Assembly (NCBI RefSeq): GCF_020618775.1
Contig: NZ_JAESVB010000012.1
Coordinates: 1-64,000, forward strand
Origin: Acidisoma silvae
Lineage (GTDB): Bacteria; Pseudomonadota; Alphaproteobacteria; Acetobacterales; Acetobacteraceae
Direction of reading: 5' to 3'
Length of the DNA: 64,000 nt
The notes under the pieces are model-generated. The model had not been told where the DNA came from. It saw nothing but the letters and a program-made list of their open reading frames with translations, and did not search any database. Of this stretch, positions 1 to 64,000 are shown in pieces; within the stretch, counting starts at the first letter, position 1, and every line of letters begins with the position of its first letter. A program made the translations under genes and the position numbers.

Positions 1-886
1 TAACGGTCGTGTGGCCAATGCGGTCGGCCAGCTTGCCCAGCCTTGAGGCAGAAATAATGCTTCCCAAAGCAGCGGCAGACATCACCAGACCGGCCATGAA
101 GGTCAGGCGTTTCGGGTCATCGATCAGCGTCGCCACATAGACAGTGATAATTGGCTCGATCGACATAGTAGCGACCATCAGGAGAAGCCCCGTCGCCAGC
201 ATGGCCAGAACCACTTTGTTCGCGAAAATTTCAGGCCATGATGCCTTGGGCCGGGCAGCTTCGGCCCGCACCACACGCGGCGGCTCACGCAACAGAAACA
301 GCGACGCCAGGAAAGCGACAAAGATCAATCCACCGGCCCCGAAGAAGGTCGCGCGAATGCCGATCAAATGGGGCAGCAGGCCACCCACCAAGGGGCCCAA
401 CAGATTTCCCGCCATGATGCCGGAGGACAGCAGACCGAGGGCCCAGCCGGAGCGCGCTTTCGGCGTTTGTGTCGCAACCAGGATGGTCGAGCCTGATGCG
501 TAACCGCCAGAGAGCCCGGCCAAAAGCCGCAAACCGACGAGTTGCCAGATGGTCGTGGTGAGACCCATGAGCGACATGGTAACGGCCATGCCGATGCTAG
601 CGCGCACCAACATGGACTTGCGGCCATAGCGGTCTCCCAAACGGCCCCAGAGGGGGGCTGTCAGGCCAGCGGCGAGAAAAGTCGCGCCGAAGACGATGCC
701 GGACCATTGAACGATCGCCGCATGGCCGTGAACGCCCATCTCGGCGACATAAAGCGGCAGAAACGGCAGCAGAAGGGTCATCGCGAAGACGGTCGTGAAC
801 GACCCAAACACACAGACGGCCAAATTCCTTTGCCAATGACCCGCACTGTTGCCACTGGCCTGAGGCGCTTGTTGAGAATCTGTCAT
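1..886 (-). CDS. MFS multidrug-type efflux transporter (C-terminus cut by window edge)
   Basis: Reading leftward from an ATG at 886, 295 codons stay open to the window edge, so the C-terminus is missing. The protein is a membrane transporter of the major facilitator superfamily. After a short polar N-terminus come repeated hydrophobic helices, with the family's cytoplasmic loop-2 signature seen as GRLGDRYGRKS and, late in the fragment, a second-half version, SRLGKLADRIGH. The order and motifs resemble drug-exporting MFS_1 members (MdtG/Bcr/TetA group), but the substrate cannot be read from the sequence. It diverges from a GntR-type regulator, and the shared 117-bp gap holds a strong operator, so repression by that neighbour is likely. 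Confidence 0.85.
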   Translation of the reverse strand, partial: MTDSQQAPQASGNSAGHWQRNLAVCVFGSFTTVFAMTLLLPFLPLYVAEMGVHGHAAIVQWSGIVFGATFLAAGLTAPLWGRLGDRYGRKSMLVRASIGMAVTMSLMGLTTTIWQLVGLRLLAGLSGGYASGSTILVATQTPKARSGWALGLLSSGIMAGNLLGPLVGGLLPHLIGIRATFFGAGGLIFVAFLASLFLLREPPRVVRAEAARPKASWPEIFANKVVLAMLATGLLLMVATMSIEPIITVYVATLIDDPKRLTFMAGLVMSAAALGSIISASRLGKLADRIGHTTV

Positions 887-918
887 CGTGAAACGGCCTT
901 GATTTGCTTTTGCTCTTT

Positions 919-946
919 TTTGGTAGACCGTTTTGGTATACCAAAA
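919..946. promoter_or_regulatory. GntR/FCD-type operator: perfect 16-bp palindrome plus adjacent half-copy
   Basis: Positions 931-946 read TTTTGGTATACCAAAA, a perfect 16-bp palindrome. Immediately beside it, 919-929 reads TTTGGTAGACC, a degenerate copy of the same core. TGGT-N2-ACCA is a known style of recognition site for FadR/VanR-type GntR regulators. The site lies between the divergent MFS gene and the GntR gene. I infer that the regulator binds here and controls both genes. Confidence 0.7.
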
Positions 947-1003
947 CAAGACGACTGACGCATAGGAGACCGGCCGCGTGAAAAAGGGGGGTATTCGCCT
1001 GAG

Positions 1004-1654
1004 ATGACGCAAATGCAAGATGCGGAAGACCGCCTGCGGCGGATGATTCTGGATATGGAAGTGGGTCCTGGCGAGAGGCTGACCGAGCGCTGGATGGAGG
1101 GTCAGCTTGGCGCATCGCGAACTTCCATCCGGGCTGCTTTGTTCCGGCTTGAAGCCGAGGGGCTGGTCGCGCGCGAAGGCAGGGGCTGGATTGTGCCGCC
1201 GCTCGATTTGGAGGAAATCGCGCAGCTTTTCGCCTATCGCGAAGTGTTGGAGGTCTCAGGCCTGCGGCGGGCGCATCCGGATATCATCCCAGCCAAGATT
1301 GCCGAGATCGAACGCCTGCTGGATGAGACCAGCGCCGACGCGACGCCGGAACAGATTGATCTGGCGGGGCGGCAGTTCCATCTTTGGGTCGCCGATCTGG
1401 CACAGAATGAATTCATCAGCCGGGGCGTGGCGGATGCCATGGCGCGATTGCAAAGGGCACGCTGGCTCGAAGCTGACGCCAAACATCACGGTTGGGAAGA
1501 ACACCGTGCCATCGTCGCTGCAATCCACCAATTTGACATGAATCGCGCCGTTGATCTGCTTGAGAGCCATCTTCGCGACACCTGCGCACGCCTTATCGAT
1601 ATGCTGAGCACAGGCCGCCGAACCCTGCGCTCGCGCGGTATCGTTCTTAAATAA
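1004..1654 (+). CDS. GntR family transcriptional regulator, FCD subfamily
   Basis: 216 residues. The N-terminal third is a winged helix-turn-helix, with the pattern LGASRTSIRAALFRLEAEGL around residues 35-54 typical of GntR proteins. The rest is an all-helical domain of the FCD (FadR C-terminal) type, which senses small acids and can hold a metal through conserved His/Asp; HLWVADLAQNEF and the later HRAIVAAI fit that fold. It probably represses itself and the divergent MFS transporter through the palindrome at 931-946. An alternative start lies three codons downstream. The inducer is unknown. Confidence 0.88.
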   Translation: MTQMQDAEDRLRRMILDMEVGPGERLTERWMEGQLGASRTSIRAALFRLEAEGLVAREGRGWIVPPLDLEEIAQLFAYREVLEVSGLRRAHPDIIPAKIAEIERLLDETSADATPEQIDLAGRQFHLWVADLAQNEFISRGVADAMARLQRARWLEADAKHHGWEEHRAIVAAIHQFDMNRAVDLLESHLRDTCARLIDMLSTGRRTLRSRGIVLK

Positions 1655-1769
1655 TAATAAATTGAGACCATCAGAATGGCGGTGCAAGGACGGTTAGCTT
1701 CGTCCTGTCTGCTCACTGCCAATTTCAACCGGAAGGCGATAGTCCGCTTTCCCCGCCCAAGGCGGCCAT

Positions 1770-2075
1770 TCAATCGTCCGCGCGCGCCAAAAATTCTGCC
1801 ACCAGCGCCGTCCATTCGTCACTGATGGACAGGCCCGGCATGGCGCGTCCAGCGCGGCGATACCAGTAGCGGGCATTGCCGGTATCGCCCTCCTGCCGGT
1901 GCAGATGGGCATGGATGAGGTCGCAATCGGCTTCGCCCTCATGGCCCTGCACGACATCATGGGCGCGGTCCCAATCCTGCCGACCCGCCCACCATAATGC
2001 CACGAGCGCCGGGGGCAGGGCAGGCGGCGGGGCTGTGCCATTTAGGCTGTCCCGAAAATTCTCGACTGTCGGCAT
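1770..2075 (-). CDS. small conserved protein of unknown function
   Basis: 101 residues from ATG at 2075. The sequence has a recognisable core, DWDRAHDVVQGHEGEADC followed by HAHLHRQEGDTGNARYWYRR, rich in His, Trp and acidic residues. I have seen this pattern in short uncharacterised proteins of Rhodospirillales and Acetobacteraceae, and no function is known to me. It has no signal peptide or membrane segment. The frame stays open far upstream through the opposite strand of the permease gene, but that extension is compositionally a shadow, so I chose the ATG where the conserved-looking part begins (PTVENFRDSL). Confidence 0.65.
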   Translation of the reverse strand: MPTVENFRDSLNGTAPPPALPPALVALWWAGRQDWDRAHDVVQGHEGEADCDLIHAHLHRQEGDTGNARYWYRRAGRAMPGLSISDEWTALVAEFLARADD

Positions 2076-2453
2076 CCTTGGCGTCCTTACCCAACCCGGT
2101 TCGGCGACCGTGGAACCGCGTGGCGTCCCGCGCAAGGCCTCTGATCGCGGCCATACAGCGTCAGGTGGGTCCGCCAGCTGGTATGACATCATCCTTACTC
2201 TGCGCATTTTATCGGCGAATGCCGCCAGAATATGAATAAATATTAGGCAAATTATGCCTAAACGCCTGAAATTCGCGCTACATTTGCCTGGAATCCGTTT
2301 GACGTCGAGGGGATATGCCCTGGTATTGTTCAACGATGACCCGAAACGGTTCACTGAAATCTTGCGCTTGGTTGATGATCGCTCTTGCGGCCGTCGGCCC
2401 AGCCACCCGCATCGACTGACGCTCAACCGCCGCCATCTGGTAAAGGAAAGACC
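2076..2453. other. 378-bp intergenic region
   Basis: No convincing gene. It separates a leftward small gene from a rightward transport operon and should hold promoters for both. The middle, about 2200-2265, is much richer in A/T than its surroundings and contains the inverted repeat described separately. A short open frame from 2254 has the skewed composition of an out-of-frame reading and was not accepted. Confidence 0.6.
2243..2261. promoter_or_regulatory. perfect inverted repeat TTAGGCA-N5-TGCCTAA
   Basis: Seven-base arms (2243-2249 and 2255-2261) flank AATTA in the A/T-rich part of the divergent intergenic region, about 190 bp before the permease operon. The size and symmetry suit a dimeric repressor or activator site. 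The cognate regulator is not identified. Confidence 0.4.
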
Positions 2454-3872
2454 TTGTCCGACATTGAACTGCCCGCCTCGCGTGAAGAGGGCGCCCCCAG
2501 CCTGCGCGCCGGCACGCTGTCCATGCCCAAGGTGCTGGGCATGGGCGCCTCGTACCTCGCGCCCGGCGTCATCCTGATCTTCAATCCGGCGTCGATGGCG
2601 CTGGTCTCGGGCAAGCAATCCTGGCTGGCCATCCTGCTCGATATTCCGGCCTTCCTGTTTCTGGTCGTCGGCGTCGCGGTCTTCGCCAAGCGCTATGTCG
2701 TGACGGGTTCGCTGATGTCCTATCTGGGCGAGGCTTTCGGCTCCAAATCCCGCATGTTCTCGGGCGCGCCGCTGCTGGTGGCCTATTTCCTGTCCATGCC
2801 GCTGACCGCCATTTTCGTGCTGACCTTCGCCCAGGGCCTGCTGCTCGACATGCATATGACCTGGGCCAATAGCCCCACCGCTCAGGTTCTGGTCGTCGCT
2901 GTCGTCACCATCATCGCCGCCTATATTTCCTATCGCGGCGTCAATCTGTCGGCGCGTTTCGCGATTTTTTGCACCGTCATCTGCGCGCCCTTCGTGCTGA
3001 TCCTGATCGTCGCCGCCCTGATCCATACCGGTTCGGGCTTTACCGATCAGTTCTCCCTCAAGGGCATGAAATTCTCCGACCTCGTCGCCGGCCTCGTCAT
3101 GGTCTTCGTCGGCCTCGTCGGCTTCGAAGGCTTCACCGCCCTCGGCCGTGAGACGAAAGACCCGGTGCGCAATACGCTGATCATCCTGCCCGTCCTCGTC
3201 GGCCTCGTCGTCGTCGTGCTGCTGGTCGGCTGCCTGACGCTGGTGCCGGTTCTGTTGCAGCATGTGGCCGCCGTGAATGCCGGCCAGTCCCCGTCTTCCA
3301 TTGTCGCCGATGCCTCCGGCGTCAGCTGGCTGAAAATCCCGCTGGATGCGACGCTGCTGCTGGCGACCTTCTCCTGCCTCATCGCCGTTCTGAATGACGC
3401 CGCGCGCGTCACCGCGACGGCAGGGCGTGACGGCATGCTGCCGACAGGCCTCGGCGTCATCAGCCCCAAGACGGGCACGCCCGCGCGCTCCATCATCTTC
3501 ATGGCGGTGCTGGCCATCGGCATTCCGGCGGTCTCGCAATATGTCGTGCAGCAATCGCCCTTGCAGGCCTCCGCTGCCATGGGTCCGACGCTGGTCTATC
3601 TGTGGCTGGTGCCGTATCTGGCCATGTTCGTCGGCGTCATCGCCATCAAGCGGCGGGAAGGCGCGCTGGTCTCGCTCACCACCTTGATTGCAGTCCTGGG
3701 CTTCCTGTTTCTGATCTTCCTGACCGTCTACAGCATCAGCCAGCTCACCGGCACGATCCAGAAGGCGGCCCCTGCCATCGCGCTCGGTCTTGCGGCGCTG
3801 CTGTTTATCGTGTCCCTCATCCGTGACATCGGCGGCTCCGGCCGCAGCGCACTCGCGAAGGCTTCCGCTTGA
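2454..3872 (+). CDS. APC superfamily amino acid permease
   Basis: 472 residues from the TTG at 2454, chosen because AAAGGAAAG sits just before it (2442-2450); an ATG lies at 2523. About twelve hydrophobic helices. The first helix carries the glycine-rich unwound segment typical of amino acid/polyamine/organocation carriers, here LGMGASYLAPGV. The loop GRETKDPVRNT is the usual APC cytoplasmic motif, and NDAARVTATAGRDGMLP is the conserved loop after helix 8. It is an inner-membrane importer of an amino acid or amine. It heads a run of overlapping genes; its TGA overlaps the TTG start of the amidase, suggesting that it imports a substrate for that enzyme. Confidence 0.88.
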   Translation: MSDIELPASREEGAPSLRAGTLSMPKVLGMGASYLAPGVILIFNPASMALVSGKQSWLAILLDIPAFLFLVVGVAVFAKRYVVTGSLMSYLGEAFGSKSRMFSGAPLLVAYFLSMPLTAIFVLTFAQGLLLDMHMTWANSPTAQVLVVAVVTIIAAYISYRGVNLSARFAIFCTVICAPFVLILIVAALIHTGSGFTDQFSLKGMKFSDLVAGLVMVFVGLVGFEGFTALGRETKDPVRNTLIILPVLVGLVVVVLLVGCLTLVPVLLQHVAAVNAGQSPSSIVADASGVSWLKIPLDATLLLATFSCLIAVLNDAARVTATAGRDGMLPTGLGVISPKTGTPARSIIFMAVLAIGIPAVSQYVVQQSPLQASAAMGPTLVYLWLVPYLAMFVGVIAIKRREGALVSLTTLIAVLGFLFLIFLTVYSISQLTGTIQKAAPAIALGLAALLFIVSLIRDIGGSGRSALAKASA

Positions 3873-5290
3873 CCCTCTCTGATATGCCCACAACCATCGC
3901 GCAGAGTGCCTCCGCTCTGCGCGATGGACGTTTGACCAGCGTGCAGCTTGTCTCCGCCCTTCAGACCCGCGCGGCGGCGATTGATCCGCGTCTCGGTGCC
4001 TTCACAACGCAATATATCGACCACGCTCTGGCGGCCGCCGCCATTGCAGACCGCGAACTGGCGGCCGGGCAGGATCGTGGACCGCTGCACGGCATTCCGC
4101 TGGCGGTGAAGGATATTGTCGCCGCCAAGGAAGGCCCGACGACGGCCAGTTCCGCGGTCGTCGACCCGTCCTGGTGGCAGGGGCAGGATGCGCCGGTCGT
4201 GGCCCGCCTGCGCGCGGCGGGCGCCATCATCCTCGGCAAGACCACCACCATGGAATATGCGCTGGGCGAGCCCGACAGCGATCAGGCCTTGGCGCAGCCG
4301 CGCTGCGCCTGGGACTTGGGGCGCTGGGCCGGCGGGTCCAGCTCCGGCTCCGGTTCGGGCGTCGCGGCCGGTCTGATGCTGGGGGCTGTCGGCACCGATA
4401 CCGGCGGCAGCGTGCGCCTGCCGGCCGCCTTCAACGGCATTACCGGCCATAAGCCGACCTTCGGCCTCGTGCCGAAATCGGGCGTGCATGTGCTGGGTTT
4501 TTCGTTGGATGCCGTCGGCCCCATGGCGCGCACCGCGCGGGATTGCGCGCTCATGCTGGATGTCATGGCCGGGCATGATGCCTCCGACGCATCCTCCGCC
4601 CGCGTCGCTGGCGGCGGCTATGCCAAGGGGCTGGATACACCCGTCAATCTCACCGGCCTGCGCATCGGCGTCGATCTTGCCGCCGTCGCCGGCCGTGTGG
4701 GCTGCGACCCGGCGACATTCGGGGTCTTTGAAGCGGCGCTGCGCGTCTTTACCGATGCCGGTGCTATCCTTGTTCCCTACGTCGCACCGGAATGGCGGCT
4801 CTGTGCGCTCAGTGCCGCCGTCGTCTGGCAGGTGGATGCTTTGACCTATCACCATGACCTGCTGCGCGAGCGTTGGAGCGAATTCGGACGCGGCATCCGC
4901 GCGCAGTTCATCGAAGGGATGCTGGTGACGCCGTCCGACATGAAGGCGGCCGACCGCGTGCGGCGGCAGATCTGCGCGCATATGGCGCAGGTGCTGGACG
5001 GCGTCGATATTGTCATGTCACCAACCCACGGCACGGCCGCGCTTCTGTATGACGAGCGGTCTGGCAGCGGCGTCGATGAAACGGCCTTCACCTCGCTGTG
5101 GAACCTCACCGGCGGACCGGCCATTTCCCTGCCTATGGGGGTCACGGGCGAAGGGCTGCCGCTCGGCCTGCAAATTGCCGGGCGCGCTTTCGATGACGGT
5201 CAGGTTCTGGCCATCGCCGATGCCTTTCAGGCGATGACGGCGCATCATCGCGCCATGCCGCCCATCGCGCGCGGGGAGATGCTGTCATGA
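3869..5290 (+). CDS. amidase-signature hydrolase, AtzE-like
   Basis: 473 residues, a full-length amidase-signature enzyme hydrolysing a C-N amide bond. The Ser-cisSer-Lys triad is visible: Lys81 (AVKDI), the serines of GGSSSGSGSG near 157-158 and nucleophile Ser181 in DTGGSVRLP. The start is TTG 3869, overlapping the permease stop, or ATG 3884. The stop overlaps the next ORF as ATGA. That next gene resembles AtzG, the small partner of AtzE (1-carboxybiuret hydrolase), so I place this enzyme in the AtzE-like, GatA-related group. The natural substrate is unknown, and the permease/AzlCD context suggests an amide of an amino acid or related compound. Confidence 0.88.
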   Translation: MTLSDMPTTIAQSASALRDGRLTSVQLVSALQTRAAAIDPRLGAFTTQYIDHALAAAAIADRELAAGQDRGPLHGIPLAVKDIVAAKEGPTTASSAVVDPSWWQGQDAPVVARLRAAGAIILGKTTTMEYALGEPDSDQALAQPRCAWDLGRWAGGSSSGSGSGVAAGLMLGAVGTDTGGSVRLPAAFNGITGHKPTFGLVPKSGVHVLGFSLDAVGPMARTARDCALMLDVMAGHDASDASSARVAGGGYAKGLDTPVNLTGLRIGVDLAAVAGRVGCDPATFGVFEAALRVFTDAGAILVPYVAPEWRLCALSAAVVWQVDALTYHHDLLRERWSEFGRGIRAQFIEGMLVTPSDMKAADRVRRQICAHMAQVLDGVDIVMSPTHGTAALLYDERSGSGVDETAFTSLWNLTGGPAISLPMGVTGEGLPLGLQIAGRAFDDGQVLAIADAFQAMTAHHRAMPPIARGEMLS

Positions 5291-5496
5291 GCCAGGACAA
5301 GGCGCGCGCCTATGCCGATGTCGCGGCGGCCAAGCTCGGCCTGCCGCTGTCGGAGGCCGAGTTGCAGCAAGCGGCCGAGCGCGTCGTCAGCAAGCAGGTG
5401 GATTTCGCGCCGCTGCACGCGGCGGCGAAGACAGCGCCGATCGAAGGGGAGCTGACCTTTCAGCCGGCCTCCGCGCAAGCCGGACGGCATGACTAA
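5287..5496 (+). CDS. AtzG-like small subunit (DUF4089 type)
   Basis: 69 residues, ATGA-overlapping the amidase upstream and overlapping azlC by 8 nt downstream. Its helical N-terminal half (ARAYADVAAAKLGLPLSEAE) and its Pro/Ala-rich tail follow the layout I recall for AtzG, which forms a GatA-GatC-like complex with AtzE and stabilises it. The central segment here is shorter and more polar than in the family I know. The order amidase then small protein matches atzE-atzG. Similarity is judged by eye only, so the identification is tentative, though the coupling to the amidase is clear. Confidence 0.6.
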   Translation: MSQDKARAYADVAAAKLGLPLSEAELQQAAERVVSKQVDFAPLHAAAKTAPIEGELTFQPASAQAGRHD

Positions 5497-6163
5497 GCAG
5501 GCTGGCTTTTCGCCGACCGGGCTGCTGCTGCTGACCTTGGCAGTGGCCCTGTTCGGCATCGCCTATGGCGCGGACAGCTATGCCGAGGGCGGAGGCGTGC
5601 TGGGGCCGGTGCTGACTTCCTTTCTGGTCCAGGGCGGGGCCTCGCAGATCGCCTCCCAGGGGGTTCTACGCTCCGGCGGGTCGGCACTCGCCGCCATTCT
5701 GGTCGGCATGGCGCTGAACCTGCGCTTCATGGCGCTGGCGCTGGCCATCGCGCCGGATTTGCCGAAAGCCGCCCTGCCGCGCATGCTGGCGGCCTATCTT
5801 ATCAGCGATATCCCGGTGGGGGTCGCGCTGACGCAAAGCGGCCCGTCGCGCGGCCGGCTGTTTATCCTGGTTGGCATCCTGGCGGGCGGCGCCTGGGTTG
5901 GCGGCACGCTGATCGGCACGCTGGTCGGCGCCCAAGTTGATGTCGCGGCTTTCGGGGCGAATGGCGCCATCATCGGCGCCTTCGTGGCGCTGGCCATGAC
6001 CCATATCCGCAACCGGCGCACGATCGCGATTGCCCTCTGTTCCTTCGCCGCGACCATCGCGCTGATGCTCTGGGTCAGTTCCGGCATTTCCGTTCTCGGC
6101 GGGGCGGCCTGCGGGCTGATCGTGGAGAGGCTGTGGCCGCCGCTGCCGAAGGTGCCGGCATGA
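5489..6163 (+). CDS. azlC: AzlC family branched-chain amino acid exporter subunit
   Basis: 224 residues with several transmembrane helices. The signature of AzlC/YgaZ proteins is present: FLVQGGASQIASQGVL early, then MALNLRFMALALAI, where the family has its conserved N-x-R helix. AzlC pairs with the small membrane protein AzlD to export branched-chain amino acids or analogues. The stop overlaps the azlD start as ATGA. Its place after a permease and amidase suggests export of a product or relief of amino acid overload. Confidence 0.87.
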   Translation: MTKQAGFSPTGLLLLTLAVALFGIAYGADSYAEGGGVLGPVLTSFLVQGGASQIASQGVLRSGGSALAAILVGMALNLRFMALALAIAPDLPKAALPRMLAAYLISDIPVGVALTQSGPSRGRLFILVGILAGGAWVGGTLIGTLVGAQVDVAAFGANGAIIGAFVALAMTHIRNRRTIAIALCSFAATIALMLWVSSGISVLGGAACGLIVERLWPPLPKVPA

Positions 6164-6474
6164 ACTGGCTGGTGGTGCTGGCGCTCGCTGGCGGCAATAT
6201 GGCGTTGAAACTGATGGGCGTGATGGTCTTCGTCCATCGGCCGATTCCGGCCTGGCTGCAACGGCCGGTGGCCGCCCTGCCGCTGGCGATCTACCCGGCC
6301 TTGGTGGCGGCGGCCGTCTTCGGCCATGACGGCGGCATGCGTATCGATGGCCGCGTACTGTCGGCGGGTGCCGTTCTGCTACTGCTTCTGTTGCTGCCGC
6401 GCCGGAACATCTTCGGCCTCGTCATGCTGCTGGGCGCGGCGGTGGCCGCCTTGGTCCATTACTGCGCGCGCTGA
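6160..6474 (+). CDS. azlD: AzlD-type small membrane subunit
   Basis: 104 residues from the ATG at 6160, which overlaps the azlC stop. About four hydrophobic helices and few charged residues, the usual size and topology for AzlD/YgaH. The C-terminal helix pair around LLLLPRRNIFGLVMLLG fits the family. It is the obligate partner of AzlC and the last gene of the overlapping operon that begins at 2454. An in-frame start 27 nt upstream lies inside azlC and is less likely. Confidence 0.8.
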   Translation: MNWLVVLALAGGNMALKLMGVMVFVHRPIPAWLQRPVAALPLAIYPALVAAAVFGHDGGMRIDGRVLSAGAVLLLLLLLPRRNIFGLVMLLGAAVAALVHYCAR

Positions 6475-6578
6475 TCTGGGGTTTTCCCTTGCGGTCCGCA
6501 TGATGCTGCACTGCGGTAGATGATTTTTACTTCATCCGGCCAGGGGCGTAGACGGACCCATTGTCCCGAGGTTCTGCC

Positions 6579-6947
6579 GTGATCGATGCCATCGCCCTGT
6601 TATTCGTCTGTCTGGGCCTGGGTGAATGTCTGCACCGCGTCGCCGGGGTGCCGCTGCCGCCCTCCGTCATCGGCCTGCTGGCGCTGCTGGTCTGGCTGGC
6701 GGCCGTGCGGCGGGAAAGGCCGATGCTGCAATCCGTTTCAGGATGGTTGACGGCGCATCTGTCCCTGATGTTCGTGCCGGCCGCCGTCGGGCTGATCGAC
6801 GAGGGGCCGGCGCTGGCGCGCTACGGCATCGGGCTTGTTGTCGCAACCACAATCTCCACCCTGCTGACGATGCTTGTCACCGTCTCGGTCTTTCGCTTCG
6901 TCGTCAAACGCACGGGCTCCGGCCCGGCGCCGGTGGTGACGGCATGA
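6579..6947 (+). CDS. CidA/LrgA family holin-like membrane protein
   Basis: 122 residues from GTG at 6579, preferred because GAGG lies 7 nt upstream; a TTG at 6561 is the longer option. Four hydrophobic helices. Family features are PPSVIGLLALL in helix 2 and the loop LMFVPAAVGLID before helix 3. CidA/LrgA proteins work with CidB/LrgB; they were first described as holin/antiholin-like, and in several bacteria the pair behaves as a pyruvate or related metabolite channel. The stop overlaps the LrgB start as ATGA. Confidence 0.85.
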   Translation: MIDAIALLFVCLGLGECLHRVAGVPLPPSVIGLLALLVWLAAVRRERPMLQSVSGWLTAHLSLMFVPAAVGLIDEGPALARYGIGLVVATTISTLLTMLVTVSVFRFVVKRTGSGPAPVVTA

Positions 6948-7636
6948 ACGGGCTGCTGTCCACCCAGGCCTTCTGGCTGGCGGTGACGCTGCTGGTCTTC
7001 GAAGGAGCGGACAGGCTGTCGCGCAGCACGGGGCGGCATCCGCTGTGCCATCCGGTTCTGCTCTCCACGCCCGTCATCATCGCGATATTGCTGATCACGC
7101 ATACGCCTTACGCCACTTATGCCAGTGCCACTTCAGTTCTGGCCTTCCTGCTGGGGCCGGCGGTGGTGGGTCTGGCCGTGCCCATCTGGGCGCGCGCCCG
7201 GCTTATCCGCCAATTGGCATTGCCGATCACGCTCGCACTCTGCGCCGGGGCGGTGACGGCCATCGTCAGTGCCGTCGGCATCCTGTCGCTGTTCGGCGCG
7301 CCGCGCGCCATGCTGGCCTCCATCGCGCCGCGCGCCACCACCACGCCGGTTGCGATGCAGATGGCCGCGGAACTCGGCGGCGTGCCGGCGCTCGCTGCCG
7401 TCATCGTGCTCTTCGCGGGCGTCGTCGGCGCCATGACGGCAACCCCCATCTTCAACCGCCTGGGCATCCGCGATTATCGGGCGCGGGGACTGGCCATCGG
7501 CGTGACGGCCCATGGGTTCGGCGCGGCACGGGCCTTTCAGGTCGACCCGACGGCTGGGGCTTTCGCGTCCCTCGGCATGGCGCTGAATGCCATCATCACC
7601 TGCGTCATCCTCTCGGTCGTGCAGCTCTTCCTGTAA
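6944..7636 (+). CDS. CidB/LrgB family membrane protein
   Basis: 230 residues from ATG 6944, overlapping the LrgA stop. It has six or more hydrophobic helices with the family hallmarks LGPAVVGLAVPIWARA and, later, APRATTTPVAMQMAAELGG and AHGFGAARAF. It is the membrane partner of LrgA. Because the iron-responsive dyad lies just after its stop, it is probably not part of the iron island. The physiological role (autolysis control or metabolite transport) cannot be decided from sequence. Confidence 0.87.
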   Translation: MNGLLSTQAFWLAVTLLVFEGADRLSRSTGRHPLCHPVLLSTPVIIAILLITHTPYATYASATSVLAFLLGPAVVGLAVPIWARARLIRQLALPITLALCAGAVTAIVSAVGILSLFGAPRAMLASIAPRATTTPVAMQMAAELGGVPALAAVIVLFAGVVGAMTATPIFNRLGIRDYRARGLAIGVTAHGFGAARAFQVDPTAGAFASLGMALNAIITCVILSVVQLFL

Positions 7637-7642
7637 TTGAAT

Positions 7643-7659
7643 TTGCGAATTAGTCGCAA
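7643..7659. promoter_or_regulatory. candidate Fur-type box before the iron-uptake island
   Basis: TTGCGAATTAGTCGCAA is a near-palindrome: the six outer bases of each arm match exactly and only the centre deviates. It resembles the ATGCGAAT-N-ATTCGCAT type of alphaproteobacterial Fur/Mur site as I remember it. It lies 75 bp before the FecI-type sigma factor, the expected place for iron repression of a fec-like operon. Confidence 0.5.
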
Positions 7660-7733
7660 CTAACCTAAAGCAGGCGCGCGGGCGCTGGGCTCGTTTTTAT
7701 GAAGCGAGACCATGTGCCGGTGCCGAGGGTCGG

Positions 7734-8255
7734 GTGACTGAGGGGGGAGGTTCAGGTCTCGCGAGGCTGGCCGCGCTCTATCAGGGGGAGCTGCGGACCC
7801 ATGCCCGCCGCCGCGCGACGACGCAGGCGGATGCCGACGATCTGGTGCAGGATACCTGGGCCAAGCTCGCCGTGCAGGACCAGGGCGCCATTGGCAATAT
7901 CCGCGCCTTCCTGCATCGCGTGGTCGATAACCTGTCCATCGACCATCGCCGCAAAAGCCAAATTCGCGCCCGCTACCATGCCACGGAAATCGATGCGGAT
8001 GCGGTGGCCGACGTCGCGGCACCTGCGCCGACGGCCGAGGCCGGGCTGATCGATACCGACCGCCAGCGCGCCTATGAGACGATCCTGGCGGGCCTGCCGC
8101 CGCGCTGCCGGCAGGCGCTTGTCCTCAGCCGCATCGAAGGCTGGCCGCATACCAAGATCGCGCGCCACCTCGGCGTCTCGCCCAATACCGTCACCGCCGA
8201 TATCCGCCGCGCCATGGAACTCTGCCTGCAAGCCGCGAAAAATTTCGATGTCTGA
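7734..8255 (+). CDS. FecI-type ECF RNA polymerase sigma factor
   Basis: 173 residues from a GTG. Region 2 is visible as DADDLVQDTWAKL and FLHRVVDNLSIDHRR, and region 4 as LPPRCRQALVLSRIEGW followed by the helix-turn-helix HTKIARHLGVSPNTV. Size and composition are those of the FecI group. It directs RNA polymerase to a siderophore receptor gene when the surface signal is relayed by FecR, whose gene overlaps the sigma stop by 8 nt and is followed by a TonB receptor with an STN domain. Transcription is likely repressed by Fur through the site at 7643-7659. Confidence 0.92.
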   Translation: MTEGGGSGLARLAALYQGELRTHARRRATTQADADDLVQDTWAKLAVQDQGAIGNIRAFLHRVVDNLSIDHRRKSQIRARYHATEIDADAVADVAAPAPTAEAGLIDTDRQRAYETILAGLPPRCRQALVLSRIEGWPHTKIARHLGVSPNTVTADIRRAMELCLQAAKNFDV

Positions 8256-9249
8256 CAGAATGGGAGAAAGCCAGCCCTCAAACGTCATAGAGGGCGATGA
8301 CAGCAATCATGCCCCATTGTCCGGTGACGGCATGACAAGCGCGCGCAAGGCGGCGCTGGACTGGCTGATGGCGGGCGCTGCGGGGACAGAATTTCGGTCC
8401 TGGCTGGCGGCGGACCCGGCGCATGAAGCGGCTTTCGCGGACGTATCGCGGCTTTGGCATGACCCCGCTTTTCTCGCTGCCCTGCGGAGCCAGAAAGCGG
8501 CGCGGAAGCGCCGCGTTCTCCGGCCGGCCCTGGCTATGGCGGCGTCCATCTTGGTGGCGGCCTTCCTGGGCCTCGGCGCACTGCGTCTGGCCGGTCTGCC
8601 GCTGCGTCTGGCCGGTCTGCCGCTGCATCTGGGGGACGATTACACCACCCGCATCGGCGCGGAACGCAGCGCGATATTGGCAGACGGCAGCGAGCTGACG
8701 CTGGATACCGCCTCGGCGGTCGATTTCGGCGTCGGGCCATCCGAACGTAGCCTGACCTTGCGGAGCGGACGCATTTTCATCGCCGTGCATCATGCGGCGA
8801 AGCCTTTCCGTGTGCATGTGGGCGCCATCATCGTCCAGGATATCGGCACGGAATTTTCGGTGGACCGGCGCGGCGGTGATGTGACGGTCGCGGTGCGGCA
8901 GGGGCAGGTTTCCGTCCAAACCCCGACGGGCGGGGAAAGCGTCAAGGCAGGGCAGGCGGTTTCGGTCATCGGCGGGGTCTTGCAACCCGTGCAGGCAATC
9001 GACCCCGGCATCACCTTCGCCTGGCTCGATCATCGGCTGTTCTTTCAGGACGCGTCCTTGGGCGATGTCGTGGCCGAACTGCGCCGCTATCAGCGCGGCT
9101 GGATTGTCATGGCAAATCCCGTTCTGGCGCGCATCAAAGTCAGTGGCGGCTATGACCTGCGGCAGCCCGCCGCCGCCATTGACGATCTGGCCAGGCTCAG
9201 CGGCGCGGCCGTCACCCGCGTTTCGGACCGGCTGCTCATCCTGCACTGA
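8248..9249 (+). CDS. FecR-type anti-sigma / signal-transducing membrane protein
   Basis: 333 residues. The cytoplasmic N-terminus has the DUF4880-like pattern ALDWLMAGAAGTEFRSWLAA with a conserved Trp cluster, and binds the sigma factor. A membrane helix spans about residues 92-115. The periplasmic FecR domain follows, with DDYTTRIGAERSAILADGSE, the central DIGTEFSV motif and an STN-like C-terminal part (VVAELRRYQRGWIVMANPVL). It carries the signal from the TonB receptor to FecI. Directly after the membrane helix the peptide LRLAGLP occurs twice, coded by a 21-bp tandem duplication. Confidence 0.9.
   Translation: MSDRMGESQPSNVIEGDDSNHAPLSGDGMTSARKAALDWLMAGAAGTEFRSWLAADPAHEAAFADVSRLWHDPAFLAALRSQKAARKRRVLRPALAMAASILVAAFLGLGALRLAGLPLRLAGLPLHLGDDYTTRIGAERSAILADGSELTLDTASAVDFGVGPSERSLTLRSGRIFIAVHHAAKPFRVHVGAIIVQDIGTEFSVDRRGGDVTVAVRQGQVSVQTPTGGESVKAGQAVSVIGGVLQPVQAIDPGITFAWLDHRLFFQDASLGDVVAELRRYQRGWIVMANPVLARIKVSGGYDLRQPAAAIDDLARLSGAAVTRVSDRLLILH
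8581..8622 (+). repeat. 21-bp perfect tandem duplication inside the fecR-like gene
   Basis: Two identical 21-bp units (8581-8601 and 8602-8622) each encode LRLAGLP, and a third degenerate partial unit follows (LHLG). The repeat lies at the periplasmic end of the transmembrane segment and adds exactly seven residues per copy, so changes in copy number keep the frame. Confidence 0.95.
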
Positions 9250-9307
9250 TTTTTGTTCAAAAAGTTTGAGCCGTAGTTGTGATCCCGGCGCTGCCCGCAC
9301 GTCATAG

Positions 9308-9334
9308 AAATGCAAACGCTTCTTAGTTGCATTT
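9308..9334. promoter_or_regulatory. A/T-rich inverted repeat before the siderophore receptor gene
   Basis: AAATGCAA (9308-9315) and TTGCATTT (9327-9334) are perfect 8-base arms around an 11-nt loop, followed by further T residues. It lies 59 bp after the FecR stop and 35 bp before the receptor start. It could be a weak attenuator reducing read-through from fecR, or a protein-binding dyad. Confidence 0.45.
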
Positions 9335-9368
9335 TTTGAGCGCCTGCCGCTCCGCCATGAGGAATTCT

Positions 9369-11834
9369 ATGACGCGCCTCGATACCGGCCGATCCGGCCC
9401 GCTGCCTCGCCAAAACCGGTTTCTGGCCGTTCTTGGGCTGACCACCGCGCTCAGCTGCGGTCTGGCGGTTCTGCCCGGACCGCTTTGGGCGCAGGGCGTG
9501 GGGACGGCGACGGCGGTCGCTATCGCCATTCCCGGCCAGCCGCTGGATCAGGCTTTGCGCCAGTTGATGCTGCGCACCGGCTTGCAGATTGCCTATTCCG
9601 CCGATTTGACGGCCGGCAAGCGCTCGGCCCCGGTCAGTGGTCGCTATAGCGGCACCGAGGCGCTGGGCGTCATGCTCACCGGCACCGGTCTCGCCTATAG
9701 CGTGACCGGCACGGGTGTGGTGCGGCTGGACGCGGTGGCGCAGGGCAGCGGCGCCAGCCTGCCGCCGGTGACGGTCCTGGGCTCGGCTGCCAACGGCCAG
9801 AGCCCGCGCGGACCCGGTGTCGGCTATGTCGCGACGCGCACGGATACGGCCACCAAAAGCAATACGCCGATCCGGGAAGTGCCGCAGGCCATTTCCACCG
9901 TCACGCGCAAGCAGATGGACGACCAGGATGTGCAGAGCGTGCGGCAGGCGCTGCTTTACACTTCCGGCGTCGATTCCGAGGAAAACGGCCTCAACGGCGA
10001 AACCTATGAACAGGTCTATGGCCGTGGCTTTTTGATGCAGGAATTTCTGGACGGCATGTTGCTGCCGACCAATGCCTATAATGTTCTGTCGATTGACCCT
10101 TATGACCTGGAGCGGATCGAGGTTCTGCACGGCCCGGCCTCTGTTCTGTACGGCTCGGTCAGCCCCGGTGGCATGGTCAACCTGACCAGCAAGATGCCCA
10201 CCGAAACGCCGCAGCATGAAGTCTATCTGCAAGGCGGATCGCCCGAGCAGATCGGCGGCGGTTTCGATCTCGGCGGACCTGTCGACGGCAGCGACAAGGT
10301 TTTCTACCGTATCGTGGGGTCTGCCGTGGACGGCGATACCCAGGTCAAGGGCATCGACAAGAAGCGCGTCTCCATCGCGCCCTCCGTCACCTTCAAGCCC
10401 GACGCCGATACCAGCTTCACCATCCTCAGCCGCTATCAGGATGTGCCGGAGGCCGGCTATTACAATACGCTGCCGGCGCAGGGCACGGTCTGGGGCAATA
10501 CGCCGGGCCAGATTCCGACCGAATTGAACCCCGGTGACCCCAACTACCAGCATTACAGCAAGACCGAAGCCTCCATCGGCTATCTGTTCGATCATCGTTT
10601 TGACGATGTCTGGTCGGTGCATCAGTCCGCCCGCTATACCTATGACAAGGCGGACTTGCAGAATGTCTTCGCCTATGGCGTGACGCCGGACGGCATGTCG
10701 CTGGAACGCTATGCCTTCTCCAACGACACCTCGCTGAACCAGTTTACGGTCGATACCAATGCGCAGGCCAGGTTCGGCACCGGTCCCGTGCGCCATACCG
10801 TCACCATGGGGCTGGACTATCAGCGCGTCTATTACAAGGAAGTCTACGGCAGCAATTTTGACGAGCCGGACCTCAACATCTTCGCGCCGGTCTATCATCA
10901 GGTCATCAATCCGGTGACGTCTTTCACCACCGATACCGAATTGCAGCAGCAGACCGGGCTTTATGCGCAGGACCAGATGCGTCTCGGCCACCTGGCGCTG
11001 CTCATTGGCGGCCGCAATGACTGGTCATCCCAGGCCGAGCATGACGAGACGGATGGCAGCGCCTGGGCCGATCAGAACGACAGCAAATTCACATGGCGCG
11101 TCGGGGCGGTCTATCTGATGGATAACGGACTCTCGCCCTATGCCAGCTATTCCACGTCCTTTCAGCCGGAAGTCGGCACGGACGCGAATGGCAATGCCTT
11201 CAAGCCCACGACGGGCCAGCAGTACGAGGTCGGGGTCAAATACCAGCCGCCCGGCTATAACAGCTTCGTCACCGCCGCCCTGTTCAACCTGACGCAGCAG
11301 AATGTTCTGACGACGGACCCGACCAATTCCAACTTCCAGACACAGACAGGGGAAATCCGCTCACGCGGGTTGGAGCTGGAAGGCCATGCCAGCCTGACGG
11401 ATCATCTCAACCTTATCCTGTCCTATACTTATCTCGACAATGTCGTGACCAAAAGCAACACGACCAGCGGCGCCTATACCTATAATGTCGGCGCTACGCC
11501 GGCCGAAATCCCGAGCAATATGGCGTCCGTCTGGGCCGATTACCGCTTGCCTTGGCACGCGCTGCGCGGCCTGACGCTGGGCGGCGGCCTGCGCTATGTC
11601 GGCTCCACCTATGGCGACGACGCCGACAGTTTCTCGCTCCATGCCGTGACGCTGCTGGATGCGACGGTGACCTACGATCTTTCGGCTTTGAGCGATCAGC
11701 TGAGTGGGCTGAGCTTCCAGATGAACGGCACCAATCTGCTCAACACCACCTATGTCGCCGGCTGCACCAGCGATATCGCCTGTTCCTACGGCCTGAAGCG
11801 CGTTGTCTTGGGATCGCTGAAGTATAAGTGGTGA
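9369..11834 (+). CDS. TonB-dependent ferric-siderophore receptor with STN signalling domain
   Basis: 821 residues from ATG 9369, supported by GAGG 6 nt upstream; upstream ATGs at 9327 and 9357 are less likely. A signal peptide ends near LWAQG. The next 70 residues form an STN domain (IPGQPLDQALRQLMLRTGL), the part that talks to FecR. Then come the plug (REVPQAISTVTRKQMDDQD, VLHGPASVLYGS) and a 22-strand barrel ending in the aromatic outer-membrane signature SLKYKW. It takes up a ferric siderophore across the outer membrane, powered by TonB. The periplasmic binding protein gene follows at once with overlapping stop and start. Confidence 0.93.
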   Translation: MTRLDTGRSGPLPRQNRFLAVLGLTTALSCGLAVLPGPLWAQGVGTATAVAIAIPGQPLDQALRQLMLRTGLQIAYSADLTAGKRSAPVSGRYSGTEALGVMLTGTGLAYSVTGTGVVRLDAVAQGSGASLPPVTVLGSAANGQSPRGPGVGYVATRTDTATKSNTPIREVPQAISTVTRKQMDDQDVQSVRQALLYTSGVDSEENGLNGETYEQVYGRGFLMQEFLDGMLLPTNAYNVLSIDPYDLERIEVLHGPASVLYGSVSPGGMVNLTSKMPTETPQHEVYLQGGSPEQIGGGFDLGGPVDGSDKVFYRIVGSAVDGDTQVKGIDKKRVSIAPSVTFKPDADTSFTILSRYQDVPEAGYYNTLPAQGTVWGNTPGQIPTELNPGDPNYQHYSKTEASIGYLFDHRFDDVWSVHQSARYTYDKADLQNVFAYGVTPDGMSLERYAFSNDTSLNQFTVDTNAQARFGTGPVRHTVTMGLDYQRVYYKEVYGSNFDEPDLNIFAPVYHQVINPVTSFTTDTELQQQTGLYAQDQMRLGHLALLIGGRNDWSSQAEHDETDGSAWADQNDSKFTWRVGAVYLMDNGLSPYASYSTSFQPEVGTDANGNAFKPTTGQQYEVGVKYQPPGYNSFVTAALFNLTQQNVLTTDPTNSNFQTQTGEIRSRGLELEGHASLTDHLNLILSYTYLDNVVTKSNTTSGAYTYNVGATPAEIPSNMASVWADYRLPWHALRGLTLGGGLRYVGSTYGDDADSFSLHAVTLLDATVTYDLSALSDQLSGLSFQMNGTNLLNTTYVAGCTSDIACSYGLKRVVLGSLKYKW

Positions 11835-12706
11835 CCTCGCGCCGTGCCGTCTTGGCAGGCGCGGCTAGCGCCTGTTTGATACCTGGCTTGGCAGACGCGG
11901 CGGGTCTCTCGCCGCGTCTTGTCGTGCTGGACTGGGGATTGCTGGAAACGCTTCTGGCGCTGGGCGTGGCACCGATAGCGGCGGCGGAGACGGGCAATTA
12001 TGCGCGAACGGCCGCGACCCTGCCGGTGCCGCGCAGCGTCACCGATATCGGGCTGCGGTTGGACCCTGATCTGGAATGGATCAGCGCGCTCAAGCCAAAT
12101 GCCATTCTCATCAATTCGGCGCAATCTGCGCAGGTGCCGGTTTTGAAGCCGCTCGCACCGGTCTGGCGCTTTACCATCTATGACGGCAGCGGCTTGCCCT
12201 TGCGCAATGCCGTCAGCGTCACGCGCAATCTAGGCGGCAGGATCGGACGCAGCCAGCAGGCCGGCAGTCTGGTAGCTGCCACACAGCAAAGCCTGACGCC
12301 TCTGGCCGGCTATGACGGCAGGTCCATTCTGCTTTTCAGCTTTCTGGATGCGACGCATATCGCGCTCTATGACCGGTCAAGCCTCGCCGGCAATGTGCTC
12401 TCCGCGCTCGGTCTCGCGAACGCCTGGGGGCAGGGTGGTGGCGGCTGGGGCGTGGTGCCTTTGTCCTTGCCGGCGCTGGCACAAAGCCCCGAGGCGCGGC
12501 TGATCTGTTTCGGCCCCGTCCCACAACCAGCCCGACGCATGATGGCGCAAAGCCCGCTGTGGCGCGGCCTGCCGGCGGTGCGGGCGGGTCGGCTGCGGTT
12601 TTTGCCGCCGGTGTGGAATTACGGCGCGCTGCCCACCGCCATGCGCCTCGCTGGCCTCATGCGCGCGGCACTCGCGCGCCCGGACGGGCAGGACCGCGTC
12701 GGCTGA
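11831..12706 (+). CDS. FhuD-like periplasmic siderophore-binding protein (Tat signal)
   Basis: 291 residues from a GTG whose last two bases overlap the receptor's TGA; another GTG lies one codon earlier. It opens with a short twin-arginine signal (SRRAVLAGAASACL). The body fits the FhuD/BtuF fold: LDWGLLETLLALGVAPIA, then LDPDLEWISALKPNAILI, the pattern of type III ferric-siderophore binding proteins. It carries the hydroxamate-type iron complex from the receptor to FhuB. A Tat rather than Sec signal is common for FhuD relatives in alphaproteobacteria. The stop overlaps the fhuB start (TGATG). Confidence 0.85.
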   Translation: MTSRRAVLAGAASACLIPGLADAAGLSPRLVVLDWGLLETLLALGVAPIAAAETGNYARTAATLPVPRSVTDIGLRLDPDLEWISALKPNAILINSAQSAQVPVLKPLAPVWRFTIYDGSGLPLRNAVSVTRNLGGRIGRSQQAGSLVAATQQSLTPLAGYDGRSILLFSFLDATHIALYDRSSLAGNVLSALGLANAWGQGGGGWGVVPLSLPALAQSPEARLICFGPVPQPARRMMAQSPLWRGLPAVRAGRLRFLPPVWNYGALPTAMRLAGLMRAALARPDGQDRVG

Positions 12707-14685
12707 TGCGACCTGCGCTGAGCCTGTCTGTGGTTCTGTACCTGGCCGCGCTTGCTGCTGCCCTGCTGCTGCATCGTATTGCCGTGTTGTTGCCCGGCGG
12801 GGCTTGGTTGGCGGCGGCCTTTCACCCTGATGCCACCAGCGTCGCGCAATTGACGCTGCATTTCAGCCTTTTGCCGCGTGTCGCGGTTGCACTTCTGGCG
12901 GGTGCCGCTTTGGGCCTGTCCGGCGTGCTGCTGCAACAGGTGTTGCGTAATCCCTTGGCCGAGCCCGCGACCTTGGGCATTTCTGCCGGAGCTGGGCTCG
13001 CCATCACCCTCGCGGACGCTCTGGCGCCGGGACTGGCGGCCAGTTGGGGCCGGCCATTCATCGCGCTGACGGGCGCGCTGCTGGCCGCTGTCCTTGCCTT
13101 CGGCCTCTCGGCCAAGCAGAGGTTTTCGCCCATCGCCATCCTGCTCGCAGGCCTGCTGGTCAGCCTCTATGCCGGCGCGGTCAGCGCGGGCGTGCAGCTT
13201 CTCGCCAATCCCTACGATCTGTCCTTCTATCTTTGGGGCGGCGGGTCTCTGGTCCAGCAGGACTGGTCCCTGTTCCGGTCGCTGCTGGTGCGGCTGCTGC
13301 CTGTCGGACTGGCCGTGATCGTTCTGGTCCGTCCGCTGACGGTGATGGGCTTGGACGAGGCTGGGGCCAAGGGCCTGGGTCTGGCGCTGGCACCGGCGCG
13401 GCTGGCCACGCTGGGCCTCGCCACCTGCTTGGCCGCCTTTGTCGTCAGCGCGGTCGGCGTCATCGGTTTCGTGGGCCTCGCGGCGCCGGCCTTGGCCCGC
13501 GCCTGCGGCGCGCGGCGCATCGGCCAGCAACTCCTCTGGTCGCCGCTGCTGGGTGCGCTCATCCTGTGGCTGACGGATGAGATTGTCCTGACGGCCTTCG
13601 GCGCGGGCCGGGAATTTCTGCCGACCGGGGCGGCCACTGCGCTGATCGGCGCGCCGCTGATTTTTGTCCTCGCCCCGCGTCTGCGCGCGGCCGTGGCCTA
13701 TGCCCGCACCGCTACCATAATCCGCGCGCGTCATCCTGGCCTGATCCTGCTGCTTTGGGTGGAGCTCTTTCTCGGCGCCGGCTATGGGGCGCTGCATCTT
13801 GGGCGCATGCCGCAGGGCTGGGTCTGGACGGATGCGATGGTCGCCCTCCGCTGGCCGCATCTGCTGGGCGCGGCTGCCGCCGGGATGCTGCTGGCCGCCG
13901 CCGGCGTGCTGCTGCAAAGGCTGACCGGCAATCCCATGGCCTCGCCCGACCTGCTCGGGATCAGCGAAGGTGCCGCCTGCGGGCGGATCGTCGCGACGGC
14001 CATCGTCGGCCCGGCGGCCGCCGGCCTGGTCTGGCTCGGCTCATCCCTGGGCGCGATGATGGTCCTGGCGCTCGTGCTGGCGCTGGGCGGACGGGGCCGC
14101 AGGGCGCAGCCGGACCGGCTTTTGCTGGTCGGCATCGCCGCCAATGCGCTGGGCGGCGTGCTGGTGACGCTGGCGCTGCTGGCGGCCGGGCCTGCCGCCG
14201 GGTCGCTCCGCGCCTGGATGCTGGGCGATACAGGGCTGATCACGGGGCCGGCGGCCATAACGGCTGTGGCGCTTGTGCCGGTGGCGGCTGCGGCTTTGGT
14301 GGCGATGCGCCGCTGGCTGGCGCTGCTGCCGTTGGGCGGCTTTGCCGCCGGCAATCTGGGTCTGAGTGTTGCCACGGCGCGCGGGCTGCTGCTGCTGGCC
14401 GCGGGGCTGATGACGGCGACGGCGACGCTGCTGGTAGGGCCGCTCGGCTTCGTCGGGCTTATGAGCGGCCATCTGGCGCGCATCAGCGGCTTTCACCGCC
14501 CGCTGCCGCAAGTGCTGGCGGCGTCACTCTCCGGCGGCCTCATCATGCTGCTGGCGGACTGGGCAGGGCATAACCTTGCGGCGCCCGACATGCTGCCTGC
14601 CGGGCTGTTGGCGACGCTGATCGGCGGCCCTTATCTGCTCGGGATCATTCTGGTCCGGCGCAGCAGCAGGATCGGCGCATCGTGA
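12706..14685 (+). CDS. fhuB: FhuB-type double-length ferric-siderophore ABC permease
   Basis: 659 residues. Two homologous FecCD permease halves are fused head to tail, as in FhuB. Each half has the signature near its second helix: LLQQVLRNPLAEPATLGISAGA (first half, around 87-105) and LLQRLTGNPMASPDLLGISEGA (second). GFVGLAAPALAR and GFVGLMSGHLAR are the matching late loops. It imports the iron complex across the inner membrane. No ATPase gene (FhuC) is nearby, so the energy-coupling subunit must be encoded elsewhere or shared. The last 55 bp overlap the convergent GNAT gene. Confidence 0.92.
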   Translation: MRPALSLSVVLYLAALAAALLLHRIAVLLPGGAWLAAAFHPDATSVAQLTLHFSLLPRVAVALLAGAALGLSGVLLQQVLRNPLAEPATLGISAGAGLAITLADALAPGLAASWGRPFIALTGALLAAVLAFGLSAKQRFSPIAILLAGLLVSLYAGAVSAGVQLLANPYDLSFYLWGGGSLVQQDWSLFRSLLVRLLPVGLAVIVLVRPLTVMGLDEAGAKGLGLALAPARLATLGLATCLAAFVVSAVGVIGFVGLAAPALARACGARRIGQQLLWSPLLGALILWLTDEIVLTAFGAGREFLPTGAATALIGAPLIFVLAPRLRAAVAYARTATIIRARHPGLILLLWVELFLGAGYGALHLGRMPQGWVWTDAMVALRWPHLLGAAAAGMLLAAAGVLLQRLTGNPMASPDLLGISEGAACGRIVATAIVGPAAAGLVWLGSSLGAMMVLALVLALGGRGRRAQPDRLLLVGIAANALGGVLVTLALLAAGPAAGSLRAWMLGDTGLITGPAAITAVALVPVAAAALVAMRRWLALLPLGGFAAGNLGLSVATARGLLLLAAGLMTATATLLVGPLGFVGLMSGHLARISGFHRPLPQVLAASLSGGLIMLLADWAGHNLAAPDMLPAGLLATLIGGPYLLGIILVRRSSRIGAS

Positions 14686-15161
14686 TAAATGGCGGTCTGC
14701 TCTGCCACGAAGCCAAGCTTATCCGCCACCCGCAATGACGCCGCGTGGTCGGGTTGGATGATGGCCACCGTCTCGGCACCCGGAAGATGAGCGTCGCGCC
14801 AGGCCAAAGCCGCCTCGGTCGCCTCCCGCGCGAAGCCCTGGCCTTGGGCTTCCGGGCTCAGCACCCAGCCCATTTCCGGCGTACCGTCGAAGCGCGGCAC
14901 CGTGTCGCGGCGATAGTCGGAAAAGCCGATTTCGCCCACGAAGCGGCCACCGTCGATTGTCTGGACAACCCAATAACCGAAGCCCATCGCCTGCCAATGG
15001 CCGATATAGCGCAGCAGGCGCGACCACACCTGTTCTTCCGTTTGCGGCACGCCGCCGATGAAGCGCGTCACCGCCGGGTCGCTCCACAGCGCGCGGCAGG
15101 CCGGCAGATGGTCGATAGTCGGCACGGTCAGGCGCAGGCGCGCGGTCAGAATCTCGGTCAT
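14631..15161 (-). CDS. GNAT family N-acetyltransferase (RimJ-like)
   Basis: 176 residues. The Gcn5-type fold is seen as TARLRLTVPTIDHLPAC at the N-terminus, the strand EMGWVLSPEAQGQGFAREAT with the acetyl-CoA pyrophosphate loop (Q-G-x-G-F-A), and NPxS-like DHAASLRVADKLGF near the end. It belongs to the RimJ/RimL-like subgroup, which acetylates protein N-termini, antibiotics or small amines; the substrate is unknown. It lies 30 bp downstream of the Tat-exported repeat gene on the same strand and overlaps fhuB tail to tail. Confidence 0.85.
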   Translation of the reverse strand: MTEILTARLRLTVPTIDHLPACRALWSDPAVTRFIGGVPQTEEQVWSRLLRYIGHWQAMGFGYWVVQTIDGGRFVGEIGFSDYRRDTVPRFDGTPEMGWVLSPEAQGQGFAREATEAALAWRDAHLPGAETVAIIQPDHAASLRVADKLGFVAEQTAIYHDAPILLLRRTRMIPSR

Positions 15162-15191
15162 GGGGCTGTGATTAGGACAGGACGCCGGTGA

Positions 15192-17522
15192 CTACCAGCG
15201 GCGGCGCACGCCGCCGCCACCGCCGCTGTAACTGCCGCGATTATAGCCGCCATATTGCCGCGCCGTCTGGTCGCGGTTGAGCTGGCTCCAGTTCTGACTG
15301 CTCGTCGTCGGGCGCTGGGAGGTCGTCGGCTTCTGGTAATTCGGGTGATTGGCCTGCGCGCTCTGCTGCGTCGGCTTCTGCATCTGCTGCCAGGAGCCGT
15401 TATTGTATTGCGACCAGCCGGAACTGTTGTGCTGGTATACATTGCCGTCCTTGCCGGCATAGACATTCCCATTCGTGGTCTTCACCGCCCCTGCATTGTT
15501 GCCGTTATTGCCATGCACCGCCGCGCCCTGCGCGCCATTGCTGGCATTGAAGGCGCCGGCCGAGCCGCGCGCGTTGCTCGCACTCGCCGTATTCACCGTG
15601 CCGTTCGGACCGCTGACGGTGCTGGACCCCCAGCGCCCATAGGCATTGGCATTCTGCGTCGTGCTGCCGGCGCGGTCCGTCGTCGGGTTATAGCCATAGG
15701 CATGGGCGCTGGCGCTGCCATTACCCCAGACCGCGCTGCCATGGGCATAGGCGCCGGTGGACGGATTGTAGCGCGAGCCTGCGGCCGCACCGCCATTGGG
15801 GCCATAGACGGCGGCCCCGCGCGCATAAGTGCCGGTCGACGGGTTATAGCCGTAGCCTGCGGTGGCCGTGCGGCCATAGGCGCCATAGACGGTGCCGGTA
15901 TTGGCCCAGGCGCCGGTCGCGGTATTGTAATGGACGTTGCCGGCATAGGTATAGGCGTAAGGGTAATAGACCGGCACGCGGCCATAGGCGACATAGGGCG
16001 GATAGTAAAAGCCAGTGCCATAGGCCAGGATTCCGGCCGTCACGAAACCCATCATATAGCCGGCGGTATAGCCGTAGGTCACGGCCGCTGGCGTTGCGTT
16101 GTAAACCTGCACATAGGTCACGTTATAGACCGGGCTGGTCGGCGGAATGGTGTAGATGGCCGGCGGCACGGCGGTCGCCAGCATCCAGGGGCCGGATGGG
16201 GCGGGTGCCACGAACCAGGCGCCCTGATAGCAGCAGTAATACTTGCCCTCCGCGCCGATGACCTGGAAGGCCGTATTGGTGGCGTATGTCATGGCCGTGC
16301 CGGGGATGGGCACGAAATTCGGCGCGCCGGCATAGGTCACCGCCACCTTCGTCGTGCTGCGCGGCAGCGTCGCCTGGGTCGGCACCTGCGCCTTCAGCAC
16401 CGCCGCCTGAGCGGCCGTCGTACCAGGCACGGACGCCAGAAGATTGCCGTAAGCGCCGTCCGGCGAAAGACGCGCGAAATCGGCCGGCAGGCTGGGGGTC
16501 GCGAAGGTCCAGGGACCGTACAGGCTGCTGGCCGAGAACCAGCGGCCGGAGACGAGATAGTAAAAGGTATTCGTCGGCGTATAGCGGAACAGCACGGCGC
16601 CGGTATTGCTGACCGCCTGCAAAGCGGTTTGCGGCACGGGCGTGAAGGCCGGCGCGCCGGCCGTGACGATGATCTCCGCCGGCTTGGTGGACACGAAGAT
16701 GATCGGCACCAGACCGGGTGCGGGCGGCTTGCCCGGCACGTTCTTGCGGATTTCGCCGAAATTCGCGTCATTGGGCATTGCGCTGAAGGCGGCGGGCAGG
16801 GGGCCGGTCGGCTGATAGGGGCCGGTATAGGCCTGGGCCACCAGCCAGGTGCCGTTATTGAGCAGGTACCAGGCGCCACCATTGGTGGGATCCTGGATGA
16901 CGTCCCAATTGGTATTCACGGCATAGGTCAGGCCCGTGCTCGCAATCGGCGCCATGGTCGGCTCGCCGTCGAACACGACAAGGCTGGCCGGCTGGGCGCT
17001 GTAGAAGATGGGCGGCGGATTATTGTTCAGCGGCGCTGACGCCACCGGCTTTTCATTCAGGCTCAGCAGCACCGTATTCAGCGGAATGATCTTCGGCGGC
17101 ATCTGCGTCAGATAGGCCGCGATGCGCGTCTGCAGCGTATAGGCCTGGCTGGTGTCCAGCGACGGAAAGCTGGAGGAGATCAGCGTCGGATTGCTGAAAT
17201 AGACGAGGTTATTGTCGGTATCGACCTCCGTCACGCCGGACACCTCGATCGTGCCCATGATCGGCGCCGTCCGCCCGATGGGGGTGATGGCGATCGCCGC
17301 GCGGGCGCGGAGCGTCGCGTGGTTCACCCAGTCGATCGTCTGCGGCTCGTAGATGGTGACCTTGGCACCGTTCTGCGTGATCTGATGCGGCCAGGCCGCC
17401 ATGGGCACCGCACCGGCCGGCGGTGTCGCGGCACTGGCACTCAGTCCCGGCAGGGTGATCGCGGGCAGGCCGATGGCGGCCGAGGCGAGAAAGGAACGGC
17501 GGTTGATCGTCACGGTTCGCAT
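15192..17522 (-). CDS. large Tat-exported Tyr/Gly/Asn-rich repeat protein, unknown function
   Basis: 776 residues beginning with a twin-arginine signal, NRRSFLASAAIGLPAITL. Residues roughly 40-180 may be a folded beta domain. Then a module occurs about three times: an aromatic strand (WYLLNNGTWLVA, FYYLVSGRWFSA, KYYCCYQGAWFVA) followed by GP(Y/W) and a proline-rich stretch. After a Tyr-rich segment comes a low-complexity region with YN(P/T)(S/T)TGxYA repeats, and the tail is Gln/Ser/Asn-rich ending GGGGGVRRRW. Proteins of this general layout are sometimes labelled carbohydrate-binding, but I cannot confirm that. It is probably extracytoplasmic. Confidence 0.8.
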   Translation of the reverse strand: MRTVTINRRSFLASAAIGLPAITLPGLSASAATPPAGAVPMAAWPHQITQNGAKVTIYEPQTIDWVNHATLRARAAIAITPIGRTAPIMGTIEVSGVTEVDTDNNLVYFSNPTLISSSFPSLDTSQAYTLQTRIAAYLTQMPPKIIPLNTVLLSLNEKPVASAPLNNNPPPIFYSAQPASLVVFDGEPTMAPIASTGLTYAVNTNWDVIQDPTNGGAWYLLNNGTWLVAQAYTGPYQPTGPLPAAFSAMPNDANFGEIRKNVPGKPPAPGLVPIIFVSTKPAEIIVTAGAPAFTPVPQTALQAVSNTGAVLFRYTPTNTFYYLVSGRWFSASSLYGPWTFATPSLPADFARLSPDGAYGNLLASVPGTTAAQAAVLKAQVPTQATLPRSTTKVAVTYAGAPNFVPIPGTAMTYATNTAFQVIGAEGKYYCCYQGAWFVAPAPSGPWMLATAVPPAIYTIPPTSPVYNVTYVQVYNATPAAVTYGYTAGYMMGFVTAGILAYGTGFYYPPYVAYGRVPVYYPYAYTYAGNVHYNTATGAWANTGTVYGAYGRTATAGYGYNPSTGTYARGAAVYGPNGGAAAGSRYNPSTGAYAHGSAVWGNGSASAHAYGYNPTTDRAGSTTQNANAYGRWGSSTVSGPNGTVNTASASNARGSAGAFNASNGAQGAAVHGNNGNNAGAVKTTNGNVYAGKDGNVYQHNSSGWSQYNNGSWQQMQKPTQQSAQANHPNYQKPTTSQRPTTSSQNWSQLNRDQTARQYGGYNRGSYSGGGGGVRRRW

Positions 17523-17684
17523 CCCAACTCTTTTGAGTCTGCACCCTTAATCGTGCCGCTGGGTGTCGACAAGCGGCGCATCCCGAGACCGAGCGGTACT
17601 GCATGTCAGCCCCCGGCTGGCCGGTGGCAACCCGCGTCTGTGATGGCTTCACCTCTGTCGTCGCACGTGGCTAGACTGCGTGTC

Positions 17685-18691
17685 ATGCGCAAGATCATGA
17701 ACTTTCTGCCGGACGCGTTCACGCTCAGCATCGTGGCGACCGTTGTCTTTGCTTCCTTTTTTCCCTGTTATGGGGAAGGGGCGAAGATTTTCAGCGCCCT
17801 GACGACGCTGGCCATCGCCATCATGTTTTTCATGCAGGGGGCCAGGCTATCGCGGGAAGCGGTCGTCGCCGGTCTCGGCCATTGGCGCCTGCATCTGACC
17901 ATTCTTGGCTCCACCTTCGTGCTCTTCCCGGTTCTGGGCTTTGGCTTTCAGGCGCTGTTTCCGCATCTGATGACCCCGGCGCTGCTGATGGGGCTGCTGT
18001 ATATCTGTCTGCTGCCTTCCACCGTGCAGTCTTCCATTGCCTTCACCTCCATCGCCCATGGCAATGTCCCGGCGGCGATCTGCTCCGCGACCTTTTCCAC
18101 GCTGCTCGGCGTCATCGTGACGCCGATCATGGCTAGCATCCTGCTCAAAACCCATGGCGGTGGCGGCGGGCTGGAGAGTATCGGGTCGATTTTCGTGGAA
18201 TTGCTGCTGCCCTTCGTGGCCGGGCAAGTGCTGCGCCCCTGGGTGGGCGGTTGGGCCGCGCGCAACAAGCATATCCTAAAATATACCGATCGCGGCTCCA
18301 TCATCCTGGTCGTTTATACGGCCTTCAGCGGCGCGGTCATCGCGGGGCTATGGCATAAGCTGCCGCTGTCGGGTTTCGGGGAGATCATCCTCTCCAACGC
18401 TGTCCTGCTGGCGCTGGTGCTGCTGATCACGACCTTCGGCGCGCGGGCGTTGGGCTTCAAGCGGCCGGAGGAGGTCGCCATCGTCTTCTGCGGCTCCAAG
18501 AAAAGTGCGGCCACCGGCGTGCCGATGGCCAATGTGCTGTTCGGCGCTTCGACTGTGGGTATGATCGTGCTGCCGCTGATCATCTTCCATCAGATGCAGC
18601 TCATGGTCTGCGCCGTGCTGGCCAAGCGCTATGCGCGGCAGCATGAGGCGGCCCGGGCCGCCGCAGGCCCTGTCAGCGCGCAGGCCGCGGA

Positions 18692-18695
<4 letters not shown>
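17685..18695 (+). CDS. YfeH-type bile acid:sodium symporter family transporter
   Basis: 336 residues from ATG 17685; an ATG at 17643 adds 14 residues. About ten membrane helices. Several stretches closely match E. coli YfeH as I recall it: FFMQGARLSREAV, GHWRLHL, FVLFPVLG, STVQSSIAFTS, IVFCGSKKSAATGVPMANVL and MIVLPLIIFHQMQLMVCAVL. It belongs to the SBF-like branch whose substrate is not established. The stop overlaps the next start as ATGA, so it is translationally coupled to the Nudix hydrolase. Confidence 0.9.
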
Positions 18696-19330
<635 letters not shown>

Positions 19331-19701
19331 ACCGGCCGTAACCGGCTGGGGCGATTATCTCGGCCGCCGAAATATTCCCTTGCAATATCAAGGATTGCCA
19401 GCCGCCGTTATTGTGCGGCTGGCAAATATTGCTCGCTTTTTTGCTGGAATGCCCCATCAAGAGGCAAAAATAATTGATGGAACAGCCATCAATGGCAGAA
19501 ACGGTTCGTAAGAATTCTGGAAATCTAGCCGTCAAATCATCAATCTGTCGCCAAGATCGGTGTTGCAACGACCGCATATCGATGCTTATTTTCAACGAAA
19601 TGGGAGCGTCTTATCCTTCGGCGATTTGCCAAGGTTTGTTTCTGTTTAAGGATATTTGTTTCTTAGCGTCCAATTTCGCAATTTTTAAGAAATGGTGCCT
19701 T
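19331..19701. other. 371-bp A/T-richer intergenic region before the AIDA/Hint gene
   Basis: An 11-bp hairpin at 19395-19425 is described separately. From about 19430 onward A+T content is clearly higher than in neighbouring genes. The AIDA/Hint reading frame stays open back to 19474, but that stretch has irregular composition and no repeats, so I read it as leader. I saw no convincing promoter. Confidence 0.55.
19395..19425. terminator. hairpin after the Nudix gene, candidate terminator
   Basis: TTGCCAGCCGC and GCGGCTGGCAA form a perfect 11-bp stem with a 9-nt loop. A T-run (19436-19441) follows after a 10-nt gap rather than directly, so intrinsic termination may be weak. It lies 65 bp past the Nudix stop. 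Confidence 0.5.
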
Positions 19702-22700
19702 ATGTCCACCATCACGGTCAGCTCCGGCCAGACGCTCAGCGGTGCCGTTATCAGCGGGCAGGAGATCATCGTCAGTTCCGGGGGCACGCTGCTATCCGCG
19801 ACGCTGGAAGCAGGGGTCAGCCTGGAAATCGAAAGCGGTGGCGTCGCTGACCATACGACGGCCACCGGGTCAGGTTACGTCTATAGCTATATTGATATCT
19901 CTTCCGGGGGTACGGCTATAGGAACCGTGCTGTCCAGCGGTGCCGAAGCCTTTGTCGGCGGCGTCGACAGCGGCAGCGTCATTCAGAATGGCGCCTATGA
20001 CGATGTCGAATTCGGCGGTTCATCTGTTTCAGCAACGGTGAGCAGCGGCGGCGACGTCTATGTCGGTCTCGGCGGACACGCGGTTGGGACGACAGTCGCC
20101 AGCGGTGGCATTTTCTCTGCGCCGACAGTCATCAGTTCCGGGCAGGTTCTGTCCAATGTCACCGTCAGTTCCGGCATGCGGCTCGAAGTGGATTCCGGCG
20201 GCGTCATTCAGGGTGGAACGGTTGATGGCGGTGGCACACTCTATATTGGCGGTGGTGTCGGTTCCAACGTTACGGTGTCGGGCAGCGCTGCGGATATCAT
20301 CGCGGGTGACAGCGGCAAGATCGTCTCAACGACGATAGCGGGGGGTGGCAGCGGGTTCGTCTGGAGCGGCGGTCTCGCTGAAGACACGCTGATCAGCGGT
20401 GCCGGGGCAGGAATCAGCTATTTCTTAATGTCCGGTTTGACTGTCGAATCCGGGGGAACTTCGCTCGACAGCGTCATCGTTTCCAACGGGTATGAAACGG
20501 TGTCGGCCGGCGGCACGGCAATCAGCACCACCGTAATTTCAGACGGCACGCTGAACGTGCTTCCCGGTGGCACTGCCGTCACTGTTACCAATGATGGCGG
20601 CTCGGCCTATATTCCCGTCTATATCAGCGGTGCGACCACCCTGTCCGGCGTCGTCGTTACGGCGGCGGATACGATCGTCGTCGAATCCGGCGCCACGCTC
20701 GTCGGCGTTACCGTCGAAGCCAATGGCTGGCTGGTGGTGGAGGCGGGCGGTCTCGTCAGCGATGTCACGATCGACGGTATCAGCACGTCCTCGGGCGAGC
20801 TGACGATCTCGTCAGGCGGCGTGGCGACGGGCGTGTCCATCAGCGCCTATGGCTATGAGACTGTCGCGTCCGGCGGCACCGTCGTCGATACGACGCTGGC
20901 CGGCGGCTACATGGCCATATCAAGCGGTGGAATTGCCAGCGCAACAATTGTCGAAGGAAGCAGTGGCGCTTCGGGCATTTACGATGGTGAGATTTACGTC
21001 AACGGCGGTGGCACGGCTCTGCGCACCACCATCAGCGCCGGTGGATTGGTTTATGATCAAGGCAAAACGATCAGCACCATCGTCGGCTCGGGTGGCAATG
21101 AGGTCGTCTCATCAGGCGGGACGGCGGTTTCCACAAGCATCCTTAGCAGCGGAGCGGTTTTGGTTTTGTCCGGTGGATCGGATATCGCGACCACCGTATC
21201 GAGCGGCGGGATATTGTCGGAGACGGTTATTATCGGTTCCGGTCAGACGCTGAGCGGCGCAACTGTTTTCGCCGGAGAGACTGTGGTGATCGAGGCCGGC
21301 GGTTCGGCCGTCAATCTTACCATCGAGACGGGCGGCATGGCCGATGTTGATCGTGGCGGCACGGTCGATATCGCCACGGTTTCGGGCGTTTTTCCCCAGG
21401 CATCCTATCTCATCGTATCGGCGGGAGGTGTCGCGATCAGTGCGACCGTCGTGGGTTATGCCGCACTCGACGTCGCAGGCGGTGTCGCCAGCGACACCGT
21501 GGTGGAGGGCACCAGCGGCTCTATCGGCGTGATCTACGTATATCAGGGCGGTAGCGCCGTCAGCACGACGCTTGACTATAACGGACTGGCCGTCGTCTCC
21601 AGCGGCGGCATAATGGTGAAAACCATTGTTAGTAGCGGCGGAGATCAACAGGTCAGCTCAAGTGGTGTTGCCATATCAACTACCGTTCTGAGCGGCGGAT
21701 CGCTCGTCGTCTCGGCTGGTGGTTCGGATATCGCAACCACCGTATCGAGCGGCGGCCGGGATATCAACACGATCACCGTCAGTTCCGGCCAGACGGTCAG
21801 CGGATTGACGATTGGGTCCACCACCGACCTGATCATTGATGCAGGCGGGACGGCGACCGGTTTGCTGGTCAGCGGCGGTAGCGTGACGGTCCAGGGCGGG
21901 ACGCTCATCAGCGCGACGGTTGACGGCATCCTGATATCAAGCAGCGGTGTTAATTATGATCTTGGCGCCATTGATGTCATTTCCAATGGCGTCGCGATCA
22001 GCACTTTGGTGGGGCTGAATGGGTGGGTCGTCGCCAGCGGAGGAAGCGTTCTTGATACCGTGATCAACGGCGGCGACGTTATGGTCGATAGCGGTGGCGT
22101 CGCCCGCGATACCGAGGTCGGCTCGAATGTCGGCTCAGACAAGCCGAGCGCTCTTTTTGTGGAATCCGGCGGCACGGCCATAAAAACCACGGTCAGCGAC
22201 GGTGGGGAAGCTTTGGTGTCGGCCGGTGGCACAGCCATCTCGACCACTGTCCTGTCTGGCGGTGCCCTCTATGTCTCTGGTGCCGTCGCGACCGATACTG
22301 TCGTCAGCAGCGGCGGCTTTGCTCTTGTCACCGACATTGTCAGCAGCGGGCAGATCGTCAGCGGCATCATCGTCAGTTCCGGACGGGCACTCGATATCCT
22401 GTCCGGAGGGACGGTTATCAGCGCAACGCTGAATGGCGGTGACATGACCGTGGAATCCGGCGGCACCAGCATCAGCACGACCATAGAACTCTATAGCCAA
22501 GAATATGTCAGCGGCGGCACCGCCTTAGCGACGACGATCAGCGGCGGTGACCTGAACCTCTATGGCGGCTTTGCCAGTGGTGTCACCATTCTCGCCGCCA
22601 ATCTCGGTGAATTTTACGGCCTCACTGAGGAATATATCGGGTCCGGCGGCACCAGTATTGACGCGACTGTCGGCGCTGCCACCGAGATTTATGTCGTATC

Positions 22701-23820
22701 CGGCGCGACTGCCATTTCCACGACCGTGCTGTCAGGCGGATGGGCCTATGTATCGGGCGGCGTCACATCGTCTTTGATCATCAGCAGCGGCGGCAGGCTT
22801 TACAGGACAGATTACGTCAGCAGCGGCCAGACCGTCAGCAATGTCGTGGTCAGCTCCGGGCAGACGCTGGAGGTCACGTCCGGCGGCACGATCGACGGTG
22901 CGACCCTTGACTTCGGCGCCCTGACACTGGACGCTGGTGCTGTCGCCTCCGGGACGATCGTCTTTGATGAGGATTCGAGCCTGTTCATCGAAGACTTGGC
23001 TATGCCCGCCGCTACGATCAGCAATTTCCAGGTTTTTGACGCCATCTATCTGCCCGATATCGCTTTCGTCAGCGGTGGCTCTGCGACGCTTGATACCGAA
23101 ACCGATGCCCTTACAGTTACTGAAGGTGGCAAAAGCTACTCGCTTAATCTCGCTGGCGATTATTCCGGCTTGGCCTTTTCGCTTGGGCAATATGGATCGG
23201 GTACGCTGCTCACGGATAGCGTCGCCTGCTTCGCGGCCGGCACGCTCATCCTGTCGACGCGCGGGGCTGTGCCGGTCGAGCATCTGCGCGTCGGTGACGT
23301 TCTGCGCAGACCGGACGGCCTGCTCGCCCCTATTACCTGGATCGGCGGCCGCTATGTCGATTGCCGGCGCCATCCGCGCCCGGCCGACGTCATGCCCGTG
23401 CGCATCGCGGCCCATGCCTTCGGCCCGGATATGCCGGCGCGCGACCTGCTGCTGTCACCGGACCATGCCATCTACGCCGCCGGCGTGCTGATCCCGGTGA
23501 AATATCTCATCAACGGTGCCACCATCGCCCGGCTGCCGGTCAGCAGCATCGCCTATTTCCATGTCGAATTGCCAAGCCACGGGGTCATTCTTGCGGAAGG
23601 TCTGCCCGTGGAAAGTTATTTCGACAGTGGCGACCGTGACCAGTTCGCGGAAGGCGCCGGTGTCGTCGCCCTGCATCCCGTCTTCGGGGCCGACCGCTGC
23701 GACCTCATGCTGCGGGCAGACGCCCTGGGCTATGCGCCCTTGCGGGTGACCGGCCCGGAAGTGAACAGGGTGCGGGCGCTGCTCACGGCTCGCATCCCCG
23801 CGCAACGAGCGAGTGGCTAG
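19702..23820 (+). CDS. AIDA-type repeat protein with C-terminal Hint_2 (hedgehog/intein) domain
   Basis: 1372 residues from ATG 19702, chosen because the repeats begin at once (STITVSSGQTLSG) and related proteins start this way. No signal peptide. Residues 4-1170 are Ser/Gly/Thr/Val repeats of the AIDA/autotransporter passenger kind (SSGGTA, TTVSSGG), predicting a long beta-solenoid. At about 1175 a Hint domain begins with CFAAGTLI; VEHLRVGDVL follows and the histidine motif LLLSPDHAIY is intact. Hint domains cut the peptide bond before their Cys, so the passenger may be released or joined to something; no splicing asparagine is evident. No autotransporter barrel is present. Its stop shares CTAG with convergent rsmD. 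Confidence 0.85.
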   Translation: MSTITVSSGQTLSGAVISGQEIIVSSGGTLLSATLEAGVSLEIESGGVADHTTATGSGYVYSYIDISSGGTAIGTVLSSGAEAFVGGVDSGSVIQNGAYDDVEFGGSSVSATVSSGGDVYVGLGGHAVGTTVASGGIFSAPTVISSGQVLSNVTVSSGMRLEVDSGGVIQGGTVDGGGTLYIGGGVGSNVTVSGSAADIIAGDSGKIVSTTIAGGGSGFVWSGGLAEDTLISGAGAGISYFLMSGLTVESGGTSLDSVIVSNGYETVSAGGTAISTTVISDGTLNVLPGGTAVTVTNDGGSAYIPVYISGATTLSGVVVTAADTIVVESGATLVGVTVEANGWLVVEAGGLVSDVTIDGISTSSGELTISSGGVATGVSISAYGYETVASGGTVVDTTLAGGYMAISSGGIASATIVEGSSGASGIYDGEIYVNGGGTALRTTISAGGLVYDQGKTISTIVGSGGNEVVSSGGTAVSTSILSSGAVLVLSGGSDIATTVSSGGILSETVIIGSGQTLSGATVFAGETVVIEAGGSAVNLTIETGGMADVDRGGTVDIATVSGVFPQASYLIVSAGGVAISATVVGYAALDVAGGVASDTVVEGTSGSIGVIYVYQGGSAVSTTLDYNGLAVVSSGGIMVKTIVSSGGDQQVSSSGVAISTTVLSGGSLVVSAGGSDIATTVSSGGRDINTITVSSGQTVSGLTIGSTTDLIIDAGGTATGLLVSGGSVTVQGGTLISATVDGILISSSGVNYDLGAIDVISNGVAISTLVGLNGWVVASGGSVLDTVINGGDVMVDSGGVARDTEVGSNVGSDKPSALFVESGGTAIKTTVSDGGEALVSAGGTAISTTVLSGGALYVSGAVATDTVVSSGGFALVTDIVSSGQIVSGIIVSSGRALDILSGGTVISATLNGGDMTVESGGTSISTTIELYSQEYVSGGTALATTISGGDLNLYGGFASGVTILAANLGEFYGLTEEYIGSGGTSIDATVGAATEIYVVSGATAISTTVLSGGWAYVSGGVTSSLIISSGGRLYRTDYVSSGQTVSNVVVSSGQTLEVTSGGTIDGATLDFGALTLDAGAVASGTIVFDEDSSLFIEDLAMPAATISNFQVFDAIYLPDIAFVSGGSATLDTETDALTVTEGGKSYSLNLAGDYSGLAFSLGQYGSGTLLTDSVACFAAGTLILSTRGAVPVEHLRVGDVLRRPDGLLAPITWIGGRYVDCRRHPRPADVMPVRIAAHAFGPDMPARDLLLSPDHAIYAAGVLIPVKYLINGATIARLPVSSIAYFHVELPSHGVILAEGLPVESYFDSGDRDQFAEGAGVVALHPVFGADRCDLMLRADALGYAPLRVTGPEVNRVRALLTARIPAQRASG
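19705..23220 (+). repeat. seven long protein super-repeats of AIDA type
   Basis: Segments opening with SSGQT(L/V)S or a close variant start near nucleotides 19714, 20120, 20621, 21226, 21772, 22333 and 22813, which is residues of about 4, 140, 307, 509, 691, 878 and 1038. Spacing runs from 140 to 200 residues. Each contains many short SSGG(T/S) turns. Blocks beginning near 21174 and 21721 are almost identical at DNA level over about 35 bp, which suggests recent internal duplication. Confidence 0.8.
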
Positions 23821-24362
23821 GATAAGGTCCAGATACAGATCCGCCCCGCGCCGAAATTCCGGTCGGCCAGGAGCGGGGCCTCGGTCGGAAGCGCGTCCTC
23901 CGCGCCGATTTCGGCGATGATCAGCGCATCCGGCGCAATCCACCCGGCAGCGGTCAGGCTGGCGACGGCCGTCGGCACCAGGGCTTGCCCATAGGGCGGG
24001 TCGAGAAACACGAAACGCGCGGGCGTGCCGCGCGGTGGCTTGCGCACATCGGCGGCGATGACCCGGCACAGATCCTCGGCCTTGCAGGCGGCGATATTGA
24101 CGCGCAGCACGGCCAGCGCCGGGCGGTTGTTCTCCATGAAGGTCGCACGCGCCGCGCCGCGCGACAGGGCTTCCAGCCCCAGCGCGCCGGTACCGGCGAA
24201 GACATCCAGCACATGGGCGTCCCGCAGCCGCCCTTCCGCCCAGGGCGCGTGCATCAGCATGTCGAACAGCGCCTGTCGCGCGCGGTCGGATGTCGGGCGC
24301 GTCGCGTCGCCGGTCGGCGCCTCCAGCCGGCGGCCCCGCAGGCGTCCGGCAATGATCCTCAC
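23817..24362 (-). CDS. rsmD: 16S rRNA (guanine966-N2)-methyltransferase
   Basis: 181 residues from GTG 24362; a longer frame reaches 24416 but would overlap the upstream gene. The SAM-binding motif VLDVFAGTGALGLEALSRGA (51-70) and the catalytic DPPY (121-124) are those of RsmD, which methylates G966 of 16S rRNA during 30S assembly. The start VRIIAGRLRGRRL is typical. It sits 4 nt after the pseudouridine synthase gene, an order common in alphaproteobacteria. Its stop overlaps that of the Hint protein on the palindrome CTAG. Confidence 0.92.
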   Translation of the reverse strand: MRIIAGRLRGRRLEAPTGDATRPTSDRARQALFDMLMHAPWAEGRLRDAHVLDVFAGTGALGLEALSRGAARATFMENNRPALAVLRVNIAACKAEDLCRVIAADVRKPPRGTPARFVFLDPPYGQALVPTAVASLTAAGWIAPDALIIAEIGAEDALPTEAPLLADRNFGAGRICIWTLS

Positions 24363-24366
24363 GGCC

Positions 24367-25188
24367 TTAGCCTCGGCGGCGCGGGGCGGGCTTTGCCCCG
24401 GCTTTCGGCGCCGCATCGGCCTTGGGCATCTGCTCCTTCAGGATCTTGCCCGGCACTTCCTCGGCCGCGCCCTTGGGCAGCACGCCAAGCTGGAAGGGGC
24501 CATAGGCAAGACGGATGAGACGCGAGGTCTCCAGCCCCAGATGGGCCATGACGCGGCGGATTTCGCGGTTGCGGCCTTCCTTCAGGCTGACGGAGAGCCA
24601 GCTATTGTCGCCCTTGCGGCTGTCGAGCCCAGCTTCGATCGGCCCGTATTTCATGCCCTCGATGGTCACGCCCTGGGACAGCGAGGCCAGGGCCTTCTCA
24701 TCCACCCAGCCGTTGACGCGCACGCGATAGCGGCGGATCCAGCCGCTTTCCGGCCGTTCCAGCTTGCGGGCCAGTTCGCCGTCATTGGTCAGCAGCAGCA
24801 GGCCCTCGGAATTGAGGTCAAGCCGGCCGACCGAAATCAGGCGCGGCAGGCCCGGCGGCAGCTTCTCGAAGACGGTCGGGCGGCCTTCGGGGTCTTTATG
24901 CGTCGTCACCAGCCCGGCGGGCTTGTGATAGCGGAAGAGGCGCGTGCGGGCCGGGGCGTCCACCACCTTGCCGTCCACCTGCACCACATCGCCGTCCGTC
25001 ACGAAGGTGGCGGGATGCTCGACCGAGCGGCCGTTCAGCTTGATGCGCCCCTCCTCGATCATGCGTTCGATATCGCGGCGGGAGGCGACGCCCGCGCGCG
25101 CCGCCCATTTGGCGATGCGCTCGCCCCGGGCGGCGTCTTCGGTCTCGGCGCCGGTCTCGGCGTCGTTTTCGTTTTCGATCTCGGTCAT
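24367..25188 (-). CDS. RluB/RsuA-family rRNA pseudouridine synthase
   Basis: 273 residues. An acidic N-terminal tail is followed by an S4 RNA-binding domain (RIAKWAARAGVASRRDIERM, about 23-75) and the synthase domain with the catalytic motif GRLDLNSEGLLLL, Asp124 being the nucleophile. Further family marks are RYHKPAGLVTTHKDP and the late EGRNREIRRVMAHLG. The domain layout fits RluB, which modifies helix 89 of 23S rRNA, though RluE/RluF cannot be excluded. The C-terminus is Lys/Ala/Pro-rich. It is start-coupled (ATGA) to the peptidase gene upstream. Confidence 0.88.
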   Translation of the reverse strand: MTEIENENDAETGAETEDAARGERIAKWAARAGVASRRDIERMIEEGRIKLNGRSVEHPATFVTDGDVVQVDGKVVDAPARTRLFRYHKPAGLVTTHKDPEGRPTVFEKLPPGLPRLISVGRLDLNSEGLLLLTNDGELARKLERPESGWIRRYRVRVNGWVDEKALASLSQGVTIEGMKYGPIEAGLDSRKGDNSWLSVSLKEGRNREIRRVMAHLGLETSRLIRLAYGPFQLGVLPKGAAEEVPGKILKEQMPKADAAPKAGAKPAPRRRG

Positions 25189-25907
25189 CGGCAGGCCTCG
25201 ATCAGAGCGGTGAAAATACGGGCATCGCCCGGATCGGTATGGAATTCAGGGTGCCATTGTACACCCAGACAGAAACGGTAGCGCGGGTCTTCGATGCCTT
25301 CGATGACGCCGTCCGGGGCAATCGCATTCACGATCACGCCGGGCCCGGCCGTCCGCACCGCCTGATGGTGGGAGGTATTGACGGTCATCTCCGCCGTCCC
25401 GGTGATGCGGGCCAATAGACTGTCCGGCGTCACCGCCACGCTATGGCCGGGCTCGTCATGGCGGGTCTTCTGCTCATGCGCCAGCGCGTCCGGAATGCTG
25501 TCGGGGATATGCTGAATCAGCGTGCCGCCGAGGGCGACCGCCAGCAATTGCTCGCCGCCGCAAATGCCAAGAACCGGCAGGTTGCGGGCGAGCGCACCGC
25601 GCAGCAGCGACAGTTCCGCCGTCGTGCGGCCGGCCTTCAGTGTCACTGTCTCATGGGTGTCGGCCTCGCCATAGATCGACGGGTCGATATCGAAGGCGCC
25701 ACCCGTCACCACCAGCGCGTCCAGCCTGTCCAGCCATTCCTCGGCCAGGGCCGGGTCATGCGGCAAGGCCACCGGCAGGCCGCCGGCGGCGGCCACCGCC
25801 GAGAGGTAGTTCTGGCGGATCGCGTACCAGGGGTAGCGGGACCAGCCGCCCGGCTCCTCGCTGTCGAGCGTGATGCCCACCAACGGGCGGCGCGGCTCGC
25901 CGATCAT
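25185..25907 (-). CDS. peptidase C26 / gamma-glutamyl-GABA hydrolase-like enzyme
   Basis: 240 residues, class I glutamine-amidotransferase fold. The nucleophile elbow GICGGEQ places Cys116, and WHPEFH supplies His219 and Glu221, completing the triad. VVTGGAFDIDPSIYG and SHHQAV are typical of the PuuD group, which removes gamma-linked glutamate from polyamine intermediates or gamma-glutamyl peptides. A polyamine locus lies 2 kb away, but this gene is coupled instead to the rRNA-modification genes (4-nt overlaps on both sides). The exact substrate is unknown. Confidence 0.85.
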   Translation of the reverse strand: MIGEPRRPLVGITLDSEEPGGWSRYPWYAIRQNYLSAVAAAGGLPVALPHDPALAEEWLDRLDALVVTGGAFDIDPSIYGEADTHETVTLKAGRTTAELSLLRGALARNLPVLGICGGEQLLAVALGGTLIQHIPDSIPDALAHEQKTRHDEPGHSVAVTPDSLLARITGTAEMTVNTSHHQAVRTAGPGVIVNAIAPDGVIEGIEDPRYRFCLGVQWHPEFHTDPGDARIFTALIEACR

Positions 25908-26296
25908 TGGCTGAAGCCCGCCAGAACATGCACCAGCTTTTCCTGCGCGGCGGCAACGTCAGGCGCGCCACTGGAGAGCGTCGCCACACGCTGGCCGGCC
26001 TCGGTCACGGGCGCGACCAGGCCGTGCAACGTTTCCAGGTAAGGGGCAAGCGCCATGACATCGGGCAGTTCGCCGCGCGCGCCGGCCTCGTCCATCGCGA
26101 CGATGAGGTCGCTGAAGGCCTTCAGCCAGGCGAAGCGCTCATCGCCCATCACGGACTGCAAAAGCTTGTAGGGGCTGGTATCCAGGCCGTAGGCGCGGGC
26201 TTCGGCCTGGATTAGCGCGCGGTGCAGATCCATGATCGCATGGGACAGCGGGCGCTGGATGGTGCTGGGTTTCGGTTTATCGGGTCGTATTGCCAT
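25904..26296 (-). CDS. conserved hypothetical protein
   Basis: 130 residues, mostly predicted helical, without membrane segment or signal. Recognisable stretch: MDLHRALIQAEARAYG near residue 22, GDERFAWLKAFSDLIVAMDE in the middle. I recall similar short uncharacterised proteins in other proteobacteria but know no function. It overlaps the peptidase start by 4 nt and heads the leftward operon through rsmD. The start could instead be the internal ATG at 26233. It diverges from tadA. Confidence 0.6.
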   Translation of the reverse strand: MAIRPDKPKPSTIQRPLSHAIMDLHRALIQAEARAYGLDTSPYKLLQSVMGDERFAWLKAFSDLIVAMDEAGARGELPDVMALAPYLETLHGLVAPVTEAGQRVATLSSGAPDVAAAQEKLVHVLAGFSQ

Positions 26297-26368
26297 AATG
26301 TGCTGATGGCATGAGATGGCGCCCCGGGTCCACTGGACGCGTGCGCCTGCCAGGAGGCATCAAGCCGC

Positions 26369-26821
26369 ATGACCGTGTCGATGACCCCGATGGACCTCGC
26401 CTTGGCCCAAGCCCGCGCTGCCGCCGCGCGCGGTGAAGTGCCGGTGGGCGCCGTGGTGCTGGACGCGGCCGGCGCCGTCATCGCCGCCGCCGGCAACCGG
26501 ACGGAGGCGGACACGGATGCCTCGGCCCATGCGGAATTGCTGGCGCTCAGGCAGGCGGCCCGCCTGCGCGCCTCGCCCCGGCTGCCGGACTGCACCCTGG
26601 TGGTGACGCTGGAACCTTGCCCCATGTGCGCGGCGGCGATCAGCGCTTTCCGCATCAAGACGCTGGTTTTCGGCGCCTATGACCCCAAGGGCGGCGGCGT
26701 GGAGCATGGCGCGCGCATCTTCGCGGCCTCCTCCTGCCACCATGCGCCGGAGGTCATCGGCGGGGTACGGGAAAGGGAATGCGGCGACCTGCTGCGGGAT
26801 TTTTTTCGCGACAGGCGGTGA
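26369..26821 (+). CDS. tadA: tRNA-specific adenosine deaminase
   Basis: 150 residues. The zinc site of the cytidine/deoxycytidylate deaminase fold is complete: H54-A-E56 and P83-C-P-M-C87. EVPVGAVVLD and GGVEHGARIF agree with TadA, which converts A34 to inosine in tRNA-Arg(ACG). Divergent from the rluB-like/rsmD cluster, a frequent arrangement in alphaproteobacteria. AGGAGG lies rather far (about 11 nt) upstream of the chosen ATG, and an in-frame ATG at 26381 would be an alternative start. Confidence 0.93.
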   Translation: MTVSMTPMDLALAQARAAAARGEVPVGAVVLDAAGAVIAAAGNRTEADTDASAHAELLALRQAARLRASPRLPDCTLVVTLEPCPMCAAAISAFRIKTLVFGAYDPKGGGVEHGARIFAASSCHHAPEVIGGVRERECGDLLRDFFRDRR

Positions 26822-26831
26822 CAGCCCAGAC

Positions 26832-27602
26832 TTATTCGGCGGTTTGTGAGGCCAGCGTGCCGATGTGAACCCGCGCCGGCTCGTACGGCGTCAGGCCCGG
26901 CAGGCGTTCCTCAAGCTGCGTGATGGCGCGGTCGATATTCGCGAAGGGAATGGTGTTGATCTGCCATGGCGCGAAACGCCACCAGGCCAGACGCTCCAGC
27001 GCTGCGCATTGCGCGAAGGAAAAGCGCATGCGCAGCACCTGCGCGGGATTGCCGCCGACAATCGCATAGGGCGGAACATCTTTGGTGACGACGGCGGCAC
27101 CGGCGATGACGGCACCATTGCCGACCGTGATGCCCTGCGCCAGGAAAGCGCCATGGCCGATCCAGACGTCATGGCCGATGGTGGTCTTGGCCAGAAAGTC
27201 GTTCACGGTCCGCGCATTGCGCACGGCGATGTCGCCGGGCGGCCCGGGGCGGAAGGCGTGGTATTCGGCGGCACCGTCAAAATCATGCCCGACCTCCAGC
27301 ATATTGCCTTGATAGGCGTAGAAGACGGGGCTGGTGCTCAGCCAGTCTGTCGGATGCGCGCCGCGCCCGACCTGAACATTCTCGCCGAAGGAGCAATAGC
27401 GCCCGATGCGGACTTCGCTGAAAAATCCGCTCACGGCATAGCTGAAAGCGCCCATCTCGAATTCATGGCCGATGGCGATCCATTTCGGGCCGCAGGGCGG
27501 TTCGAAGCTTGCCCGATCCGGTAAGGCGAAACCATTGGCGACGAAATACTCGACACCAGCCTTCGTCAGTTTCTCTCGCAACGCATCGGATAGAATGGCC
27601 AT
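26832..27602 (-). CDS. hexapeptide-repeat O-acetyltransferase (CatB/VatB-like)
   Basis: 256 residues from ATG 27602, preceded by GGGGTG; a longer frame to 27659 is less likely. Left-handed beta-helix hexapeptides are visible (IGRYCSFGENVQVG, then IGHDVWIGHGAFLAQGITVG and VIAGAAVVTKDVPPYAIVGG). The catalytic His of the xenobiotic acetyltransferase group probably lies in RGAHPTDW. It transfers acetyl from acetyl-CoA to a sugar, antibiotic or surface polymer; the target is not known. It stands alone, 10 bp past the convergent tadA. Confidence 0.82.
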   Translation of the reverse strand: MAILSDALREKLTKAGVEYFVANGFALPDRASFEPPCGPKWIAIGHEFEMGAFSYAVSGFFSEVRIGRYCSFGENVQVGRGAHPTDWLSTSPVFYAYQGNMLEVGHDFDGAAEYHAFRPGPPGDIAVRNARTVNDFLAKTTIGHDVWIGHGAFLAQGITVGNGAVIAGAAVVTKDVPPYAIVGGNPAQVLRMRFSFAQCAALERLAWWRFAPWQINTIPFANIDRAITQLEERLPGLTPYEPARVHIGTLASQTAE

Positions 27603-27753
27603 GATGTCACCCCGGGACGGGCAGGGTGGTAACATGGCAAAACCTAATTTTCTCTTCACCCGAAACGAAGTTCGGGAGTGCAGGCGCGTTTCTTTATATT
27701 TGTTTATAGATATCTGAACGCTTGTCGGACGTGATTAAAGCCAGCTTCAAGCC

Positions 27754-27830
27754 GTCATGCCCGCGAAAGCGGGCATCTTCTCCCGGTTGTGACGCCAAAG
27801 CCAGAAGATCCCCGCCTGCGCGGGGATGAC
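27754..27830. repeat. dispersed palindromic repeat, copy A (paired units)
   Basis: Two 28-bp units face each other: 27754-27781 and 27803-27830, inverted with about 24 matching positions. Each can fold alone, e.g. ATGCCCGC-GAAA-GCGGGCAT, a stem closed by a GNRA tetraloop. The same unit recurs near 47904-47983, 50732-50763 and 61904-61983, always between genes. It lies between the convergently ending/starting acetyltransferase and amidohydrolase regions. Confidence 0.9.
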
Positions 27831-27854
27831 GATCCTTCAGGCAAACCACTCGCC

Positions 27855-28886
27855 TCAGCGGCCCTCGAAACCGGTCAGAACATTCACGGCATTGATGCCG
27901 ATCTCCGCCACTGCATAGCCGCCTTCCATGACGAATTGCGTCGGCAGGCCGAGCTTGGCGATGCGTTCGCCCATGCGGGTGAAATGCTCATGATCCAGCT
28001 TGAACTGGGAAATCGGGTCGCCGAGATAGGTATCGACGCCGAGCGAGACCAGCAGCACGTCAGGTGCGTACTCCGCCACCCGCCGGCAGCCGGTTTCCAG
28101 CGCGGCACTCCAAGCTTCCCAATCCGTGCCCCAGGGTAAAGGCAGGTTGAGGTTGAAGCCTTCGCCCGCGCCGGCGCCGGGCTCATCCGCGAAGCCGAGC
28201 AGATAGGGGTATTCCTGCTCCGGCGTCGCATGGATATTGACCAGAAGAACATCGTCGCGCTGATAGAAAATCTGCTGCGTGCCATTGCCGTGATGGTAAT
28301 CGACATCCAGGATCGCAACGCGCTTGGCGCCCTGGTCCAGCACGTGCTGCGCGGCAATGGCGGCATTGTTGAGGAAGCAATAGCCACCGTAATGATCCGA
28401 CCCCGCATGATGTCCCGGCGGACGGCATAGCGAAAAGACGCTGCTGGCGCCCGAAACGATGGCGGCGGCGCCCGTCAATGCCACATGCGCCGAGCTTTCG
28501 ATCGCCTGCCAGCTCGTCGCCGTCAGCGGTGTGCCGGCATCGAAACAGTAATGGGCGAGGCGGCCTTCCAAATTCTGCGGCACGCGGTCGGCGCGGAAGC
28601 CGCGCGTAAAGAAGGTGAAGGGAAAGGCGCCGCCCTTGCGACCCAGCTTTTCCCATTCCGCGAAGCCGTGGCGCAGCAAATCCACCATGCCGGCATCATG
28701 AATGCGGGTAATGGCGTCGAGCGGAAAGCGCTCAGGCGCCAGTACCGGGCCAAGACCCACGGCCAGGGCGCGGTCCAGGATGATTTGGGCACGTTCGGGT
28801 TTTTCGAAGGCGGCGACGAATTCGCCGGAATTCAATTCGCCAGGGCTCTGATGCAGCGCGTGATCAGGCGAATAGATGACGTCCAT
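27855..28886 (-). CDS. acetylpolyamine amidohydrolase (histone deacetylase superfamily)
   Basis: 343 residues. The zinc hydrolase core of class II deacetylases is complete: catalytic His159-His160 (RPPGHHAG), metal ligands Asp196 and His198 (DVDYHHGNGTQQIFY) and Asp285 (GVDTYLGDP), and transition-state Tyr324 (EGGY). It most resembles bacterial acetylpolyamine amidohydrolases, which remove acetyl groups from acetylated putrescine, cadaverine or spermidine. It follows potABCD on the same strand, so imported acetylpolyamines are the likely substrate. Its Shine-Dalgarno GGGGGGAG is buried in the 3' arm of the hairpin at 28893-28918. Confidence 0.9.
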   Translation of the reverse strand: MDVIYSPDHALHQSPGELNSGEFVAAFEKPERAQIILDRALAVGLGPVLAPERFPLDAITRIHDAGMVDLLRHGFAEWEKLGRKGGAFPFTFFTRGFRADRVPQNLEGRLAHYCFDAGTPLTATSWQAIESSAHVALTGAAAIVSGASSVFSLCRPPGHHAGSDHYGGYCFLNNAAIAAQHVLDQGAKRVAILDVDYHHGNGTQQIFYQRDDVLLVNIHATPEQEYPYLLGFADEPGAGAGEGFNLNLPLPWGTDWEAWSAALETGCRRVAEYAPDVLLVSLGVDTYLGDPISQFKLDHEHFTRMGERIAKLGLPTQFVMEGGYAVAEIGINAVNVLTGFEGR

Positions 28887-28892
28887 GAAAAG

Positions 28893-28918
28893 CTCCCCCC
28901 GAGTGACCTCGGGGGGAG
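28893..28918 (-). promoter_or_regulatory. strong hairpin masking the amidohydrolase RBS (or attenuator)
   Basis: On the minus strand CTCCCCCCGAG-GTCA-CTCGGGGGGAG forms a perfect 11-bp, nearly all-GC stem with a 4-nt loop. It starts 7 nt after the potD stop. The 3' arm is the Shine-Dalgarno of the next gene, followed by CTTTTC and its ATG. It can therefore act as a weak intrinsic terminator, as an RBS-sequestering structure opened by ribosomes finishing potD, or as both. Confidence 0.8.
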
Positions 28919-28925
28919 TTGTCGG

Positions 28926-29978
28926 TTATTTCCGGATCAGCGTCCAGATGCGGTCGAAGTCCTTCGTCGCTTTCGCGTCGCAGCCCGGCGAGAAGACGAT
29001 CTTGTAATTCGCCGGCGGGTTGAATTCCGGCGCGGTCGCCATCGCCGGCTGCAGATACTTGTTGGAACCGGCAACGCCGTTCTGGTAGCCCGCGAAATTG
29101 CTTTCGATGGCGGCGTTCTGCGGGTCCATCATGAAGTTGATGAACTTCTTGGCATTCGCCACGTCGGGCGCGCCGACCGGGATGGCGAGGTTGTCCATCC
29201 AACCGGAGCCGCCTTCCTTGGCATAGACGTATTTCAGCGAGGGCTTGGCCTGGCGGGCGCGCATGGCGTCACCCGACCATTGCTCGCTCATCGTCACTTC
29301 GCCAGCCGTCAGGCGGTCGATGATACCGTCGGAGTTATACAGCTTCACGAAGGGCTTCTGCGCTTCCAGCAGAGCCAGCGTCTCTTTCAGATGCGCCGGG
29401 TCGGTATCGCAGGGCGGGTAGCCCAGATAGGTCAGTGCCAGGTTGATGACTTCGCTCGGCGATCCGAACATGCCGACCTGGCCCTTGAAGACCGCCGGCG
29501 GCTTGAACAGCGTCGCCAGGCTGTCCACCGGACCCGGATAGACCTTGGTGTCATAGGTGAAGGAGGTCGTGCCCCACTGCCAGGGAACGGTATATTCCGC
29601 CTTCGGATCCCAGAAGCGCGTCTTCCAGCGCGGTTCCAGGTTCTTGAAGTTCGGCATGTCGCCAGCGTCAACCTTCTGCAGCAGATTCTGGTTGACGAAG
29701 ATCTTCACGAAATCGTCGGAGACGATGACAAGGTCATAGCCCGTGGTGCCGGCCTTGAGCTTGGCGAGCAGGGTCTCGTTCGAATCATAGGTATCGAGCG
29801 TGACCTTGATGCCGGTCTCGGCCGTGAACTTCTTCAGCAGGTCCGGGGCCGTGTAATCGGTCCAGTTGAAGATGTGCAGAACCCCCGCATCGGCGGCATG
29901 GGCCGGCTGGGCCAGGGGCGCGGCCGCGACAGCGGCGGCACCCAGGCCGAAGGCCATCAGGGCAGTCTTGAGGCTCAT
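28926..29978 (-). CDS. potD: spermidine/putrescine ABC transporter, periplasmic binding protein
   Basis: 350 residues from ATG 29978, with GGAGGAA well placed before it. A Sec signal peptide ends at AHAAD. The mature protein opens with VLHIFNWTDYTAPDLL, the hallmark of PotD/PotF, and has the usual acidic and aromatic binding residues in NEQWSGDA-like TMSEQWSGDAM. It delivers polyamines to PotB/PotC. Last transport gene of purD-potA-potB-potC-potD on the minus strand; followed by the RBS-masking hairpin and an acetylpolyamine amidohydrolase. Confidence 0.92.
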   Translation of the reverse strand: MSLKTALMAFGLGAAAVAAAPLAQPAHAADAGVLHIFNWTDYTAPDLLKKFTAETGIKVTLDTYDSNETLLAKLKAGTTGYDLVIVSDDFVKIFVNQNLLQKVDAGDMPNFKNLEPRWKTRFWDPKAEYTVPWQWGTTSFTYDTKVYPGPVDSLATLFKPPAVFKGQVGMFGSPSEVINLALTYLGYPPCDTDPAHLKETLALLEAQKPFVKLYNSDGIIDRLTAGEVTMSEQWSGDAMRARQAKPSLKYVYAKEGGSGWMDNLAIPVGAPDVANAKKFINFMMDPQNAAIESNFAGYQNGVAGSNKYLQPAMATAPEFNPPANYKIVFSPGCDAKATKDFDRIWTLIRK

Positions 29979-30009
29979 TGGAACTTCCTCCGGTATGGAA
30001 GGCTGGGGT

Positions 30010-30882
30010 TCAGGTTGTCGCGGTCGCGGCGGGGGTAGCGGCGCTTGCCGCGGCTCCCGCCTCGTTGGGCCGGCTGATGAGGAAGGCGACCAGCGCAAGG
30101 GCGGCCGAAATCACCAGCAGGATGGTCGAGATCGCATTCACTTCCGGCGTCACGCCCAGGCGCATCATGCCATAGACATAGACGGGAAGCGTGGTGGTGC
30201 CGGCGCTGCTCACCATGAAGCTGATGAGGAAGTCATCCAGCGACGTGACGAAGGCCAGGATGGCGCCGGCCATGATGCCGGGCACCATCAACGGCAGGGT
30301 GATGCGCATGAAAATCCGCCATTCACCGCCATAGAGGTCGCGCCCCGCATCCTCATACGCCGTGCCGATGGTGTTCAGCCGCGCCTGGATAGGCAGCATG
30401 GCGAAGGGCACGCAGAAGACCGTATGCGCCAGCACAAGGTTGAGCACGCCATAGTGGAAGCCGATCGAGGAAAAGAAGATCAGCGTCGTGATGGCGGTGA
30501 CGATTTCCGGCACCACCAGCGGCATCATGACAAGGCTGTTCGCGGCGGCCTCGCCCTTGAACCGTCCGCCACGCTCGAAACCGAGGGCGGCTGCGATGGC
30601 GATGGCCGTGGAGCAGATGGTCGCCAGCACGCCGACGAGCACGGAAACCCAGGCAGCGTGGCGGATGTCGCCGTTATTCGCGACGCGGGAGAACCAATGC
30701 AGGCTGAAACCGGTCCAGACGGTGACGAAGCGATTGGCGTTGAAGGAATAGATCACCAGGATGGCGAGGGGCAGATACAGGAAACCCATCACGATCAGGC
30801 TGAAAATCCCGAAGCCCGGATTATGCCGCCAGTCGAAGGGGCGGATCTTGCGGCGCGCGGCCGTTTGCATCGTGGTTGCCAT
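30010..30882 (-). CDS. potC: spermidine/putrescine ABC transporter permease
   Basis: 290 residues from ATG 30882, two nt after the potB stop; the frame extends to 30933 inside potB. Six membrane helices. The EAA loop for contact with the ATPase reads EDAGRDLYGGEWRIFMRITL, and the segment TSLDDFLISFM is characteristic of PotC/PotI. It forms the membrane channel with PotB. The C-terminal tail is unusually Ala/Thr-rich. Confidence 0.92.
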   Translation of the reverse strand: MATTMQTAARRKIRPFDWRHNPGFGIFSLIVMGFLYLPLAILVIYSFNANRFVTVWTGFSLHWFSRVANNGDIRHAAWVSVLVGVLATICSTAIAIAAALGFERGGRFKGEAAANSLVMMPLVVPEIVTAITTLIFFSSIGFHYGVLNLVLAHTVFCVPFAMLPIQARLNTIGTAYEDAGRDLYGGEWRIFMRITLPLMVPGIMAGAILAFVTSLDDFLISFMVSSAGTTTLPVYVYGMMRLGVTPEVNAISTILLVISAALALVAFLISRPNEAGAAASAATPAATATT

Positions 30883-30884
30883 GG

Positions 30885-31769
30885 TCAAGCTGCCTGCGCT
30901 GCTGCGGCGCGCTTGGTTCGCCAGCGCTGCCACGCGAGAGAAAGAATGACCGCGAAGGTCACGAGCATGGAAAGGGCGGCGCCGAAGGGCCAGTTGCGGG
31001 ACGACGTGAACTGCATTTCGATCAGGCTGCCGATCAGCAACTGCTTGCCGCCACCGAGAAGATCGGGCTGCAGGAAGGAGCCGAGGGCGGGCGCGAAGAC
31101 CAGCACGGTGCCGGCGGCGATGCCGGGCTTGGTCAAGGGCCAGATGACGCGGCGGAACAGCTGGTAGCGATTGGCATAAAGATCATAGGACGCTTCGATC
31201 AGGCGCGGATCAAGCCGTTCCAGCGTCGCATAGATCGGCAGCACCATGAAGGGCAGAAAGGTATAGACGAGGCCGAGCAGAACCGAGCCCTGATTATACA
31301 GCAGCGGCAGCGGGTGGGAGATGAAGCCCAGCCAGCCGAACAGCTTATTCGCCAGGCCCTCGTCGCGCAGAATCAGGATCCAGCAATAGGTGCGGATCAG
31401 CGTATTGATCCAGAAGGGCAAGGACACCAGCGTCAGCAGGACTTTCCGCCGGCCGGGCGACTGGCAGACGATGTACCAGGCCACGGGAAAGCCGATGACG
31501 AGGCTGAGGATCGTCGTTGCCAGCGCAAGATACAGCGAACGGAAAGCGATCCAGAAATAATCCGGCATGAAGATCAGGCTGCCGTCGAAATCCTGATCGA
31601 ACAGCATCTGCACATAGGCGCCGAAGGTCAGCGGCGCCTGCACGCCGCCATAGGGATTGGCGGACATGAAGGAATAGGCGAGAGAAATGAAAAGCGGGAT
31701 GGCCCCGAAAATGCCGATGACGAGGACAGCGGGCAGGATAAGCCAATAGGCGGAGCGTTTGTTCAGCAT
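30885..31769 (-). CDS. potB: spermidine/putrescine ABC transporter permease
   Basis: 294 residues. Six helices; the N-terminus is short and the EAA loop reads EASYDLYANRYQLFRRVIWP. The early motif YWLILPAVLVIGIFGAIPLF and the loop FWINTLIRTYCWILIL are those of PotB/PotH. It pairs with PotC and is energised by PotA, encoded 7 nt upstream on the same strand. Confidence 0.92.
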   Translation of the reverse strand: MLNKRSAYWLILPAVLVIGIFGAIPLFISLAYSFMSANPYGGVQAPLTFGAYVQMLFDQDFDGSLIFMPDYFWIAFRSLYLALATTILSLVIGFPVAWYIVCQSPGRRKVLLTLVSLPFWINTLIRTYCWILILRDEGLANKLFGWLGFISHPLPLLYNQGSVLLGLVYTFLPFMVLPIYATLERLDPRLIEASYDLYANRYQLFRRVIWPLTKPGIAAGTVLVFAPALGSFLQPDLLGGGKQLLIGSLIEMQFTSSRNWPFGAALSMLVTFAVILSLAWQRWRTKRAAAAQAA

Positions 31770-31776
31770 GATGGCA

Positions 31777-32829
31777 TCAATCCAACAACTCGCGTTCAGC
31801 CTCCGTCTCCCAGACGAGGCCCACCTCCGTGCCCTGGGGCAGCTTGGCCGCCCCGCGGATACGGGCGCGCAGGCGGCCGCCCGGAATGGTGATTTCCATC
31901 AGCGTATCCGAGCCGAGGAAGGTCGCGACATCGACGACGCCGCTGATGCGCGGCGTGACGCCGGGGCGCGCGATTTCGATCTTCTCGGGGCGGACGGCGA
32001 TAATGGCATCCGCGCGGCGGCCCAGGCTCTCACCCGGAATGAGGTTCGCCTCACCGATGAAGTCGGCGACGAAACGGTTGGTGGGGTGATCGTAGATTTC
32101 TTCCGGCGTGCCGATCTGCTGCACGCGGCCGGTATTCATGACCGCGATACGGTCGGACATGGCCAGCGCTTCTTCCTGGTCATGCGTCACCAGAATGAAG
32201 GTGATGCCGGTCTCGCGCTGCAGCCGTTTCAGCTCGAACTGCATTTCCTTGCGGAGCTTAAGGTCGAGGGCCGACAGCGGCTCATCCAGCAGCAGCACTT
32301 GCGGGCGCGGCGCGAGCGCACGGGCGAGGGCCACGCGTTGTTGCTGGCCACCGGACAATTGCGCCGGCTTGCGATTGGCGAAATGGGCGAGCTTCACCAG
32401 GCTCAGCGTTTCCTGCACGCGAGCGGTAATATCTGCCTTTTTCCAGCGCAGCATTTCCAGCCCGAAAGCGACGTTCTGCGACACCGTCAGATGCGGGAAC
32501 AGCGCATAGTTCTGGAAGACCATGTTCACCGGCCGCTCGCGCGGCGGCAGGCTGGCGACGTCCTTGCCCTGCAACCAGATTTCACCGGTGGTCGGGTGTT
32601 CGAAACCGGCGATCATCCGCAGCAGCGTCGTTTTGCCGCAGCCCGAAGGCCCGAGAAGGGTGAAGAATTCCTTCTCTTCGATCAGGATATTGATCGCTTC
32701 CAGCGCCCGGTGACCGGTCGCCACATCGCCGAAGATCTTCTCAACGCCCACCACTTCAATGAGGTGGCGGGCAGGGGCGCCCGGTCGGGCTGTCGCTGCG
32801 GGAGCGGCACTCAGCACTTCAGATGGCAT
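31777..32829 (-). CDS. potA: spermidine/putrescine ABC transporter ATPase
   Basis: 350 residues from ATG 32829; a TTG at 32853 is possible. The Walker [10 protein letters not shown], signature [15 protein letters not shown], Walker [13 protein letters not shown] and switch His in THDQEEAL are all present, followed by a TOBE-type C-terminal regulatory domain ([10 protein letters not shown]). It hydrolyses ATP to drive polyamine import. First gene of potABCD. About 116 bp separate it from purD upstream on the same strand, room for its own promoter. Confidence 0.93.
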
Positions 32830-32945
32830 TAGAGAGAGGTCCCCCGGTTGCAATGTGATCAGTTTTCATGGCCCAGCCACCCAATGCAAGTGCTTTGCCA
32901 CTGAAAACGCGATTTATGCATGCGACCCCTCTCCTGCTTGGCCCG

Positions 32946-34211
32946 TCAGGTAAAGTGCGCGCCGATGTCGCGGCGGCAGAATCCCTCGGGCCAGTCAATC
33001 GCATCGACCGTCGCATAGGCGCGGCTGCGCGCCCCGGCCAGGGTCGGCGCCGTTGCATTGACGACCAGTACGCGGCCCCCATCGGCCAGGATTCGGCTGC
33101 CGTCCGCTTTGGTGCCGGCCTGGAAGATTGTCACCTCCACGTCGGCCGCCGCCTTATCCAATCCGCGAATCTCGGTGCCGCGTTCATAGGCAGACGGATA
33201 GCCGCGCGCGGCCAAGACGATGGAGACCGAGGCCTCGGCCCGCCAGCGCGGGGCCACATGCTTGATGCCGCCGTCGCACACCGCCAGCAGGGCGGGCATG
33301 ATGTCGCTATCCAGCAGCGGCAGCAGGGTCTCGGCCTCCGGGTCGCCGAAGCGAACATTATATTCGATGAGCTTCGGCCCCTCCGCCGTCAGCATCAGCC
33401 CGGCGAAGAGGATGCCACGGAAGGGAATGCCGCGACTCGCCATTTCATGCAGGGTCGGGCGAATGATGGTCTCCATCACGCTGTCGCGCAGCTCATGCGT
33501 GAAGCCGGGGGGCGGGGCGATGGCGCCCATGCCGCCGGTATTGGGGCCGGTATCGCCATCACCGACGCGCTTGTGGTCACGCGCCGCGCCGAGAAAAATG
33601 GCATCCGTGCCGTCGCACAGCGCGAAAACCGAGACTTCCGGCCCTTCCAGGAATTCCTCGATGACGACGCGGGCGCCGGCCGCGCCGAAACTGCCCTCCT
33701 GAAGGCAGGCGATGACCGCCTCTTCGGCTTCCTCGACCGTCTGGGCGACGACGACACCCTTGCCGGCGGCCAGGCCATCGGCCTTCACGACGATAGGCGC
33801 GCCACGACGGCGAATGAAATCAAGCGCCTGCTCGGCATCGGTGAAGGCTTCCCAGCGCGCGGTCGGGATGCCGGCGGCATCCGCCACTTCCTTGGTGAAT
33901 TGCTTGCTGCCTTCCAATTGGGCGGCCGCCATGCTGGGCCCGGCGCAGCGGATGCCCTGCTCGTGCAGACGGTCATAAAGACCCGCGACCAGCGGCGCTT
34001 CCGGGCCGGGCACGACGAGGTCGATGGCATTATTGGCCGCGAAACGGGTCAATGCCTCGATTTCAGTCACGGCGATGGGCACAAGCTTGGCGAAGGTCGC
34101 GATGCCGGGGTTGCCGGGGGCGCAAAAAATCTCGGTTACCAGCGGGCTTTTCGCGATCGCGCGCACCAGCGCATGCTCCCGGCCGCCGGACCCCACCACC
34201 AAAACGCGCAT
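32946..34211 (-). CDS. purD: phosphoribosylamine-glycine ligase
   Basis: 421 residues from ATG 34211; an upstream ATG at 34235 is less likely. The N-terminus MRVLVVGSGGREHAL is diagnostic. The ATP-grasp core is seen in KADGLAAGKGVVVA and, later, EYNVRFGDPEAE with the metal-binding Glu and Asn. It makes glycinamide ribonucleotide, step two of purine synthesis. It is divergent from xseA with a 54-bp gap. It precedes the pot operon on the same strand, but a link in function is not evident. Confidence 0.95.
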   Translation of the reverse strand: MRVLVVGSGGREHALVRAIAKSPLVTEIFCAPGNPGIATFAKLVPIAVTEIEALTRFAANNAIDLVVPGPEAPLVAGLYDRLHEQGIRCAGPSMAAAQLEGSKQFTKEVADAAGIPTARWEAFTDAEQALDFIRRRGAPIVVKADGLAAGKGVVVAQTVEEAEEAVIACLQEGSFGAAGARVVIEEFLEGPEVSVFALCDGTDAIFLGAARDHKRVGDGDTGPNTGGMGAIAPPPGFTHELRDSVMETIIRPTLHEMASRGIPFRGILFAGLMLTAEGPKLIEYNVRFGDPEAETLLPLLDSDIMPALLAVCDGGIKHVAPRWRAEASVSIVLAARGYPSAYERGTEIRGLDKAAADVEVTIFQAGTKADGSRILADGGRVLVVNATAPTLAGARSRAYATVDAIDWPEGFCRRDIGAHFT

Positions 34212-34265
34212 CGCCTTACTCCGCCACTGCTTCAAACCGGGGCGGCCTTAGCATAGTCTGCGGCC

Positions 34266-35822
34266 ATGGCCGACATCCTAGACGCTCCCGCCCCCTCGAA
34301 TATCCCTGAATATTCGGTCAGTGAAATCTCCTCCGCCGTGAAGCGCACGTTGGAAGGCGCTTTCAGCCGCGTGCGGGTGCGCGGCGAGATCACGGAGATG
34401 AAGCGCTATCCCTCCGGCCATATCTATTTTTCGCTGAAGGATGAGGCCGGGAAGATCGCCGGTATCGTCTGGAAGGGCTCGGTCTCGCGTCTTGGCCTGG
34501 TGCCGGAAAACGGGATCGAAGTCATCGCCACCGGACGCGTGACGGCCTATGGCGAGCGTTCCTCCTATCAGCTCATCGTCGAGAAGATGGAATTCGCGGG
34601 CGCCGGCGCGCTGCTGGCCAAGATCGAAATGCTGCGGGTCCGGCTGGCGGAGGAGGGGCTGTTCGACGAGGCGCGCAAGCGCCCGATCCCCATGCTGCCG
34701 CGCGTTATCGGCGTCGTCACCAGCCCGCAGGGCGCGGTGCTGCACGACATCCGCACCACCATCGCCCGGCGCTTTCCGCGCGACATCCTGCTCTGGCCGG
34801 TGCCGGTGCAGGGCGAGGGATCGGCCGAAAAGATCGCCGCGGCGATTCGCGGTTTCTCTACCATGCCGGCGGATGGCGAGATTCCGCGTCCGGACGTCGT
34901 CATCGTCGCGCGCGGCGGTGGCAGCCTGGAAGATCTCATGGCCTTCAATGACGAGGGCGTGCTGCGGGCGGCGGCGGCCTGCACCATTCCGCTGATCTCG
35001 GCGGTGGGGCATGAGACGGATACGACGCTGATCGATTTCGTGTCCGACCGCCGGGCGCCGACGCCGACGGCAGCGGCCGAAATGGCGGTGCCGTCGCGGC
35101 TGGAACTGCTGGGCGACGTCACGCAGAAAGGCGGGCGGCTGACCGCCGCCGTGGCGCGGCTGATGGCGGAAGGCCGGCTGCGCGTCACCGGGGCCGCGCG
35201 CGGCCTGCCCGATATCGCGGGTCTGCTGGGTCAGGCGCGGCTCAGGCTGGATGACCGGGCAGAGCGTCTGCGCATGGCGCCCGACAATCTGCTGCGCATG
35301 CGCCGGGCCGAATGGCGCCATGCGGCGGAGCGTCTGCCCCATCCCAAGGTCTGGCTGGACGGCTTGCGGTCGCGGTTGGATGAAGAAGGGCGGCGCCTGT
35401 CGCTCGGCCTGCCGCAATTGCTCAGCCTGCGGCGCAATGCGTTGACGCTCTCGGCCCAGGGTCTGCCGACCGGCCTGCGCCACCGGATTTCCCTTCTGCG
35501 CCAGACCGAAGCCCGCATCAGCGCGCGCCTGTCTCCGGCGCCGGTTTTGTCCGGCCAGCGCGAAGCCCGCGCGCGGCTGGAGGGGCTGTCGGCGCGCCTG
35601 CAATCCGTCTCCTATCAGGCGGTGCTGGAACGCGGCTTTGCGCTCGTCGCCGATGCCGGCGGCCAGCCGGTCACGCGGGCGGGCGGTATCGCTGCCGGCG
35701 ACGCGCTGACGCTCCGCTTCGCCGATGGCGCGGTCGGCGTGACGGCGGGTGAAGCGGAGGCCGGCAAGCCGGCGAAGGCGCCGCGGCCAAGGCAGGCCGC
35801 ACGGCAGGGATCCCTCCTATAG
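34266..35822 (+). CDS. xseA: exodeoxyribonuclease VII large subunit
   Basis: 518 residues. The N-terminal OB-fold (EYSVSEISSAVKRTLEGAF, then RYPSGHIYFSLKDE) binds single-stranded DNA. The catalytic domain carries GVVTSPQGAVLHDI, the strongly conserved ARGGGSLEDLMAFNDE and SAVGHETDTTLIDFVSDRRAPTP-type segment. With XseB it degrades single-stranded DNA. The small subunit gene is not adjacent. The C-terminus is Lys/Pro/Ala-rich and slightly longer than in E. coli. Confidence 0.95.
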   Translation: MADILDAPAPSNIPEYSVSEISSAVKRTLEGAFSRVRVRGEITEMKRYPSGHIYFSLKDEAGKIAGIVWKGSVSRLGLVPENGIEVIATGRVTAYGERSSYQLIVEKMEFAGAGALLAKIEMLRVRLAEEGLFDEARKRPIPMLPRVIGVVTSPQGAVLHDIRTTIARRFPRDILLWPVPVQGEGSAEKIAAAIRGFSTMPADGEIPRPDVVIVARGGGSLEDLMAFNDEGVLRAAAACTIPLISAVGHETDTTLIDFVSDRRAPTPTAAAEMAVPSRLELLGDVTQKGGRLTAAVARLMAEGRLRVTGAARGLPDIAGLLGQARLRLDDRAERLRMAPDNLLRMRRAEWRHAAERLPHPKVWLDGLRSRLDEEGRRLSLGLPQLLSLRRNALTLSAQGLPTGLRHRISLLRQTEARISARLSPAPVLSGQREARARLEGLSARLQSVSYQAVLERGFALVADAGGQPVTRAGGIAAGDALTLRFADGAVGVTAGEAEAGKPAKAPRPRQAARQGSLL

Positions 35823-35958
35823 CGGTTGCCGAATCCATTTCGTCCTGAAAACGGTTGAGTGCGAAGAACGTTGCCTGGGCTAATTGCCTTGTCTATTGGC
35901 TCGGCCTGTTCCGATATCTGACCGCTGTGGCGCCGTCGCGTCGGTTTGAAAGGTGCCT

Positions 35959-37242
35959 ATGCAAGCTGCCTCGACCGCGACGCCCGATATCGGCTCCCGC
36001 CGCAAGCGCATCATGCGCCCACCGCTGCTGGTCATCGCCACCCTTTTTCTGCTGATCCTGTTTCTGCGCCATCCGGCGGGCATTCTGCATGCCAATTTCT
36101 GGGCGGAAGACGGGTGGTTCTGGTATCCGGATGCCTACCGCCTTGGTCTGCGCTGCCTCATCATTCCGCACACCGGTTATTTGCAGACCTTGTCCCGCCT
36201 CGGTGGCCTGATTGCGCAAGGGATGCCTTTGCTATGGGCGCCGACCGTTTTCGCGGTCATCGCCCTGGTGGTGCAGGCGTCGCCCGCCTTGCTGCTGCTG
36301 TCACGGCGTTTCGACGCCGCCTGGCCGCAATACTGGTCCCGGCTGCTTTTCGCGCTGGTCTTCATCGGCCTGCCCGACAGTTTCGAGACCTTCGGCAATC
36401 TGACCAATAGCCAATGGTATCTCGGGATTTTCGCTTGCCTCATCGTGCTGGGCGCGCCGCCGCGCGGCATGGCAGGCCGCATTGGCGACAGCCTTGTTCT
36501 GATCGTCTCGGCGCTCAGCGGTCCGCTCTGCCTGATGGTCGCGCCAATCGCCTTTTGGGTATGGTGGAGCGACCGGGGGGCGGATCGGCTTTTACGCTTC
36601 GGGCTGATCCTTGGCGGCGCGTGCCTGCAACTCCTTATGATCGCAACGACCTTGGAGCAGGCGCGCCGGCCGGTGATGCTTGGCGTCAGCCTGATCAACC
36701 TCGCTCATATCCTGACGGAAAAGCTGGCTTACGGCCTGCTGCTTGGGTCTCGGGCGGCCAAGCGGCTGCATCAGGACGCTTTCTGGAACGGCGACTTTGC
36801 GGCCTGTATCATCGCGGCGGCTGTGCTGGCGATGCTGGTGCTGGCCTGGTTGCGCGGTGGTCCGCTTTTCCGTCGTTTCGCGGCCTTCGGCGGCCTCGTC
36901 TTCGCGGCCGCCCTGGTCAGTCCCGTGGTCACCGGCACGCCTGCCTGGGTGATCCTGGCGTCACCGGGGGCCGGGGACCGCTATTTCCTGATCCCGAAAC
37001 TGGTTCTCGCGGCGGCTTTCTTTTCGCTGGCATCCGATCGGCGGCTTTGGCTGTCACGCTGCGGGCTGATCGCCGGTGTCGCTCTGATCGCCGGCATCGC
37101 GGGGGATTTCCCCTATCCACATATGCGCGCGACCGATTTCGACGCGAAGGCCCGCGCCTTTGCGGCAGCGCCGCCCGGCACGATGATGACCTTCCCGGTT
37201 CTGCCGATTCCGCATGAAGACATGACCCTGGTGAAGAAATAG
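35959..37242 (+). CDS. polytopic membrane protein, GT-C glycosyltransferase-like
   Basis: 427 residues from ATG 35959, five nt after AAAGG. Roughly ten hydrophobic helices. The first periplasmic loop reads HANFWAEDGWFWYPDAY, and an acidic motif in the first loop is the signature of GT-C glycosyltransferases that use lipid-linked sugars. GYLQTLSRLGGLIA follows. I recall similar uncharacterised membrane proteins in many proteobacteria. A role in surface-glycan decoration is possible but not shown. It is a lone gene, with the RES/Xre module ending against it tail to tail. Confidence 0.65.
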   Translation: MQAASTATPDIGSRRKRIMRPPLLVIATLFLLILFLRHPAGILHANFWAEDGWFWYPDAYRLGLRCLIIPHTGYLQTLSRLGGLIAQGMPLLWAPTVFAVIALVVQASPALLLLSRRFDAAWPQYWSRLLFALVFIGLPDSFETFGNLTNSQWYLGIFACLIVLGAPPRGMAGRIGDSLVLIVSALSGPLCLMVAPIAFWVWWSDRGADRLLRFGLILGGACLQLLMIATTLEQARRPVMLGVSLINLAHILTEKLAYGLLLGSRAAKRLHQDAFWNGDFAACIIAAAVLAMLVLAWLRGGPLFRRFAAFGGLVFAAALVSPVVTGTPAWVILASPGAGDRYFLIPKLVLAAAFFSLASDRRLWLSRCGLIAGVALIAGIAGDFPYPHMRATDFDAKARAFAAAPPGTMMTFPVLPIPHEDMTLVKK

Positions 37243-37248
37243 CGCCGA

Positions 37249-37737
37249 TCAGGCGGCGCGCTGCCTGATCCTGGGGTCATAAAGCCAGCGCCGCCGCTTC
37301 TGGGCGGTGATCGCACGGCTGTCCGGATGCAGTGGGTTGATGAGGATCGTGTGTTCTTCGGGCACAATCACGGACGGCAGGACCAGAAGGGCGGAGCGGG
37401 CGGCCTTCAACCATTGCGACCCGAAAGCGATGCTGACCTGACCGGCGGGCTCGGCTTCCCAGCCTACGGCCAATTCGGCGGCCGCTCGGTGTTCAGCTGC
37501 CTGCCAGATTGCATCGGGGATGGTGATTTCGACCAGATAGCGGTTCAGCGGCAGGCCGCCGCTTTCCACATGCACGATGGTTTCCAGGCAGGCCAGCGCC
37601 CGGCTTTCGGAGGCATAGACCGCAGCCAATCCGACCGCATTCCACCTTCCGCCGCAGGCTTTGGCGCCGGCGCCGGACAGGTCATGCGCCTGATAGGCAG
37701 GTGTGTCGGCCGCTATCCGCCAGACGGCACGGCTCAA
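37249..37737 (-). CDS. RES-domain toxin (NAD+-degrading type)
   Basis: 162 residues. The RES fold is recognised by GGRWNAVGLAAVYASES, with the conserved Arg, Glu/Ser positions, followed by ALACLETIVH; the C-terminus ends LYDPRIRQRAA. RES toxins of the MbcT/ParT kind break down NAD+ or ADP-ribosylate targets and are neutralised by the Xre/DUF2384 partner encoded just upstream. The start overlaps the antitoxin stop by 4 nt, the standard antitoxin-first layout. Confidence 0.88.
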   Translation of the reverse strand: MSRAVWRIAADTPAYQAHDLSGAGAKACGGRWNAVGLAAVYASESRALACLETIVHVESGGLPLNRYLVEITIPDAIWQAAEHRAAAELAVGWEAEPAGQVSIAFGSQWLKAARSALLVLPSVIVPEEHTILINPLHPDSRAITAQKRRRWLYDPRIRQRAA

Positions 37738-38246
37738 GCGTAGGTGCCGCTGTGAATTTGGGCGAGAAGCGTCGAAACCATGGCCTGGCCTTCCATAGTG
37801 CCGATGAGATCGGCAGGGCGGAGATGGCCCAAAGCCGGAACCGGCGTTGCCAGCCAGCGTCCCATCCAGGCCAGTGCATCGAAGTCCGAACCGTCACCGG
37901 AATCCGCGATCATCACCTCAAGCTGGCCGATGAGCTTGCCCAGGCCGATGACGCGTTCGCTTTCATCGGCCGACAGGCGTTCGCCCAGCTTGGCCTTCTT
38001 GTTGACCGTCGCGACCGACAGGTTGAGGGCCTTCAGCCCGAAACCCTGTTCGATACCAAGGTCATCCAGGATGGCTTTGGCGTCGGCAGCCGGCAGGCCC
38101 TGCTTGATCAGGGCGATGCGGTCCAACGGTGCCGCGCGATACAGAGCCACGAAATCAGCGACGCTACCGCCGTCGAAGCCGGGCTCGTCGTAAATGAAGG
38201 GCTGCTGAACGTCCGCCAGTTGAAACATCGGGCTTGCCACGGTCAT
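37734..38246 (-). CDS. Xre/MbcA/ParS-type antitoxin (DUF2384)
   Basis: 170 residues from ATG 38246, with AAAGGAG properly spaced. A longer start at 38288 would lie inside the promoter. The C-terminal DUF2384 part ends with WLATPVPALGHLRPADLI and TMEGQAMVSTLL, as in antitoxins that block the RES active site. The middle is helical and probably includes an Xre-like DNA-binding domain (AADAKAILDDLGIEQGF onward). Expected to neutralise the toxin and to repress its own promoter at 38245-38297. Confidence 0.88.
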   Translation of the reverse strand: MTVASPMFQLADVQQPFIYDEPGFDGGSVADFVALYRAAPLDRIALIKQGLPAADAKAILDDLGIEQGFGLKALNLSVATVNKKAKLGERLSADESERVIGLGKLIGQLEVMIADSGDGSDFDALAWMGRWLATPVPALGHLRPADLIGTMEGQAMVSTLLAQIHSGTYA

Positions 38247-38297
38247 ATAAACGGCTCCTTTGAGCAATTTATATACCCATTCAATCATTCATTTCAA
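38245..38297 (-). promoter_or_regulatory. toxin-antitoxin promoter with overlapping dyad
   Basis: On the minus strand TTGAAA (plus 38292-38297) and TATATA (38270-38275) are separated by 16 nt, or 18 nt if TATAAA is taken, a good housekeeping promoter in an otherwise GC-rich window. ATATAAA (38245-38251) and TTTATAT (38268-38274) form an inverted repeat spanning the -10 and start codon, well placed for autorepression. Confidence 0.55.
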
Positions 38298-38330
38298 TAA
38301 TAAAACGCAAGCCCGTCTGTCGCCTTGCTG

Positions 38331-40154
38331 TCAGGCATTGGCTCCGGCCCGCAGCGGCTCGAACAGGGACAGGATTTCCATCCCCGGCACCGTCACCAGG
38401 CCCTTGTCGGTCAGGCGGATTTCCGGGATCACCGCCAGCGGAACAAGGTTGAAGCCCATGAAGGGCAGGGTGCAACCAAGGTCGGCCCAGGCGGCTTTCA
38501 GCGCGGCGGCTTCTTCGGCGACCACGCCGACTCGCTTGTCGGACAGCAGCCCCGCCACCGGCAGGTCCAGCTTGGCGACGACGCGGCCGTTCTTCACCAC
38601 CACCAGGCCGCCCTGGCTTTCTCGCACGGCGGCCAAAGCCACCTGCATATCGGCCTCCGAGCGACCGGCAACGATGATGTTATGGGCGTCATGGCCGACG
38701 CTGCTGGCCACCGCGCCGCTGGTCAGGCCGAAATCCTTCAGCAGTCCCAACCCGACATTGCCGGCAGACTTGCCATGCCGCTCGATCACGGCGGTGAAGC
38801 AGAGGCCATGCTTGTCCATCTGCGCATCCCAACCGCCGTCGGCGGGGTCAAGGCGGACCTGCTCGTGGATCAGCACGATGCCGGGAAGCGCCGTCTTCAC
38901 GGTATTGGCGATCACGGCTTCGGTCGGCAGTGCCGGCGTCAGCACCAGACCGTCCGGCACCGTTACCGTCTCATAAGCCCGCTTGGGATAGACGTAGCGC
39001 TCGCCCTCCAGTTGCGCGTCGAGCGCGGCGGTAATCTTGCGCTGATCGACCGCCAGCACGCCGCCATACCAGGTGCTTTGCGGTTCCAGATCGTCGTTCA
39101 GCAGCACGATATCGGCGCGGCGGCTATGGCCGAGGGCGCCGAATTCGCCGTCCATGCCGTAGCGCGTGGCGCCATGCAGAGACCCCATCGACCAGGCGGT
39201 CTCACGGCTGACACCGGCCCGCACCGCTTCGCGCGCCACCCAGTCCAGACCGAACATCGCCAGATCGTCCGCCTCGCGGTCATCGGTGCAGATGCAGACG
39301 CGCTTGGTCGAAGCGCCGAGCTCCGTCACCGCCTTGATCGCCTGCGGCAGGGAATGCCAGGGCGTGGTCGGCGGGCCGCCGCGCAGGAAGACCCAGAGAC
39401 CGGCTTCCAGGAAGTCATTGGCGATGTCACGGTCGATCGCCTCATGCGTGTCCGTGACACCGCTCGCGGCATAGGCCGCGACGAATTCGCGCCCATAGCA
39501 ATGGCCGCTGACCGGGCGGCCGCGCTTGAGCGCTTCCGCGATGATGGCGTGGCTGCGCGCGTCACCCATGACGACATGGACGAAATCCATTTTTTCGCCG
39601 AGCGCCGCCGCTTCCGGCCAGGCGTCGAAGATGGCGCCGATCTTTTCCGGCGTCAGATCGCCGCCGGCGGTCTCGAATTCGGGCGAAGTCGCGGGCACCG
39701 TGCTCGGCACCGTCAGGAATATGTTCAGCGGCGCGGCGCGGGCGTCTTCCAGCATCCAGTCGACGCCGTCCTTGTCGAGGACATTGCCGATCTCATGGCT
39801 GTCGCAGAAGATCGAGGTGACGCCGTTCAGCAGCGCCGCCTCGGCATAGGCGCAGGCCGTGATCAGGCTGCTTTCGATATGGACATGACTGTCGACAAGG
39901 CCGGGCGCCAGGATGCCGCCGGCCGCGTCATAAAGGGCCGCCCCTTCGCCGCGCCAGCTGCCGGCCGGCTTCACGGCGGCGATGCGGCCCTGGGAGACCC
40001 ATATTTCCCGGTTCGGGATGATCCGCTCGGAATAGGTCGAGAGGATGCGCGCGTCGCGGATGACAAGATCGGGCGCCGCTCTTCCGTGCGCCACCGCTGC
40101 CAGGTGCCGGGTGACGGTTGACAGGGGCGGCACGGAAAAGCGGGTGATCGTCAT
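38331..40154 (-). CDS. ade: adenine deaminase (amidohydrolase superfamily)
   Basis: 607 residues. The amidohydrolase metal motif HVHIESS is present, along with [11 protein letters not shown] and the late [14 protein letters not shown] typical of the bacterial Ade family. It converts adenine to hypoxanthine and ammonia for purine salvage. The C-terminal Ade-specific domain is complete ([18 protein letters not shown]). The start overlaps the hisE stop as ATGA, so it is the third gene of hisF-hisE-ade. The link fits nucleotide recycling, since HisF releases AICAR, a purine precursor. Confidence 0.92.
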
Positions 40155-40636
40155 GGGATTTTTTTCGTCTCCACGGACTGAGAAACACGCAGCTGCCGCA
40201 GGCGGGACGCTTTCTCGGCGATGCCGCTGACGCCTTCGCGCCGGGTCAGTTCCGCCCAGACCTCATCCGGGCTGACGCCCGCATCCACCCACAGCACCAG
40301 CAGATGATACAGCACGTCCGCGCTTTCGGCGATGAGCGCGGTTTTGCTCTCGCCGCGCACCGCCTCGATCACGCATTCCACCGCTTCCTCGCCGAATTTC
40401 TGGGCGATCTTGGCAGTCCCGCGCGACATCAGCCGCGCCGAATGGCTGGCCGCCGGGTCCGCGTCTCGGCGGCTGTCGATTGTTTGCCACAGCCGGTCCA
40501 GCACGGCGGCATCTCGGCCGGGGGCGCTGACGACGGTTTTCGCGACGGCCTTCTTGGCTGCGATCTTTTTGGCGGCTTTCGGTTTTTCGGCTTTGGCCTT
40601 GCGGCTGACGGCGGCGGGTTTCGTGGATTTAGCCAT
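40151..40636 (-). CDS. hisE: phosphoribosyl-ATP pyrophosphatase with Lys/Ala-rich N-terminal tail
   Basis: 161 residues from ATG 40636. The all-alpha MazG-like catalytic core is seen in [17 protein letters not shown] and [15 protein letters not shown], matching HisE, step two of histidine synthesis. Residues 2-38 are an extra tail made almost only of Lys, Ala, Pro, Ser and Thr (e.g. [16 protein letters not shown]), resembling histone H1-like proteins. Most HisE proteins lack it and are about 100-110 residues. hisF ends 1 nt before the start; ade overlaps the stop. Confidence 0.9.
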
Positions 40637-40637
40637 C

Positions 40638-41417
40638 TCACTCGGATCCTTGGGCAGCGCGGGGCAGGCGGACGGGCAATTGCGCGGCAGCCAAAGCCTG
40701 TTTGACCTCCGCGATGGTGAACTGGCCGAAATGAAACACGCTGGCGGCCAGCAGACCGGTGGCACCCATCTGCGCGCCTTCGACGAAATGGTGCAGGCTG
40801 CCGACGCCGCCCGAGGCCACGACCGGAATGGTCACGGAACTGCACACCGTGCGCAGCAGGTCGAGGTCGAACCCGCGTCCGGTGCCATCGCGGTCCATGC
40901 TGGTCAGCAGGATTTCGCCCGCGCCCATGACCGCCATGCGCTGGCACCAGGTGACGGCATCCAGCCCGGTCGGCGTGCGGCCGCCATGGCTATAGACCTC
41001 CCAGCGGCCGGGTCCGGCGGTGCGGGCGTCGACCGCGACGACGACGCATTGATTGCCGAATTTCTCCGCCGCCTCGCTGACCAGTTCCGGTCGCGTGATG
41101 GCGGCGGAATTGATGCTGCATTTATCCGCACCCGCCAGCAGCAGGCGGCGCATATCGGCCGTGGAGCGGATGCCGCCTCCGACCGTCAAAGGCAGAAAAA
41201 TCCGCTCGGCTGTCTTGGAAACGACATCGAGGATCGTATCGCGATTCTCGTGGCTTGCGGTAATGTCGAGGAAAGTGAGTTCGTCCGCCCCGGCGGCATC
41301 ATACAGCGCCGCCTGCTCAACCGGGTCGCCGGCGTCGCGGAGAGAAACGAAGTTGACACCTTTCACCACGCGGCCGTCTTTCACGTCCAGGCAGGGAATG
41401 ACACGCAGCTTCAACAT
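40638..41417 (-). CDS. hisF: imidazole glycerol phosphate synthase, cyclase subunit
   Basis: 259 residues from ATG 41417; the frame extends to 41546 but that part overlaps the divergent transporter. The TIM barrel starts [20 protein letters not shown], where the Asp in CLDVKDG is catalytic, and the second phosphate site is [15 protein letters not shown] with its catalytic Asp. It closes the imidazole ring, releasing AICAR. First gene of hisF-hisE-ade. The other his genes are not in the window. Confidence 0.95.
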
Positions 41418-41433
41418 GGGACCGGGCTTCTCA

Positions 41434-41456
41434 TCTTGCCTGTCTTTTGGGCAAGA
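41434..41456. promoter_or_regulatory. inverted repeat in the hisF / CDF divergent region
   Basis: TCTTGCC (41434-41440) and GGCAAGA (41450-41456) are perfect arms around 9 nt. The pair sits 17 bp before hisF and 56 bp before the cation transporter, so it may be a binding site for control of either. No regulator is identified. Confidence 0.3.
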
Positions 41457-41511
41457 CCCGCGTTTCGTGCAAGGGAAAGCATGCGGCCGCCGCAATGGGG
41501 GGCGCTGACCG

Positions 41512-42552
41512 ATGAGCAGCGCGCACGGTGCCGGCAGCCACGGCAATGGTCATGCGCATGGCCACGACCATGATCACGACGAGTCCCATGCGGCGGAGCA
41601 TGACCATGGCGGCCATAGTCATGAGGGGCATTCCCATGCCGGCCATTCCCACGGCGCTGGCGGCCATGTTCACGCCCCGGCGAATTTCGGCCGCGCCTTC
41701 CTCATAGGCATCATTCTGAATGTCGGATTCGTCTTCGCGGAAGTGATCTACGGCGTGCTCGGCAATTCGGTGGCGCTGATCGCGGACGGCGCCCATAATC
41801 TGACGGATGTGCTGGGCCTGGCGGCGGCATGGCTGGCGACGGTCCTCGCCAAACGCGCGCCTAGCACGCGCTACACCTATGGGCTCGGACGCTCGACAAT
41901 TCTCGCGGCGCTCAGCAATGGCGTGCTGCTGCTGGTCGCGACCGGCGCGATCCTGCTGGAAGCGGTGGAGCGGCTGATAGACCCCGCGCCCGTCTCCGGC
42001 GGCACGGTGATGATCGTGGCCCTGATCGGCATCGCCATTAACGGCTTTACCGCATGGCTGTTCATGTCGGGCGCGAAGGATGACCTGAATATCAAAGGTG
42101 CCTTCCAGCATATGCTGGCGGATGCCCTGGTTTCAGCCGGCGTTGTCATCGCCGCTTTGTTGATCAGCGTGACGGGCTGGAACCGGATTGATCCGATCGT
42201 CTCCATCGTCGTGTCCATCGTCATCGTTGTCGGCACCTGGGGTCTGCTGCGCCAGTCGGTTGGCATGTCGCTGGACGCGGTGCCCGAGGGCATGGATGCG
42301 GCCGGCGTGCGGCGCTACCTGGAAACGCTGCCCGGCGTGACGGAAGTGCATGACCTGCATATCTGGGCCATGAGCACGACCGAGACGGCGCTGACCGGGC
42401 ATCTGGTCATTCCCGGCGCCCATCCGGGCGACGGCTTCTTGCGCAGCACTTGCGAGCAGTTGCAGACACGTTTCCGCATCGGCCATGCCACGCTGCAGAT
42501 CGAAATCGACCCGATGGGGGCCTGCCGCCTGGCGCCGGCCGACGTCGTCTGA
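41512..42552 (+). CDS. cation diffusion facilitator, zinc-type (CzcD-like)
   Basis: 346 residues. The first 55 contain about two dozen histidines in [18 protein letters not shown]-like stretches, a metal-collecting tail. Six helices follow, with the zinc-site motifs [12 protein letters not shown] (helix II) and [13 protein letters not shown] (helix V), and a cytoplasmic ferredoxin-like C-terminal domain ([19 protein letters not shown]). It exports Zn2+ or a similar divalent ion in exchange for protons. HNLTD with an intact HxxxD pair argues for Zn over Mn. Divergent from hisF. Confidence 0.92.
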
Positions 42553-42631
42553 CGGCAGCGCAGAGCCAATTTTGGTATCGGGCCGGCTTTGCCCTATTGG
42601 TGCTGATCGGACAAAGCTGAAAGTGCGTTAG

Positions 42632-43240
42632 TTGGAACTCTCTCCCGTTACACAGGCCTTCGTTCTGCATTTCGGTGAAATGGGCAGCCGATGGGGTATC
42701 AACCGGACGGTCGGGCAGATTTACGCCCTGCTGTTCCTCTCGGCCAGGCCGCTGGCGGCCGATGAGATTGCCGAGGCATTGGGCTTTTCGCGCTCCAATG
42801 TCTCCATGGGGCTGAAGGAGCTGCAATCCTGGCGGCTGGTGCGGCTGCAACATCTGCCCGGCGACCGGCGGGAGCATTTCTCGACGCCCGAGGATGTCTG
42901 GCAGATCGTCCGCATCCTGGCGGAGGAGCGCCGCAAGCGCGAGCTGGACCCGACGCTGTCCGTGTTGCGCGATCTGCTGCTGGACGAGAAGACCAATCCG
43001 GACGAGCAGCATGCCTATCTCCGCATGCGGCAGATGCATGACCTGCTGGAACTCATCACCAAATGGTCTGCCGACATCAACAAGCTGGAAACGACGCAGT
43101 TGGTTGAGCTGATCCGCATGGGCGGCCGTATTGTCCGCCTGCTGGAACTCAAGAACAGGCTGCCGATCATCGGGTCGCGCAACAAGGCGCCAGCCGGGCT
43201 GGAGCCGGCGCAGGCGGAGCCGGACGACGCCGAGGCATGA
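42632..43240 (+). CDS. GbsR/MarR-family transcriptional regulator
   Basis: 202 residues from TTG 42632, where the sequence matches the usual GbsR start (LSPVTQAFVLHFGEMGSRWG). The winged helix follows: RPLAADEIAEALGFSRSNVS. The C-terminal half is helical and dimerising. GbsR proteins control osmolyte genes in Bacillus, and in proteobacteria they commonly sit by transporters. This one lies just before an RND efflux operon. The two TTCTAGAA palindromes at 43422-43459 are plausible targets. The inducer is unknown. Confidence 0.85.
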   Translation: MELSPVTQAFVLHFGEMGSRWGINRTVGQIYALLFLSARPLAADEIAEALGFSRSNVSMGLKELQSWRLVRLQHLPGDRREHFSTPEDVWQIVRILAEERRKRELDPTLSVLRDLLLDEKTNPDEQHAYLRMRQMHDLLELITKWSADINKLETTQLVELIRMGGRIVRLLELKNRLPIIGSRNKAPAGLEPAQAEPDDAEA

Positions 43241-43295
43241 CCGCCGATTCTGTTGCTGCGGCGCAGTAACGATCGGTACTGAGGGGTTTTTTGAA

Positions 43296-43332
43296 GCAAA
43301 GGGGCGGTGCCAGTCGGTGACCGCCCCTTTGC
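43296..43332. terminator. 13-bp perfect hairpin after the GbsR-like gene
   Basis: GCAAAGGGGCGGT (43296-43308) pairs fully with ACCGCCCCTTTGC (43320-43332) around an 11-nt loop. It begins 56 bp after the regulator stop. A short T-run precedes it on the plus strand, but none follows, so it may be a rho-independent terminator of weak type or another RNA structure. Confidence 0.55.
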
Positions 43333-43400
43333 TTATGGCAAAAGCGTGAAGTTAAGCGGCGAAGCCCAAGGAAACCGCAGGGTCTGACAGTGAATCCGCC

Positions 43401-43459
43401 TTGCGGATGGCTGCGCAAAGCTTCTAGAACCGCAATAACGGCCTGCGTCATTTCTAGAA
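43401..43459. promoter_or_regulatory. operator-like cluster before the RND efflux operon
   Basis: Two identical palindromes TTCTAGAA lie at 43422-43429 and 43452-43459, exactly 30 bp apart, about three helical turns. The left one is preceded by a further dyad TTGCG-N8-CGCAA (43401-43418). They end 17 bp before the adaptor start. CTAG-bearing palindromes are generally rare in bacterial DNA, so repetition at a helical spacing suggests cooperative binding of a dimeric regulator, perhaps the GbsR-like protein. Confidence 0.5.
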
Positions 43460-43476
43460 GAGATCGTTATAAACTC

Positions 43477-44652
43477 ATGAAGTTAAACGGTGTTGCTCAG
43501 CGGGGCGTCGCGGTTTCGGCGCTGGCTTTGATCGTCGGGCTGTCGGCCTGCAAGAAAAGCAATACCTATGTGGCGCCGCCGCCGCCCGAAGTCTCGGTCA
43601 CTGTGCCGCTCGTCCATGACGTGCGCCGCCATCTGGAGACGACAGGCAATGTCGTGGCCCTGAATTCGGTTGATCTGGTCGCTCGTATCCAGGGCTTTCT
43701 CTACAGCCAGAATTACACCGACGGTGCGATGGTCAAAAGCGGCGGCACGCTGTTTACGATCGAGCCGCCGCCCTATTACGCCCAGTTGCAGCAGGCGCAG
43801 GCGCAGCAGGCCGCCGCCCAGGCAAACCTGGTGCAGGCGCAGCAGCAATTCGCCCGTCAGGCGCAGTTGCGCACGCAGAATGTCAATTCGCAGGCCGACT
43901 ACGACAATGCCCAGGCGAAACAGGACGCGGCCCAGGCCGATGTCGACAATGCCATTGCCAGCACCCAGCTCGCCGCCATCAACTATTCCTATACCCAGGT
44001 GAAGGCGCCGTATGACGGCCAGGTCTCCACCCATCTCGTCTCCGTCGGCCAGATGGTCGGTGCGGGTGGTGAGAAAACGAAACTCGCGACCATCGTTCAG
44101 ATCAAGCCGATCTATGTCTATTTCTCGCTCAGCGAGCCGGTGGTGCAGCGCATCCGTGCGGCGCTGAAGGCCATGGGCAAGACGATTGCCGATGTCCACA
44201 ATATTCCCATCGGCATCGGCCTGCAGACCGAGACCGGCTATCCGCATATCGGTGAGCTGGATTACGTGGCGCCGACGGTCGACGCCGATACCGGCACGCT
44301 GACGGCGCGTGCCCTGATGACCAATACCGATCTCAGCCTGCTGCCCGGCATGTTCGTGCGCGTGCAGGTGCCCGCCGGCGTCGATAGCAATGCCATCCTG
44401 GTGCCCGATACCGCCATCGGTTCGGATCAGGCGGGGTCTTATGTTCTCGTCGTCGATGCGCAGAACGAGGTGCAGCAGAAAAGCGTGACAACCAGCACGC
44501 TGGTGGATGGGCTGCGCGTAGTCGACAAGGGTCTTCTGCCCACGGACAAAGTCATCGTCGACGGTCTGCAACGCGCGATCCCCGGCGAGAAGGTGGCGCC
44601 GCAAACCGCCCCGCCTTTGACCGCGCCTGCCGACATAGACAGCGCCCAGTAG
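43477..44652 (+). CDS. RND efflux periplasmic adaptor lipoprotein (MexA/AcrA type)
   Basis: 391 residues from ATG 43477. Lipobox GLSAC puts the acylated Cys at 25. The beta-barrel/lipoyl/hairpin order of membrane-fusion proteins is present: [20 protein letters not shown] (lipoyl half), an Ala/Gln-rich coiled-coil hairpin ([20 protein letters not shown]), then [20 protein letters not shown]. It links the inner-membrane pump encoded 10 bp downstream to an outer-membrane TolC-type duct whose gene is not here. Confidence 0.93.
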
Positions 44653-44662
44653 GCGCCCGCCC

Positions 44663-47600
44663 ATGTTGTCAAAATTCTTCATCGAGAGGCCGGTTCTCGC
44701 GAACGTCCTCTCCATCGTCGTGGTGCTGGTCGGTCTCGTCGCCATGGTCGGCCTGCCGATCGCGCAATATCCCAATGTCGTGCCGCCCACCGTGCAGGTG
44801 ACGACAAGCTATCCCGGTGCCAGCGCCGAGACGCTGATGGATACCGTCGCCCTGCCGATCGAGCAGCAGGTCAACGGCGTGCAGGACATGCTGTACATGC
44901 AGTCCTCCTCCACCAGCAGCGGCTCCTATACGCTGACGGTGACCTTCAAGATCGGCACCGACCTGAACTTCGCCCAGGTGCTGGTGCAGAACCGCGTCTC
45001 CGCCGCGCTCGCCTCGCTGCCCGCTTCGGTGCAGGCGCAGGGCGTCGTCGTGCAGCAGAAATCGACGTCCATTCTGCAAATCGTGACGCTGACCTCGCCG
45101 ACCGGTCAGTACGACAGCCTCTATATGAGCAACTATGCCGGCATCAATATCACCAACGTTCTGGCGCGCCTGCCGGGCGTCGGCAATGTCGCGGTCTTCG
45201 GGGCCGGTTCCTATGCCATGCGGCTATGGCTGGATCCGAATGCGCTGAAGGCGCGCGGCCTGACGCCGACGGACGTCATCAACGCCGTGAAAAGCCAGAG
45301 CCAGGCGGTGACGGCGGGGCAGACGGGGTCACCGCCCGCGCCCAGCACGCAGGCATTTCAGTACACGATCAATATCCAGGGCCTTCTGACGACGCCGCAG
45401 CAATTCGGCGATATCGTGCTCAAGACCGGCAGCGGCTCGGGCGGGCAGGTGACGCGCGTGCGCGACGTCGCCCGTATCGAACTCGGCGCCCAGAACTACG
45501 CGCAGACCTTCACGCTCAATAACAAACCCTCTGCCGGCATCGCCATCTATCAGCAGCCGGGTGCCAATGCCCTGCAGGTGGCGAGCGAGGTCAAGAAGAC
45601 CATGGCCACCTTGGCCAAAAGCTTTCCGGAAGGCCTGACCTACAGCGTTCCCTTCGACACGACGCTCTTCGTCACCGCCTCGGTGGACGAGGTCTATAAG
45701 ACGCTCATCGAGGCGGGCATCCTCGTTCTCGTCGTCATTCTGGTCTTTCTGCAGGATTGGCGCGCGACGCTGGTGCCGGCGACGACCATTCCCATCACCG
45801 TCATCGGCGCCTTCGCGGCGATGGCAGCGCTCGGCTTCACCATCAACCTCTCGACGCTCTTCGCCATCGTGCTGTCCATTGGCATCGTCGTCGATGACAG
45901 TATCGTCGTGGTGGAAGGCTCGGCCCAGCAACTGGAGCATGGGCTCGGCCGCAAGGAAGCCGCCATCCAGGCGATGAAGGAATTGTTCGGCCCCATCGTC
46001 GGTATCACGCTGGTGCTGATGTCGGTCTTCATTCCGGCCTCGCTGACACCGGGGCTGACGGGGCAGATGTATGCGCAGTTCGCGCTGGTCATCGCGGCCA
46101 CCGCCCTGATCTCGGCCATGAACGCGGCGACATTGACGCCGACGCAATGCGCCCTGTTCCTGCGCGTGCCGAGACCGCCTGAGCAGCGCAATATCCTCGC
46201 CCGCGGCTTCAACCGTGGTTATGACGGCGTGGCGCGCTGGTATGGCGGCATCATCGCCCGCATGACGAAACATGCCGGTCTTTCGGTGATCGTCGCGTTG
46301 ATCCTGATCGGCGGCGCGCTGTGGGGCATCGCCCGCCTGCCGACCGGCTTTCTGCCGATCGAAGACCAGGGCTATGTCATCGTCGGCGCGCAGCTGCCGG
46401 ACGGGGCGGCCCTGGGCCGCACGCAGCAGGTGCTGACGCAGATCGGCGACATCGCCCAGAAAGTGCCGGGCGTGCAGCAGGTCATCGGCATCGGCGGCAT
46501 TTCGGTCATCGACAATAGCGCGCAGCTCGCCAATGCCGGCGTCGACTACATCATGCTGAAACCCTGGGGTGAGCGCGGCAAGGGCGAAGACCTGCGCTCG
46601 ATCTATATGAATCTGACCAAGGCGCTGGGCCCGGTGCAGTCGGCCATGACCTACGTTCTGGTGCCGCCCGCCATTCAGGGCATCGGCAATGCCAGCGGCT
46701 TCACCATGATGCTGGAACAGCGCGACGGCAGCGGCGATTTCGTCAAATTGCAGAATATCGCGCGCACGGTTTTGGCGGCGGCCAATGGCCAGACCGGCAT
46801 CGCCCGCGCCACCACGTCCTTCCGCGCCGATGTGCCGCAATATGACGTCGTCGTTGACCGCGTGAAGGCCGAAAGCCTGCATGTGAATGTCGGTGACGTC
46901 TTCTCGACCATCTCCTCCTATGTCGGTTCCACCTTCGTCAATCAGTTCAACGAATTCGGATTGACCTTCCAGGTCTATGCCCAGGCGGATTCGAAATTCC
47001 GCCTGAATATCGACCAGCTCAACAATCTCTATGTGAAAAGCACGGACGGGCTGATGATCCCGGTCGGCACGCTGGTAAAGATTAAGCCGACGGTCGGGCC
47101 TTCGCTGATCAGCCTCTATAACCTTTACCCTTCCGCCACCATCATCGGCAGCAATGCGGCGAACTTCAGTTCTGGCCAGGCCCTGGATCTGATGGATCAG
47201 GTGGCGGCGCATAACCTGCCGCGCGGCACGGGCTATGACTGGACGGCGATGTCCTATCAGGAGAAGGCAGCCGGCGGGCAGATTATCTATGCCTTCGGTT
47301 TCGCGCTCATCCTCGTCTATCTCGTGCTCTGCGGGCAGTATGAAAGCTGGGTCAGCCCGGTGGCCGTGCTGCTGGCGGTGCCGCTGGCGCTGATCGGCCC
47401 GGGCCTGGTGCTGGGGCTGCTGGGCGTCGGCAACAACCTTTATGTGCAGATCGGTCTGCTGCTGCTGATCGCGCTGGCCGCCAAGAACGCCATCCTGATC
47501 GTGGAGGTGGCGCGCGAGCATCGCATCGCCGGAAGGTCCATTCTGGACGCCGCGCGCGATGCCTCCCATGCGCGCTTCCGTCCGATTTTGATGACCTCCT

Positions 47601-47848
47601 TCGCCTTCATGCTCGGCGTCGTGCCGCTGATCATGGCAACCGGCGCTGGCGCTAACTCGCGAAAATCCATCGGCATCACCGTCTTCAGCGGCATGGCGGC
47701 CTCCACCTGCCTGGCCGTGCTGTTTGTGCCGTCCTTCTTCATCGTGCTGCAGCGGTTCGACGAATGGCTGCGTGGCACAAAAAAGAAAGAGACGGATAGT
47801 GGTGCCGCACCGCCGCACGGCGCGCCGCAACCCGGAACCGGCGACTGA
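44663..47848 (+). CDS. RND multidrug efflux pump (MexB/AcrB, HAE-1 type)
   Basis: 1061 residues, the standard length. It starts [20 protein letters not shown] and has the paired transmembrane acids of the proton relay in [14 protein letters not shown], and the essential Lys in [16 protein letters not shown]. The periplasmic porter domains are complete ([20 protein letters not shown]). It uses the proton gradient to expel hydrophobic or amphiphilic compounds; specificity cannot be read. Forms an operon with the adaptor, probably regulated at the TTCTAGAA sites. The last 25 residues are polar. Confidence 0.95.
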
Positions 47849-48227
47849 GCTTCCGGGCTGCCGCTTCCGCGCCTAAAGCGTTTCAGGTTTTCACATAAAC
47901 GACGGCATTTCCGCGCAGGCGGGAATCCTCTGCCTTTGGCACCGCGTCGGGACGTAGAAGATGCCCACTTTCGTGGGCATGACGGTTGGGACTGCTTCAA
48001 TCAAAATCTGACGGACGCGAGTGATGCTTCTACCGATGAGCATCCCCCGGTCTGTCCATCGATCTAGTCCCTTAGATCTCTGAAAATATGAGATTATTGA
48101 ACCAGTTTCTGACATTGAAACTGCGCAATGACCGTGTCAGTGTCTTTGTTAAGCCGTGACGAAGTCTGCCTCTCTTCGCGTATGGCCAGGGCTTCGTAGA
48201 ACAGCGGCACAGAGCGGGAGCAGGTAG
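47849..48227. other. 379-bp intergenic region with repeat copy B
   Basis: It holds the paired palindromic repeat at 47904-47983 and, before it, the flank GCGTTTCAGGTTTTCAC (from 47878), which recurs inverted after the next gene. The right half (48060-48140) is A/T-richer and may contain the promoter for the Hint gene. I saw no gene here. Confidence 0.6.
47904..47983. repeat. dispersed palindromic repeat, copy B (paired units)
   Basis: Unit one, 47904-47931, is diverged (TTCCGCGCAGGCGGGAA). Unit two, 47956-47983, reads ATGCCCACTTTCGTGGGCAT in its core. The two units are inverted to each other with a 24-bp spacer. The outer flanks match copy C after 50699 in the opposite direction, so the Hint gene between lies inside an inverted pair. 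Confidence 0.85.
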
Positions 48228-50699
48228 ATGGCCACGATCACCGTCACCAATTTAAACGATTCCGGTGCTGGCTCTCTCCGAGAAGCCATTGAGGAAGCCA
48301 ATAGCGCGACCGGCGGTTCATCAACCATCGTCTTCTCGGTCAGCGGTACCGTCACGCTGGACAGCGACCTGCCCGATATCACGTCTTCGGTCACGATCGA
48401 TGCAACCTCTGCGCCCGGCGCCACGGCCGGCGGCGCGCCGATCGTCGGCATCGATTTCAACGGCAATAGCGGTCTGACCTTCGCTTCGGGCTCCAACGGG
48501 TCATCCCTGCTCGGCGTCTCGGTCGGCGGTGCGGCGGGCAATGGCATCACCATCGAGTCCAGCGACGTGACCATCGCCGGGGATTATGTCGGTCTTTCGA
48601 CCAGCGGCACGGTTCTGGCGAATAGCGGCGACGGCATCAATATCGCTGCCACGTCATCAGGCAATACGATCGGCTCCAACCCCACGGCCGCGTCCGGCGT
48701 CGTGTCTAATGTCATATCCGGCAATGGCGGCAACGGCGTCCAGATCAACGGCAGTTCCGACAATACGCTGGTCAATAACTATATCGGCACCGACCCGACC
48801 GGCAGCACGGCGATTGCGAATGGTGAAAACGGCATTCTGATCACCAACGGCGCCACCAATAACCTGATCGGCGGCACGGCCTATACGGATACCAGCACGG
48901 GTGCGGTGAATGACCCGACCGGTGACAAGGGCACGGTTGCCCCGGTTTTCGTCACGCCGCCGCTGGGCAATCTCGTCTCGGGCAATACCGGTAACGGCAT
49001 TCTGATCAGCGACAATTCCGAAAACAACGTGCTCAGCGGCAATTACGTCGGCACCACGGCCAGCGGCAATGCGGCGCTCGGCAATGGCGGCGACGGTGTC
49101 GCGATCGACGATTCCGACAATAATTCGCTCATCGGCTGCACCGCGCTTGAGAATCCCTTCGTCTATTACAATGTCGTCAGCGGCAATGGCGGCAATGGTC
49201 TGCACATCACCAATTCCGACGACACGACGGTGCAGGCCAATTTCTTCGGCATCGGCGCTGACAACGCAACGATCGTGGGCAATGCGGGTGACGGCATTCT
49301 GGTCGACGGCGATTCCTCGGTCACGCAGGTCGGCGGCGTCATTCCGCTCGGGAATGTCTCGGCCGGCAATGGCGAGAACGGCATTGAAGTTGCGGACACG
49401 GCCAGCCATTTCATCAGCTTCAATACCTTCGGCGGCCTTTTCGCCTTTGGCGCCGCCGCCCCGAATGGCAATGACGGTATTCTGATCACCTCGACCGGCG
49501 GCTTCAACACGCTGCAAACGAATGTTCTGTCCGGTAACGTCAATGACGGCATTGAAATCGGCGGCGATGCCTCGGGCGTCACGGTCGATCCGAATATCGT
49601 CGGACTGCAAACCAACGGTCAGGCCTTTCTGACCGGCGGCGGCAACGGCAATGACGGGCTGGAAATCGACGGCACCGCCCATGACAATATCATCGGCGGC
49701 GACCAACAATCCGTCATTCCGGAAAACACCTTCTCGGGCAATGCCAATTACGGTGTCGAAATAACCGGGCAGGCTTATGACAATCAGGTCTTTTCCAGCG
49801 ATATCGGCACCGATGTTCTGGGCACCTATGCGCTGGCCAACGGGGCCGGCGGCATCCTGATTTCCGGTCAGGCGCATGACAACACAATCGGCGGCACGGT
49901 CAGCGCCGGCGTGCGGGCGGCCGATATCGTCAGCGGCAATGATGGCCCCGGCATCACGCTCGGTGACGCCACAAGCAATACGACGATCACCAACAACATC
50001 ATCGGCTATGGCACCGAAGGCACGCAGCCCATTCCCAATCACGGGGCTCCGATCGACACGGGCGCGAGTACCGGCAATACGATTGCGGACAACCAGACCT
50101 TTGCCTGTTTTGCCCAGGGCACGCGCATCGCGACGCCGTCCGGCGATGTCGCCGTCGAGGATCTGGCGGAAGGCGATCTCGTTCTCACCCTGGATGGCGC
50201 GGCTCAGCCGATTGCCTGGATCGGTCGCCGCACCGTTGACTGCGCGCGGCACGATCGGCCTGCGGCCATCCGGCCGGTGCGGGTAACGGCCGGCGCCTTC
50301 GCTGCCGGTCAGCCGGCGCGTGATCTGTTTATCTCGCCCGACCATGCCGTTTTCGCGGAAGAGGTCTTCATCCCGGTCAAGCATCTGATCAATGGCAGCA
50401 CGATCCGCCAGACGGACTGGCCTTTGGTCACCTATTTCCATATCGAACTGCCGCGCCATTCCGTCATTTTCGCCGAAGGCCTCGCGACCGAAAGCTATCT
50501 CGACACGGGGGACCGCGCATCTTTCGCCAATGGCGGCGCGGCCTTGGCGCTGCACCCGCTCTTCGGTCAGGCGCGGCAGGATGTGACGCTGATCTGGGAA
50601 GCCCGCGCCTATGCGCCGCTCTGCGTCACAGGCGCGGAAGTGGCGCGCGTGCGGGCGCTGCTGGTTGCGATGGCTGCACGGAGGCAGCGGGTCGCCTAG
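48228..50699 (+). CDS. beta-helix protein with C-terminal Hint_2 domain
   Basis: 823 residues. It starts MATITVTNLNDSGAGSLREA, the short N-terminal cap of CSLREA-type beta-helix proteins. About 550 residues of right-handed beta-helix follow, with repeats such as GNGGNGVQI, GENGILIT and GNAGDGILV, and many Asn/Asp turns. At Cys626 the Hint_2 domain opens (CFAQGTRIATPSGDVAVEDL) and contains LFISPDHAVF with the conserved His. No signal peptide or membrane anchor. By analogy with Hint domains, self-cleavage before Cys626 would free the helix. The Hint part is closely related to that at 23224-23800. Confidence 0.85.
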   Translation: MATITVTNLNDSGAGSLREAIEEANSATGGSSTIVFSVSGTVTLDSDLPDITSSVTIDATSAPGATAGGAPIVGIDFNGNSGLTFASGSNGSSLLGVSVGGAAGNGITIESSDVTIAGDYVGLSTSGTVLANSGDGINIAATSSGNTIGSNPTAASGVVSNVISGNGGNGVQINGSSDNTLVNNYIGTDPTGSTAIANGENGILITNGATNNLIGGTAYTDTSTGAVNDPTGDKGTVAPVFVTPPLGNLVSGNTGNGILISDNSENNVLSGNYVGTTASGNAALGNGGDGVAIDDSDNNSLIGCTALENPFVYYNVVSGNGGNGLHITNSDDTTVQANFFGIGADNATIVGNAGDGILVDGDSSVTQVGGVIPLGNVSAGNGENGIEVADTASHFISFNTFGGLFAFGAAAPNGNDGILITSTGGFNTLQTNVLSGNVNDGIEIGGDASGVTVDPNIVGLQTNGQAFLTGGGNGNDGLEIDGTAHDNIIGGDQQSVIPENTFSGNANYGVEITGQAYDNQVFSSDIGTDVLGTYALANGAGGILISGQAHDNTIGGTVSAGVRAADIVSGNDGPGITLGDATSNTTITNNIIGYGTEGTQPIPNHGAPIDTGASTGNTIADNQTFACFAQGTRIATPSGDVAVEDLAEGDLVLTLDGAAQPIAWIGRRTVDCARHDRPAAIRPVRVTAGAFAAGQPARDLFISPDHAVFAEEVFIPVKHLINGSTIRQTDWPLVTYFHIELPRHSVIFAEGLATESYLDTGDRASFANGGAALALHPLFGQARQDVTLIWEARAYAPLCVTGAEVARVRALLVAMAARRQRVA

Positions 50700-50731
50700 A
50701 GCCTTTCAGGGTTGGGTTGAAATGCCCCCAA

Positions 50732-50763
50732 CCGTCATGCCCGCTTTCGCGGGAATGCCGTCG
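50732..50763. repeat. dispersed palindromic repeat, copy C (single unit)
   Basis: The core ATGCCCGC-TTTC-GCGGGAAT is one hairpin unit. Read on the minus strand, its right flank (to about 50795) matches the left flank of copy B: TATCAGGTTTTCAC and AACGACGGCATT occur in both. It looks like a version of copy B with the centre deleted, in inverted orientation. Confidence 0.8.
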
Positions 50764-50822
50764 TTGCAGTGAAAACCTGATACGTTTTAAAGGGCAAGCG
50801 GCCGAAAGGCTGGGGTGTGGTC

Positions 50823-51740
50823 TCAGAGATTGAGGCCAAGCTGACTCGCAATCGCACCCAGCTTTGCGGGATTGCGGATAATATAGACGGCACTGATCTG
50901 CCCCTCGGTGATCGTCAGCACGGTTGCCTGGGGCAGTCCGTCCGGCTCCCGTGTCACATAGCCCGGTTCGCCATTGATCAGCCCGGTATGGATCAGAGAC
51001 CGTTCGGCGCCGGCGCGTTTGCGCGCCAGGGACGCGAACATCCGCGCGGCCTTGTCGCCGCCATGGATGAGGTTGAGCGCGGCCGGGCGGATGCCGCCAC
51101 CATCGGTATGCAGCACCACATCGCTGGTCAGCAGGCGCCGCAAGCCCGCCTCGTCGCCCGTTTGGGTGGCGGCAAAGAAAGCGCGCGTCAGCCTGTCGCT
51201 TTCCGCCGGTGGTACCGGGTGCGGGGGCCTGTGGCCCTCCAGTTTCGCGCGGGCCCGCACGGCGATCTGCCGGCAGGCGGCATCCGTCCGGTCCAGCAGC
51301 CCGGCGAGTTCGTCGAAGGGCGTGTCGAACAGGTCATGCAGAATGAAGATGGCGCGTTCGGGCGGCGACAGGCGTTCCAAAGTCAGCATGAAGGCGAGGG
51401 ATAGGGTCTCCGTCCGCGCCCAGGCGGCTTCCTGCGGCGGGTCTTCGCTGTCCAGCGCAGGTTCGGGCAGCCAGGGGCCGACATAATCCTCCCGCCGCAC
51501 CCGCGCCGATTTGAGATGATCGAGCGCAAGGCGGCCGGCCGCCTTCATCAGCCAGGCGCGGGGCAGGGCGATGGTGGCACGGTCTGCCGCCTGCCAGCGC
51601 AGATAGACGTCCTGGGCGATATCCTCGGCCGTCGCCCAAGACCCCGTCATGCGATAGCCGAGGCCGATCAGCGCCGGCCGCACGGCCTGGAACGTTTCGG
51701 CGGCATCGGCATGGGTTGCGGCCTCGGACATCGCAGTCAC
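50823..51740 (-). CDS. ECF41-type RNA polymerase sigma factor with SnoaL-like C-terminal domain
   Basis: 305 residues, longer than ordinary ECF factors. Regions 2 and 4 are visible: GYRMTGSWATAEDIAQDVYL and LERLSPPERAIFILHDLFD with TPFDELAGLL. A C-terminal SnoaL_2 domain follows, with TDGGG in place of the DGGGK-type motif and the terminal NPAKL (NPDKL in the consensus). These motifs define group ECF41, where the fused domain regulates the sigma activity. A CMD-family gene 4 nt upstream is the usual partner, and the promoter before it fits the ECF41 consensus, so the pair probably controls itself. Confidence 0.9.
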   Translation of the reverse strand: MTAMSEAATHADAAETFQAVRPALIGLGYRMTGSWATAEDIAQDVYLRWQAADRATIALPRAWLMKAAGRLALDHLKSARVRREDYVGPWLPEPALDSEDPPQEAAWARTETLSLAFMLTLERLSPPERAIFILHDLFDTPFDELAGLLDRTDAACRQIAVRARAKLEGHRPPHPVPPAESDRLTRAFFAATQTGDEAGLRRLLTSDVVLHTDGGGIRPAALNLIHGGDKAARMFASLARKRAGAERSLIHTGLINGEPGYVTREPDGLPQATVLTITEGQISAVYIIRNPAKLGAIASQLGLNL

Positions 51741-51744
51741 GTCG

Positions 51745-52188
51745 TCACCGGCCGGCGGGGACGGAGCGGAAGCCGATGGCGATCCGGTTCCAGGCGTTGA
51801 TGGCGGCGATCAGCATCGTGAGCTTCACCATATCTGCTTCCGAAAACTGTTCGGTGAGCGCCGCATAATCCGCATCCGGCGCATGGGTTTGGGCAATCAG
51901 CGTCAGCGCTTCCGTCCAGGCCAGGGCTGCGCGCTCACGCGGCGTATAAAGCGGCGCTTCGCGCCAGGCGTCGAGCAGAAACAGCCGGGCCGGGGTCTCG
52001 CCCGCCTTCATCGCGTCGCGCGTATGCATGTCGATGCAATAGGCGCAGCCGTTGATCTGGGACGCGCGGGTCTTCACCAGTTCGATCAGGCTGTGCTCAA
52101 GGCCGGAAGTGACCACGGCCTGTTCCAGGCCGCGCATGGCGCGCATGACCTCAGGGGCGGCGGCGAAATAGTCCAGACGGGGTTGCAT
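51745..52188 (-). CDS. carboxymuconolactone decarboxylase-family protein (AhpD-like)
   Basis: 147 residues, all helical. The redox pair is CAYCIDMH, with the conserved His three residues after the second Cys, as in AhpD, where the two cysteines reduce peroxiredoxin. NAWNRIAIGFR is the common family ending. In ECF41 loci such proteins are the usual target of the sigma factor and are thought to handle an oxidative or metabolic signal. It is preceded by an ECF41-like promoter at 52220-52246 and a good ribosome site (AAAGGAA). Confidence 0.9.
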   Translation of the reverse strand: MQPRLDYFAAAPEVMRAMRGLEQAVVTSGLEHSLIELVKTRASQINGCAYCIDMHTRDAMKAGETPARLFLLDAWREAPLYTPRERAALAWTEALTLIAQTHAPDADYAALTEQFSEADMVKLTMLIAAINAWNRIAIGFRSVPAGR

Positions 52189-52219
52189 GAGACTGTTCCT
52201 TTCAAGGGTTCAGTCCCAA

Positions 52220-52246
52220 GACGCGGCAGCCGCCCCGGATGTGACG
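52220..52246 (-). promoter_or_regulatory. ECF41-type promoter for the CMD gene and sigma factor
   Basis: On the minus strand CGTCACA (52240-52246) and CGTC (52220-52223) are separated by 16 nt. The consensus I recall for ECF41 promoters is TGTCACA followed at similar spacing by CGTC, so only one base differs. Transcription would begin about 25 bp before the CMD start, consistent with autoregulation. Confidence 0.65.
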
Positions 52247-52272
52247 GCCGCCGCAAAAAAAAGATCGGATCG

Positions 52273-53451
52273 TCAGCCCATGCGGCGCTGCGCGAAGCGG
52301 TTGAAGGGCTGTTCCAGGTATTGGTAGGACAGCGAAGCGGCAAAGACGGTCAAGGCAGCGGTCGCGAAGAACAGCAGGATATGCGCGAGATAGGAGGACG
52401 CGCCGGTAATGGGCGGGGATAGTGCGGGGACGAGCGCGCCCAGGATCATCAGCACCGGCACGTGATAAAGATAGCCGCCGTAGGAGATGCGTCCGATGGC
52501 CTGTAGCCCCGGCAGATTGCAGATGCGCAGCAGGGCGCTGTTTCTGACCAGGATGCCCATTAGCAAGGCGACGCCCAGGCTGGTCGGGACGTAGTAGACC
52601 CAAATCTGCCGCCCCTGCCCGAACAGGACGCCCGACAGAACGTTCCGTGTATCACTGACGGAAACATGGCCGGACAATCTGATATTCACCAGCACATAGG
52701 TCAGGACATAGGCGACGGATATGGCCAGGGCCACCACCGCCGCGACCTGCGCGTAGCGGATATTGGCGGCAATTTCCTGGCGATAAAGCGCGATCAGGCT
52801 GCCGGCGGCGAAAGCATCGAAATGGCCGGGGCCGAAAGCATAGACGGCAAAGGCCGCGTGTAGGGCGTCATAATGCTGGTCCAGGCTCCATGACGCGACG
52901 GCGTAACGAATGACCGGCGCCAGAAGGATGACGCCGACCAGGGCGATGGTGCGCAGGCGCCGATTGGGCAGCAGAAGCACAAAGGGAAAGACGACGTAGA
53001 ATTGCTGTTCGTCCGACAGGGTCCAAAGATGGGCGAAGCCGCCCCAGACTGTGCCGGGTGCGTAGCTTTCGATGATCATCTTGATGTTCTGCGTGAAGGT
53101 CAGCAGCCAGGGAACTTCAGCCAGATCGCCCGGCGTCCTGAAAGCCAGAATAAAGATTGCAGATACCGCAATATAGCCGAAATAGATCGGCCATATCCGA
53201 AAGGCGCGGCGGGCAAAGAAATTGACGATGCGCCGCGTGACCGAGTGTTGCGCGTGCTTGGCCGAAAAAAGCGAGCTTGTGACCGCAAATCCGGAAATGA
53301 CGAAAAACAGCCAGACGCCTGTCCAACCGAAAGGAAAAAGCCCGCTATGGATGGCAATGACGGCAAGCATCGCGAGACAGCGCAGGGCGTCAACCTCAGG
53401 CAGATAGGCGCTGGCCGCGCGTGTCGCTAAAGTTGATCGATCAGCTGTCAC
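52273..53451 (-). CDS. membrane acyltransferase (acyltransferase 3 family)
   Basis: 392 residues, about ten helices. The N-terminal LPEVDALRCLAMLAVIAIHS carries the catalytic His of the family with the Arg after the first helix; GVWLFFVISGF and RRAFRIWPIYF follow. Such enzymes place acetyl or other acyl groups on surface sugars (O-antigen, exopolysaccharide, Nod-factor-like molecules). A family 2 glycosyltransferase lies next to it on the same strand, supporting a surface-glycan role. The gap to that gene holds a hairpin, so they may not share a transcript. Confidence 0.85.
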   Translation of the reverse strand: MTADRSTLATRAASAYLPEVDALRCLAMLAVIAIHSGLFPFGWTGVWLFFVISGFAVTSSLFSAKHAQHSVTRRIVNFFARRAFRIWPIYFGYIAVSAIFILAFRTPGDLAEVPWLLTFTQNIKMIIESYAPGTVWGGFAHLWTLSDEQQFYVVFPFVLLLPNRRLRTIALVGVILLAPVIRYAVASWSLDQHYDALHAAFAVYAFGPGHFDAFAAGSLIALYRQEIAANIRYAQVAAVVALAISVAYVLTYVLVNIRLSGHVSVSDTRNVLSGVLFGQGRQIWVYYVPTSLGVALLMGILVRNSALLRICNLPGLQAIGRISYGGYLYHVPVLMILGALVPALSPPITGASSYLAHILLFFATAALTVFAASLSYQYLEQPFNRFAQRRMG

Positions 53452-53585
53452 TGAGCGCCTGGGTCTCAGCGATGGCGTTGATAATGTTGCGTCGCTAGGA
53501 ATTGCCGTTACTCCCCTTCGACTTCGACTAATTATGTGCGCTCGTCTATTTGACAGGAAGCGACTGTAGCGAATGCATATCCAAC

Positions 53586-53619
53586 AATTTTGAAGGTGCC
53601 GCGATGGCGCCTCAAAATT
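53586..53619 (-). terminator. hairpin after the glycosyltransferase gene
   Basis: AATTTTGAAGGTGCC and GGCGCCTCAAAATT pair over about 14 bp with one bulged A and one G-U, loop GCGAT. It starts 4 bp past the glycosyltransferase stop on the minus strand. The A/T-rich outer stem serves as the T-run in either direction. Confidence 0.6.
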
Positions 53620-53622
53620 TCA

Positions 53623-54519
53623 TCAGCTCATGGTTATAATATTGGCAGGTTTGAGCCGTCCACGAATAAGATCAAAAAACGCGCGCGTGTTGCCGATCAC
53701 TCTTCCGCGACGATCGACCCAGGGCTCCGGAAAAAACGCACCGGCGAAGTTGCGCAGTATATTGCGCGTCATCTGGCTATAGGCGCGGCGCGGCGCCATG
53801 GTGCCCTTGCGGGCCAGATAGATGGGATTGGCGATCTGGGCATAGCCGAAGCGCTGGCCGGAGACGCGGCCGCGCTTGATGCCAAGATGAACGCCGAGCA
53901 GGCCATGGGCCTGCACGATCTCGCCAAAGCCGCTGAGCTGGCGGCTGAAGTCCACGTCCTCAAGCCAGCTGTAGAGCGGCAGGGCCTCGTCGAACTTTAC
54001 GCCGTGCTTGCGAACGAGGTCGGCGCGCACAGCCATGTTGCAGCCATAGCCGTTATAGATCGGCATGACTTGGCGGTTCTGATCAACCTCAGGCGTGATC
54101 TGCATCAGTGTCGTCAGCGCATCCGGCGGTTCGATGCCCGGGCCTGTCGCGCCGTCGGCCAGAACAAGGCCGGTTGCGACAACAAGCGTCGGCCTCGCCG
54201 CAAACAGATCGTGCAGGCGGCTGATGAAGCTATTCGCCGGAAAGAAATCGTCGTCCAGGAACAGCAGGATATCGGACTCGTCCGAGTGCTCGATGATCGC
54301 GTTGCGCTGCGCGGAGGATCCGCGGCTTGTGCCCTGGACGACCGTCACCGGCACCCGCGCGCGAATGGTGTCGAGATGCGCTTGATCGACGTCTTCGTCC
54401 GGTCGGCCGGCGCAGATGATGATGCGGTCCGGCAGCCGCGTCTGGTTCAGCAGATGGTCCAGCGCGGCGCTGAGCACGCCAGGCCGACCCAAGGTTGCGA
54501 TACCGATCTCAACAAACAT
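53623..54519 (-). CDS. family 2 glycosyltransferase
   Basis: 298 residues, GT-A fold. It begins FVEIGIATLGRPGVLSAAL and contains the nucleotide/metal motif LLFLDDDFFP (DXD) after GSSAQRNAII. LEDVDFSRQL is the acceptor-side acidic motif. It transfers a sugar from a nucleotide donor to an unknown acceptor. The C-terminal 60 residues are basic. Paired with the acyltransferase downstream, it probably acts in extracellular glycan formation. Confidence 0.88.
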   Translation of the reverse strand: MFVEIGIATLGRPGVLSAALDHLLNQTRLPDRIIICAGRPDEDVDQAHLDTIRARVPVTVVQGTSRGSSAQRNAIIEHSDESDILLFLDDDFFPANSFISRLHDLFAARPTLVVATGLVLADGATGPGIEPPDALTTLMQITPEVDQNRQVMPIYNGYGCNMAVRADLVRKHGVKFDEALPLYSWLEDVDFSRQLSGFGEIVQAHGLLGVHLGIKRGRVSGQRFGYAQIANPIYLARKGTMAPRRAYSQMTRNILRNFAGAFFPEPWVDRRGRVIGNTRAFFDLIRGRLKPANIITMS

Positions 54520-54912
54520 ACAGAACCAACTTACCGTTCAAAAACTCAAGCCCCGCCGGGCGAAAACATCAACAGGCGTCTAGGCGTCACGCCGCCCACC
54601 GGCGGGTTCAGGGGAACCCCCAACCGGGTTGCGGCGGCAGATTTGGCCCGCCGGCATCAAAACGGTCTTTCGGCCAAGGGCAGCCGGCAGCAAAGACATA
54701 GACTGAGGCGGACAGGATCCAAAACCCAGCCAATAGGCGTAGGGAGGACGTACGTCTGTTTGGGTTATGTCCTGAACGGATCGCCGAAAGCCTGATGGGT
54801 CAAGCTCGAAGGTAGTGCGGGCCGGCCAGGTCCGCTGTGCAAATGGCCTAGGCCCTGGAATGCTGGCCAGGACTGCCGGATTGGCGCTGTCAGCCTATCC
54901 TGCGGCAGAAAC
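54520..54912. other. 393-bp intergenic region, no gene recognised
   Basis: Between the starts of the glycosyltransferase (left) and the end of secA (right). Several short open frames occur but none has coding composition or familiar content. A small symmetric stretch GGTTC-AGGG-GAACC is near 54606-54620. The region presumably contains the glycosyltransferase promoter. Confidence 0.5.
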
Positions 54913-54942
54913 GAAAAAGGGGAGCAGTTGCTCCCCTTTTTC
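54913..54942 (-). terminator. strong intrinsic terminator of secA (bidirectional)
   Basis: GAAAAAGGGGAGC and GCTCCCCTTTTTC form a 13-bp perfect stem with a 4-nt loop, starting 4 bp past the secA stop. The A/T ends give a T-run on either strand, so it can terminate transcription from both sides. Confidence 0.9.
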
Positions 54943-54945
54943 AGA

Positions 54946-57672
54946 TCAGGCCAGCCGGCCGTGGCATTGCTTGAACTTCTTGCCCGAGCCGCAGGGGCAA
55001 GGCGCATTGCGCGGCGTCTCGCGCCAATCGGCCGGCAGTTCCGCCAGAGAGGTGGCCTCCATCCCGGCCTGTACGGCCGGCTGGGCGTCCAACATGACGC
55101 CCAGACCCATATCGGTGCCGAAACTCTGGTTCAGAAGCTGCTCGGGATTGTTCTCGAACATCACGCCGGGCGGCGGCGGCGGTTCTGCGGACTGGGTGAA
55201 GTCGACCCGGCACAGGGTGGCCGTCACGCGATCCTTGAGGTCTTCCAGCATCGCGCCGAACAGCGCGAAGGCTTCCGACTTGTATTCGCGCAAGGGGTCC
55301 AGCTGGCCATAGGCACGAAGCCCGATGCCCTGGCGCATATGATCCAGATTGAGCAGATGCTCCTTCCAGACCTGATCCAGCGTCTGCAACAGCAGCGACT
55401 TTTCCACCATGCGCATCAGTTCGGGGCCGAAATTGGCGGCTTTCCCGGCCATCAGGGCATTGCCGGCTTCCTCGATCCGCTCACGGATATGGCTTTCGTC
55501 AATGCCTTCCTCGCGGCCCCAGTCCTCGATCGGCAGCGACAGGCCGAGCAGGCGCTCGATATCCTCGGCCAGTTCGGCGGTCTGCCATTGTTCGGCAAAA
55601 GCCTTTTCGGGAATGCGGCGGGAGACGAGTTCGTTGATGATCTCGTTCCGCATCTGGCCCACAACCTCGGAGACGTCTTCCAGCATCATGAATTCGCGGC
55701 GCTGCGCATAAACCTCGCGCCGCTGGTCGTTCATGACGTCGTCGTATTTCAGGAGGTTCTTGCGGATATCGAAATTCCGCGCCTCGACCTTCTTCTGGGC
55801 CTTTTCCAGCGCCCGGTTGATCCAGGGATGGGTGATGGCCTCACCCTCCTTCAGGCCAAGCCGCTGTAGCATGCCGCCCATCCGGTCCGAGCCGAAGATG
55901 CGCATCAGGTCGTCTTCCAGGCTCAGGAAGAAGCGCGAATGCCCGGGGTCGCCCTGACGGCCGGAGCGGCCGCGCAGCTGGTTGTCGATGCGGCGGCTTT
56001 CATGCCGCTCGGTGCCGATGACGAACAGGCCGCCGGCGGCGACCACCGCGTCATGCGCTTGGGCAACTTCCGCGATCAGCGCCGCGTCGCGCTGCGCATA
56101 TTCGGCCGGATCGGCGATAGTGGACAGTTCCAGGCGGCGGCGCATGTCGATATTGCCGCCGAGCTTAATGTCCGTGCCGCGACCGGCCATGTTGGTCGCG
56201 ATGGTCACGGCGCCCGGCGCCCCGGCCTGGGAGATGATGGTCGCTTCCTGCTCGTGGAAGCGCGCGTTCAGCACCGCATGAGGCACGCCGGCGCGGTTCA
56301 GCAATTCGCTGAGGATTTCGCTTTTCTCGATGCTGGTGGTGCCGACCAGGACGGGCTGGCCCTTGGCGCGCGTCTCGCCGATCAGCTTGGCGAGCGCGTC
56401 GTATTTCTCGGCCGCCGAGCGATAGACCTCGTCATTCTCGTCCAGACGCGAGACGGGCACGTTGGTCGGGATCTCGACGGTCGAGAGCTTGTAGATTTCC
56501 TCGAATTCGTCGGCTTCCGTCATCGCCGTGCCGGTCATGCCGGCCAGCTTCGGGTAGAGACGGAAGTAGTTCTGGAAGGTGATGGAGGCCAGCGTCTGGT
56601 TCTCAGGCTGGATGGTGACGTGTTCCTTCGCTTCCAGCGCCTGATGCAGGCCTTCCGAATAGCGGCGGCCTTCCATCATGCGGCCGGTGAACTCGTCGAT
56701 AATGATGACCTTGTCGTCGCGCGTGATGTAGTCGACGTCGCGGGTAAACAGGGTATGGGCGCGCAGGCTCTGCTGGGCATGATGCAGGATCGAGATATTG
56801 AAGGCGTCATACAGATTGCCGTCCTCGAGGACGGCAGCTTCGCGCAGCATCTCCTCCACCTTCTCGGAGCCGAATTCCGTCATCGTGACGGCCTTCTGCT
56901 TCTCATCCTTCTCGAAGGTCTCGGGGTCCAGCACGAGGATCTTCACGACCTCATCCACCTGCCGGTAGAGGTCGGAACTGTCCTCGGCCGGGCCGGAGAT
57001 GATCAGCGGCGTGCGCGCCTCATCGATCAGGATGCTGTCGACCTCGTCGACGATCGCATAGTGGAAGTCGCGCTGGACCATGTCTTCCAGGCGGTACTTC
57101 ATATTGTCACGCAGATAGTCAAAGCCGAATTCGTTGTTGGTGCCGTAGGTGATGTCGCAGGCATAGGCAGCGCGGCGCTGGCTGTCTTCCATGCCATGGA
57201 CGATGATGCCGGTGGACAGGCCCAGGAAGGCGTAAAGCTCGCCCATGGTCTCGGCGTCGCGGCGGGCCAGGTAGTCGTTCACCGTCACGACATGCACGCC
57301 GCGCCCCGCCAGGGCGTTCAGATAGACGGGCAGGGTGCCGACCAGGGTCTTGCCCTCGCCGGTCTTCATTTCGGCGATGCGGCCGTTATGCAGAACCAGG
57401 CCGCCGACCAGCTGGACGTCGAAATGCCGCATGCCGAGGACGCGCTTGGCGGCCTCGCGCACCACGGCGAAGGCTTCCGCCATGATATTGTCCAGGCCCT
57501 CGCCACCGTCCAGGTGGCCCTTGAACTCAGCCGTCTTGGCGCGCAGCGCCTCGTCCGTCAGGGCCGCGATCTGGGGCTCCAGGGCGTTGACCTGGGGCAC
57601 GATCCGCCGATAGCCTTTCAGCGTGCGGTCGTTGCTGTTTCCGAAAATGGCGCGGGCGAGAGATCCGAACAT
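54946..57672 (-). CDS. secA: preprotein translocase ATPase SecA
   Basis: 908 residues, the typical proteobacterial length. Walker A is TGEGKTL (104-110), the DEAD-like box appears in [16 protein letters not shown], and [20 protein letters not shown] belongs to the second RecA-like domain. The C-terminal zinc tail [17 protein letters not shown] (CxCxSG...CH) binds SecB and lipids. It pushes secretory proteins through SecYEG using ATP. It diverges from a parvulin gene and ends at a strong terminator. Confidence 0.97.
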
Positions 57673-57898
57673 GATAACCTTGGGTCAGTTGGCCGGGCGC
57701 AGATGCCGGCCGCCGGCTGGCGGAATGCCCTGGTGAACCGGGCCGCGATAGCCTGGAGGGGAGCAAGTGATAGGACTCCCGCTAAATCGGGTCAACGCAT
57801 GGCTTTGTCATGTTCCGGCAAGATGGCCGCCTTGTCGTCCGGCGCCGCATCGGCCATTCTCCGCCGCCCTTGGCACCCCCGCCGGATTAGAGGTTTTT

Positions 57899-58831
57899 AT
57901 GCGCCTTTCTCGTTTGATGCTTGCAGTCCTGGCCAGCACGGCCCTGGCTTTTCCGCTCGCCGCCCAGGCGCAGACCAGCACGGCCCCTGCGGCCGCCCCG
58001 GCCGGCGCCGCCCAGAAGAACCCGGTCATCGCGACCGTGGACGGCACCGATATCTATCTGTCCGATATGCAGGACATGAGCCGCAACCTGCCGCAGCAGC
58101 TACAGAGCATGTCGCCCGAGCAGCTTTACCCGATCCTGCTGGACCAGCTGGTCGACCAGAAGGCGATGGCGATCCAGGCGCGCAAGGACGGCATGCTGAA
58201 TGATCCGGCCGTGAAGCGCCAGATCGAGGTCGGCACCGATCAGGTTCTGCAAGGCGCGCTGATCCGCAAGGCCATCGGCCCGGATATCACGCCGGACGCC
58301 GTCAAGGCGGTCTATGACAAGGACTACGCCAACAAGCCGGGCGTCGAGGAAGTCCATGCCCGCCATATCCTGGTGGCGACCGAGGCGCAGGCCGAGGACA
58401 TCATCAAGCAGCTCGACAAGGACGGCGGCAAGAACTTCGCCGATCTGGCCAAGAAGTATTCCACCGATCCGGGCAGCGTGAACGGCGGCGATCTCGGCTG
58501 GTTCAAGAAGACCGACATGGTGCCGGCCTTCGCCGATGCCGCCTTCGCCATGAAGGACAACCAGATCAGCCAGACCCCAGTGCATAGCCAGTTCGGCTAT
58601 CACGTCATCCAGGTTCTGGGCCATCGCACCGACCCGGCGCCGACTCTGGCCGATGTGCAGGACAAGATCCGCAACCAGCTGATCCAGGACGGCATCCATA
58701 AGCTGCTGGCGCAGGCCCGCGCCGCCGTCACGGTGAAGGAATTCGCGCCTGACGGTTCGCCGTTGCCGGCAGCCGGCGCCCCGGCGGCTGGCGCCGCGCC
58801 TGCCGCCGCTGCTCCCGCCAGCGGGAACTAA
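57899..58831 (+). CDS. periplasmic parvulin-type peptidyl-prolyl isomerase
   Basis: 310 residues from ATG 57899, with AGAGG six nt upstream. A Sec signal peptide ends around AAQAQ. An SurA/PrsA-like N-terminal helical region ([17 protein letters not shown]) precedes the rotamase domain, seen as [20 protein letters not shown] and [19 protein letters not shown]. The C-terminus is an Ala/Pro-rich tail. It helps outer-membrane or periplasmic proteins fold. Five nt separate it from argJ downstream, an order I know from related alphaproteobacteria next to secA. Confidence 0.9.
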
Positions 58832-58836
58832 GCGCC

Positions 58837-60072
58837 ATGGCCAGCATCACGAGCGTCTCTCCGCTGGCGGTTCCGCTGCCGGACATGGGTCCGATCGCAG
58901 GCGTTCGCCTGGGCTCGGCCGCCGCCGGTATTCGCTACCAGGGGCGGACGGACCTCATGATGATGGTCTTTCCTCGCGGCACCACCGTTGCCGGCGTCTT
59001 CACCCAGAATACCTGTCCGGGTGCGCCGATCGACTGGTGCCGCGCGGCGCTGGACGGCGGCCGCGCGCAGGCTTTGGTCGTCAATGCCGGCAATGCCAAT
59101 GTCTTCACCGGCAAGGCCGGCGTGGCCACGGTGAAGGCGACGGCGAAAGCCGCCGCCGAGCTGGCCGGCTGCCCGGCCAAGCAGGTTTTTCTGGCCTCGA
59201 CCGGCGTGATCGGTGAGGTTCTGCCGGCCGAGCGCATCACCGATGCCCTGCCGGCTTTGCATGAGGTGCTGGTGGAAGACGGCTGGGAAGCCGCCGCCCG
59301 CGCCATCATGACGACGGATACTTTCCCGAAAGGGGCGACCCGCACCGCCGTCATCGGCGGCACCACGGTCACCATCAACGGCATCGCCAAGGGCAGCGGC
59401 ATGATCGCGCCAGATATGGCGACGATGCTGTGCTTCATCGCCACCGACGCCGCCATCCCGGCAGAGGCGCTGCAATCTTTGTTGTCCAAGGGCGTCGGCC
59501 CCAGCTTCAATGCGGTGACCGTCGACAGCGATACCTCGACCTCCGACACCGTGCTGCTTTTCGCGACCGGGGCTGCCGGCAATCCGAAAGTGCCGGCGAC
59601 GGGCGGCTCCATGCTGCGCGACTTCCGCCGCGCGCTGGATGAAGTGATGCTGGACCTCGCCCTTCAGGTGGCGCGGGACGGCGAGGGCGCGCAGAAACTG
59701 ATCAAGATCGACGTCACCGGCGCGGTCAGCAAGCGCTCGGCCCGCGCCATCGCCTTTGCCATCGCCAATTCGCCGCTGGTGAAGACGGCGATTGCCGGCG
59801 AGGACGCCAATTGGGGCCGCATCGTCATGGCGGTCGGCAAATCCGGCCAGCCGGCGGACCGTGACCGTCTGGCGGTCGGTGTCGGCGGTACCTGGATGGC
59901 CCGCAACGGCACCGTTGTTGCAGGGTATGACGAGGCTCCGGTCGTCGCCCATATGAAGGGGCGGGAGGTTGAGATCGCGGTCGATATCGGCCTCGGCAAC
60001 GGGGAAGCCACTGTCTGGACCTGCGATCTGACCCATGGATATATCGACATCAATGGCAGTTACCGAAGCTGA
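58837..60072 (+). CDS. argJ: bifunctional ornithine acetyltransferase / N-acetylglutamate synthase
   Basis: 411 residues. The self-cleaving motif is [14 protein letters not shown]; cleavage occurs before Thr196, which becomes the N-terminal nucleophile of the beta chain. The C-terminus [20 protein letters not shown] and the end [10 protein letters not shown] are typical. It recycles acetyl groups between acetylornithine and glutamate in arginine synthesis. It overlaps the GNAT-MutT gene downstream. Confidence 0.96.
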
Positions 60073-61090
60073 TGCCCCTCCAGCGTCGGAGGTTCGGCTT
60101 ACCACCGAACGCCTGACGCTCAGGGCCGTCACGCCTGACGATGCCGAGCAGCTTCATCGCCTGCTCAATGACTGGGAGGTCTGCCGCATGCTGCAGGCCG
60201 TGCCCTTTCCTTATCCGCGTCTGATCGCCGATCAGTTCATCGCCGATTCGGTGTCGCAGCGGCTGGACGGCCGGGCCTATCATTTCGCCGTCACCGGGCA
60301 GGAAGACGGGCGGGAAAAGCTGGTCGGTGCCGTCGGGCTTACCTTGCTGCCCGGCCAGCGGCGCGCGACCATCGGCTATTGGGTGGGACGCCGCTTCTGG
60401 GGTCATGGCGTGGCGCGGGAGGCAACGGGCCGCGTGCTGCGCTGGGCGCTGGCCAATCTCGACCTTGATTCCGTGGAAGCGACGGTCGCCATCGACAATC
60501 CGGCCTCCACCGCCGTTCTGCGCGCCATCGGTTTTCGGGAAATCGGCCGGGGCGCGGAGACCTTCCTGTCGCGGGGCAACGGTTCCCATAGCGTGCTGCG
60601 TTTCGAGGCGGCGCGGGCTGACCTGGCCCCTGCACCGACCCAGTCGACGCCAGTGGCTGACAGTCTCGCGGCGGCAGCTGCGCCGCCTGGCCTGCCGCTG
60701 GTCCTGGTCGCGGCCTGCGTGCTGATCGACGGCCAGGGCCGCGTACTCATCGCCCGCCGGCCGGAAGGCCGCGCCATGGCGGGCCTGTGGGAGTTTCCCG
60801 GCGGCAAGCTGGAGCCGGGGGAAAGCCCCGAGGAAGCGCTGATCCGGGAATTGCGGGAGGAGTTGGGCGTCGATGTCGCGCGCAGCTGCCTGGCACCCTT
60901 CGTCTTCGCCTCCCACAGCTATCCCAAATTCCACCTGCTGATGCCGCTCTTCCTGTGCCGGCGCTGGCAGGGGCATCCCGTCGCCAGGGAAGGGCAGCTC
61001 CTCCGCTGGGTCACCCCGGACGAGATGATGGACTATCAGATGCTGCCGGCGGATAAACCGTTGCTGCCCTTGCTGCGGGACCTGCTGTAA
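60053..61090 (+). CDS. GNAT acetyltransferase fused to MutT-type Nudix hydrolase
   Basis: 345 residues from ATG 60053; an ATG at 60035 adds six. The N-terminal half is a RimJ-like GNAT domain ([20 protein letters not shown], and [15 protein letters not shown] for acetyl-CoA). After an Ala/Pro-rich linker of about 35 residues comes a complete Mut[21 protein letters not shown] with REUxEE intact (RELREELG). MutT cleaves 8-oxo-dGTP to protect DNA synthesis. The two activities are normally encoded by separate neighbouring genes. The start lies inside argJ, indicating translational coupling. Confidence 0.87.
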
Positions 61091-61133
61091 GCTTTCCTCG
61101 TTGCGCTGCGATTCTGCCAAGGGGCCCAAGCCG

Positions 61134-61889
61134 ATGACCAATCCGACCGCCTGCCTGCTCGTGATCGGCAATGAAATCCTCTCGGGCCGCACGCAGGACA
61201 TCAATATCAATTTCCTTGCCCGCCGGCTGGGCCAGATCGGCATTCCGCTGCGTGAGGTGCGTGTCATTCCGGACGTGCCGGAAACCATCATCGGCACGGT
61301 GAACGAGGTGCGGGCGCGTTACGACCATGTCTTCACGACGGGCGGCATCGGGCCGACGCATGACGATATCACCGCCGAATGCATCTCCGCCGCCTTCGGC
61401 GTGCCGTGGGAAATCCATGCCGAAGCCTTCGCGCTGATGAATGCGCGCTACCCGGCGGGTGAATTCAACGCCGCCCGCCAGCGCATGGCGACGATGCCGC
61501 GCGGTTCGACGCTGATCCCGAATTTGGTCTCGACCGCGCCCGGCTTCACCATCGGCAATGTCCATGTCATGGCCGGCGTGCCGCGCATCATGCAGGCCAT
61601 GTTCGATGCGCTGGCGCCGACGCTGGAAGGCGGTCCGCCCATCATCTCCCGCGCCGTCTATGCGCTCGGCCTGCTGGAAGGCATCATCGCCGCCGACCTG
61701 GAAGCGGTGCAGAAACGCTATCCGCAGCTCGATGTCGGCAGCTATCCCTTCGCGCGCGAAGCCGGCCATGGCGTCGCCATCGTCAGCAAGGGCACCGATG
61801 TGGAAGCGGCGGAAGCCGCGACGGCTGAGGTGACGGTACTGATGGAAAAGCTGGGCCTCGCCCCCATTCAGGGCGAGCCCGCAGTTTAA
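61134..61889 (+). CDS. molybdopterin-binding-domain protein, CinA N-terminal type
   Basis: 251 residues from ATG 61134. It has the MoaB/Mog-like fold of the N-terminal half of CinA: CLLVIGNEILSGRTQDIN, then FTTGGIGPTHDDITAE, and PGVPxxMxxMF-like VMAGVPRIMQAMFDAL. The C-terminal nicotinamide-nucleotide deamidase domain of full CinA is absent, which is usual for this shorter alphaproteobacterial form. Such proteins hydrolyse ADP-ribose or FAD-type pyrophosphates in some species. The stop is followed by repeat copy D. Confidence 0.88.
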   Translation: MTNPTACLLVIGNEILSGRTQDININFLARRLGQIGIPLREVRVIPDVPETIIGTVNEVRARYDHVFTTGGIGPTHDDITAECISAAFGVPWEIHAEAFALMNARYPAGEFNAARQRMATMPRGSTLIPNLVSTAPGFTIGNVHVMAGVPRIMQAMFDALAPTLEGGPPIISRAVYALGLLEGIIAADLEAVQKRYPQLDVGSYPFAREAGHGVAIVSKGTDVEAAEAATAEVTVLMEKLGLAPIQGEPAV

Positions 61890-61903
61890 AGTCTCAGTGA
61901 AGC

Positions 61904-61983
61904 GACGTCATCCCCGCGAAAGCGGGGATCTTCTGGCTCAGGCGCCGCGATAAGAAGATGCCCGCTTTCGCGGGCATGACGTT
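61904..61983. repeat. dispersed palindromic repeat, copy D (paired units)
   Basis: Units at 61904-61934 (core TCCCCGC-GAAA-GCGGGGA) and 61953-61983 (core ATGCCCGC-TTTC-GCGGGCAT) are inverted to each other with an 18-bp spacer. Closest to copy A. It lies 15 bp after the CinA-type gene and before the DUF29 gene. Confidence 0.9.
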
Positions 61984-62000
61984 GGGGGGGAGGGAGAGAC

Positions 62001-62480
62001 ATGCCGGATCATCTCTATGACAGCGATGTCCTGGCCTGGGGCGAGCATCAGGCCGATCTGCTGCGCCGCATTTCGCGCGGCGAACAGGTGAACGAGGCAC
62101 CGGACTGGGCGCATGTGATCGAGGAGATCGAAGACGTGGGCCTCTCAGAACTCCAGGCCTGCCGCAGCCTGTTGACCCAGGCCATGGTGCACCTACTGAG
62201 GCTCTCGCGATCGCCGGACGCCGAGCCGGCTGGTCATTGGCGCATTGAGACGGCTGCTTTCTTGACCGGTGCGCGCCGTGGCTTCTCGCCATCCATGCGC
62301 CAGCGCATCGATCTGCCGGAACTCTGGAAAGATGCCGTCTATGCCGTCCGCGCGGAAGCGCCGCGAGGGCAGACACCGACTCTGCCCGATGACTGCCCCT
62401 GGACGCTGGACCTGCTGCTGTCCGATCGGCCGGACCCGCGCGACCTGGCGGCCCTCATCAAAGCTGCCGCCGAAGGCTGA
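62001..62480 (+). CDS. DUF29 family protein
   Basis: 159 residues, preceded by a purine-rich ribosome site (GGGAGGGAGAG). The family signature is visible: DSDVLAWGEHQADLLRRI early and DWAHVIEEIEDVGLSELQA. DUF29 proteins are common in cyanobacteria and alphaproteobacteria and have no established function. It is helical and soluble. Six nt separate it from the ThrE-type exporter, so they may be cotranscribed. Confidence 0.85.
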   Translation: MPDHLYDSDVLAWGEHQADLLRRISRGEQVNEAPDWAHVIEEIEDVGLSELQACRSLLTQAMVHLLRLSRSPDAEPAGHWRIETAAFLTGARRGFSPSMRQRIDLPELWKDAVYAVRAEAPRGQTPTLPDDCPWTLDLLLSDRPDPRDLAALIKAAAEG

Positions 62481-62486
62481 TAGACC

Positions 62487-63755
62487 ATGCCGGATGAGAC
62501 AGCCCAGGCGGCGGAAGCGGAAGCCGCCGGGCATTGCCTGCTGCAATTCGGCCGCATCCTGCTCCAGAACGGTGCCGATACCGGCCGCGTGCAGGTGGCC
62601 GTGCGGCGCATGGCGACCGCCCTCGGTTATGAGGCGCGGATGCTGATCTCCTATGAAGGCATGGTGCTGACCCTCGTCTCAGGCCATCACTTCGCCACCA
62701 AAATCGGCAGCCGCATTCCGGCGATGAATGTCGGCATGAGCCAGGCGGCGGCGGCCTTTCAGGTTCTGCATGACGTGGTCGGCGGCCGTTGCGATGTGGC
62801 CGGCGCGACCGCGCGGCTGGACAAGCTTGAACACAGCCCGCCCCTCTATAACCGCTATCTGGTGGCCATCGCGCTGGGCATGACGGCGGCCTCCCTCAGC
62901 CGGCTGTTCGGCGGCGACTGGATGGCCTTCATTGCCTGCTGGGTGGCCGTCGCCATCGGCACGGTGGCGCGGCAGGACTTCGGCAAGCGCGGGTTCAGCC
63001 CGGTTCTGGTGGCTTTTTTGGCGGCGGCCGTCAGTGGCATCATCGGCGGCTTCGGCGCGCGGCTGCTGGGCAGCGCTACGCCGGCTTTGTGCCTGGTGGC
63101 GCCCGGCATGGTCATCGTGCCCGGCGTGCCGCTGATCAACGGCGTGCAGGATATGCTGCGTAATCACGCCAGTATCGGCGTCGCGCGTCTTGGCTTTTCG
63201 TTCTTCGTCATCGCGGCCATCGGGCTTGGTCTGGAGGTCGGCGCGCTCGTCTCCGGCGTGCCGTTGCCGCTGGATATCCCGTCCGGCTCGGTGCCGATCG
63301 CCGAGGATGCCGTCTTCGCGGCGCTGGCGGCGCTCGGCTTCGTGCTGCTGTTCAGCGTACCGCTGCGGCTGGCCTGGGCCTGCGCCGTCTGCGGGCTGGC
63401 CAGTCACACGGTCAGGCTCGCCGTCATGCAATGGACGGGCGCCGATCTGGTGCTGGGCACGCTCATCGCCGCCCTGCTGGCCGGCGGCCTCGCGCAGATT
63501 TTCGCCCGCCGGCTGGACGCCCCGGCCGCGACCTTCGCCTTTCCCGGTGTCGTCGCCATGGTGCCGGGCATCTATGGATTTAGGACAATCGCGGGCGCGC
63601 TTCAGATCGCCGGGGCCGGTGTTTCCCCCAGCCCGGTTCTGGTCGACACGACGCTGGCTTTGGCCGTCACCGTTCTGCTGGTGACGGGGGCCATCACCAT
63701 CGGCATCGCCGTGCCGCTGGCGCTTGCCAATCCACGCGTCACCGCGCGGGTCTGA
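62487..63755 (+). CDS. ThrE-type threonine/serine exporter
   Basis: 422 residues. The soluble N-terminal part is the DUF1212-like domain (LLQNGADTGRVQVAVRRMAT), which in ThrE lies in the cytoplasm. About ten helices follow. PGMVIVPGVPLINGVQDML and the late PGVVAMVPGIYGFR are characteristic repeats of the two ThrE halves, fused here in one protein as in Corynebacterium. It exports threonine, serine or similar amino acids. It ends 7 bp before a convergent gene. Confidence 0.9.
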   Translation: MPDETAQAAEAEAAGHCLLQFGRILLQNGADTGRVQVAVRRMATALGYEARMLISYEGMVLTLVSGHHFATKIGSRIPAMNVGMSQAAAAFQVLHDVVGGRCDVAGATARLDKLEHSPPLYNRYLVAIALGMTAASLSRLFGGDWMAFIACWVAVAIGTVARQDFGKRGFSPVLVAFLAAAVSGIIGGFGARLLGSATPALCLVAPGMVIVPGVPLINGVQDMLRNHASIGVARLGFSFFVIAAIGLGLEVGALVSGVPLPLDIPSGSVPIAEDAVFAALAALGFVLLFSVPLRLAWACAVCGLASHTVRLAVMQWTGADLVLGTLIAALLAGGLAQIFARRLDAPAATFAFPGVVAMVPGIYGFRTIAGALQIAGAGVSPSPVLVDTTLALAVTVLLVTGAITIGIAVPLALANPRVTARV

Positions 63756-63762
63756 GAGGCTT

Positions 63763-64000
63763 TCAGCCCATCCGCGCCAGCCTGACGGCGGTATGCCCCC
63801 GGCTCGGCCGCAGGCTGGGCATGACCAGCAGGCAATTGTCGTAAGGCGTGCGGATATCGGTGGGGCCGTCGATCGCCAGCAGCGTATTGCGGTGGCGGAT
63901 GACCTGGCCGCCGCGATAGGGCTGCATGAAGGTGAAGCCCGCTGTCTTGGCCGTCACCACGCTGGTCACCTCGGCGAAGACGGAGCGGCGCGGCAGTGCC
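63763..64000 (-). CDS. C-terminal fragment, possibly aspartoacylase/succinylglutamate desuccinylase family
   Basis: The frame is open to the window edge, giving about 78 C-terminal residues. FMQPYRGGQVIRHRNTLLAI and TPYDNCLLVMPSLRPSRG resemble the C-terminal beta domain of M14-family deacylases of the aspartoacylase kind, as I recall from Acetobacteraceae. The zinc-binding part is outside the window, so the assignment is weak. A GTG at 63969 is an internal codon, not a likely start. Confidence 0.4.
   Translation of the reverse strand, partial: ALPRRSVFAEVTSVVTAKTAGFTFMQPYRGGQVIRHRNTLLAIDGPTDIRTPYDNCLLVMPSLRPSRGHTAVRLARMG

Follow-up and report, generated by a model that had tools for sequence, protein, structure and literature searches.

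A hairpin behind potD that contains the Shine-Dalgarno sequence of an acetylpolyamine amidohydrolase gene in Acidisoma silvae

The window, i.e. the whole stretch of 64,000 nucleotides of Acidisoma silvae contig NZ_JAESVB010000012.1 that was analysed, carries on its minus strand the genes potA, potB, potC, potD and aph, in this order. PotA passes its subfamily cut-off, and the best scores of potB, potC and potD lie below the NCBIfam equivalog cut-offs; on sequence similarity the gene identities hold, namely an HDAC-type acetylpolyamine amidohydrolase behind potABCD. The potD start at ATG 29978 is the choice of our own gene caller, the longest open reading frame beginning at 30098. The features are as follows.

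30010..32853, minus strand: potA-potB-potC, upstream and co-directional (longest open reading frames 32853-31777, 31769-30885 and 30933-30010)
28926..29978, minus strand: potD, polyamine ABC transporter substrate-binding protein (PRK09501 PotD, E 2.7e-62, below the equivalog cut-off)
28928-28926, minus strand: stop codon TAA of potD
28919..28925, minus strand: 7-nt spacer CCGACAA from the potD stop to the stem
28908..28918, minus strand: 5' arm of the stem, CTCCCCCCGAG, the anti-Shine-Dalgarno arm (from the fold)
28904..28907, minus strand: loop GTCA (from the fold)
28893..28903, minus strand: 3' arm of the stem, CTCGGGGGGAG, which includes the aph Shine-Dalgarno sequence (from the fold and the opening cost)
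28887..28892, minus strand: CTTTTC, spacer from the Shine-Dalgarno sequence to the ATG and weak U-run past the stem
28886-28884, minus strand: start codon ATG of aph
27855..28886, minus strand: aph, acetylpolyamine amidohydrolase with HDAC fold, 343 aa (PF00850, E 1.2e-66; PDB 9gkz_A 'Acetylpolyamine amidohydrolase', E 2.2e-122)

Downstream of aph is a two-hairpin element (27754-27830; GATCCCCGC.TGCGCGGGGATGAC and ATGCCCGCTTTCGCGGGCAT). Its first core pattern was found at 5 genomic positions and similar stems stand in several gaps of contig C4; the element is apparently a dispersed palindromic repeat. Elsewhere in the window, 19474-23820 is a very long repetitive open reading frame of 1448 aa with SSGG-type repeats (by eye), the C-terminal part of which resembles, also by eye, what we take to be a Hint-type domain.

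The gap from the potD stop to the aph ATG measures 39 nt, 26 nt of which are taken up by a hairpin with a perfect 11-bp stem and a GTCA loop. The 3' arm ends in GGGGGGAG, 6 nt ahead of the ATG, and the aph Shine-Dalgarno sequence (SD) within this arm is, by eye, the sole good SD in the gap. The first-pass annotation had described an 11-bp stem 7 nt after the potD stop whose 3' arm is the aph SD, followed by CTTTT and the ATG, and this description proved exact by coordinates and folds. Folded as a 51-nt piece, the region has a minimum free energy (MFE) of -26.2 kcal/mol and a z-score of -4.72, equalled by 0 of 200 dinucleotide shuffles. In longer contexts of 111 and 106 nt the z-scores were -3.19 and -3.47, with 1/200 and 0/200 shuffles as good. 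The stem score of the 39-nt gap was matched by 0 of 20,000 mononucleotide shuffles, and an 11-bp Watson-Crick stem with at least 9 GC pairs was present in 8 of 27,690 39-mers taken every 13 bases from 360 kb of the same genome. Hence the potD-aph hairpin is a real feature. A search allowing loops of 3-12 nt found the stem at a single place in the A. silvae genome, and an exactly repeated element was rejected on this basis.

The SD masking was then compared across aph loci by the predicted cost of opening positions -14 to -6. The comparison covered 91 loci, i.e. 98 minus 7 dropped repeats, some of which may still be the same genome from two collections. With 22.9 kcal/mol for the window and 15.6 and 15.4 kcal/mol for two relatives, three masked Acidisoma loci occupy ranks 1-3, and the median is 4.9 kcal/mol. 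Since only this trio is extreme, a general masking of the aph SD across lineages was rejected. At the loci from other lineages, most aph ribosome sites are accessible, with differing genes upstream. A family search found aph at E <=1e-90 in 11 of 347 genomes and potD at E <=1e-130 in 7 of 347; six of the aph loci came from outside the genus (L142-L147), and the search found no potD immediately ahead of any of them.

Five Acidisoma genomes were compared, the window's own (G000) and G001 to G004, and potD stands directly ahead of aph in all five. A hairpin with the SD in its 3' arm is present in three of them (G000, G003 and G001), with changes in loop, spacer and stem letters. The loops read GTCA in G000 and CTTG and AATC in the two relatives, and the stem-to-start spacers are CTTTTC (window), TCTTTCTTC (G003) and CGAC (G001). 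The aph start of G003 is a GTG with the SD 9 nt away. In G004 a longer, 17-bp hairpin follows potD and leaves the start region and SD outside the stem, and in the 14-nt potD-aph gap of G002 no hairpin was found. Thus, the masking is dispensable for the pathway.

Hairpins are also found behind potD copies that are not followed by aph. Under a strict rule (at least 8 bp, at least 6 GC pairs, start no more than 15 nt past the stop), 7 of the 10 close potD copies of the genus have such a hairpin, a count that is not one of independent cases because the copies are related by descent. The same rule holds at 30 of 410 sampled gene ends, or 22 of 212 when only gaps of at least 30 nt are taken, a sample that includes the window's own potD. 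The seven passing copies include L115, L119 and L120, which have no aph directly behind them, and L114 (G001), which passes via the inner part of its stem. The three failures are L117, L118 and L122, of which L117 folds strongly slightly further on. On a single contig each, G002 and G004 have two close potD copies some 3 kb from each other (L115-L118), only one of which lies directly before aph, and G004 has a third close copy elsewhere.

In other lineages, a GC-rich stem follows potD in 8 of 8 potD-aph gaps shorter than 300 nt, by eye on the folds; at L057 it lies further on, within a larger fold. The strict rule is passed by 4 of these 8 gaps and failed by 4, and both potD genes of another genus in the family (L148, L149) fail it. 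By eye, the stems of L040, L049, L148 and L149 start just past the 15-nt limit. Among the distant PotD-like paralogs of the genus, a strict-rule hairpin was present in 4 of 18 tested, a weak signal; 19 were given, L139 gave no match, L140 was not included, and for 16 of the 18 the aligned part ends at least 90 nt before the stop used. Because hairpins follow potD while aph sites are mostly accessible, potD, rather than aph, is the more constant partner of the hairpin.

The computed features to be explained are hence the stem, its position, the buried SD, the recurrence in three species and the hairpins behind potD in other copies and lineages. We infer from them mRNA protection or termination, low aph output and coupling. 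The reading towards which we lean, somewhat beyond even chances, is that the hairpin forms the 3' end of the potD message, as an exonuclease barrier and/or leaky terminator, and here also locks the aph SD. A hairpin at this end would block 3'-to-5' exonucleases and/or halt some RNA polymerases, and potD, encoding a binding protein needed in excess, would thereby accumulate over aph. In the window species and two relatives the hairpin would lie so near aph that its 3' arm doubles as the aph SD. Free ribosomes would then scarcely be able to initiate aph, and its translation would come mostly from ribosomes that disturb the stem on completing potD. Such a device would set a fixed ratio, with much transport protein and little enzyme, and would not be a sensor. 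As the U-run is weak in the window and absent in G001, protection with some termination is favoured.

Most likely, this is a known kind of device, a 3' hairpin behind a binding-protein gene, in a variant that masks the SD of the gene downstream. Selectively stabilised genes of E. coli end in stable hairpins that lack a U-tract, and the binding-protein genes stabilised there include potD (PMC5927463). The potD-aph hairpin resembles these protective intercistronic hairpins of the malE-malF type (Dar and Sorek 2018, PMC5927463) in being a stable hairpin just behind a transporter binding-protein gene, at the boundary with the next gene. It differs in that it also holds the SD of the next gene, which encodes an enzyme and not a permease. 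Moreover, it lies in the gap, whereas 17 of the 26 described there lie inside the downstream coding sequence, and it is known here from the sequence rather than from RNA data. A second likeness is to clostridial ABC operons, in which stem-loops with few U behind binding-protein genes were described as internal terminators (PMC9045158): a long GC stem, a tail with fewer than 5 U, and a place in the gap behind the binding-protein gene. In contrast to those operons as described, the binding-protein gene is here the last transporter gene, one of the three species lacks a U-run, and the stem overlaps an SD; the term Shine-Dalgarno is absent from the main text of that paper. A keyword search for a terminator hairpin overlapping a downstream ribosome site found no paper with at least 5 of its 6 terms, which we do not take as absence from print, and among the matches listed for Acidisoma or polyamine none was on this topic.

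Could the hairpin be a plain leaky intrinsic terminator after potD, with the SD overlap as a by-product of compact spacing? We consider this unlikely, yet it deserves serious weight. The GC-rich stem-loop of an intrinsic terminator is present (11 bp, 9 GC), and by number of GC pairs it is the top one among 13 terminator-like sites, where 8.3 are expected in shuffles. The gaps at L035, L040, L049 and L108 in other lineages likewise resemble terminators, with a run of at least 4 T after the stem, and the same genome has a similar stem, then ATTTTTTATG, behind an icd-like gene, which also overlaps an SD-like GGGGAG. The first-pass annotation had proposed an attenuating terminator, and the four U of CTTTTC in the window and the TCTTTCTTC of G003 fit this proposal. 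However, G001 keeps the stem with no U-run directly after it, and G004 lacks one likewise. In addition, all three species have their G-rich arm on the 3' side, where an SD has to lie.

A stem acting chiefly as a translational lock, with aph made only by ribosomes that finish potD, is a stricter alternative that we regard as improbable. The downstream SD is indeed predicted to be occluded when the upstream gene is not translated, the window ranking first of the 91 loci. Opening the 6-nt SD core alone costs 17.8, 19.1 and 14.2 kcal/mol in G000, G003 and G001, respectively. With 12 nt occluded, counted from the first stop base, these values become 14.2, 13.1 and 10.2 kcal/mol, and with 15 nt occluded they fall to 4.6, 5.2 and 4.3 kcal/mol, which is background. 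A ribosome halted on the stop codon shields roughly 12 nt in front of it, and thus would open the stem only partly, as the stem starts 7 nt past the stop and full release is reached at about 15 nt. Such a ribosome would need a small forward drift after termination, or its own helicase action, to free the SD. Because the opening cost drops to background at about 15 nt, dependence on potD-finishing ribosomes is nevertheless plausible, and so, on this model, is translational coupling between potD and aph.

The review of coupled pairs with masked ribosome sites (PMC12548453) speaks on both sides. Several coupled genes have structured ribosome sites, and the likeness to potD-aph consists in a downstream SD paired in a strong stem, with stop and start 39 nt apart here. 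On the other hand, structure right behind the upstream stop is reported to go with less coupling. Unlike in those pairs, the potD-aph stem lies wholly behind the upstream stop, outside potD, so elongating potD ribosomes cannot traverse it. The lock is also absent from 2 of the 5 genus genomes. The earlier suggestion that aph expression is tied to ribosomes finishing potD therefore stands as to the buried SD, its layout in 3 of 5 genomes and its release at about 15 nt, and is weakened by the partial opening at a 12-nt cover and by the reported effect of post-stop structure (PMC12548453). A bolder form, in which one 26-nt hairpin was selected for three jobs at once, is a long shot. It would terminate or shield the potD message, keep the aph start closed and yield only to potD-finishing ribosomes; the ratio of import to deacetylation would be set by it and would follow potD translation, and perhaps also polyamine effects on how ribosomes behave.

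We give very little credence to the view that the hairpin is neutral, a GC-rich stem like many others in this GC-rich genome and without a selected function. Such stems are common between genes: in a 464-kb sample of the same genome (the window plus 400 kb), with genes from our own simple caller and not from a published program, a stem of 8 bp or more was present in 52 of the 136 tandem gaps that measure 15-250 nt. When one best stem per gap is counted, it ends no more than 10 nt from a called start in 4 of the 136 gaps. These are potD-aph and the gaps before the starts at window position 11924 and C4 154763 and before the minus-strand gene C4 176923-178761; by eye, the 3' arm carries an SD-like run of purines in 3 of the 4, potD-aph among them. 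Genome-wide, a CTCCCC...GGGGAG stem followed by ATG occurs at 2 places, the potD-aph gap and the one behind the icd-like gene. By these counts the SD-in-stem layout is uncommon, not unique.

The second place (L170, G000:C1:147672-147709, minus strand) lies 33 nt past the gene, named isocitrate-dehydrogenase-like by eye, and its 3' arm could be the SD of a 94-aa open reading frame that has no Pfam match; it is a putative second terminator-SD overlap in this genome. On the plus strand at G000:C4:154730-154763, an SD-like GGGG falls within a 13-bp stem (6 GC), as does the first base of the start codon called for the gene at C4 154763; this is possibly another masked start or an operator palindrome.

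Comparison among the three species bears on neutrality more directly. The stem persists in all three despite the changed loop and spacer, and of 2000 shuffles per gap, 2000 for G000, 2000 for G003 and 1998 for G001 folded less stably than the native sequence. When the window gap received 8, 10 or 13 random substitutions, 6.1%, 2.5% and 1.0% still folded as well as the gap of G001, a result that leaves room for neutrality; this alignment-free null is weaker than the pair count. In a simulation of 8 random substitutions in the arms, all 11 pairs survived in 0.02% and at least 10 in 0.35%, with the reading limited by the use of substitutions only, as G001 itself needs a one-base bulge. Compensatory changes in relatives had been named beforehand as a check. 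A structure-guided hand alignment, fitted to the stem and with only three sequences, gives four two-sided pair changes (the outermost of these pairs is not formed in the window), one paired deletion and one bulge in G001. Plain MAFFT with RNAalifold on the same three species gives 0 two-sided pair changes, in an alignment that places the stem gaps differently from the folds. As the hand alignment was fitted to the stem and n is three, the covariation is suggestive only. Judged from three sequences, the stem is probably selected.

A polyamine- or ligand-responsive switch acting on the stem, which the first-pass annotation had found attractive, is barely credible: gene context speaks for it, but in 27500-33500 no Rfam family matched above its gathering score, the MFE and centroid folds that were made contain one simple stem with no competing fold, and the 4-nt loop differs in all three species. 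Sub-gathering matches in the same interval (mir-762, mir-2796 and sRNA P11, E up to 5) were taken as chance. The expected effect of polyamines on such a stem is stabilisation, not melting. An RNA thermometer was rejected as well, since the in silico SD opening cost is 31.3 kcal/mol at 4 °C and 16.7 kcal/mol at 60 °C, i.e. costly throughout. The reported spermidine riboswitch class is a SAM-I aptamer variant (PMC10853860), and its likeness lies in the polyamine-related gene context; in contrast, potD-aph has a single 26-nt hairpin with neither the four-stem-junction aptamer nor an Rfam match. Polyamines can stimulate initiation at obscure or distant SDs or weak start codons (PMC4405209). Of the three species only G003 resembles such sites because of its GTG start and SD 9 nt away, whereas the window SD is just 6 nt from an ATG.

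The preferred reading, in which a hairpin ends the potD message and at the same time locks the aph SD, would make this locus a compact natural case in which the 3' hairpin of a binding-protein gene has merged with the SD of its downstream neighbour. Should the coupling be real, the locus would also offer a testbed for a terminating ribosome that opens a stem only 7 nt downstream. For polyamine biology, this reading argues for a fixed expression ratio over sensing.
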